A stretch of DNA of 33,335 nt from Deltaproteobacteria bacterium (GTDB lineage: Bacteria > Myxococcota_C > UBA6777): NCBI GenBank assembly GCA_002731275.1, contig PCBK01000163.1:1-33335 (forward strand). The letters are read 5' to 3'. Of the stretch, positions 1 to 33,335 are shown piece after piece (position 1 is the stretch's first letter; every line of letters begins with the position of its first letter). Position numbers and translations under genes: made by a program. Below the pieces are notes generated by a model that ran no database searches, was not told the origin of the DNA, and saw only the letters and a program-made list of their open reading frames with translations.

Positions 1-9
1 CTAAGCAAT

Positions 10-27
10 GCTCGCCTTGAGGCGAGC
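10..27. repeat. Stem-loop at left edge (7-bp stem, TTGA loop)
   Basis: GCTCGCC and GGCGAGC pair perfectly around a TTGA tetraloop. The hairpin overlaps the start of the 57-bp dispersed element found at both ends of the window. At the right end the equivalent hairpin (about 32708-32729) is degenerate and keeps only the inner GCC/GGC pairs. There is no T-tract, so it does not look like a simple terminator. Confidence 0.6.
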
Positions 28-73
28 GTACCCTCTCTATAGCACCGGGTTTTAACCCGGTGTTTCCAACCAA
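17..73 (+). repeat. 57-bp dispersed element with CACCGGG palindrome, left copy
   Basis: This stretch matches 32717-32773 at 54 of 57 positions. Its centre is a perfect inverted repeat at 43-62, with arms CACCGGGTT and AACCCGGTG around a TT spacer. The right copy has spacer TG, and the other two differences lie just after the palindrome. Both copies run in the same direction. High identity over a non-coding stretch marks it as a multi-copy element; function unknown. Confidence 0.85.
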
Positions 74-75
74 CC

Positions 76-347
76 AAACCAACGTATATGTAGGTATAAA
101 CGCTCCTTTCCTCTTCCAGAGGATGGAGAGGAAGGGGGAAGGCCGAAGGCCAGGGGGATGGAGGGGGATGGAGAGGTTTGTAGAAGGGGTGGTTGCAAAG
201 TGGCGTCGCAAATGACAACCGCTGCAAGTTCGTGAGCAATCGAGCGTTAGGAGGATATTGCTTGCAATATCCGTGTTGCCATGAGGGATTGTGTCGTATG
301 TTCGGGTACATTTTGCGAAGACACAAGTGCAACTGCCCCTGGATCAA
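76..347 (-). repeat. Structured intergenic repeat array, left copy (inverted relative to the right end)
   Basis: Read on the minus strand, this region follows the same order of blocks as the array at 32897-33335. A core box of TGATCC then GTTGCACTTGTGTC (about 347-312) comes first, then a GGATAT-type hairpin (253-272, perfect 9-bp arms), a TTGCAA/CTCTCC stretch, a GGCC-TTC-GGCC hairpin (141-151), a CCTCT/AGAGG hairpin (110-122) and a GGAGCGTTTA block near 90-108. It begins 15 nt beyond the stop codon of the minus-strand deaminase gene. Together with the 57-bp element it accounts for the 361 gene-free bases at the left edge. No coding frame survives: a stop interrupts the frame that the right-hand copies leave open. 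Confidence 0.7.
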
Positions 348-361
348 ATATAATAGAGAGA

Positions 362-868
362 TCAATCAGGAGAGTCTTTTACAGGCTCTTGCACCTCTTG
401 TATCCGTGGATCTTGTGGACCACTGACAGCCATCACCTCTACCCCGTGCCTCTTGAGATATCCCAGTCCATTTTCGCCGATGTACCCACCACCGACAACC
501 ACAACGCGCCGGATTCCTGCGTGGTGGATTAACTTGGAACACATCATACATGGTTCCCCTGTGACAAACAGCCAGGCACCTTTTGTTGGCACACCGGAAG
601 CTGCACAGTTACAGACGACGTTCATCTCGGCGTGATGGCAACCAATCTCCATTCGAGTGCCGGACTGAACCCCCATCGTATCGCGATAGCAGACATCACC
701 ACCGCACAGCTCTCCACCTCCGCGAGGGCCACCATTGTAGCCATCCATCAAGACGACGTTGCGGTCCGGATCCAACAACAACGCACCAAATTTTCGGCGC
801 GGACAATTCGACGCCTTCGCCAGAGCAAGGCATTGCTCAATCCGAATCTTTACGTGCTTTTCTTTCAC
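362..868 (-). CDS. dCMP deaminase-like zinc nucleotide deaminase
   Basis: 168 residues, one cytidine/deoxycytidylate deaminase fold. The zinc site is visible as HHAE (H79 ligand, E81 proton shuttle) and PCMMC (C107, C110). An upstream NCPRRKFGALLL strand and GYNGGPRG segment are as in ComEB/dCMP deaminases, which convert dCMP to dUMP for dTTP synthesis. Three further cysteines around residues 55-60 and 77 may form a second metal site, as in some dCMP deaminases. The start is GTG, with an AAGGAG motif 10 nt upstream. The gene follows the metallopeptidase gene on the same strand with a 29-nt gap, so the two are probably co-transcribed. A related tRNA- or riboflavin-type deaminase cannot be excluded from sequence alone. 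Confidence 0.85.
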   Translation of the reverse strand: MKEKHVKIRIEQCLALAKASNCPRRKFGALLLDPDRNVVLMDGYNGGPRGGGELCGGDVCYRDTMGVQSGTRMEIGCHHAEMNVVCNCAASGVPTKGAWLFVTGEPCMMCSKLIHHAGIRRVVVVGGGYIGENGLGYLKRHGVEVMAVSGPQDPRIQEVQEPVKDSPD

Positions 869-897
869 TGCTCTTGCGCTCCTTCTTTACCCGGCTC

Positions 898-2748
898 TCA
901 GGAAGCTCTTTGTTTCTCGACCCATTGATCGAAGGTCTTTGCCATCCCTTCGAATGAACCTTCTTCGTTACTCGCGACCAGTTCTCGCCCGTGGATAATT
1001 CTGACTTGCGCCTCTAAATCGACATCTCCTTCAAAGGCTGGGATCTCGGACAATTTGTTCACGGCTTGCTGGGCTTTCTCCCACTTTGTGTCTGCGTCCA
1101 TGTTGCAAGCATCCACAAGCGCATCAGCAGACAAAGGTGTTCCTGTTAAATCCTGAACAACCTGCTGGAAAGGCTTGGAGTTTCCACTCGCCCAGTAATG
1201 CGTCGCCAGATCCGTTCCGATGTTTGGATTGTCCGTAAGATGTCCATCTCGCTCCAAGAAAAACTTGCGCGTCTGGTAGACTGCCATCTCAGCGATAATG
1301 TAGGCGTGGTAGTAAGCGCTCGCTTCACCTGAGAGCAGGTGGGGAACGGAAAGAATAGGACGCACACCAGCAGACAACCCTTGCAGCTTTTGCTCGATCC
1401 CACGGAATGCTTCAAGTACATATCCAGGCTCAAGTTTATCCTCAGGACACTCGTACAATGCGCGCTCACCGAACGGGATGGTCACCATGGAGCGGATCCC
1501 CCACCCCATGAATGGCTGGTTTTCACGAATTGTTCGCTCGATCAAAGACATGGGGATAGGCTCACCGTCGGCATTCAAAGCATAGCGACGACGCCAATCA
1601 GCGTCTGTCATCAACGAATCCAAAAACATCGACTGTGTCTCTGCATATGCAACACTTGTCGGTGCAAATTCATGACTGAAGCAAGGCGCGTTCATTGTAA
1701 TGTTACTAAAGTGTGCAGCGTGTCCACCCTCGTGAAGTAGGGTCTTCAATGCACGTAATCCACCACCGACTTGCGAAGGTGCCGCGTTCGCGGTGAAGTT
1801 GATCCGCGCAGGCTTCCAGGCTCCTTTGTCATAGAACGCCAGCCCAGGACAGTGCATAAATCCATTCTCGTACTTGCCCTCTCGATCCAACAAATCGAGC
1901 GTCAACGTCGCATCCCGGAAGGTAATCCCCAACGCAGCGAAGGAACGTCCCCAACGCTCAACAGCCGATCCAAAAGAGAAATAAGGGTCCAACTCTTTGG
2001 TCAAATTGCCAGCACGAGCGTACATAAAGTTCCACGGCTCAAGAACCGACTCACCGTGCTCTTTTTGGAAGGCCATCAAACTCTCTTTGGCCTTGTCTGC
2101 GGTCTTTCGCTCCAGGTCATCGAGCCAGTCAAAGATGTCTTTCTTTCTCATCTGTTCGACAACAGAGACGCGCCAATCGTAGTAATCCTCGTACCCCAAT
2201 GAACGACCAAGTTCGTTGCGTTTTTTAATGATGTCCAAAAAGCCCGCTTCGAGGACAAAGTTTTCAATGGATTGCAAGCCCTCGTAAGCAGCTTTACGAC
2301 GCGCTTCATCTGTATCAGTGCGCATCATCAAACCAAGACCAATGCTCGATGTTTTCACAAACTCGTTGTTCGCAGGATCGATGTAACCGAGATTCATCCC
2401 ACCACGTTTGCGCTCAAGTGCTTTCTCAAGAGTGACAATTTCTTCGGAGAGTGCTTGTGCTTCAGGTGTCTCGATCACATTCGCAGCAAAGTAGCGAATC
2501 CAACCATCAAGGGTCTGTTGTTGCTCTTCTGTTTGGGCATCCTCGCGGGCCTCTCGCAGATTCTTCAGCCGCTCAGGCGATTGCATGAATCGGTTGAACG
2601 CGACCTCCGCCTTGACAAATTGTTCGTGCTCTTTGTCGAGATCTTCAGAGATACCCATTTTGGTCCGCCAAAACAGATCTTCCTTGTTCTCGTAGAGGGA
2701 AAGATATTCTTCTTTGAGTTCGTCCAGAACCTTTGCGACTCGGGTCAT
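898..2748 (-). CDS. M3-family zinc metallopeptidase (oligoendopeptidase F-like)
   Basis: 616 residues from the ATG at 2748. This start is preferred over the ATG at 2754 because GAGGAG abuts the latter but sits 6 nt from the former. The catalytic HEGGH (about residues 339-343) is followed by AETQSMFLD, whose Glu lies about 30 residues downstream, the spacing of the third zinc ligand in M3 peptidases such as thimet oligopeptidase. The C-terminal SGEASAYYHAY segment supplies the tyrosines typical of the substrate site. Length fits M3B enzymes (about 600). No signal peptide is seen, so a cytoplasmic oligopeptidase acting on short peptides is likely. First gene of a two-gene unit with the dCMP-deaminase-like gene. 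Confidence 0.88.
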   Translation of the reverse strand: MTRVAKVLDELKEEYLSLYENKEDLFWRTKMGISEDLDKEHEQFVKAEVAFNRFMQSPERLKNLREAREDAQTEEQQQTLDGWIRYFAANVIETPEAQALSEEIVTLEKALERKRGGMNLGYIDPANNEFVKTSSIGLGLMMRTDTDEARRKAAYEGLQSIENFVLEAGFLDIIKKRNELGRSLGYEDYYDWRVSVVEQMRKKDIFDWLDDLERKTADKAKESLMAFQKEHGESVLEPWNFMYARAGNLTKELDPYFSFGSAVERWGRSFAALGITFRDATLTLDLLDREGKYENGFMHCPGLAFYDKGAWKPARINFTANAAPSQVGGGLRALKTLLHEGGHAAHFSNITMNAPCFSHEFAPTSVAYAETQSMFLDSLMTDADWRRRYALNADGEPIPMSLIERTIRENQPFMGWGIRSMVTIPFGERALYECPEDKLEPGYVLEAFRGIEQKLQGLSAGVRPILSVPHLLSGEASAYYHAYIIAEMAVYQTRKFFLERDGHLTDNPNIGTDLATHYWASGNSKPFQQVVQDLTGTPLSADALVDACNMDADTKWEKAQQAVNKLSEIPAFEGDVDLEAQVRIIHGRELVASNEEGSFEGMAKTFDQWVEKQRAS

Positions 2749-3050
2749 TTGCATCTCCTCATCATGCGCGTACGTTGTCCATCGTCAGACAACGTTGTTT
2801 ATCAGGCCGCCGAGTGTATCACAAACCCAAAGGGCTGTAAAAGTCCCGATTGACTCGCCCTTGAAAAAGCGTTGAGGACTCCTCAAAGCCTGGAAGGTGT
2901 GCTATGATGCCGCGCATTGCGTCTACAAAGACCCCACAACAATCTGTGTTTGTTGTGGATTTTATGTTCGCGGGAATCAAATCCAGGCACACTGTGTTGT
3001 GTTGGGTGGGAGCCCCGATCACTTACATTTACAAACATAGGAGCGTATTC
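2749..3050. other. Divergent intergenic region between peptidase and immunophilin genes
   Basis: About 300 bases separate the peptidase start (minus strand) from the cyclophilin-FKBP start (plus strand). It must hold both promoters, but I cannot point to convincing -35/-10 pairs. A plus-strand reading frame upstream of the immunophilin stays open here, but it lacks a good ribosome binding site and would bury the signal peptide. The one clear structure is the inverted repeat at 2934-2958. Confidence 0.5.
2934..2958. promoter_or_regulatory. Perfect 9-bp inverted repeat upstream of the immunophilin gene
   Basis: CCACAACAA and TTGTTGTGG are perfectly complementary around a 7-nt spacer. The repeat lies 93 nt before the GTG start of the cyclophilin-FKBP gene, in the divergent promoter region. 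ATTTTATG follows on the plus strand, which is too short a T-run for a confident terminator. A dyad operator or a 5' UTR stem-loop are the two readings. Confidence 0.4.
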
Positions 3051-4106
3051 GTGAACATGTTGAAGACTTCCATCTCCTGCTTACTCTTTGTTTCGTTGGT
3101 CTTGGCCTCTGGCCTCGCGTCAGCCAACGCAGATCTCGAAAAGAAACTCTTCGCAAAAGACGGAGTCTATGCTGCCATGGAAACCACCAAAGGCACCATT
3201 TACTTGCGTCTGCACTTCAAACGTACCCCCATGACTGTTACCAACTTTGTCGGCCTGGCAGAAGGAAAACTGAAGACCACAAAAGGAAAACCCCAAGGTA
3301 AAAAATACTACGATGGGATCGTATTCCACAGGGTCATTAAAAACTTCATGATCCAGGGTGGTGACCCCACAGGGACAGGGATGAGTGGCCCAGGCTACAA
3401 ATTCCCCGATGAGTTTCACCCAGAGCTCAAGCACACAGGTCCTGGTATCCTCTCGATGGCGAATGCTGGCCCCGGTACAAACGGTAGCCAATTCTTCATC
3501 ACCCACCGCGCCACAAGCTGGCTCAATGGCCGCCACAGCGTATTTGGTAAAGTCATCCACGGCCAAGATGTTGTCAACGCCATTCAAAAAGGCGACAAAA
3601 TCAAGACCCTCCGCATCATTCGTGTCGGTAAAGAAGCAAAAGCATTCACGGCTGATCAAGCGCAATTTGACAAGCTGCGAAAGACGCACTTTGCGCGCCT
3701 CGCAGCCAAAGCCAAAAACCAAGCCAAAAAAGCCGCAGAGTTGCTCAAAAAGAAATACCCCAACGCACAAAAATCCCCCGATGGATACCTCTACATCGTC
3801 CACAAAAAAGGCAACGGAACCAAAGCAACAGCAGCCGGACAACGTGTGACTGTCCACTACACAGGAAAATTTGTCGACGGCCGTGTCTTTGATAGTTCAA
3901 GACGACGCAATCGCCCCTTCACCTTCCCGATCGGTGTACGTCGCGTGATCCCCGGCTGGGATCTCGCCGTCATGGATATGAGCGTTGGTGAAAAGCGCAC
4001 CATCATCCTGCCCCCCAGATTGGCATACGGATCACGTGGTGCTGGCCGCGTCATTCCCCCCAACACAACACTCGTCTTTGACATTGAGTTGTTGAAAGTT
4101 CAGTAA
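3051..4106 (+). CDS. Exported dual-domain peptidyl-prolyl isomerase (cyclophilin-FKBP fusion)
   Basis: 351 residues from the GTG at 3051; TAGGAG lies 7 nt upstream. The ATG at 3057 is the alternative. A signal peptide (about residues 1-26, ending ASA) is followed by a cyclophilin domain (about 38-193). It has the active-site set FHR (R94), FMIQ (F99, M100, Q102), GSQFF, and SWLNGRH (W157 and H162, equivalent to W121 and H126 of human CypA). A Lys/Ala-rich, probably helical linker (about 200-240) leads to an FKBP domain (about 264-350) with HYTG (Y270), FDSS, VIPGW (W303), AYG (Y326) and LVFDIELL. Both active sites look intact. The product should speed proline isomerisation during folding of envelope proteins. 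Cyclophilin-FKBP fusions, called dual-family immunophilins, are known from few organisms. Convergent with mltG, 43 nt apart. Confidence 0.9.
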
Positions 4107-4149
4107 GCTTATCCCTCCAAAATCCCTCCCTTGCAACCCCACACTTTCT

Positions 4150-5205
4150 CTAGCGAATCCCCTCTTTTTTAAGCCAACGGTGATACATTTTGGCGTATCG
4201 CTGGTGCTGCTTTGCGGTCTTCGAAAAGTTGTGATACCCCGAATACTCAGGCTTCGCACACATGTAAATGTAATCGTGCTTTGCGTAGTTGAGTGTCGCG
4301 AGGATCGCCCGCTTCTCCGGCCAGTTAAGTGGACCAGGGGGTAACCCTTTGTACTTGTACGTGTTGTAGGGGGAATCGACCTTCAAATGTTTAAAGAGGA
4401 TGCGTCGAAGACCTGGCTGACCAAGCGCAAACTTCACAGTCGGATCAGCCTCTAGCTTCATGTCACGCTTCAATCGATTGATGTACAAGCCGGCAATCTT
4501 TGGCCACTCATCGGGCTTGACGGATTGTTCGGCCTGTACAAGAGAGGCAAGTGTCGCGACTTGCAGGTGACTTAAGCCGAGCTTCTTCGCCTTGCGACCG
4601 TTCTTACCACGCCAAAATTTTCTGTACTCTTTGGCCATGCGCTCGATAAAACAGCGGGCATCACACGCCCAATTGAAGCGATACGTGTCGGGAAGAAACA
4701 TCAACTTGAAGGTCTTTTTGTCGAACCCATACTTCTCCTGGACCTTGGGATCGGAGAGCATCTTGTAGAGTCGCTTTCCATCTGCGTAGATTTGTGCGCT
4801 GACCTTTCCCGCGAGTTCTTTGAGATCTTTCAAATAGTGGAAAGAGACTTTTACAGAGAGTCGGCCATTACCTGCGCGCAGGTGGTTGACGAGTTTGTTG
4901 TAGGTCATCGCACCACTCACACGATACTTTCCTGGCACAATACGACGACCTTCGTAGTGCTTGGCGTTCGCAAAGAAGGAAAAATCCTCGGGGTTTTTCA
5001 ACCCGACATTGTGGTTGAGTAGCTCAGTGACCTGCTTAAGCTTCGCACCGATGGGGATAAAGATCGCCTTCTTTTCGTTGGACTTCAGTTTGAGGACACG
5101 GGTATCTTTCAGCTCATAGAGCCGATAGTATGGATACAGTTTGTATCCGACAAAACCCAGCCCACCTAACAAGAGCAACAATATCACTGTGACAATCCAA
5201 CGCAT
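4150..5205 (-). CDS. mltG: Endolytic murein transglycosylase MltG (YceG-like)
   Basis: 351 residues, close to the usual length. One N-terminal membrane segment (2-24) anchors a periplasmic domain. Family landmarks are FLPDTYRF (170-177), ASLVQAEQ with the catalytic Glu at 226 (the position of E218 in E. coli MltG), YINRL (241-245), EADPTV (252-257), SPYNTY (278-283) and GLPPGPLNWP. The first Glu of the common VEKE motif is Gln here, a known kind of variation, while the catalytic one is kept. The enzyme cleaves nascent glycan strands and so sets their length. AGGTGAG lies 5 nt before the ATG. It is not next to pabC, tmk or holB, the neighbours seen in many bacteria. Confidence 0.92.
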   Translation of the reverse strand: MRWIVTVILLLLLGGLGFVGYKLYPYYRLYELKDTRVLKLKSNEKKAIFIPIGAKLKQVTELLNHNVGLKNPEDFSFFANAKHYEGRRIVPGKYRVSGAMTYNKLVNHLRAGNGRLSVKVSFHYLKDLKELAGKVSAQIYADGKRLYKMLSDPKVQEKYGFDKKTFKLMFLPDTYRFNWACDARCFIERMAKEYRKFWRGKNGRKAKKLGLSHLQVATLASLVQAEQSVKPDEWPKIAGLYINRLKRDMKLEADPTVKFALGQPGLRRILFKHLKVDSPYNTYKYKGLPPGPLNWPEKRAILATLNYAKHDYIYMCAKPEYSGYHNFSKTAKQHQRYAKMYHRWLKKEGIR

Positions 5206-5345
5206 TCTATCTCACCTGTTTTGCAATGGTTGTGGATCAGACCATCCAATGGCCTCGGAAAAAACACGAGCATGATAAACAATCGGCGGAGAAAGCACAA
5301 TCACACCAAAAACTGGCTTGAGGAAACACACACAACAGTGGGCGC

Positions 5346-5378
5346 AAAAAAAAGCCCCATAGCGAGGGCTATGAGGCT
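5346..5378 (-). terminator. Rho-independent terminator of the MORN-like lipoprotein gene
   Basis: On the minus strand an 11-bp stem (AGCCTCATAGC with GCTATGGGGCT, one T-G wobble) closes a CCTC loop and runs straight into seven or eight Ts. It lies about 83 nt past the stop codon of the lipoprotein gene and about 140 nt before the mltG start, so it separates the two transcripts. Confidence 0.85.
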
Positions 5379-5460
5379 GTGTGGTATTGGAGGTTTGTTC
5401 TGTTGACTTCATCACAGCGCCGACATCCTGTCAGGCTGCGTTGTCCGGAAGTCCTTGGAA

Positions 5461-7032
5461 TCACTCACCTCGAGGAGCAGGCTTGATGATGGGTGTCGGT
5501 GCTTCCTTCGCGTCCTTTGTTTCTTTGCGAAGCGCCACCTTGTTGAGCTGCTTGAGCGCAACCTGTCCGAGTAACGGTTTATTGGGGACACGTGCTCTCC
5601 AGACCACCCACTGACCGTGGCGTTTATCGTCTTGGTAAGCACCTTTAACACACATGGAACCTTGGGCATTGCATTGACTCCACTTTCCGTTTCGTTTGCC
5701 AGCGACGTACATGACCTCGGATTTCTTGCGGCCGTTTTGGTGCCATCGGCGCTCAAGCCCTTGCTTTTTCCCCGCAACGAGCTCGAACTCATAGCGTTTT
5801 TGTCCGTTTGGAAAGAAGCCAATATGTTTCGCTTTTTTCTCCTTGCGAAGGGACACAAACACCGCATGTTTGATACCTTTTCGAAGGTGTGTAATCGTGC
5901 GTTTCTGCTCTTCACCATCTCTGTAAGCCACTTGGACGCGTTTATTGGGGTGGACAGTGAACCATGTCCCGTGACGTTTCCCACGTTTGTATCCTCTGAC
6001 GCGGCGGATCTTGCCTTCGGGCGTCCAGTTGGCCCACATACCGTGGGGTTTTCCATTTTTGTAGTTGTACTCTCGGCGCTTCTGTCCATTCTTGTAGAAG
6101 CGAATACGAGGTCCGTGTCTACGCCCTGCTTTGAATGAATTGATCGCAAACTTTAGTCCTCTTCGGAAGTACGAGACGGTGCGCGCTTTGGTCTTGGGCA
6201 TGTACACCGCGACTGTCGCGAGGTGTTTTCCGCGGTAGCGAAGCGTACGGATCTTCGTGAGCTTTCCAGTGCTGTACGTACGCTGACGAGTCATTTGACC
6301 GTTGCTGCGGAAATTAGACCACGTCTCTGTCCGTTTTCCTTCTGCGTAGAGACCATCCACCATCGTGTTACCGTTCTTGTAGAACATCACAAAGACACCA
6401 TCGCGAACACCATCTTTGTAATGTATCTCAGACATCTTTTTACCGGAACTGTAAAAAGCCTGCCGTTTTCCGTGGCGTTTGCCTTCTTTGTAGGGCTGCA
6501 CCCACATCAGCTTGCCATTTCTGTAAAAACGCTTCCAGACACCCACTCGCGCACCGTGATTGTAATGGTATGCGAGCTTCTTGTGTCCATTGGCGTAAGT
6601 GAGGACACCCTGGCCATGACGCTTTCCACGGATGTAGCGGAATGTATTCACATGACCACGGCTTCGAGGTTTGTGAATGGCGACCTTCATCTTCACATCG
6701 CCTCGGGCGGGGGGCGCTTGGGTGGATGGCGCTTTTTTCCCAGCGACATGGCTCTTTGCCTTTTCTTTGATGTCACGAACAGTCAGCTTCGCAGCGATCG
6801 ATGTTTCTGAAGGAATGGACTTCTTCTTGGTGACCGCAAGCGACTCCTTCTTTGGGGCAAGTGGCCTTTTTTGAGGCTTCGTCACCTTGTTGATCTTTTG
6901 TGTGATCTTTTGGTTCACCTCCCCTGCATCTCTCACCTGTTCGGTGGGTCCAGAACATCCGATCGTAGACATGGCACACATCCCAGTCAGACCGACCGCC
7001 AACCAACGCTTTGTCTTGTACCTCTTGTACAT
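5461..7032 (-). CDS. Lipoprotein with MORN-variant (YwqK-like) repeats
   Basis: 523 residues from the ATG at 7032, which has GGGAGG 7 nt upstream. The longer frame to 7218 has no such site and would bury the signal sequence. A lipoprotein signal peptide ends at STIGC (C26). A low-complexity Lys/Ala/Pro spacer (about 35-125) precedes roughly a dozen units of about 23 residues (about 130-480) of the form FYKNGxxxxExxYKxGKxHGxW, the MORN-variant repeat of YwqK-type proteins. Such repeats form extended beta structures that bind partners or lipid; no catalytic residues are visible. The YwqK antitoxin label often attached to the repeat is not supported here, as no toxin gene is adjacent. Probably an envelope structural or binding lipoprotein. 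Confidence 0.75.
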   Translation of the reverse strand: MYKRYKTKRWLAVGLTGMCAMSTIGCSGPTEQVRDAGEVNQKITQKINKVTKPQKRPLAPKKESLAVTKKKSIPSETSIAAKLTVRDIKEKAKSHVAGKKAPSTQAPPARGDVKMKVAIHKPRSRGHVNTFRYIRGKRHGQGVLTYANGHKKLAYHYNHGARVGVWKRFYRNGKLMWVQPYKEGKRHGKRQAFYSSGKKMSEIHYKDGVRDGVFVMFYKNGNTMVDGLYAEGKRTETWSNFRSNGQMTRQRTYSTGKLTKIRTLRYRGKHLATVAVYMPKTKARTVSYFRRGLKFAINSFKAGRRHGPRIRFYKNGQKRREYNYKNGKPHGMWANWTPEGKIRRVRGYKRGKRHGTWFTVHPNKRVQVAYRDGEEQKRTITHLRKGIKHAVFVSLRKEKKAKHIGFFPNGQKRYEFELVAGKKQGLERRWHQNGRKKSEVMYVAGKRNGKWSQCNAQGSMCVKGAYQDDKRHGQWVVWRARVPNKPLLGQVALKQLNKVALRKETKDAKEAPTPIIKPAPRGE

Positions 7033-7433
7033 CTCGTCACCTCCCTGATGACCTTTGTCGCTCGCTGCATCCGTACAACGAACGACTTGTTGACAAAGGA
7101 CTCTTTCAAGTCCGTCGGGAATCATTCCCGTTTGCATGGTTAAGAAATGCAGGTCCGATTTGAAGGGGAAACGAGGAGCTTGTGAAAGACAAGAGAAAAA
7201 AAGATGAACGTTCGACAAATCGAATCAATCGCACTCTCCACACCATATTCGAATGCACTTCACAGTCTCTTCGAAGAAGCGACCTATGGAGTGGCTGCGT
7301 GACGCTTTTGTGAACTTTTTGAAACAAAGGTTGACAATCTTCTTAAATTATTTAAACTCCAAACTCGTTCAACCGAACAAATTAAGGTCAACAACATTTC
7401 GAGCAAAAAACAAAGCAGGAAAAAAGCCAAAAA
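7033..7433. other. Divergent intergenic region, MORN-like lipoprotein / amtB
   Basis: About 400 bases between two divergently transcribed genes. The amtB-proximal part is AT-rich and holds a plausible sigma-70 promoter (7331-7358). A small dyad TTCGA-CAAA-TCGAA sits at 7211-7224. I looked for a sigma-54 GG-N10-GC promoter, common for amtB, and found none. I saw no convincing promoter for the minus-strand lipoprotein gene. Confidence 0.5.
7331..7358 (+). promoter_or_regulatory. Candidate sigma-70 promoter of the amtB operon
   Basis: A consensus -35 box TTGACA (7331-7336) is followed after 16 nt by TAAACT (7353-7358, 4 of 6 matches to TATAAT), in an AT-rich stretch about 75 nt before the amtB start. 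Confidence 0.45.
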
Positions 7434-8786
7434 ATGGAAGAAAAAGTGAAGCAATTGAAGTGGTTAAGGAGCACCTTTGTGTGTCTCCTGTTCTGTTGCA
7501 TGTGTTATCCGGAAGTTGCGTTGGCAGCGAGTGGCAATGTGAAAGTGAATGCGCTCAATACCTTTTGGGTGTTGCTTGCAGCGTTTATGGTGTTTTTGAT
7601 GCAGGCGGGTTTCGGCATGGTCGAAGCGGGTCTGATCAGAGCCAAGAACGCGGCGAACATCTTGATGAAAAACATGATGGACTTTTGCATGGCGTCTTTG
7701 GGCTTTTTTGCGTTTGGATACGCCATTATGTTCGGCGGTGATGGTGCATTGTTTGGTACGACCGGTTGGTTTTTGATCGGCGCCAAGTCTCCCGCGGGAG
7801 TTGATGTACCGATGTATGCTTTTTGGTTATTCCAGGCCGTCTTCTGCGGTGCAGCAGCGACGATTGTCGCAGGTGGTATGGCAGGACGCATGAAGTTTGC
7901 GGCCTATTTAATGTATTCCTTTGTGATTTCAGCCATCATTTATCCAATTGTGGGACATTGGGTATGGGGTGGCGGTTGGTTAGCGAGTCTCAACTTCCAT
8001 GACTTCGCAGGTTCAACAGTTGTACACGCGACAGGTGGCTTCGCCGCCTTGATCGGCACAATTGTCTTGGGCCCCAGGATTGGAAAGTTTCGATTAGACG
8101 GTAGCGCTAGCTTTATCGCGGGACATAATATCCCGCTGGTCGCATTGGGAGTGTTTTTGCTGTGGTTTGGGTGGTTTGGATTTAATCCAGGCTCCACACT
8201 AGGCTTTAGCGATCCAGAGCAGGTCGCGCGCATCGCGATCAACACCAACCTCGCAGCAGCGATGGGTTCGGTGACAGCGATGCTCACTGCTTGGGCTAAG
8301 TTTGGTAAACCCGACCTCGGCTTCACGTTGAACGGCGCCCTAGCAGGTCTTGTAGCGATTACCGCTCCCTGCTCAGTGGTCACGCCGGGCAGCGCGATTT
8401 ACATAGGGGCCATAGGAGGGCTCTTATGTGTCTACGGTGTCAGTTGGTTGGACAAGTTGCAGATCGACGATCCTGTCGGTGCGGCACCGGTACACGGTTT
8501 CAACGGCTTGTGGGGAACCCTCGCGGTTGGACTGTTTGGACAAAAAGCCCTGGGAAGTCCCACAGACGGGCTCTTCTTTGGTGGTGGTTTCAAACAGCTG
8601 GGGATTCAATTCCTCGGCGCGATTGCGGTGATTGCGTTTGTGATCATCTCCATGTGGATTGTGTTTAAAGCTATCGACGCCTCTGTTGGTTTGCGGGTCT
8701 CCGAGCAAGAAGAATTGCAAGGGCTCGATCTCAGCGAACATGGTATGGAGTCTTACAGCGGCTTCCAGATCTTCACAACAGAATAA
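7434..8786 (+). CDS. amtB: Ammonium transporter AmtB
   Basis: 450 residues. An N-terminal signal peptide (cleavage after VALA, about 31) precedes eleven hydrophobic membrane segments of the Amt/MEP/Rh fold. Family features are the QAGFGMVEAGLIRAKN segment of the first helix, DFAGSTVVHATGG with the conserved Asp and first pore His, and APVHGFNGLWGT with the second pore His. The protein moves ammonium into the cytoplasm and is normally gated by a PII trimer plugging its cytoplasmic face. A PII gene follows after 12 nt, then glnA, so the three are likely one operon. The ribosome binding site before the ATG is weak (AGGAAAA, about 13 nt away). The C-terminal tail is short, ending after residue 450. 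Confidence 0.95.
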   Translation: MEEKVKQLKWLRSTFVCLLFCCMCYPEVALAASGNVKVNALNTFWVLLAAFMVFLMQAGFGMVEAGLIRAKNAANILMKNMMDFCMASLGFFAFGYAIMFGGDGALFGTTGWFLIGAKSPAGVDVPMYAFWLFQAVFCGAAATIVAGGMAGRMKFAAYLMYSFVISAIIYPIVGHWVWGGGWLASLNFHDFAGSTVVHATGGFAALIGTIVLGPRIGKFRLDGSASFIAGHNIPLVALGVFLLWFGWFGFNPGSTLGFSDPEQVARIAINTNLAAAMGSVTAMLTAWAKFGKPDLGFTLNGALAGLVAITAPCSVVTPGSAIYIGAIGGLLCVYGVSWLDKLQIDDPVGAAPVHGFNGLWGTLAVGLFGQKALGSPTDGLFFGGGFKQLGIQFLGAIAVIAFVIISMWIVFKAIDASVGLRVSEQEELQGLDLSEHGMESYSGFQIFTTE

Positions 8787-8798
8787 GAAGAGGACAAC

Positions 8799-9137
8799 AT
8801 GAAACTGATCGTTGCAATATTTCAACCCCACCAGCTCCCCGCAGTCAAGCAAGCTTTGTACGACGCGCAGATCTACAAATTTACTGTGACCAACGCGCTC
8901 GGTACAAGCCTCAAGCCAGGCTATGAAGAGACCTTCAGGGGTGTCAAACACGAGGTCAGCCTGCTCAAACGTGTCCGCCTCGAAACGGCTGTCTCTCAGC
9001 CCTATGTCGAGCCAGCGATCGAGGCGATCATTCGAGGTGCACGGACAAACGAGCAAGGAGATGGGAAGATCTTCGTCATGGATCTCCCTGAATGTATCCG
9101 CATCCGAACTGGAGAACGCGGGACTCGCGCCATTTAA
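8799..9137 (+). CDS. glnK: PII nitrogen regulatory protein with atypical T-loop
   Basis: 112 residues, collinear with E. coli GlnB. The ATP-binding elements are kept: GDGKIF (K90 equivalent) and IRIRTGE (R101, R103). The T-loop is unusual. Where GlnB has GRQKGHTELYRGAEY, this protein has SLKPGYEETFRGVKH, so R38 becomes Leu, the 2-oxoglutarate/Mg ligand Q39 becomes Lys, Y46 becomes Phe, the uridylylation target Y51 becomes His and K58 becomes Arg. Uridylylation by GlnD at Y51 is therefore impossible and 2-oxoglutarate sensing may be altered. R47 and G48, important for AmtB plugging, are kept. The gene lies 12 nt after amtB, the classical GlnK position, and 36 nt before glnA. AAGAGGA precedes the ATG. 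Confidence 0.9.
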   Translation: MKLIVAIFQPHQLPAVKQALYDAQIYKFTVTNALGTSLKPGYEETFRGVKHEVSLLKRVRLETAVSQPYVEPAIEAIIRGARTNEQGDGKIFVMDLPECIRIRTGERGTRAI

Positions 9138-9173
9138 GACATCTCCCCTGTTGTAGAAAGGAACAGAACACTC

Positions 9174-10613
9174 ATGGGCAAATCCAACAGAGAGGTCACC
9201 ATTCGCGACGTCTTTCGTCTCGTGAAAGACGGAGATATTCGCTTTATTGATCTCAAATTTGTCGACCTCTTAGGGGCGCTTCTTCACATCACTCTCCCCG
9301 TCGAAATGCTCGACGAATCGTTGATCATTGAGGGCTTTGGGTTCGATGGTTCTTCCGTTCGTGGCTTCGCAGAAATCCATGACAGTGACATGGTGATGAA
9401 GCCCGATATCCAGACGATGTTTATCGATCCATTTATGGATGATCCGACCATCTCCTTTATGTGCGATATCATCTCCCCCAAAGAACAACAGATCTACTCA
9501 CGTGACACACGCTCTGTCGCCAAAAGAGCGATGCTATATCTCGAAAAGAGCACCATGGCCGACCGCGCCTACTTTGGCCCAGAGTTGGAGTTCTTTATCT
9601 TCGATGATGTCCGCTACGATCAAACAACACAACATGGCTTTTACTACCTCGACACCGACTCCGCCTTCTGGAACTCCGGTCGAGATGAGAAGCCAAATCT
9701 CGGCTACAAACCGAGACGAAAAGGCGCGTACTTCGCCACACCTCCAGTCGATTCACACCACAACCTCCGCGCCAAGATGATCAACGTACTCAAATCCATC
9801 GGCGTCGAAGCTGAAGTCCATCACCACGAGGTCGCATCTGGCGGCCAGATGGAACTAGGGATGCGCTTTAACACCCTCCTGCGGATCGCCGACCACGCCC
9901 TCCTCTACAAGTACGTCGTCAAAAATGTATCCCAACGCTACGGTAAAACCGCGACCTTTATGCCCAAACCGCTCTTCGAAGAGAACGGAACAGGGATGCA
10001 CGTCCACGTCTCGTTGTGGGAAGGTGGCACAAACCTCTTTTATAAAGAAGGAACCTACGCCGATCTGAGCGATGAAGCGCTCTACTTTATCGGAGGCCTC
10101 CTTCATCACGCCCCTGCGTTGTGTGCTTTCTGCAACCCCACGACGAACTCATACAGACGTCTCGTTCCCGGCTATGAAGCGCCGATCAACCTCGTCTTTT
10201 CGCAAAGTAACAGGAGCGCATGTGTGCGGATCCCCATGAGCGCGTCGAGCCATAACAGCAAGCGCTTGGAATACAGACCGCCCGATCCTTCAGCCAACCC
10301 CTACCTCGCATACTCCGCCATTTTGATGGCCGGAATCGATGGCATAAGGAACAAAATCGCGCCCCCGAACCCTGTTGACGAAGATATCTATGAGCTCGTC
10401 AAACATAACCCAAACCACGGCATTCGCAGCACCCCCGGCAGCCTCCCGGAGGCGATCGAAGCCCTCAAAGCAGATCATGACTTCTTGATGAAGGGTGATG
10501 TCTTCTCAAAGGATTTGATCGAAAAGTGGATTGAGTACAAAGAAAAAGAAGAGATCGATTTCGTGAGGCTCCGCCCTCACCCCGCAGAATTCACACTCTA
10601 CTACGATGTATAG
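9174..10613 (+). CDS. glnA: Glutamine synthetase type I
   Basis: 479 residues, full length for GSI. It has the N-terminal GFDGSS loop (about 55-60), GPELEFF, SGGQMELGMRFNT, KTATFMPKP, NGTGMHVHVSL, NPTTNSYRRLVPGYEAP, NRSACVRIP and RLEYRPPDPSANPYL. All active-site strands are recognisable and close to the E. coli beta-type enzyme. It makes glutamine from glutamate, ammonia and ATP. The tyrosine adenylylated in GSI-beta aligns with Y406 (DIYELVKHN), but the usual NLYDLPPEE context is gone, so regulation by GlnE is doubtful. AAAGGAA lies upstream of the ATG. The position after amtB and PII supports an ammonium assimilation operon. Confidence 0.96.
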   Translation: MGKSNREVTIRDVFRLVKDGDIRFIDLKFVDLLGALLHITLPVEMLDESLIIEGFGFDGSSVRGFAEIHDSDMVMKPDIQTMFIDPFMDDPTISFMCDIISPKEQQIYSRDTRSVAKRAMLYLEKSTMADRAYFGPELEFFIFDDVRYDQTTQHGFYYLDTDSAFWNSGRDEKPNLGYKPRRKGAYFATPPVDSHHNLRAKMINVLKSIGVEAEVHHHEVASGGQMELGMRFNTLLRIADHALLYKYVVKNVSQRYGKTATFMPKPLFEENGTGMHVHVSLWEGGTNLFYKEGTYADLSDEALYFIGGLLHHAPALCAFCNPTTNSYRRLVPGYEAPINLVFSQSNRSACVRIPMSASSHNSKRLEYRPPDPSANPYLAYSAILMAGIDGIRNKIAPPNPVDEDIYELVKHNPNHGIRSTPGSLPEAIEALKADHDFLMKGDVFSKDLIEKWIEYKEKEEIDFVRLRPHPAEFTLYYDV

Positions 10614-10683
10614 ATTCTCAACATCACACATATTGTCGAACGCAACGGACGGTATGTCCTCCATATCACGAAAGGCAGAAACG

Positions 10684-12225
10684 ATGCGCTACATTGCCCG
10701 ATATCTTTGTCTGATGGGCTTCATGGGATTGTTCCTCTTCTCGTCCTCTACTGTGATTGCAGAGACCTCAAGACCGGCAAAAACAGAAAAGGTCAAAGCT
10801 CCAAAAGCACAGACACCAAAAGCCAAAGAGAAAAAACCCGCCAAGAAAACCCCCGCAAAAGCGGAGCAAGTCAAAACACCTGTAGCCCCAGCCCCCAAGG
10901 CACCTGCAAAGACAACCCCTGCGGCTGTGACGTGGCTTACACCCCAAAATGTCGGCCTCATCCTTGGACTCGGTGGCTTGTTTATCCTTTTGCTGATCAT
11001 CTTCATCAAAGCCAACCTCGTGATCTGCCAACCCAACGAAGTCGTCGTCATCTCAGGACGAAAACGTAAGCTCGAAGATGGCACCGTCGTCGGCTATCGC
11101 ATCCTCAAAGGTGGTCGCAGCTTCAAGTGGCCCATATACGAATCGGTACGTAGAATCTCGTTGACCAACATGGCCATTGAGATTCGTTTGCACAAAGCTC
11201 TCGCAAAAGGGATCATCCCCATGAACGTCGATGGCCGCGCAAACGTCAAGATCGCAGGTAGTGAAGCTGATGGCCTCTCCAACGCGATTGAACGCTTTCT
11301 CGGGAGACACATCAACGAAGTCGCAGAGGCAGCCAAAGACGCAATCGAAGGTTCACTGCGCGGCGTCATCGCTACAGAGACCCCAGAAGATGCGAACAGT
11401 AAACGGGCGGACCTCGCCAAACGAGTCTCCGAAGAAGCACGCGAAGACCTCCGTCACCTCGGCATCGTGCTCGACTTCTTTAAGATTCAAAATATCTCGG
11501 ATGACCAAGGATATCTCGAAGCCATAGCTCGTAAAAAGAACGCCGAGGTCAAAAAGAACGCAAACATCGCTGAAGCCACTGCAGAGGCGGAGTCCCGCAA
11601 AGTCGCCGCCGAACAAAAACGCATCGGACGGATCGCAGAAGCTGAAGCTGATACCTTGATCCGCGACGCTGAAAACAAACTCGCAGTCCACACTGCTGAA
11701 CTGGAGCTTGAAACCAATCGCGCCAAAGAACGCGCGACCATGGCCCAAAAAATCGCACACGTCGAAGAACAAACTCGCCTCGAAGAAGGTAAGCTCGCCC
11801 TCAACCAAAAGAAATTCGAGGCAGAGGTCGTGATCCCCGCTCGCGCCGAGAAAGAAGCCAATGAGCTAAAAGCACAAGGTAAGTCCGCCAAGATTCTGGA
11901 AAATGGACGCGCCATGGCCGAAGCAATCGAGCTGATGAAGGCGCAGTGGGAAGACGGGAAAACCCGTGACCTGTTCTTGATCCAGATGCTCCCAGAGCTG
12001 CTCGACAAAGTCACCAAAGTCATCGCGGATAACCTCCACATCGATAAAGTGACCGTCCTTGACTCTGGTGATGGTAATGGCCTCCCCAACCACGTCAAAA
12101 ACCTGACCAACTCAGCTGTCACCATCCTCGAAAACCTCAAAAACACCACGGGCGTCGATCTCGCTGATGTCCTCAAAAGCAAACCAAGCGAACTTTCCGG
12201 AAAACTCCCCAAAGAGCTTGACTGA
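10684..12225 (+). CDS. Flotillin-like SPFH/band 7 protein with cleavable-type N-terminus and Lys/Ala/Pro spacer
   Basis: 513 residues from the ATG at 10684, which has AAGG 8 nt upstream. The open frame reaches back to 10606 inside glnA, but the signal sequence supports the later start. Order: signal-peptide-like segment (1-26, SSTVIA then E), a Lys/Ala/Pro-rich spacer (about 30-82), one membrane helix (89-111), an SPFH/band 7 domain (about 112-290) with QPNEVVVISGRK, then an Ala/Glu-rich flotillin coiled coil (about 290-430) and a C-terminal helical part. Flotillins scaffold membrane microdomains and face the cytoplasm. Here an N-terminal extension would lie outside the inner membrane, which is unusual. 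It starts 70 nt after glnA and may be co-transcribed. Confidence 0.85.
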   Translation: MRYIARYLCLMGFMGLFLFSSSTVIAETSRPAKTEKVKAPKAQTPKAKEKKPAKKTPAKAEQVKTPVAPAPKAPAKTTPAAVTWLTPQNVGLILGLGGLFILLLIIFIKANLVICQPNEVVVISGRKRKLEDGTVVGYRILKGGRSFKWPIYESVRRISLTNMAIEIRLHKALAKGIIPMNVDGRANVKIAGSEADGLSNAIERFLGRHINEVAEAAKDAIEGSLRGVIATETPEDANSKRADLAKRVSEEAREDLRHLGIVLDFFKIQNISDDQGYLEAIARKKNAEVKKNANIAEATAEAESRKVAAEQKRIGRIAEAEADTLIRDAENKLAVHTAELELETNRAKERATMAQKIAHVEEQTRLEEGKLALNQKKFEAEVVIPARAEKEANELKAQGKSAKILENGRAMAEAIELMKAQWEDGKTRDLFLIQMLPELLDKVTKVIADNLHIDKVTVLDSGDGNGLPNHVKNLTNSAVTILENLKNTTGVDLADVLKSKPSELSGKLPKELD

Positions 12226-12289
12226 TCCTCCCCCATTCGCCATGATTTCTTCGATAGACATGGCCCTTCACCCCTTCCATGCCCCCTGA

Positions 12290-12305
12290 GGCGAAGTCAT
12301 TCGCC
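12290..12305. promoter_or_regulatory. Stem-loop before the Lrp/AsnC gene
   Basis: GGCGAA-GTCA-TTCGCC is a perfect 6-bp hairpin lying 22 nt before the regulator's ATG. No T-run follows on either strand. It may be an autoregulatory operator or a weak barrier after the flotillin gene. Confidence 0.3.
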
Positions 12306-12327
12306 CCCTACCTAAAGGAAAGATGGC

Positions 12328-12828
12328 ATGACCAAAAAAATCGACGACGTCGACATCACAATCCTCAATCTCCTCCAACGCGAAGGTCGCATCAAACGTG
12401 GTGACATCGCCAAAGCTGTCAACATGTCCATTCCCTCTGTGAGCGAACGACTCCGCAAGTTGGAAAAGGATGGATACATCCTCCATTACACAGCGGTCCT
12501 CTCTCCTCAAAAGGTAGGGCTGGACATGATGGCGTTTATTTTCATCGATCTCGAATCTTCGTCCTTTGATGAAGATCTCATCAAGCACGCACAAGAAGAA
12601 CCCCAAGTCCTCGAATGCCACGCGATCACAGGTTCAGGATCACATGTCCTGAAGGTCCGCACCCCCAAAACTGTGGATCTGCAAAATCTCCTGCACAAGA
12701 TCCGCTCGTGGCCAGGCGTCAAAGACACGCGCACAAGTGTCGTGCTCTCCAGCGCCAAAGAACACCAACCCCTTCCCCTCGCGCTCTCCACACAGAGCCG
12801 CTCAAACCGTTCAAAAAAAGCAACCTGA
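12328..12828 (+). CDS. Lrp/AsnC-family transcriptional regulator
   Basis: 166 residues. An N-terminal winged helix-turn-helix (about 5-62; LDxTDxxIL-like DDVDITILNLLQREGR, then IAKAVNMSIPSVSERLRKLEKDGYI) is joined to a RAM/AsnC ligand-binding domain (about 68-140) with ECHAITGSGSHVLKVR, the part that binds amino acids and forms octamers. About 20 extra Ser/Lys-rich residues follow the RAM domain. Proteins of this family answer to leucine, asparagine, glutamine or other amino acids. Its place just downstream of amtB-PII-glnA suggests, without proving, that it senses a nitrogen-rich amino acid. AAAGGAA precedes the ATG. Confidence 0.92.
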   Translation: MTKKIDDVDITILNLLQREGRIKRGDIAKAVNMSIPSVSERLRKLEKDGYILHYTAVLSPQKVGLDMMAFIFIDLESSSFDEDLIKHAQEEPQVLECHAITGSGSHVLKVRTPKTVDLQNLLHKIRSWPGVKDTRTSVVLSSAKEHQPLPLALSTQSRSNRSKKAT

Positions 12829-12837
12829 ACAGCTCCC

Positions 12838-13131
12838 TTACGGGCATGTATATAAAGCGTTGCTCGTCACCGCCTCACTCCTCTCAAAACATCCCCCTCC
12901 CTCCTTTGTATCGGCCACGACACAACATTGCGGATGCTCACAATCCGAGACAGTGTCACATGCAGGAACGCAAGTGCCTTTGACACATGCGAACCCATCC
13001 ACACACTCTCCTGTCTCGCACACCTCGCCGAGCTTCTTGGTCTTGTTTACTTCGGTGTTCTCGCCTCCTGATCCCCCACCACAGGCCAACAAAAAACACA
13101 GACAAAAGGGAAAAAGAAATCGTAGTCGCAT
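12838..13131 (-). CDS. Small cysteine-rich lipoprotein
   Basis: 97 residues. A canonical lipobox LLAC (C17) ends the signal sequence, followed by a GGGSGGEN linker and a compact cysteine-rich domain (CETGECVDGFACVKGTC, CDTVSDC, QCCV and two later Cys). Cys spacing resembles the short EGF- or Dickkopf-like modules common in myxobacterial secreted proteins. No enzymatic motif is seen. AAGGAG lies 7 nt before the ATG. The intrinsic terminator of the upstream gene ends only about 7 nt before this site, so the gene has little room for its own promoter and may depend on read-through. Convergent with the Lrp/AsnC gene, 9 nt apart. Confidence 0.75.
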   Translation of the reverse strand: MRLRFLFPFCLCFLLACGGGSGGENTEVNKTKKLGEVCETGECVDGFACVKGTCVPACDTVSDCEHPQCCVVADTKEGGGCFERSEAVTSNALYTCP

Positions 13132-13150
13132 TGTCTATCTCCTTGCAGTA

Positions 13151-13176
13151 CAAAAAAGGCTGCCACATTGGACAGC
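13151..13176 (-). terminator. Rho-independent terminator after the coiled-coil exported protein gene
   Basis: On the minus strand GGCTGTC pairs with GGCAGCC (7 bp, one T-G wobble) and is followed by TTTTTT. It lies 48 nt past the stop codon at 13224 and directly before the ribosome binding site of the small lipoprotein gene, where it could act as a partial terminator or attenuator. Confidence 0.75.
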
Positions 13177-13223
13177 CAGATTGCGCGCTTCACAAGCAGA
13201 TATGAAGACGAAACAGAATCGGG

Positions 13224-14222
13224 TTATTCTTTTTCATCTTCAGGATACACATTGGTCCATTTGCCATTATTGTTCACAACAAATACATAGCGTAGCAATG
13301 GGGTTTTCCAGCCATTGCGCAGCTTGCCCTGGACATACAAGACATGTTTGCCCGGTGTCAGATTGCGAAATTGCATCCAACTGTATTTCGTTTGTGTCTT
13401 TCCATGGCGGATAAAGTAACGGTGGAGTGTATCTTCCGACAGAGAATAACGAACACTATGAAACAATTTGGGGGAGTGTGTCCAAAACGGCAACAACGTC
13501 GTGGTCCCTCGATACGTCCGATAGCGAAGCTGTTGTAAGACAGGATTGGGCCATTGGTAACGCAAGAAGCTCTCCACCTCAGCGTCCAACTTCGCCTTGA
13601 TATGGACGACCCGGTGCAACGGCCCCACGATTTTCCCGCTCCCATCGCGATACTGAATCCAGACGTCGTTCTTGCCCACATGCAGTTTTCTCGTCATGAT
13701 CGACATTTTGGGCATAGGTTTCCCCGTCGAAGGATGGTTAAATCCATGGAGACCAGTTGAGCGAAATGGCTTCTTCGCCCCCAAACGCACCCAGATTCCT
13801 TTGACAGGCACAGGAATGGTCAGCGTCAACATAAACGCCCCCTTCGCGTACTCCTGTGCACGAACCTGCACATTTTTGCGCATCTTTACCCACCAGGGTT
13901 TTCTCGGAGCCGTCGGAGCAGAGCGCCTCACAACAGGCGGCACAGGGGGTCTTGGTGTCGGCCGAACAGCCACTGGCGCCTGCTTTTTCTGGCCCCGCAA
14001 TGTTCTAACAAGCGCCTTCCACTTCTTGATCTCTTTTTTGAGCTTACGCAGCTCCTTTTGGTGCTGTTTTTGCTGCGCGCTCAGCTCCTGCTTGATCAAC
14101 TTTAACTCTCGACGGATGTCGGACAGTTCGTTCCATACATCATCATCCACCTTCTTGGCCAGCGCAAAGGACGGCAAGAGACACACCAACACAATACACA
14201 GTGATAACACCCTGATCTTCAT
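13224..14222 (-). CDS. Exported protein with N-terminal coiled coil, unknown function
   Basis: 332 residues. Signal peptide 1-22 (ALA cleavage site); a Lys/Glu/Gln-rich coiled coil (about 28-80); a Pro/Arg-rich linker (about 83-108, PTPRPPVPP); then a C-terminal region of about 220 residues rich in Tyr, Trp, Arg and His with short beta-strand-like stretches (KMSIMTRKLHVGKNDVWIQYRDGSGK, given in part; FRNLTPGKHVLYVQGKLRNGW). The last stretch resembles two immunoglobulin-like or bacterial Ig-type beta modules, a loose impression. No catalytic motif is seen. Probably periplasmic. Ends at a strong intrinsic terminator. Not recognised as a named family. Confidence 0.75.
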   Translation of the reverse strand: MKIRVLSLCIVLVCLLPSFALAKKVDDDVWNELSDIRRELKLIKQELSAQQKQHQKELRKLKKEIKKWKALVRTLRGQKKQAPVAVRPTPRPPVPPVVRRSAPTAPRKPWWVKMRKNVQVRAQEYAKGAFMLTLTIPVPVKGIWVRLGAKKPFRSTGLHGFNHPSTGKPMPKMSIMTRKLHVGKNDVWIQYRDGSGKIVGPLHRVVHIKAKLDAEVESFLRYQWPNPVLQQLRYRTYRGTTTLLPFWTHSPKLFHSVRYSLSEDTLHRYFIRHGKTQTKYSWMQFRNLTPGKHVLYVQGKLRNGWKTPLLRYVFVVNNNGKWTNVYPEDEKE

Positions 14223-14278
14223 CGCTCACTCCATATGTCATATAAGGCCGTCTGGTAAAAAACGGCTAAGAATCAACC

Positions 14279-14295
14279 TTCAACGAATGGTTGAA
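14279..14295. other. Short stem-loop between the GST-like and coiled-coil genes
   Basis: TTCAAC-GAATG-GTTGAA is a perfect 6-bp hairpin. Nearby, ATATGTCATAT (about 14231-14241) and ATATCATGACATAT (about 14299-14312) are AT-rich near-palindromes. The 122-nt gap probably carries the promoter of the coiled-coil gene; no T-run marks a terminator. Confidence 0.3.
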
Positions 14296-14344
14296 CGTAT
14301 ATCATGACATATCTATTCCAAAACACCAGGATGTCCAATGTCAC

Positions 14345-15073
14345 CTAATCAACTTCAGTCGTCGCGAGGATACGATCGAGGTAGACGTTGAGCTTCGTGT
14401 GCTTTTTGATCTCATCCCACTGCCAAGGCGAGATGGCACAGCGTAGACTATTTAATTGCGCGAAGATCGCAAAATCACATGCGAGTGGTCTCTCGCCCAA
14501 CCAAAAGCCGTCTTGTGGTGTCCGCTCTTCGAGCAACCCAATGCAGTCAGAAAATCGACGTCTCAAATCCTCTGTGTCGCCATACCAGACCTCTCTTGCT
14601 CGCAAAGACTGCACAATGCGCTTTCTGGTCATCCGAGAGATCACCATCCGTATCGGGGCGGGGATGGGACCAAATAACGCCTGCTTGAGGCGAGGCCAAT
14701 TCTCCTCATCAGCCCAACGCGAACCGACGAGGTAACCATTTAACACTGTGTCCGCAAACTCTTCCCATAACCATGACTCGGCTGCATGTGTGTCTGTATC
14801 AAAATACCCCAAAGTGTCAGGATGTTGCTGTACGAGGAACTTGATAATCTTCGTCGAATCCGTAATCGCTTCCTGGTCAGCGAGCAATACAGGTACTTTT
14901 CCGAGCGGGTTGTACTTTTTAAACACACCAGGATGTGCGCCGACATTCCGCTCATAGGGAATCCCTGCAAACCGTAAGACTCGGTGGACTTTGTCGCAGT
15001 ATGGGGAATATGTAAGCAATGATTGATCTTTGGGGCCACCGACTTCGCACAATGTGTATGTTTTAGGATGCAT
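14345..15073 (-). CDS. Glutathione S-transferase-like protein
   Basis: 242 residues from the ATG at 15073, chosen because GAGGAG lies 7 nt upstream; a GTG at 15094 is the alternative. The N-terminal thioredoxin-like domain (about 1-85) has SPYCDKVHRVLRFAGIPYE, with an SPYC motif at the usual catalytic place, NPLGKVPVL with the cis-Pro, and an ITDSTKI glutathione-contact segment. The C-terminal all-helical domain (about 95-242) has LACDFAIFAQL, the N-capping box region of GSTs. Likely a cytosolic thiol transferase or reductase of unknown substrate. It overlaps the end of the WYL regulator gene by 11 nt, so the pair is translationally coupled. Confidence 0.85.
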   Translation of the reverse strand: MHPKTYTLCEVGGPKDQSLLTYSPYCDKVHRVLRFAGIPYERNVGAHPGVFKKYNPLGKVPVLLADQEAITDSTKIIKFLVQQHPDTLGYFDTDTHAAESWLWEEFADTVLNGYLVGSRWADEENWPRLKQALFGPIPAPIRMVISRMTRKRIVQSLRAREVWYGDTEDLRRRFSDCIGLLEERTPQDGFWLGERPLACDFAIFAQLNSLRCAISPWQWDEIKKHTKLNVYLDRILATTEVD

Positions 15074-15797
15074 GTTGGTTCTCCTCTTTGTCACCGCGCT
15101 TCCAGGGAGACCGTTTGATCTCCTCTTGTAGTTTGCGGTGAAATGTATCCAGTGATTTTTCGTCTTCTTCGAGAAAGATCTCTTGTGTCACAGTGAGCGA
15201 TTGAATCCGATCAAGGCGAAAATGACGGAAATCGCCACGTAGATCACACCAAGCCGCCAGACACCAGGAGGCGCCCCAGTAGTACAGCGCCAATGGCCTC
15301 ACCTTCCGAACGCTCTCCTCGCCGTCTCTCCGTTGATAACTGATGGCCAGGATGTTTCTCTCCCGGATCGCACTTCTCATCACAGGTAGGTACTCCTTGT
15401 ACGACGCAGGCACCATAAATGAAGGCACGTACATCACGGAGTGTGTGAGACGAGGCTGAAGGGTCTCGGGCAACACTGTCGAGATCTTCCGCAGGACCGC
15501 TGAGGCAGCCTCTGCGACATCAGGACCGCCCCAGCTTCTCGCCATCTCGATCCCTAACAACAACGCCTCAAGTTCTTCGTGATCAAACGTCAACGGAGGC
15601 AAGGTAAAGTGTTGGGGGAGTTGATACCCGACACCTGCTTCACCTTTGATCGGAATACCTGAGTCCATCAACGCCTGGATATCCCTGTAAATCGTCCGCA
15701 CAGAGACACCAAACTCTTCGGCGAGTTGATCTGCTTTGGTCAAACGACGACCTTGCATGAATTGTACGATCTGAAACAAACGAGACGCACGCCTCAT
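15063..15797 (-). CDS. WYL-domain transcriptional regulator (YafY/DeoR-like)
   Basis: 244 residues from the ATG at 15797, preceded by AGGAGAAGG. The frame is open to 15926, but the family normally begins at MRRASRLFQIVQ. The N-terminal helix-turn-helix (about 1-60) includes AEEFGVSVRTIYRDIQAL, then GYQLPQHFTLPPLTF. The WYL domain (about 125-205) has ISYQRRDGE, VRPLALYYWGASWCLAAWCDLRGDFRHFRLDRI, and the C-terminal WCX region follows. WYL proteins sense ligands, often nucleotides or small metabolites. It is first in a two-gene unit with the GST-like gene. A perfect palindrome 87-110 nt upstream is a candidate autoregulatory operator. Confidence 0.92.
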   Translation of the reverse strand: MRRASRLFQIVQFMQGRRLTKADQLAEEFGVSVRTIYRDIQALMDSGIPIKGEAGVGYQLPQHFTLPPLTFDHEELEALLLGIEMARSWGGPDVAEAASAVLRKISTVLPETLQPRLTHSVMYVPSFMVPASYKEYLPVMRSAIRERNILAISYQRRDGEESVRKVRPLALYYWGASWCLAAWCDLRGDFRHFRLDRIQSLTVTQEIFLEEDEKSLDTFHRKLQEEIKRSPWKRGDKEENQHAS

Positions 15798-15883
15798 TAC
15801 CTTCTCCTCTCTGCGCAAAACCATCGATGTATCTGGCAAAACCAGCACTCGCTCACTTGCGACATACACAACATACACGACCC

Positions 15884-15907
15884 CTCCTGACAGCATTCTG
15901 TCAGGAG
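15884..15907. promoter_or_regulatory. Perfect palindrome upstream of the WYL regulator, candidate operator
   Basis: CTCCTGACAG and CTGTCAGGAG are complementary around a CATT spacer (10-bp arms). No T-run follows the repeat on the strand of transcription, so it is not a terminator. A dyad of this size before a helix-turn-helix regulator gene suggests an operator for self-regulation of the WYL/GST pair. Confidence 0.6.
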
Positions 15908-15986
15908 AGAAAAAAATGTAGCGCAAAGTGTGACGGAGAGAAAGAGAAAAGGTATGTATGATATGAAAAAGAGGAAGGAAATGGAC

Positions 15987-17087
15987 TCAGGTCTTGCTTC
16001 GTTCGTCGTGATATCCGCCGTGGGTCCACGCGACAATATCACCAGAGAGCACGATGGAGGCAAAAGAGAGCAGGACGAGGACCAGCGCGACCCCCAACAA
16101 GGCACCAAATGGATGTGCGCGAGCTTCGTCTAATCCAGCGGTTCCACCAAGCAAAAGCGCGGCGTAGGCTGCACAACCAACGAGTGTAAAGACACCGCTA
16201 GCTCTTTGCGCGATTGAGAATAAACGCACCCTCGTCAACCACGCCTCATCACCCTGTCGTTTGCGGTAAAAGTAAAGCCACGCTCCTGCAAACACGCCGC
16301 CGCTCGAAAGAATTGGACGAATCGCCCCCCACAGCATGTATTGCACCCCAATCACAAGACCGACAACTGCAAACATCGAAGCGACCAGCCCAAAGACCTC
16401 GGACCACGTCGCGACATCGTAAGGTGAATAGTTCGCCATCACCGACTGTCCTTTTTCGCGAAGAGCTGGGTCACTATGAATCGTCCCAATGATCTCTTTC
16501 ACGCGAAAGATCCCAGTCTTGCCAGCAGGCACTTTTTGCATCAGCTCACGCTCAGGGTCCCAAAACAAAGCCCCCCAATCTCTGTGCTTTAGGATCACAG
16601 CCTGCCGTGTCTGTCTCCCTCCAACCTTGGAGGAGAACACGACAATGTCACCATCAAAGACACGCTGATCTTTATGATCTCGAAGCCCAGTGTCAGCGTG
16701 CTCTTCTTCGAAGGTGATCTCCTGACCACTCCACGCATACCCGTCAGGTGAATAAAAATACGTATCTCCAAGGCTCTTACGAAAACCTACACACTTCCCT
16801 TGTGCGATCAAACGGCCCCACCGCTCAGGTTGAGGCATCGGTGCGATATCCCATGGATTTGTCAAGACAACATACTCCTTGATTGGACACAAACAGATCT
16901 TCCTTCTAACCCCTTCAGAGTGCTCTGTTTCGTAAATGTCACCCTGAAAAAGTCCTTCTGCGACAAGGTACGTAGAGACTTTCTCAAAATCAAGTTGAAA
17001 AAGAACAGAACCACTTTTATACAGCTGCGTCAAAGCATGTACTCGCCTCCTTTCGGTGACAGGTGGCGAGTATTCCAACAACCCCAC
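15987..17087 (-). CDS. Multi-pass membrane protein, unknown function
   Basis: 366 residues if translation starts at the GTG at 17087. A TTG at 17033 with AGGAGG 12 nt upstream is a rival start and would remove the first 18 residues. Residues 1-230 are soluble and rich in charged and aromatic residues, including GDTYFYSPDGYAWSGQEITFEE and DGDIVVFSSKVGGRQTRQAV (in part), suggestive of a beta-rich domain. Residues about 240-350 form four hydrophobic segments (VFGLVASMFAVVGLVIGV; GGVFAGAWLYFY; VFTLVGCAAYAALLLGG; ALLGVALVLVLLSFASIVL). No family recognised; membrane-anchored E3-ligase-like GIDE proteins have a similar layout but I see no decisive motif. Ends 189 nt before the WYL gene and diverges from thrE. 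Confidence 0.7.
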   Translation of the reverse strand: MGLLEYSPPVTERRRVHALTQLYKSGSVLFQLDFEKVSTYLVAEGLFQGDIYETEHSEGVRRKICLCPIKEYVVLTNPWDIAPMPQPERWGRLIAQGKCVGFRKSLGDTYFYSPDGYAWSGQEITFEEEHADTGLRDHKDQRVFDGDIVVFSSKVGGRQTRQAVILKHRDWGALFWDPERELMQKVPAGKTGIFRVKEIIGTIHSDPALREKGQSVMANYSPYDVATWSEVFGLVASMFAVVGLVIGVQYMLWGAIRPILSSGGVFAGAWLYFYRKRQGDEAWLTRVRLFSIAQRASGVFTLVGCAAYAALLLGGTAGLDEARAHPFGALLGVALVLVLLSFASIVLSGDIVAWTHGGYHDERSKT

Positions 17088-17139
17088 TCCCTTTCTTTCA
17101 GTTCGACAAGAAGGGAGTCACCTATGAATTTCTATTCAC

Positions 17140-17158
17140 GCTCACAGTCCCTGTGAGC
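17140..17158 (+). promoter_or_regulatory. 8-bp hairpin abutting the ribosome binding site of the ThrE-type gene
   Basis: GCTCACAG and CTGTGAGC pair perfectly around TCC. The stem ends 2 nt before the GAGGAG ribosome binding site (17161-17166) and 14 nt before the GTG start. It lies in the 85-nt gap between divergent genes, so it could be a DNA operator or an RNA stem affecting translation. Confidence 0.5.
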
Positions 17159-17172
17159 TTGAGGAGAATGAA

Positions 17173-18495
17173 GTGAACTTGCAGCGTTTTGTGCAGAAAG
17201 CACACGCATTGAATGAGTGGCGTATCCAACCCCTTCTCCCCCCCACAATTACACAGCCAGTGTTGTCTTTGCATCGCGAAGAGAACAGAGACAAACGTCT
17301 GGAATACCAAGATTTTCTCCAACAGCTCGCGACCGCTTTGCAGCGCTATGGTACACCTGCACATCGTCTGGAGCAGGCGATCACAGACGTCTCAAAAGTC
17401 CTTGGCATGGAGGTTCACATCTTCTCGACGCCGACAGGATTGTTCATGTCTTTTGTCAGCGCTCATGGTCAAGAGACCTCTTTGCACAGGGTGACAGGTG
17501 GCGAGCTGCACCTTGAGAGACAGAGCGACATTGACGAGCTCGTCGGTGGACTGATCGAGGGAGAGCTGAGTGTCTGTCAGGCACGCCGTCGCCTCGAAGA
17601 GTTGGCTGCAGGTGAGGAACGTTATTCGGCGTGGATGATGTTGCTGGCTTTCGGCGTCAGTGGCTTGAGTATTGCAGTGTTGCTCGGTGTTGGTTGGCTT
17701 GAGGTCGCGCTCTCCTTCGTTGGGGGTAGTGGTGTTGGTGCGCTCACTGTAGGGCTGGGTCGGTTTGAACAGACATCTCGTCTGCTGCCGGTGATCTCTT
17801 CGTTTTTGACGGCGCTGTTTGTCACGGCGATGGCTTCCTTTTTTGGTCCTATCGCGCAGTCGGCCATTCACCTGTCTTCGATCATTATTTTGGTGCCGGG
17901 TTTGTCCCTGACAGTCGCGATGACAGAGATCTCCACCCAACACCTTGCGTCGGGAACCGCTCGTCTGTCAGGTGCCATGCAGGTCATGTTACAGCTTGGG
18001 TTTGGTCTCGCGGTCGGGAATATCCTCGGCCAGAAGTGGTTTGGCGTGGTCGCCAACCAGAGCACAGGCACGTTGGGGCCGTGGTTTTTTTGGTCCATGT
18101 TGCCACTCGCAAGCCTCTCCTTTCTGGTGCTCTTTCGTGCGCGCCCTGGTGATGTGGGATGGATCATCCTCGCGGGATTCCTGGCCATCGGAGGGTCCAA
18201 GTTGGGTACGGAGCTGTTAGGAGACCAAATTGGTCCTTTCTTGGGCGCATTCTCCGTCGCGCTCACCGCCAACATGTTCGCCCGCACCTTTAAACGGCCA
18301 ACATCGATCTGCATGATCCCAGGGATCATCTTTTTGGTCCCTGGAAGTATCGGACTTCATAGTATTTCAGCGATGTTCGAGAAGAACACAGTTGGTGGGA
18401 TGGAGACAGCCTTTACGATGATGATCGTGACAGTCTCGTTGGTCTTTGGGGTGTTATTTGCGACGTTGCTGTTACCACCACGTCGACATTTGTAG
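17173..18495 (+). CDS. Threonine/serine exporter family protein (ThrE-like)
   Basis: 440 residues from a GTG start with GAGGAG 6 nt upstream. The N-terminal soluble domain (about 40-155) has the ThrE/YjjP signature ALQRYGTPAHRLEQAI, then FSTPTGLFMSF. The C-terminal part holds about ten hydrophobic helices (160-435) in two five-helix blocks, matching a fused YjjP-YjjB arrangement as in Corynebacterium ThrE. SSIIILVPGLSLTVAMTEIS and SICMIPGIIFLVPGSIGL (in part) are the paired Pro-Gly elements of the two halves. The family exports small amino acids such as threonine and serine, or succinate in YjjPB. The substrate cannot be read from the sequence. Stands alone on the plus strand. Confidence 0.9.
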   Translation: MNLQRFVQKAHALNEWRIQPLLPPTITQPVLSLHREENRDKRLEYQDFLQQLATALQRYGTPAHRLEQAITDVSKVLGMEVHIFSTPTGLFMSFVSAHGQETSLHRVTGGELHLERQSDIDELVGGLIEGELSVCQARRRLEELAAGEERYSAWMMLLAFGVSGLSIAVLLGVGWLEVALSFVGGSGVGALTVGLGRFEQTSRLLPVISSFLTALFVTAMASFFGPIAQSAIHLSSIIILVPGLSLTVAMTEISTQHLASGTARLSGAMQVMLQLGFGLAVGNILGQKWFGVVANQSTGTLGPWFFWSMLPLASLSFLVLFRARPGDVGWIILAGFLAIGGSKLGTELLGDQIGPFLGAFSVALTANMFARTFKRPTSICMIPGIIFLVPGSIGLHSISAMFEKNTVGGMETAFTMMIVTVSLVFGVLFATLLLPPRRHL

Positions 18496-18503
18496 GGGTG
18501 TTT

Positions 18504-18518
18504 GTGTGGGGGTCACAC
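18504..18518. other. Stem-loop between convergent genes
   Basis: GTGTG-GGGGT-CACAC (5-bp stem) fills the 33-nt gap between the thrE-like stop and the stop of the minus-strand lipoprotein gene. No T-run follows, so it is only a weak candidate for a two-way transcription barrier. Confidence 0.25.
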
Positions 18519-18528
18519 GGGGGGAGTA

Positions 18529-18987
18529 TTAGCGAGCAGCTGGCGCAGCGGCTCTCTTTTTGGGAGCAGCTTCTTTTTTCTCGGGTGCTTTTTCGTCTCC
18601 GACAGCTTTTTTGTAAGCGGCCTTGATTTTGCCCCAAACACCTTTGGCTTTCTCCTTGAGTTTGGAGAGCTGTTTCTTGCTGGCTTTCTTCAGCTCATCC
18701 ATGCGGACTTTCATCGCGCCTTTTTCGACCTTCATCAACTTGAGCGCTTCTTTCCACTCAGCTTTCGCTTTGTCTCCAGCCTTGCCGATCTTTCCTTTGA
18801 GCACATCCATCTGCTTGTCGAGTACTTTCATGCGCTTGGAGAAATCTTGTTTGATGTTCTCTCGCAACTCTTTCAGATCTTCTTTCGCGGACTTGATCGT
18901 CTCTTTTGCCTTGTTTTGTGTGTCCTTTTTACAACCAGTCAATGTGAACATCAACGCCAACATAAGCCATGCAGCTTTCAATTTCAT
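18529..18987 (-). CDS. Lysine-rich helical lipoprotein
   Basis: 152 residues. A canonical lipobox LTGC (C19) ends the signal sequence. The mature part is almost entirely charged helix (about 22-130, Lys with Glu, Asp, Ala and few aromatic residues), ending in an Ala/Pro/Lys tail (EKKEAAPKKRAAAPAAR). The helix keeps regular Leu/Met spacing (LKELRENIK, VLDKQMDVLKGKIG), consistent with a coiled coil. It could bridge the outer membrane and the cell wall, as small helical lipoproteins such as Lpp do, but there is no sequence link to Lpp. Function not known. Monocistronic between convergent thrE and a divergent membrane protein. Confidence 0.75.
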   Translation of the reverse strand: MKLKAAWLMLALMFTLTGCKKDTQNKAKETIKSAKEDLKELRENIKQDFSKRMKVLDKQMDVLKGKIGKAGDKAKAEWKEALKLMKVEKGAMKVRMDELKKASKKQLSKLKEKAKGVWGKIKAAYKKAVGDEKAPEKKEAAPKKRAAAPAAR

Positions 18988-19204
18988 AGGTAGATTCCTT
19001 TCCGTTTCCTCAAAGAGAGGGATTTTTTAACAAAGGCCAACAGGTGGCCGAAACAGGTGGAGGAAGATACTTAAAGTCCGAGACAAAGACAAGATCTTCT
19101 CCAAAGACATGTACACAAACAGATGGACATCTTCCCAAATGATGGGAACGGGCGTATGATACACGCAAACTGACAACCACATGCACTTCTAATCAGGTAT
19201 GATG

Positions 19205-19813
19205 ATGGATATACAAGAAAAACTCGAAGAACTGGCGACACAGGCAAGATGGGAGAAGTTACTCGTCGCTGTTATCATCGCCATTTACGGGCTGATGTGT
19301 GCCTTCTCTCCAGGGACGTGGCGCTGGCTAGATGGCGTCAACCTGCTTTTTCACGAAGCAGGCCACTTTTTCTTCACGCCTTTTGGTCGGTTCATGCACT
19401 TTTTGGGCGGTACCATCGGACAACTCTTCTTTCCCGTCGTATGTGTGATCTACTTCTATTTGAAAAAGCACTATTTCTCAGCCTTTGTCGTCTTGTTTTG
19501 GGTGGCCCAAAATATGTTCAACATCTCTGTGTACGCAGGTGATGCCGCAGTGACCAACCTCCCCATTCTCGAAGGAGGCATCCACGACTGGAACTGGATG
19601 CTGACGAGACTCAATATGATACGTTACACAAAGCTCATCTCGGGCATGATCTACCTGACAGGGTTTGTCACCCTGCTTGTGAGTATTCCAGGGATGGTCT
19701 ACTTCTCATTTCGAGACGACGAACACGAAGCCGAGTGGGAATATGTCGAACCCTACGTCGGATACACCCCAAATATCATGGATGATGACGACTTTCCTCC
19801 CGCGAGTCGATAA
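19205..19813 (+). CDS. Membrane protein with HEAGH zinc-metallopeptidase-like motif
   Basis: 202 residues from the ATG at 19205, the third of three in-frame ATGs; AGG at 19195-19197 is 7 nt before it and too close to the first (19199). Topology: a helix at about 17-37, then DGVNLLFHEAGHFFF with HExxH at 50-54 leading into a second hydrophobic stretch (FLGGTIGQLFFPVVCVIYFYL), then further helices at about 90-110 and 145-170, and an acidic C-terminal tail (DDDEHEAEWEYVEPY, in part). HExxH inside or next to a membrane helix is the hallmark of M50-type proteases, but the second M50 signature (NxxPxxxxDG) is absent. Called a putative intramembrane metalloprotein, not a proven protease. Confidence 0.72.
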   Translation: MDIQEKLEELATQARWEKLLVAVIIAIYGLMCAFSPGTWRWLDGVNLLFHEAGHFFFTPFGRFMHFLGGTIGQLFFPVVCVIYFYLKKHYFSAFVVLFWVAQNMFNISVYAGDAAVTNLPILEGGIHDWNWMLTRLNMIRYTKLISGMIYLTGFVTLLVSIPGMVYFSFRDDEHEAEWEYVEPYVGYTPNIMDDDDFPPASR

Positions 19814-19894
19814 CAAACCAACGCTCGCACGTACTTGCATCGTGTGATATGATGCAACACACCAAACGGAAAGTGTCAATCGATATGGAGAACT

Positions 19895-22800
19895 GTGAAG
19901 ATGTATTTTGTACGCCTGTCACCTATCTTTTTCTTGCTGTGGGGGTTTTTGTTGCTCGGGCCACAAGCCTGCTCCCCCGCCCCCACATGTATCGGTGATG
20001 TCGGTACGACAACCATCAACCCCAATGGGAGTCCGTGTGACAAACGTTGTGATTGCAACAACCAACAATACGTTGGATTCTGCAACGACAACAACATCTG
20101 CGAGTCCACAGCCCGTAAAGACTGCTCAGAAAAAGAGGAAAAACAAGCCTGCACTTTGCTCCCTATCGATGCCCAAGAAAACTGTAACGCAGGCCAACAG
20201 ATCTGCCAGCCCGCCGAACTCACAACCCAAAAATGGGGTGATTGCAAACCCGTTGCGCGCACCAAAGCAGAGGACACCCCCGCACTTTGCTTTGACGGCC
20301 TCGACAACGACTGTGACGGAAAATACGATAAATTCGATAAAGACTGCGCCTCCTTTTGCCAACCTGACAGCACCCGGCCATGCTACACAGGAGATCCAAA
20401 GACCCGCAATAGAGGGATCTGTAAACTCGGAACACAGACCTGCAATAAAGACGGTAAAGGCTACAGCGCCTGTCAGGATGAGGTGCTCCCACAAAAAGAA
20501 GAATGTAACGGAAAAGACGACAACTGCAACGGCGTTGTCGATGAAAACCCAGCAGGCTGTACATGTGACAAAGAAGGCGCGACGAGTCCTTGCTATGGTG
20601 GACCTGATGGAACCCTCAACCAAGGAATTTGTTCATCTGGCCTGCAAACTTGTACCAAGACAGCCGATGGCTTGATCTGGAGCGCGTGTGTTGGTGACAT
20701 CACCCCACAAGTCGAGAACTGTGATGGGATTGACAACGACTGTAACGGAAAAGTCGACGACAACAAGACCTGCAACCCTTGCGGTCTTCCTGGCACCACA
20801 CAGTCTTGCTTTGGTGGTAAGCTCCACCAACGCAACCAAGGGGTTTGTCGTGACGGCCTTCAGGTCTGTGGTGCAGATGGACTTTGGAGTCGATGCAGTA
20901 ACCAAACGCTCCCTGACGCCAAACAACGCTCAACAGGAGCCTTGTGTACTGCCGATAACTTTGACAGCCAATGTGAAGAATACAAGTGTGACGGGCTCGA
21001 TAATGATTGTGACGGTATCGTCGACGAAGTCTGTCCATACAGAGCCTGTGACACAGACGTCGATTGCCAGCTGATCCCCAAAAGCAAAGGCACGTTTGTT
21101 TGCCGATACAACCAATGTGTCCCCGAAAATGGGGGATGTACAAACGGTCAAACATCCTGTGGTGGTGTTTGTGTCGACACACAAACAAGCACCTCTCATT
21201 GCGGAAGCTGCGGCAATGGATGCCTCAGCGATCAAACATGCCAAAGCGGAAAGTGTACTTGCAAGCAAGGCACCACTCTTTGCGGCAGTCTATGTGTCGA
21301 CACCCAATCCAACAAAGCTCATTGTGGAAGTTGTCAGACCGCCTGTACCACCAATGAAGTTTGTCAAAGTGGAAAATGTATCGAAGACAAATGCCCCAAC
21401 GATCCAAACAAAACGGAGCCGGGTATTTGTGGCTGTGGAAAAGAAGACACTCCTGCTCAAACCGCCGACGATGACAACGACGGTCTCGCAAACTGCGTCG
21501 ACGCACATCCAAAAACTTCCTGCCCCTGCTTTGTGCTCAGTGACGTACAACAAGCCCACACACAATCCACGGCCGCTTGTGTACTACAATCCGCGAATTT
21601 TGACGGCGAGTATTCAGGTGTTCTCTACTCCAAAGGTGCAGAGCAATATGTCGTAGGTCTGCAATCTGAAAACAACAAATACGCCTGTGGGAAAGGATGT
21701 GTCCAGAATTGTAACGGACAACAAATGCAAGAAGTCGTGCTCACAAAGGACCAATTTGACGCCTGCTTGGAAATTGTAGAGGCAGGAATCAAGACTTGCA
21801 AGAATACCTGCGTGAAAGGGCAATCCTATTGCGCAGCAAGTTGTGTCGACGTGAGCAGCGACAGCGCACACTGCGGTCGATGTGGTCTGTCCTGTCCAGC
21901 CAACGTCACCTGTCAAAACGGCCAATGTCAATGTCCAGCAGGTTCGACGTTTTGCAATGGCCAATGTGTCAACACACAACTCTCACAACTACATTGTGGA
22001 CAGTGCAACAATCCGTGCAGTCAGGGTGATACATGTACTGCTGGTATATGCAAGACTTCAAGCTGCCCGGCAGGTCAAGCGCTCTGTGGCAGCGCCTGTG
22101 TAGACATCCTCAACAACACCACCCATTGTGGTGCATGTAACGCCAAATGTGACCAAGGCCGAAGCTGTCAAAATGGCGTCTGCCTCTGCCCTTCAGGACA
22201 GGTCTTTTGTAACGGATCATGTGTGAATATCCAAACAAACGATGCACATTGCGGACAATGTAACACCGCATGTTCAGGAGGACAGGCTTGCCAGGGAGGT
22301 CGATGCCAATGTATCGCCGGTAAAACACTCTGCTCAGGGACATGTGTGGATACATTCCAGAATGACTCGAACTGTGGGCAATGTGGTATCGCATGCGCAG
22401 CCGGACAGATATGTTCAGGTGGTGTATGTCTCTGCCCCTCGGGAAATGCTTACTGTGGCAACGCCTGTGTCGATCTTCAGACCTCCAATAGCCACTGTGG
22501 TGGGTGTGGGTTGGCTTGTGCGAGTGGACAAAGTTGCGCCAAAGGTGTTTGTACATGCCCAACAAACCAACTCAAATGTTCAAACACATGCGTCAATCCA
22601 AACACAAACAACAACCACTGCGGTCAATGCAACCAAGGCTGTGCAAAAGGCCAATGTCAACAGAACGTATGCCCAACAGACCAACTCTGCCCCTCTCACA
22701 ATTGCGCATTCACCTGTGATACCAACGCTCCCTGTCCCGACGGACTCACATGTGGCACGAGTAAAACATGTAACGGTTGGCAAAAGATGTTCCACCCAGC

Positions 22801-24262
22801 GAGCAGCTTGAACCCACTGACAGTCAAAGACATCGCAGCTGACACGACTGGTGCCATTTATCTCATCGGTGAGTACACCAACAACGCCAAGTTCGACACA
22901 TTCACGCTCAAAGGTCGCGGGAAGCAGGATATCTTCATCGCCAAACTCAACCCGCAAGGGACTACGTTGTGGGCCCAAAGCATCGGAGGCTCAAACGGAG
23001 ATATTGCTTCTGGAATTGCAGTCTCACCAGATGGCAAAACCGTTTACATCACGGGAACATTCGTCGCTCAATCGGGCCAAACCAATCCGTTTATGTTCCC
23101 GACCTCGTCAGGTGGCGATGTACCCCGCGCAGTTGTAGGACAAACCTACATGTATCTCGCCAAGGTCGATCCAAGCACGGGATTCGTCACACAAACTCTT
23201 GTGGTGGGTGCGCTCTCTCCTCTGTACGTATCGAATCTTGCAGTGGACGCACAATCCAACGTCTATGTGGCAGGGTATAATTACGACACAGGACCATTTA
23301 ATCCAGACCCATTTGGTCAAACAGGATTGTATGCGGAGCGAGGCGATGCTGGACTCATGTTTATTCTCGTGTACAACAGCAGCCTCAGGAATATCTTCGC
23401 AGATCGCATCAGTATGAAAGGATTTTCCAGCATTCCCAAATTACGTCTAGCGATCGTCCCCTCAAACAACCCTCAACAACCCCTCGCAAACATCTGGCTC
23501 ACAGGCTCATTCGCTACAGGCCTCACAGCAAAACAAACCTCCAGCGTCACCAAAACGATTTACGCTACAGGAAGTGATGATCTGTTTGTCGCCAAATGCA
23601 ACACAAACACCCATTTCATCGAATACCTGATCCCCATCAGCACATCGGGTCAGGAACGCGCAGGCACAATAACCCTCGAACAATCCAAGACTGGTCCAAC
23701 TGGCGCGCTTTTGGTCACAGGAGGTGTCAGCGGTAGTAGCGGAATCCGCTTGGGCAACAAAAGCCTCGCCAAAATCTCCCCCACATACGGGACTTTCCTT
23801 GCACGTATCACACCGACAGGAAACGTCGATTGGGCGCAAATTGTCTCGGATAAAAGCACCACCACATCCCCGACGATAGGTGTCGGCCTAAACAGTGATC
23901 CTGACGGGCGCTACTTCATGTACATCCATGGAACCGCGCCATACGGGACAACACCAAAACCCTCAAACTACGCAAATATTGGCTTTGGCTTCCTTGGCTT
24001 TACGCTCAACACCGCGACCCAAAAACCCATCTTTGAAACTGTTTCCCAAAGCATCAATGGCGCGACAAACGGAACAGTCACCCCCATCAGGATGCTACGA
24101 ACAGCCCAAAGTGTCATCCTCGTGGGATCGGTCAAAGGCTCCTTTGTCCTCCCCTATCCAAACCCCTCCACTAAAAACCAATTCTCGTTTGCGTCCTCTT
24201 TGCCAAGCGTCGAAGCAACATACCTCATGCGCATCCCACTCCCCTCACCTCCCACTCCATAA
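19895..24262 (+). CDS. Large exported Cys-rich protein: MopE-like motifs, nine Cys repeats, beta-propeller-like C-terminus
   Basis: 1455 residues from the GTG at 19895 (GGAG 4 nt upstream; ATG 19901 is the alternative). The signal sequence ends at GPQAC (C26), an atypical lipobox, so lipidation is possible but uncertain. Residues about 130-380 hold four MopE-type motifs (DGLDNDCDGKYD, DDNCNGVVDE, IDNDCNGKVDD, LDNDCDGIVDE), Asp-rich loops thought to bind calcium or copper. Residues about 410-920 hold nine units of about 41 residues, pattern LCxGxCVDxxxxxxHCGxCxxxC, split by a DDDNDGLANCVD segment near 525. Residues about 980-1455 look like SBBP-type beta-propeller repeats (GAIYLIGEYTNNAKF, IFIAKLNPQG, VYITGTF). 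This layout recurs in myxobacterial surface proteins; role unknown, perhaps adhesion or metal binding. Monocistronic. Confidence 0.85.
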   Translation: MKMYFVRLSPIFFLLWGFLLLGPQACSPAPTCIGDVGTTTINPNGSPCDKRCDCNNQQYVGFCNDNNICESTARKDCSEKEEKQACTLLPIDAQENCNAGQQICQPAELTTQKWGDCKPVARTKAEDTPALCFDGLDNDCDGKYDKFDKDCASFCQPDSTRPCYTGDPKTRNRGICKLGTQTCNKDGKGYSACQDEVLPQKEECNGKDDNCNGVVDENPAGCTCDKEGATSPCYGGPDGTLNQGICSSGLQTCTKTADGLIWSACVGDITPQVENCDGIDNDCNGKVDDNKTCNPCGLPGTTQSCFGGKLHQRNQGVCRDGLQVCGADGLWSRCSNQTLPDAKQRSTGALCTADNFDSQCEEYKCDGLDNDCDGIVDEVCPYRACDTDVDCQLIPKSKGTFVCRYNQCVPENGGCTNGQTSCGGVCVDTQTSTSHCGSCGNGCLSDQTCQSGKCTCKQGTTLCGSLCVDTQSNKAHCGSCQTACTTNEVCQSGKCIEDKCPNDPNKTEPGICGCGKEDTPAQTADDDNDGLANCVDAHPKTSCPCFVLSDVQQAHTQSTAACVLQSANFDGEYSGVLYSKGAEQYVVGLQSENNKYACGKGCVQNCNGQQMQEVVLTKDQFDACLEIVEAGIKTCKNTCVKGQSYCAASCVDVSSDSAHCGRCGLSCPANVTCQNGQCQCPAGSTFCNGQCVNTQLSQLHCGQCNNPCSQGDTCTAGICKTSSCPAGQALCGSACVDILNNTTHCGACNAKCDQGRSCQNGVCLCPSGQVFCNGSCVNIQTNDAHCGQCNTACSGGQACQGGRCQCIAGKTLCSGTCVDTFQNDSNCGQCGIACAAGQICSGGVCLCPSGNAYCGNACVDLQTSNSHCGGCGLACASGQSCAKGVCTCPTNQLKCSNTCVNPNTNNNHCGQCNQGCAKGQCQQNVCPTDQLCPSHNCAFTCDTNAPCPDGLTCGTSKTCNGWQKMFHPASSLNPLTVKDIAADTTGAIYLIGEYTNNAKFDTFTLKGRGKQDIFIAKLNPQGTTLWAQSIGGSNGDIASGIAVSPDGKTVYITGTFVAQSGQTNPFMFPTSSGGDVPRAVVGQTYMYLAKVDPSTGFVTQTLVVGALSPLYVSNLAVDAQSNVYVAGYNYDTGPFNPDPFGQTGLYAERGDAGLMFILVYNSSLRNIFADRISMKGFSSIPKLRLAIVPSNNPQQPLANIWLTGSFATGLTAKQTSSVTKTIYATGSDDLFVAKCNTNTHFIEYLIPISTSGQERAGTITLEQSKTGPTGALLVTGGVSGSSGIRLGNKSLAKISPTYGTFLARITPTGNVDWAQIVSDKSTTTSPTIGVGLNSDPDGRYFMYIHGTAPYGTTPKPSNYANIGFGFLGFTLNTATQKPIFETVSQSINGATNGTVTPIRMLRTAQSVILVGSVKGSFVLPYPNPSTKNQFSFASSLPSVEATYLMRIPLPSPPTP

Positions 24263-24357
24263 TATCGTTGTCCTGAGTAGAGATTGACTCCGATCGAGTC
24301 CCACACGACACCCCTCCCCGCCTTCATCATTCATCATCCGACACACGCTTCCCCCCA

Positions 24358-24376
24358 TAACAAACTGTTTTTGTTA
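24358..24376. promoter_or_regulatory. AT-rich inverted repeat upstream of the PilZ gene
   Basis: TAACAAA and TTTGTTA (7-bp arms, CTGTT spacer) lie about 104 nt before the PilZ gene's ATG in an otherwise plain 217-nt gap. A second small dyad, GACTC-CGATC-GAGTC, sits at 24286-24300, close to the end of the upstream gene. Either could be an operator; neither has a proper T-tract. Confidence 0.3.
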
Positions 24377-24479
24377 AAAGAACATTTTTCCGACACCTCT
24401 GGTACATCCATTGCTTAAAAGGAGAATAGGAAAACCAAACAAACCAGAGCCTTGGACATGCCTTAGCCGTGAGGACACC

Positions 24480-25640
24480 ATGATGTACGCACAAAAACAC
24501 AAACACACAGAGCCAGCTCCTTCGGAGAGACGTAGGGAACCTAGACTTCCGTTTAAGTCCAACACTGTGATGTTGGTTACTTACAAAGGCGGTGGTCCTT
24601 TGTACTTCGGCGACTGCAAAACCATCGACAAGCAATCGCTGATGATGGAAGTCGAGCACCCTGTCCCTCCAGGCAAAAAGATCGAGTGTAAATTTACCCT
24701 GCCTTGGACGGAACGCTCTGTGTACCTACAAGGGATCGTGATGGATGTGCTCCCCCCTAAACATCAAGGTGGCAAAAGCCGGATGAAGGTACGCTTCTTG
24801 TCTCTCGATCACAACGTGCTCAAGAGCCTCGATGCTTACCTCCAGAAAAAAGACTCTCCCCTCATGCAACCACAAACGACATGGAGAAAGCTGCCAACTC
24901 AACACGAGATCCCAAGGTTTTCACCAAACAAAAACTACACACAAGAAGCATTTGACGAGACCGCTGTCTACCCCAAGGTAAAAAAAGACCTACCCAACTT
25001 ACGTGGAACAGAGTCACCTGCACATTATAGAGCCCGAACAGAGCCCACTCTCCCTGTTCTCCCAAGGGTTGCACAGGAGACAGCCACAAGACGAGAGCGC
25101 ATGCAACAGACCTCCTCTTACTGTTACGTAAAGAAGGAGACAAAGGAGCGCTCAAAGCCTCGATATTCAGATACATTCCGTAGAATCAGAGAGACGCAAC
25201 CTGTCCCAACAGTGCGTCCTCCTGCCAACAGGCACCCACAGAGTTCCTCTCAGCAAGCGAATCGACCAACCCGTCCTTTGTCCACACACACGATCATCGA
25301 TCGTACGCACATGACCAACCCCACCCTCGAAAGAGCGACGCGCACCGAGACAACAAAACGCGCACCGCTCGTCGCGTCTTTTCAGAGTCAACACAAGGAC
25401 CGAATGATCTCCGTTATGACAGAGAACATCTCAAACAGTGGGATTATGTTGCGCACAACCGATCCACTCCCAAAAGGCGCAGAGATCCACATCCAACTCG
25501 TTCCTCCGGGACAAAGCAGAGGGTTGTGGTTCCAAGGTTGTGTCGCGTGGTCCAAAGAAGGCGTAGGGATGGGAATCTCCTTCGCAAATCTCTCCCAGCA
25601 ACAAAGGAAGTTGTTGGCATTGCTCACACAAGAGCGATGA
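24480..25640 (+). CDS. Double PilZ-domain protein (putative c-di-GMP effector)
   Basis: 386 residues from the ATG at 24480, with GAGG 5 nt upstream. The frame opens at a TTG at 24411 that has no support. The N-terminal PilZ-like domain (about 15-112) has an RRREPR motif (17-22) matching RxxxR, but the D/NxSxxG strand is degenerate (TIDKQSLMME). A long disordered middle (about 125-285, rich in Thr, Arg, Pro, Gln) follows. The C-terminal PilZ domain (about 290-383) has a good NISNSGIML (NxSxxG) and GCVAWSKEGVGMGISF but no clear RxxxR. Each domain thus keeps a different half of the c-di-GMP-binding signature. Its stop overlaps a possible start of the FHA-GGDEF gene, so the two are almost certainly co-transcribed. 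Confidence 0.82.
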   Translation: MMYAQKHKHTEPAPSERRREPRLPFKSNTVMLVTYKGGGPLYFGDCKTIDKQSLMMEVEHPVPPGKKIECKFTLPWTERSVYLQGIVMDVLPPKHQGGKSRMKVRFLSLDHNVLKSLDAYLQKKDSPLMQPQTTWRKLPTQHEIPRFSPNKNYTQEAFDETAVYPKVKKDLPNLRGTESPAHYRARTEPTLPVLPRVAQETATRRERMQQTSSYCYVKKETKERSKPRYSDTFRRIRETQPVPTVRPPANRHPQSSSQQANRPTRPLSTHTIIDRTHMTNPTLERATRTETTKRAPLVASFQSQHKDRMISVMTENISNSGIMLRTTDPLPKGAEIHIQLVPPGQSRGLWFQGCVAWSKEGVGMGISFANLSQQQRKLLALLTQER

Positions 25641-25702
25641 ACAAATGGCATCGTATTTCGAGCAAGGATGTGTTAACCTTAACAAAAGGAAGAGAGAGAA
25701 CC

Positions 25703-26791
25703 ATGGACGGATTCATGATGAAAGACAAAAAATTTCCAAGGATAGCTGTCCACAAAGGACAATTAACAGGAAAACAAAGCTTGCCTACCAAAAAAGAGCG
25801 CTCCACAAAGCCATCGGGTATCAAACAAGCAAAGCCGCGACGCAGCAGGGCTGAGAGGACCTCCGAATATTCTCAGATCGCGACACAAGAGACGCGTAAG
25901 ATCGTCGTCGCAGATTACCCGCCAGAGCAAGTCCCTTGTTTACTCGTGATGTCAGGTGTTGATCTCGGGAAACTCTACCCGATGGATCTTATTGAAGGCC
26001 CCTTCAGACTCGGTCGCAACCCAGAAAATCATATGCGCATTGATGACTTCGATATATCTCGCTATCACGCAGAGATACGCATGACCCCAAGTGGACACAT
26101 TCTCCTCGAAGATCTCGGCAGCACCAACGGACTCTTCGTCAATGGCGATCCCGTCGGCAGCCATCGTTTGAAGATTGGTGACAGGGTGCGACTCGGACCA
26201 CACCTCACATTCCAGTTCTCCTTTAAAGATCAACACGAAGTCTCCTACCATCAAAAGATCTACAACCGCATCGCCTATGATTCACTTACAGGCGTCGTCA
26301 ACAGACGTTACTTTCTCGACGCGACAAAGAGAGAATGGTCCTTTGCCAAAAGACACGGACAACCTCTTTGTGTCGCCTTGTTCGACATCGATCGCTTCAA
26401 AAATATCAACGACACGTATGGACACCCTGTCGGCGATGAGGTGCTTATGGAGTTTTCACACAGGGTGAAAGAGATGACGAGAGATGAAGATCTTTTTGCC
26501 CGGTATGGCGGAGAAGAGTTTGTACTCCTGCTGCGCTCAACCAAGCTCGCAGGCGCACAAATCGTCTGTGAACGCATCCGTGACGCGATCCAAAGCGCTC
26601 CCTTCTCGACAAAAGCCGGTCCCATTGATGTCACTGTGTCAGGTGGTTTGCTCGAATGCCTGAGCGAAGCGCTCCCCTTCTTTGAGCTTGATGGAGCGAT
26701 CCAAATTGCCGATGAGTGCCTTTACCACGCGAAAGAGAGTGGTCGTAATCGCATCAAATGCACCACCCTCACCAACCACGTTCCCCTTTAA
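25703..26791 (+). CDS. FHA-GGDEF protein (diguanylate cyclase)
   Basis: 362 residues from the ATG at 25703 (AAGGA 12 nt upstream). An ATG at 25637 overlapping the PilZ stop as ATGA would add 22 residues. A basic, disordered N-terminus (1-70) precedes an FHA phosphothreonine-binding domain (about 78-175) with LGRNPEN, ISRYHAEI and LGSTNGLFVNG. The GGDEF domain (about 188-355) has LTGVVNRR, FDIDRFKNIND and an intact catalytic RYGGEEF (269-273). The inhibitory site RDED (260-263) lies five residues upstream, so product feedback inhibition is expected. It makes c-di-GMP from two GTP, probably under control of a Ser/Thr kinase through the FHA domain. No kinase gene is in the window. Partner of the PilZ gene upstream. 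Confidence 0.93.
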   Translation: MDGFMMKDKKFPRIAVHKGQLTGKQSLPTKKERSTKPSGIKQAKPRRSRAERTSEYSQIATQETRKIVVADYPPEQVPCLLVMSGVDLGKLYPMDLIEGPFRLGRNPENHMRIDDFDISRYHAEIRMTPSGHILLEDLGSTNGLFVNGDPVGSHRLKIGDRVRLGPHLTFQFSFKDQHEVSYHQKIYNRIAYDSLTGVVNRRYFLDATKREWSFAKRHGQPLCVALFDIDRFKNINDTYGHPVGDEVLMEFSHRVKEMTRDEDLFARYGGEEFVLLLRSTKLAGAQIVCERIRDAIQSAPFSTKAGPIDVTVSGGLLECLSEALPFFELDGAIQIADECLYHAKESGRNRIKCTTLTNHVPL

Positions 26792-26803
26792 CAATATCAA
26801 GAC

Positions 26804-26827
26804 GATCGCAAGAAACACTTTGCGGTC
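26804..26827. terminator. Hairpin between convergent FHA-GGDEF and DUF1761-like genes
   Basis: GATCGCAA and TTGCGGTC form an 8-bp stem with one T-G wobble around an 8-nt loop, filling most of the 39-nt gap between two convergent stop codons. There is no T-tract, so its use as a two-way terminator is an inference from position. Confidence 0.35.
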
Positions 26828-26830
26828 ACT

Positions 26831-27331
26831 TCACTTCCAGCCGCAGATCACCGCCCCCATCGCCGCCAACGTCACGATCCAGTAACCTCCCTGGATCGCA
26901 ATGTATTTGAACCCTCTGCGTTCGTACATCGCCATCACGGAGATGATCGGCGTCACCAACAACAAGCCCATCAAAGTCCCGTGGAATGCACCGTGACCAA
27001 ATGTACGAAAATGATTCCCGTATAGTTTCATGAAATTCGCGAGATATACGCCAATTCTGGAGTCAGGTTTTCCAAACCCTGGCTCATTCACCATCAGCGA
27101 AAAGATGTGCGCTTGGTGGATGACAGACGTCGCGACGATCATCGCGATAAAGACACCAAGCACCAAAGATACCAGCATAATTTTGATGATATTGGCTTCC
27201 TTCACCTTTTCGGGGGTCATGCCGCTCGCATTCATCCAGGCACCACCGAGCACCTTGGGGTGATACCAAACAGAGCCAATGATCAGAGGAAACAACGCAG
27301 ACACAAATACAGCGATCCAGTTGATAGGCAT
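26831..27331 (-). CDS. DUF1761-like membrane protein
   Basis: 166 residues with four hydrophobic helices (about 4-22, 52-72, 115-133, 143-162). The opening INWIAVFVSALFPLIIGSVWYHPKVLGGAWMNASGMTPEK matches the DUF1761 signature (NWxAVxxxxxxxxxxGxxWY ... GKAWMxxSG), here quoted in part. The family has no known function. The ATG at 27331 is preceded by a GGAGAAGA-type site. It lies convergent to the diguanylate cyclase gene and about 100 nt beyond the FecR gene on the same strand, so it may be transcribed with the sigma/FecR operon or separately. Confidence 0.85.
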   Translation of the reverse strand: MPINWIAVFVSALFPLIIGSVWYHPKVLGGAWMNASGMTPEKVKEANIIKIMLVSLVLGVFIAMIVATSVIHQAHIFSLMVNEPGFGKPDSRIGVYLANFMKLYGNHFRTFGHGAFHGTLMGLLLVTPIISVMAMYERRGFKYIAIQGGYWIVTLAAMGAVICGWK

Positions 27332-27431
27332 TTTCTTCTCCAGGATAGAGTTTTCCGCGTTTCATCCGCGGCAATAGAGTCTGTACGCGGCTCCTTTTGC
27401 AGCGCCTCAGACATGTTCCTTCGTTGCATGT

Positions 27432-28604
27432 CTACGGACAACTCAACTCACGCATATACCTACGGATACTCGCCTTGTACCGTGTGGAACGCTGAAATAC
27501 CTGAAGGTGAGAACGCCAATGTGCACACGATGCGCGGCGACGCTTAAGTTGGTGTGTAAGGATGGAACCCAGCTCAAAACTGAGCACCTCTTTCGCACCC
27601 TGTTCCCGGAACGTTGAAAGTTTGTCACGTAACATATGTACAGCTCTATCATATCGTCCCTGTCCACGCAATCGCCTCAGCTCAAAAAGCAATTGTTCAA
27701 ACTTGGGGCCGTACATTGTCTTTGTAATCTTTGGTGGTTTGGGCCTTCTCACAATCGGTGGTGCAACGCGTGTCGGAGGACTCACACGTCGAGGGGGTTT
27801 TCGCATGACGACCTTTTCAGGCTCATGAACATACTCATCTGGACGACGCACCTTTGCCATTTTTGCCGGGTGATGAGGTGCTTTTCTCCTTATCACGTGG
27901 TGCTTTGTGATGGCGCGCCTTCTTACGGGCACACGTAGACGTTTGACGTTTCGCATGATCCGCTGGATGGCTCGATCATGTGTGTGTCTCTTACGAAGTG
28001 GCCAAAAGAGAGCCTGACCAGGCTTCAACAAGACTCTTCTGCCATCGACACCAACAAACAGGATCTTGCCTCGGTGGAGTCTTACAGAACCAGACCGCCG
28101 ATCTTGTACGATAGTAAAGGCCGTCCCCAACACTTCGATGTAGCCGTGAGAGACAAAGATCCGAAGTGGTTGTTGTCGGCGTCGACGTGGCACGACATCA
28201 AAAAAAGCCGTCCCCCGTTGCAATTGAAGTCCGTGCTTTTGACGCCGAAGCATCGCCTGTTCATGAAGAGTCAAGGAGACACGAAGCGCACGATCTTGAA
28301 CATCACATGTGTAGAGTTGACACTGTAACCCTTGTGTTCCCACACGTTTGATAGCCTGACCACGCCAGGAAAATTGTTGCCAATGTTGTGCAGCAGGACG
28401 CCAGCCTCCCCATACTATCACCATCAACGCCCCAACCGCGACGAGCGCATAATGCCAGGACTGTATCGCTCTGGTGGGTTGCACAGGCTGTATATCTTCT
28501 CCGCGGAGCTTTCGGAGGATACGCGCATTCGCCTCTGGTGAGAGCTCGTGCTGTTGGTATGTCTCGTCGAGCTGTTTGAGCCCTCTCAAAAATTCGTCAG
28601 ACAT
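27432..28604 (-). CDS. FecR-domain anti-sigma-like membrane protein with C-terminal helical repeat
   Basis: 390 residues. A short cytoplasmic N-terminus (1-48), where FecR-type proteins bind their sigma factor, precedes one membrane helix (50-67). A periplasmic FecR domain (about 95-205) has GTAFFDVVP, FVSHGYIEVLGTAFTIVQ, GSVRLHRGKILFV and LLKPGQALFW. A very basic Arg/Pro/His-rich linker (about 205-300) leads to a helical C-terminus (about 300-390, RRLRGQGRYDRAVHMLRDKL) resembling a TPR. No TonB receptor gene is nearby, so this is not a Fec-type iron system as such. The ATG at 28604 overlaps the sigma factor stop by 8 nt, indicating translational coupling. Confidence 0.85.
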   Translation of the reverse strand: MSDEFLRGLKQLDETYQQHELSPEANARILRKLRGEDIQPVQPTRAIQSWHYALVAVGALMVIVWGGWRPAAQHWQQFSWRGQAIKRVGTQGLQCQLYTCDVQDRALRVSLTLHEQAMLRRQKHGLQLQRGTAFFDVVPRRRRQQPLRIFVSHGYIEVLGTAFTIVQDRRSGSVRLHRGKILFVGVDGRRVLLKPGQALFWPLRKRHTHDRAIQRIMRNVKRLRVPVRRRAITKHHVIRRKAPHHPAKMAKVRRPDEYVHEPEKVVMRKPPRRVSPPTRVAPPIVRRPKPPKITKTMYGPKFEQLLFELRRLRGQGRYDRAVHMLRDKLSTFREQGAKEVLSFELGSILTHQLKRRRASCAHWRSHLQVFQRSTRYKASIRRYMRELSCP

Positions 28605-29100
28605 GTGAAAGATCCCATCCCTTCTGTGTCAAGCGTGATTGCGCACGTTGAAGGAGCTTGGACACGTACCCTTTGGACAAAGACAACATCTCACAAACCT
28701 GGGCTTGGGAGCACTCATCGAGATAGACCATACAAAAGACCACACGTTCTTTGGGAGGCAGCGCTCGGAGCTTTGCGTCGATCTCTTGAAGCTCCTCTTT
28801 GACCTGAATGTGATGTTCAGGTGTATCTCTAACATGCCCCACCTCAGGCACCAAGATCTGTTGTAGTTTCTTCCACATGGTACGCTCCCTTTGCAATCGC
28901 GTGAAACACATGTTCGTCGTCACTCGATAAAACCAAGGCTCCAACTTATCGAGCGCTTGTAACGTATCGAGTTGCTCAAGCATCTTCATAAACACATCTT
29001 GTGTGATATCTTCGGCCATACCTATATCGCCGCTACAAAACCGTAAGCAAAGTCGAAACACTCGATCTTTGTGGCGTTCGTAGAGCTCTTCAGCTGTCAT
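28597..29100 (-). CDS. ECF-type RNA polymerase sigma factor
   Basis: 167 residues from the ATG at 29100; AGGAAG lies 6 nt upstream, and a GTG at 29115 would place the site inside the gene. Region 2 (about 8-75) includes RVFRLCLRFCSGD, AEDITQDVFMKMLEQL and WFYRVTTNMCFTRLQRER. Region 4 (about 112-160) includes LPPKERVVFCMVYLDECSQ and EMLSLSKGYVSKLLQRAQSRL, a clear helix-turn-helix. There is no region 3, as usual for group 4. Its gene is coupled to a FecR-type anti-sigma gene. The likely targets are its own operon and perhaps the divergent exported-protein gene, but no paired promoter motif could be defined. Confidence 0.93.
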   Translation of the reverse strand: MTAEELYERHKDRVFRLCLRFCSGDIGMAEDITQDVFMKMLEQLDTLQALDKLEPWFYRVTTNMCFTRLQRERTMWKKLQQILVPEVGHVRDTPEHHIQVKEELQEIDAKLRALPPKERVVFCMVYLDECSQAQVCEMLSLSKGYVSKLLQRAQSRLTQKGWDLSHV

Positions 29101-29180
29101 CCATCGCTTCCTCACACATCAAACCAGTCAAATTCGTCCTATATCAACATCACACTGCATACAGAACACTTACGACACAA

Positions 29181-29201
29181 AGGAAAGTTTCCTCTTTTTT
29201 T
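29181..29201 (+). promoter_or_regulatory. Short dyad with T-run in the sigma factor / exported protein intergenic region
   Basis: AGGAA-AGT-TTCCT (5-bp stem) is followed by C and seven Ts on the plus strand, a small terminator-like element 80 nt before the start of the divergent plus-strand gene. The same dyad shows GGAAA on both strands, reminiscent of ECF -35 boxes, but no -10 element at the right distance was found on either strand. Confidence 0.3.
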
Positions 29202-29280
29202 GGAAAAAGTTGTCGTTGCGCTTCCCAAGTCTTTTCCGTATGCTTGCCCACACACACAAACACAAAGGCAGCGAAACGAA

Positions 29281-30195
29281 TTGAATGTACAGACCATAAG
29301 GATTGTGTTCATCCTCCTCACGGGGTGGATGATGAGTCCAACCAACACAGAATGCTGGGCCAACAAACCGACCCTCGTCTCTGTTGAGCTTTCACAGGGA
29401 AGTACCAAACTGTACAAACATCTGCACTTGCTCTCCCTCCAAAGAGACCTCCTGTGGCGACTCACACAAGAAGGCTTCGCTGTCGTCGCTCCCCAACACA
29501 AACCGACCTTCAAGATCACACTCCACGGGACAAAAACGCGCCTCTCTTTCTCCGTCAGGTATCGCAAACGCATACGGCGAGGGAACACAACCTTCCAAGC
29601 AAAAAGATGGCAACAAAGTCACCTCGAAGCCACACACCATATCGTCGATCTCTGTCGCCAATTTGTCAGGTTGCTCCCCAAACAACCAACCAAAACCAAA
29701 CAGGCCTCGCCCCGACGTCTGCGGTGGGAACTTGGACTCTCAGGTGGTGGCATGTACAGGATCTCAGGCTTCGATCCTCTCTTCCTATTTTCGATGAGAT
29801 GGGGACAACATAGAGGTTTTGGCATGCACATCGAGAGTCATCTGCTGCCCTCCGTTTGGGGTGACCTCTCGATCTTTGAATGGGGCGTCCAGCTCGGACC
29901 GACATGGCGTACACCACTCAACAAACACCTCGCCCTGGAGCTTGGGTTATTGCTCGGCTTCACCAACCACGCCTATACACTCACGTCTGCCAATAGCAGC
30001 GGCGCTGAGTGGGATTTTATGGGAAAATTCACGACGTGGTTGCTCTGGCAATGGCACCCTCTCTTTTGTTTGCGACCGTGGCTCTCTGTTGGATTCGCCT
30101 CGCGCGCACGCACACACCTCAACCAAAACAAAGAACTTTGGAAACGTTCAGCCTTCCAAGTCGGTGCAGGTCTCTCCATCGCTGTCACTCTTTAA
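29281..30195 (+). CDS. Exported protein with barrel-like C-terminal half, unknown function
   Basis: 304 residues from a TTG at 29281, chosen because a signal peptide (IRIVFILLTGWMMSPTNTECWA, cut at about 27; in part) starts there. The longer open frame to 29071 runs into the sigma factor gene, and the ribosome binding site is poor. Residues about 28-130 form a soluble part with LSQGSTKLYKHLHLLSL. Residues about 150-304 show alternating hydrophobic and polar residues with many Trp, Phe and Gly (WELGLSGGGMYRI, WGVQLGPTW, LALELGLLLGF, FQVGAGLSIAVTL), as in small outer-membrane beta-barrels. It diverges from the ECF sigma/FecR operon with 180 nt between starts. A regulated envelope protein is a reasonable guess. 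Confidence 0.65.
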   Translation: MNVQTIRIVFILLTGWMMSPTNTECWANKPTLVSVELSQGSTKLYKHLHLLSLQRDLLWRLTQEGFAVVAPQHKPTFKITLHGTKTRLSFSVRYRKRIRRGNTTFQAKRWQQSHLEATHHIVDLCRQFVRLLPKQPTKTKQASPRRLRWELGLSGGGMYRISGFDPLFLFSMRWGQHRGFGMHIESHLLPSVWGDLSIFEWGVQLGPTWRTPLNKHLALELGLLLGFTNHAYTLTSANSSGAEWDFMGKFTTWLLWQWHPLFCLRPWLSVGFASRARTHLNQNKELWKRSAFQVGAGLSIAVTL

Positions 30196-30276
30196 TGATA
30201 CAATCACCAACCAACATCACAAAATAGAAAAAAAGAGGAAACTTTCAAGGCGCTCATTGGTGGTGTAAGTATAGCC

Positions 30277-30293
30277 GTTGGGGACACCCCAAC
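30277..30293 (+). promoter_or_regulatory. Hairpin upstream of the ten-repeat lipoprotein gene
   Basis: GTTGGGG-ACA-CCCCAAC is a perfect 7-bp, GC-rich stem-loop 50 nt before the lipoprotein ATG and 82 nt after the preceding stop. It has no T-tract. A 5' UTR structure or part of a termination signal for the preceding gene are both possible. Confidence 0.4.
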
Positions 30294-30343
30294 CAGGAAA
30301 ACAAAAAGCTCTGTCCACCATGTCAATATGGAAGGAGTCTGTC

Positions 30344-32515
30344 ATGACTGTGTTTCGATATCAGAAGATGTTTTTTTTATCGATGTTCGCTTTCTCTTTA
30401 ATGATGATGCAAGTCGGATGTGGTGACAATGTGATCAACCACAACGACGGAGGTAACCCCGATCAAACTGGCATCGCGTGCAAAAATGACTGCGAATGTC
30501 AGGCAAAAGACGCAGGTGTTTGCCAAAATAACCTTTGCAACGACGAAATTAAACGCGCTTCCCAATGCCCCGACTGCAACGGAAGTGTATGTCCTGCTGG
30601 TGAGGTCTGCTATGACGCAACAAGCAAAAAACTTGGGACGTGCCAAGCAGCCAACACGTGCAAAGATGATTGCGATTGCGCCGCGAGTGGTAAGGTCTGT
30701 GAAAGCGGAACTTGTCAAGCGCTCCGCCGAGCCACTCTTTGCCCCGATTGCAACTCAACCTCCTGCCCCAAAGGCGACCGGTGCTACGACGCAACAACCC
30801 AAACAGTCGGGACATGTAGTGGTTCCATCGCGTGTAAAAACGACTGTGAATGTCTCGCTAAAAACGCCGGCGTCTGCCAAAATGGTGTCTGTGACGCGAC
30901 CATCAAACGCGCCAACTTGTGTCCAGACTGCAATGGACAGACATGTCCAGCAGGTGAGGCTTGCTACGATGCAACGACCAAGACTGTCGGGACATGTAGC
31001 AGCTCTATCGCGTGCAAAAACGACTGTGAATGTCTCGCTAAAAACGCCGGCGTCTGCCAAAACGGTGTCTGTGACGCGACCATCAAACGTGCCAACATGT
31101 GCCCAGACTGTAACGGAAGTGTGTGTCCAGCAGGTGATGTCTGTTTCGACACCAAAGCCAAAACCATCGGGACATGTCCAGCGGCGACAACGTGTAAAGA
31201 CGATTGTGATTGCGATGCAGCAGGTGCAGGTGTCTGTGAAGGCGGTAGCTGTACAACGCTTGTCAACAGAGTTTCAAACTGCCCAAGCTGTACAGACCCA
31301 ACGTGTAAAGATGGCACGCGCTGTTTTGATGCTTCGACCAAAAAAGTAGGAACATGTGGTCCAGAGTCGTGTAAAAATGATTGTGATTGCATGAAAAATG
31401 GCGGTGTTTGTGAGGGTGGTCTTTGCAATAAACTCGTCGCCCGAGCCTCCATGTGCCCTGACTGTAATGGTAAGAGTTGCCCTGCTGGTGATGCGTGTTA
31501 TGACAGCACCACACAACAAGTCAGCACCTGCCTCGCCTGCAAAGATGATTGCGACTGTATGGGCAGAGGGCTCTTGTGTGCGAGTGGTACATGCCTCCCA
31601 TTACGTCGCATGTCCATGTGTCCAGATTGCAACTCGACCTCCTGCACCAAAGGAGACCGATGTTACGACAGCTCCACCAAGAAGCCTGGAGTGTGTAGTG
31701 GTGTCATCACTTGTAAAGATGATTGTGATTGTCTCGTCGCTGGATTTGGTGTCTGCGCAAATAATACCTGTCAACCTCTCAAAAGGATGACCCTCTGTCC
31801 CAGCTGCAATAGCTCAACATGCCCATCAGGTGACCGTTGCTACGAAGCGATGACCAATACTGTCGGGACATGTAAATCTTCGTCCTCTTGCAAAGATGAC
31901 TGTGATTGTATGAGTAAAGGTCTACTTTGTGACAGTGGAACATGTAGGGCGCTACAACGTCCGTCTTTTTGTCAATTCTGTAGTTCTTCAACATGTACAA
32001 CAGGACAACGCTGTTACGACGCGACAAACAAGCAACCAGGAATCTGTGGTTCCAAGACCTGCACAGATGATTGTGATTGTATTGGGACAGGTACGGCTTG
32101 TATTTCAGGTCAATGTGTCCCTGCAGGCCGAAAAAACCAGTGTACTTGTAATCGCGCAAATTGTCCGGCTGGGACCAAGTGCGAGCTAAGCACAACAGGA
32201 AAGGTCCGCACCTGTCCCAGCTCTGGCACATTTGCTTGTGGTGAGGTGGCAGATTGTACAAAAGGAACACAATACTGCGAAACGGGTATTGGTGGTGCAA
32301 ACCCTTGTGGTGGTGGCTCTCCCACACCCCCACAATGTGGCGCAAACTGCACCGTCATGAATTGCAGTAACGGCAACTACGCCTGTATGTGTCGCTCCTT
32401 CCAGTGTAAAGCGCTCCCCACTAACTGCCAAGGTTGCTCTTGTCTTGGTGCAAGTGGTGCCTGTTCATGCCAAACAGTAGATGGCAACCCCGTCGTGACC
32501 TGCGCCTTCCCCTGA
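30344..32515 (+). CDS. Lipoprotein with ten tandem ten-cysteine repeats
   Basis: 723 residues from the ATG at 30344, which has AAGGAG 6 nt upstream. The signal sequence ends at QVGC (C26), an imperfect but plausible lipobox. After a short NHNDGGNPDQ linker come ten units of about 58 residues (about 46-625), most with ten Cys: CKxDCxC ... GVCxxGxC ... CPDCNxxxCPxGxxCYDxxTxxxGTC. Two flavours occur, an IKRAN/CPAG type and an LRR/KGDRCYD type. A C-terminal Cys-rich cap without the repeat follows (about 626-723). With even Cys numbers each unit can be a disulfide knot, giving a stiff rod on the cell surface. No known family assigned. The stop codon lies inside the first box of the right-hand repeat array. 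Confidence 0.85.
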   Translation: MTVFRYQKMFFLSMFAFSLMMMQVGCGDNVINHNDGGNPDQTGIACKNDCECQAKDAGVCQNNLCNDEIKRASQCPDCNGSVCPAGEVCYDATSKKLGTCQAANTCKDDCDCAASGKVCESGTCQALRRATLCPDCNSTSCPKGDRCYDATTQTVGTCSGSIACKNDCECLAKNAGVCQNGVCDATIKRANLCPDCNGQTCPAGEACYDATTKTVGTCSSSIACKNDCECLAKNAGVCQNGVCDATIKRANMCPDCNGSVCPAGDVCFDTKAKTIGTCPAATTCKDDCDCDAAGAGVCEGGSCTTLVNRVSNCPSCTDPTCKDGTRCFDASTKKVGTCGPESCKNDCDCMKNGGVCEGGLCNKLVARASMCPDCNGKSCPAGDACYDSTTQQVSTCLACKDDCDCMGRGLLCASGTCLPLRRMSMCPDCNSTSCTKGDRCYDSSTKKPGVCSGVITCKDDCDCLVAGFGVCANNTCQPLKRMTLCPSCNSSTCPSGDRCYEAMTNTVGTCKSSSSCKDDCDCMSKGLLCDSGTCRALQRPSFCQFCSSSTCTTGQRCYDATNKQPGICGSKTCTDDCDCIGTGTACISGQCVPAGRKNQCTCNRANCPAGTKCELSTTGKVRTCPSSGTFACGEVADCTKGTQYCETGIGGANPCGGGSPTPPQCGANCTVMNCSNGNYACMCRSFQCKALPTNCQGCSCLGASGACSCQTVDGNPVVTCAFP
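30833..31192 (+). repeat. Near-identical adjacent 180-bp repeat units within the lipoprotein gene
   Basis: Units three and four of the cysteine repeat start at 30833 and 31013, exactly 180 nt apart. Their first 84 or so nucleotides differ at only three positions, all synonymous, while the second halves have diverged. This points to a recent duplication or gene conversion. Confidence 0.85.
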
Positions 32516-32541
32516 TCCGGCGAACGTTGCACCAGCGGGCG
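32513..32541 (+). repeat. Core box of the repeat family, overlapping a stop codon
   Basis: CTGATCCG then ACGTTGCAC starts at the TGA stop of the lipoprotein gene. Matching boxes lie at 32948-32976, 33129-33159 and, inverted, at about 312-347. The region between the box and 32717 also has hairpins at 32560-32574 and 32672-32692. Confidence 0.65.
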
Positions 32542-32559
32542 GCCACTGGACCCCGGTTG

Positions 32560-32574
32560 AACCCCTGCGGGGTT
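32560..32574. repeat. Hairpin AACCCC-TGC-GGGGTT after the lipoprotein gene
   Basis: A perfect 6-bp GC-rich stem 45 nt past the lipoprotein stop. It may serve as the gene's transcription end signal, though only CTTTACC follows and not a T-run. It belongs to the right-hand structured array. Confidence 0.45.
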
Positions 32575-32671
32575 GGGGCTTTACCACTTGCAGAACTCTT
32601 CCAGGAGGGGCTTCTCTTCGTGGCTGATTTGCTTCGTGTTCATCGTAAAAAAAGGTGTGTTTGTGCGTTGA

Positions 32672-32692
32672 GGTGGGACTTTGAGTCCCGCC
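32672..32692. repeat. Hairpin with TTG loop in the right-hand array
   Basis: GGTGGGACT pairs with AGTCCCGCC over 9 bp (one T-G wobble), around TTG. It lies 25 nt before the 57-bp CACCGGG element. Confidence 0.55.
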
Positions 32693-32716
32693 GCAATTCA
32701 GATCAACGCGAAGCCT

Positions 32717-32773
32717 TTGAGGCGAGCGTACCCTCTCTATAGCACCGGGTTTGAACCCGGTGGTACCAACCAA
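32717..32773 (+). repeat. 57-bp dispersed element with CACCGGG palindrome, right copy
   Basis: Matches 17-73 at 54 of 57 positions and runs in the same direction. The palindrome is at 32743-32762 with a TG spacer. Although its arms superficially recall a tRNA T-arm, no acceptor, D or anticodon arms are present. Confidence 0.85.
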
Positions 32774-32896
32774 ATGAATCCCTCTATCCAATCATTCAAC
32801 CCATGCTCCCGTCTCCAGAAACGTTTGTAAAAAAAATACGCCCAAAGGATACGAATGTAACCATGCGCGCATGGGCATTGGGATACGAATGGCCAT

Positions 32897-33077
32897 CTTT
32901 CGAGAGGAGGGACTATTTACCCGATATATACAGGGGATTCTAGATTTCTGATCCGACAGACGTTGCACTTGCGTCCAAAGCAAAGCGTCCTATGAGGACG
33001 TTTGCTCCGTACGCTTTGCAACATATGCCTCGACAAACTCTCCACCCTGTCACTTCGTGACATCCCTCCTCTCAAGC
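32897..33077 (+). repeat. Tandem structured repeat, unit 1 (181 bp)
   Basis: Opens with CTTTCGAGAGGAGGGA and ATTTACCCGATAT, then the core box (32948-32976). A variable insert forms a bulged 10-bp hairpin (32980-33005, GCAAA-CGTCC arms). The unit closes with CAAACTCTCCACCCTG, a TGTCAC-TTC-GTGACA hairpin (33048-33062) and TCCCTCCTCTC, which pairs with the opening of unit 2. Confidence 0.75.
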
Positions 33078-33093
33078 CTTTCGAGAGGAGGGA
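33063..33093. repeat. 11-bp hairpin joining units 1 and 2
   Basis: TCCCTCCTCTC and GAGAGGAGGGA pair perfectly around a 9-nt loop at the junction of the two tandem units. Unit 1 begins, and the window ends, with a half of the same hairpin. Confidence 0.8.
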
Positions 33094-33335
33094 GCATTTA
33101 CCCGATATGTACGAGAGATACTTGAATGCTGTTCCGGCGGACGTTGCACTTGTGTCTCCGCAAACTCCCCTGATTCCACGAGTTCATCCCCTCCTTCCTG
33201 GCGGATATAGCAAGCCATATCCTTGGATTCCTTTTTACTTTCGGGATTGCAGTGGGTTTTTTGCGTCTTCACTTGCAATCATCCACCTCAACAAACTCTC
33301 CACCCTGAGCCTTCGGCTCTTCCCTCCTCTCAAGC
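33078..33335 (+). repeat. Tandem structured repeat, unit 2 (at least 258 bp, cut by the window end)
   Basis: Shares with unit 1 the opening 30 or so nucleotides, the core box (33129-33159) and the closing block. Its insert is different and longer, with a GGATAT/ATATCC hairpin (33203-33222) that matches the left-end array rather than unit 1. The closing hairpin is GAGCC-TTC-GGCTC (33307-33319): new stem, same loop. It ends inside the next junction hairpin. No plausible gene is seen in 32516-33335. Confidence 0.75.

What the first reader, a model, noticed from the sequence alone, without database searches (positions are those of the whole stretch)
30344..32515. Surface lipoprotein of ten disulfide-rich repeats, still duplicating
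Ten units with about ten Cys each make a predicted disulfide-knotted rod of unrecognised family. Units three and four are nearly identical over their first 84 nt with synonymous differences only, and two unit flavours alternate, suggesting repeat shuffling and length variation between strains.
Basis: partly seen in the sequence, partly recalled or inferred. Interest (0 to 1): 0.5.

Follow-up and report, generated by a model that had tools for sequence, protein, structure and literature searches.

The report
Ten-module disulfide-rich stalk-like surface protein
A myxobacteria-like bacterium encodes an exported protein built from ten copies of a cysteine-packed module that is only partly recognised by today's family libraries, and copy number differs between related genera, which fits an adjustable rigid stalk; its function is untested.

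Summary
The repeat array is real: gene 30344-32515 encodes 723 residues with ten units of exactly ten Cys each, all ten invariant; shuffled versions essentially never give this. Units 3 and 4 differ by three synonymous changes over 84 nt. The two flavours do not strictly alternate.

No Pfam, NCBIfam or PDB model covers the whole unit, but it is not family-less. Its first half is a relative of DUF7107 (profile match E 1.2e-7) and, more weakly, of TIGR04201, the cysteine repeat of the Myxococcus TraA receptor (25 of 66 units, best E 2e-4). A second hairpin half completes the module (AlphaFold pLDDT 85). The same genome carries at least two longer sister arrays.

Repeat turnover is supported between genera: counterparts have 10, 7, 4 and 4 units and the window's units resemble each other most, whereas the sister arrays keep number and order. 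Between strains it is untested.

Best reading: a rigid spacer lifting a C-terminal Cys-rich tip off the outer membrane. Lipid anchoring is likely but the lipobox is off-consensus. New variant of a known kind.

The parts
30333..30337 (+). putative ribosome-binding site AGGAG, 6 nt before ATG
   Evidence: sequence
30344..32515 (+). gene of the ten-unit Cys-rich exported protein, 723 aa
30344..30421 (+). signal peptide ending at Cys26 (QVGC; off-consensus lipobox)
   Evidence: sequence; pattern test
30422..30478 (+). short polar tether between Cys26 and unit 1
   Evidence: sequence
30479..30658 (+). unit 1 (flavour A)
30659..30832 (+). unit 2 (flavour B)
30833..31012 (+). unit 3 (flavour A)
31013..31192 (+). 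unit 4 (flavour A)
31193..31369 (+). unit 5 (B-like, divergent)
31370..31537 (+). unit 6 (flavour A)
31538..31711 (+). unit 7 (flavour B)
31712..31888 (+). unit 8 (flavour B)
31889..32059 (+). unit 9 (flavour B)
32060..32233 (+). unit 10 (divergent; falls outside the clade of units 1-9)
30782..31177 (+). tandem array, period 180, 2.2 copies, 83% matches
30827..30916 (+). nearly identical tract, copy 1 (3 synonymous differences to copy 2)
31007..31096 (+). nearly identical tract, copy 2
32225..32512 (+). C-terminal Cys-rich cap domain (16 Cys), candidate tip
29071..30195 (+). upstream ORF on the same strand, no Pfam or PHROG match, no counterpart in the 4 related genomes; possible operon partner
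28597..29115 (-). ECF-type sigma factor, divergent neighbour
27432..28604 (-). FecR-domain protein (possible anti-sigma/regulator), overlaps the sigma gene

Best explanation
An exported, probably lipid-anchored stalk. The N-terminus holds the protein in the outer membrane; ten disulfide-locked modules of about 58 residues form an extended, protease-resistant spacer; the C-terminal 16-Cys cap is the membrane-distal tip that would touch a ligand, surface or neighbouring cell. Each module is two hairpin halves: a DUF7107/TIGR04201-like half and a second CPxGxxC half. Unit number changes by duplication or gene conversion of whole units, so stalk length is evolvable. Shown by computation: export signal, ten-by-ten Cys array, module model, half-module homology, between-genus copy-number change, unit 3/4 tract. 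Inferred: lipidation, surface exposure, disulfide state, rod shape, tip role, adhesion or recognition function.
For: 10 Cys invariant in 66 of 66 units taken for the model (relatives' units were taken only if they met a ten-Cys pattern, so invariance there is partly by selection; one search shows it for all ten window units). AlphaFold unit pLDDT 85.3, helix plus two hairpins. First half matches DUF7107-type repeats, hhalign probability 94, E 1.2e-7, and 50 of 66 units hit DUF7107 weakly, best E 5e-4; 25 of 66 hit TIGR04201, best E 2e-4. TIGR04201 is the TraA repeat for which a rigid stalk was proposed (PMC3325183, passages read) and where single repeats are dispensable (PMC6372800, passages read). 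Counterparts with 10, 7, 4, 4 units; closest unit lies in the same array for 10 of 10 window units (vs G003) and 6 of 7 G003 units, against 2 of 17, 0 of 17 and 0 of 12 in sister arrays. Window units 1-9 form a clade (support 0.886). DsbA domains are present in 5 of 5 family genomes.
Against: Lipobox off-consensus in the window protein and also in the G002 and G004 counterparts. Inter-unit geometry uncertain (pTM 0.41; five models 61-83 pLDDT). The C-terminal cap has no known fold or function and differs from the cap of the other three counterparts; it occurs only in G000 and, as a stand-alone small protein, in G003 (2 of 5 genomes). No synteny between the window gene and its counterparts, so orthology is not proven and part of the apparent turnover could reflect paralogy. 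No conserved neighbour hints at adhesion. None of this is experimental.
Confidence: 0.5

Rival explanations
1. Matrix or coat protein: many copies cross-link through intermolecular disulfides into an insoluble cell coat or extracellular matrix, like cysteine-rich eggshell membrane protein, so length matters less than cross-link density.
For: The profile's weak PDB hits include the 4-module eggshell membrane protein 9pgb (E 1.9, not significant) with the same CPxGxxC motif. The genome carries several large Cys-rich exported proteins.
Against: Cys number per unit is even and fixed at ten, as expected for intra-unit pairing; a signal peptide with a candidate anchor Cys suggests one molecule per anchor rather than a secreted matrix; PDB hit not significant.
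Confidence: 0.17
2. Metal- or thiol-binding envelope protein (metallothionein-like store or redox buffer).
For: 16% Cys; a few units give chance-level hits to zinc-finger and metallothionein models.
Against: Export plus DsbA machinery favours disulfides; hairpin halves with Gly and Pro between Cys match disulfide modules; no His conserved alongside the ten Cys.
Confidence: 0.07
3. Secreted inhibitor or toxin-like multi-domain protein (each unit a knottin acting on proteases or receptors of prey or competitors).
For: Small, Cys-dense modules resemble inhibitor and toxin folds in general; some units give non-significant hits to TILa, Dickkopf and EB models.
Against: Units diverge mainly outside Cys without an obvious conserved reactive loop; the membrane-anchor Cys argues against free secretion; no fold match.
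Confidence: 0.08
4. The unit-number differences reflect comparison of non-orthologous genes, and the array is not turning over unusually.
For: No shared neighbours between the window locus and its counterparts and different C-terminal caps.
Against: It is the only CxxC-type array found in its genome and there is one in each of three of four relatives; turnover also appears between the G003 and G004 counterparts, which share a cap (6 of 7 closest in own array); the unit 3/4 tract dates a recent event inside this gene.
Confidence: 0.18

Closest known systems
TIGR04201 (Myxo_Cys_RPT), the cysteine-rich repeat of Myxococcus xanthus TraA
   Same: Exported protein with tandem Cys repeats proposed as a stalk; first half of the unit is recognisably related (25 of 66 units, best E 2e-4).
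   Different: TraA repeats are about 20 aa with 3 invariant Cys; here units are about 58 aa with 10. No PA14 hit and no MYXO-CTERM hit in the window protein.
DUF7107 (PF23416)
   Same: First half has the C-x5-C-x5-C-x4-C pattern; hhalign E 1.2e-7 to DUF7107-type repeats.
   Different: Our unit adds one Cys (CxxxCxC) and a second hairpin half; the whole protein has no DUF7107 hit at E 10.
Sister arrays in the same genome (C188, 17 units; C13, 12 units) and in four related genomes
   Same: Same ten-Cys module, same order of Cys.
   Different: CC instead of CxxC between the halves; unit number and order largely conserved between genera; interspersed with a second Cys-rich domain.
Avian cysteine-rich eggshell membrane protein (PDB 9pgb)
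   Same: Tandem modules with a CPxGxxC motif similar to the second half.
   Different: Match not significant (E 1.9); a vertebrate matrix protein.
Dickkopf / EGF-like modules
   Same: Small disulfide-dense extracellular modules.
   Different: Only chance-level sequence hits and no fold match at E 0.001.

Membership tests
TIGR04201 repeat family (TraA stalk repeat) | score at or above the curated cut-off (25 bits) | tested here: inconclusive
   Window protein as a whole: 0 families at E 10. Unit 2: 8.3 bits. In the genome-wide scan one stretch in sister array C188 reaches 26.3 bits. No window unit is shown to pass; a sister array has one passing stretch.
TraA receptor | PA14-like variable domain | tested here: not met
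   No PA14 hit in the Pfam scan up to E 10.
TraA receptor | MYXO-CTERM sorting tag | tested here: not met
   No hit in the NCBIfam scan; the protein ends in the Cys-rich cap. The tag exists elsewhere in the genome (19 matches).
DUF7107 | score at or above the Pfam gathering score (24.6 bits) | tested here: not met
   Whole protein no hit; single units only weak hits, best E 5e-4 over 50 of 66 units. Homology of the first half is supported.
Bacterial lipoprotein | consensus lipobox before the anchor Cys | tested here: not met
   QVGC fails a recalled PS00013-type pattern; the G003 counterpart and both sister arrays pass, G002/G004 fail. Not decisive, since lipoboxes can be degenerate.
Disulfide-bonded extracellular module | cysteines oxidised and paired within the unit | not testable with these tools
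   Only indirect: even fixed number, export, DsbA present.

The most novel reading that the evidence does not exclude
In a lineage held apart from the classical myxobacteria at phylum level, an adjustable-length, swappable-tip surface stalk system has evolved, working like TraA's display stalk: unit number turns over quickly in one array while its sister arrays are frozen, tips are exchanged between proteins, and the load of disulfide modules is served by giant multi-DsbA oxidases. Stalk length and tip would set contact specificity or reach between cells.
Probability: 0.12. Interest if true: 0.62.

Novelty: new variant of a known kind. Interest (0 to 1): 0.36.

Why it matters
It describes a two-hairpin, ten-Cys module that Pfam and NCBIfam do not cover as a whole, ties it to the repeat of a genetically studied cell-contact receptor, and gives a natural comparison in which one array changes length while sister arrays in the same genomes do not. 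If the stalk reading holds, it offers a simple system for asking how surface-display length evolves. It also points to a bacterial lineage with an unusually Cys-rich envelope and matching oxidation machinery.

Tried and rejected
Whole-protein family and structure matches: Pfam (only a sub-threshold Tox-WTIP hit, E 0.38), NCBIfam (none), PHROGs (none), PDB by sequence (none), Foldseek for unit and triplet (0 with E <= 0.001), VIA-align for the unit (0 of 48 with Z >= 2). The fold is therefore neither identified nor shown to be new.

Synteny as proof of orthology: failed; the upstream ORF has no counterpart in 4 of 4 relatives. Sigma/FecR neighbours as a functional clue: no consistent neighbourhood at the sister arrays, so not used. 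The promoter and terminator scan gave only consensus matches and was not used.

Extra-Cys pairing idea (C2 of half one with C6 of half two locking the halves together): plausible from 4+1 / 4+1 counting, but single halves with five Cys occur in G032, so left as a guess. Internal symmetry of the two halves: hhalign aligned them (18 columns) but with probability 0.5 per cent and E 0.059, so homology of the halves to each other is not claimed.

C-terminal cap search in the phylum of G032: 0 of 189; it does ring in G000 and G003.

Rows dropped before counts: the array fragments cut by contig ends (G004 C124, G001 C455) were left out of unit counts. In one search only units meeting a regular expression entered the model alignment (66 units: 10 of 10 from the window; of L039, L040, L041, L042 and L043, 16 of 17, 16 of 17, 14 of 15, 7 of 9 and 3 of 4 by the counts). 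In A7 30 of the 40 half-units listed were used.

Papers: PMC13184517, PMC3325183, PMC6372800 - passages only. Searches without a paper on this module; on DUF7107; on tandem DsbA.

Full report
What is there. The window is G000:C152:1-33335, within a 10.75-Mb genome held as 200 contigs (completeness 94.65, contamination 5.5). At 30344-32515 on the + strand lies one gene for a 723-residue exported protein: a signal peptide ending in Cys26, a short polar tether, ten tandem units, and a C-terminal Cys-rich cap. The Cys count is 10 in each of 10 units, 1 before and 16 after the array. All ten Cys, plus D5, R27 and G42 of unit 1, are invariant in the ten-unit alignment. A ten-Cys spacing pattern fitted to the units is found 10 times, against a mean of 0.0005 in 2000 shuffles.

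Recent change. Units 3 and 4 share 84 nt with three synonymous differences (dS 0.20 on 17 synonymous sites, dN 0), flanked by older similarity: the remainder of the two units has dS 1.65, and the tails of units 2 and 3 dS 1.06. For scale, the counterpart genes of the close species pair G002/G004 have dS 0.167, so the tract is about as old as that species split; with 17 synonymous sites the estimate is rough. The similarity profile peaks over 30827-30916 and falls off on both sides, which looks like duplication followed by, or replaced by, gene conversion. The longest exact repeat is 47 nt.

Flavours. By identity and tree, units 1, 3, 4 and 6 form one group (support 0.953) and units 7 and 9 another (0.928), with 2, 5 and 8 nearer the latter (supports on 55-residue units are indicative only). 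The order is A-B-A-A-B-A-B-B-B-10. Strict alternation fails.

What the module is. No Pfam, NCBIfam, PHROG or PDB-sequence family matches the whole protein. With 66 units from the window and from related loci, AlphaFold2 gives a single-unit model of pLDDT 85.3 and pTM 0.60: a helix at residues 5-11, hairpin 13-16/19-22 and hairpin 42-45/50-53. A three-unit model has pLDDT 82.8 but pTM 0.41, so how the units pack is not established. Foldseek found no solved structure at E <= 0.001 for either model. Profile comparison places the first half next to DUF7107-type repeats taken from three loci of other genomes (probability 94, E 1.2e-7, 18 columns). Single units hit DUF7107 in 50 of 66 cases (best E 5e-4) and TIGR04201 in 25 of 66 (best E 2e-4). 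So the unit is a DUF7107/TIGR04201-like half joined to a second CPxGxxC hairpin half.

Relatives. Two sister arrays in the same genome, on C188 (17 units) and C13 (12 units), use the same ten-Cys order but with CC where the window has CxxC. All 4 other held genomes of the family carry such arrays. The relatives list passes straight from 'same family' to 'same domain', so in the held set this family stands alone up to phylum level. Named members found in genome contigs are MAGs deposited as Myxococcales, Myxococcota or Deltaproteobacteria (JALTMC01, SBHC01, JAKLKB01, CAUJFU01, JAGQIK01). A unit profile matched 8 of 290 sampled genomes at E <= 0.001: the five family members strongly and three others weakly. 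In the phylum of G032, which I take to be Myxococcota from protein style only, it matched 16 of 195 at E <= 1e-5; in several of these the module sits inside long arrays of DUF7107-type repeats.

Turnover test. The closest counterparts of the window gene (CxxC type) have 7 units in G003 and 4 each in G004 and G002; none was found in G001. For 10 of 10 window units the most similar unit lies in the window array rather than in G003; for G003 this holds for 6 of 7 (against G000) and 6 of 7 (against G004). For the C188-type sister array it holds for 2 of 17 (G000 vs G003) and 0 of 17 (G003 vs G001), and for the C13 type for 0 of 12 (G000 vs G003); these arrays have 17, 17, 17, 15 and 12, 12, 11, 11 units in largely matching order. 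So in the same genomes one array type appears to turn over while two are stable. Limits: there is no synteny between the window locus and the counterparts, the window cap differs from theirs, and the window-type proteins are more diverged overall, which itself weakens unit-to-unit matching. Between the two closest species the number is equal, 4 and 4, and matches unit for unit. Variation among strains is untested.

How it may work. The nearest studied analogue is TraA of M. xanthus: nine Cys repeats (TIGR04201), proposed to be a rigid stalk presenting a PA14-like domain (PMC3325183, passages); the first four tandem repeats can each be deleted without loss of function and one species naturally lacks two (PMC6372800, passages), while distal repeats there are essential or nearly so. 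The window protein lacks a PA14 hit and the MYXO-CTERM tag, so it is not a TraA; the claim is only that it may work in a similar way, with the C-terminal cap as tip. The cap occurs fused here and as a stand-alone small protein in G003, which suggests that tips are exchanged. Lipidation is uncertain: QVGC fails a recalled PROSITE-type pattern, while the G003 counterpart and both sister arrays pass.

Disulfide capacity. DSBA-domain matches occur in 5 of 5 family genomes (17 in the window's genome). Several lie in single reading frames with 4, 6, 7 or 8 CP[FY]C active sites spaced about 190 residues (Pfam confirms 4, 6 and 7 Thioredoxin_4/DSBA domains in three of them). This fits an envelope rich in disulfide proteins, but it is a correlation; related DsbA proteins, many with two or more matches in one frame, are widespread in the phylum of G032 (143 of 146 genomes have a match).

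Verdict. The stalk reading is the best available and is inferred. Interest moderate.

Noticed in passing
G000:C36:6929-10156 (L107:2693-6196), G000:C1 (L106:3219-5735), G003:C54 (L108:3245-8350), G002:C128 (L109:2713-6993): Giant tandem DsbA proteins: single frames with 6, 4, 8 and 7 CP[FY]C thiol-oxidase domains about 190 residues apart. One text search for tandem DsbA found no paper; shorter multi-match frames are widespread in the phylum of G032.
   Followed up: partly
window 19895-24262 (+): A 1455-aa protein with six STIG1 stretches, MopE-type metal-binding motifs and an SBBP beta-propeller hit (138 Cys in its open frame) in the same contig.
   Followed up: no
window 32717-33335, also window 17-73; L009:4062-5322; L008:9965-10145: A dispersed, internally repetitive non-coding element downstream of the gene recurs beside both sister Cys-rich genes (about 71-100% identity; 3 of 8 loci of the own genome examined), and the contig ends inside it; no match in 11 loci of related genomes.
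   Followed up: partly
   Followed up: partly
window 27432-30195: ECF sigma factor and FecR-domain gene diverge from an ORF with no family match that precedes the repeat gene on its strand; that ORF has no counterpart in 4 of 4 relatives.
   Followed up: partly
L067:418-3888 (G003:C14): A 1157-aa protein with 18 STIG1 stretches lies next to a gene with ten-Cys units.
   Followed up: no
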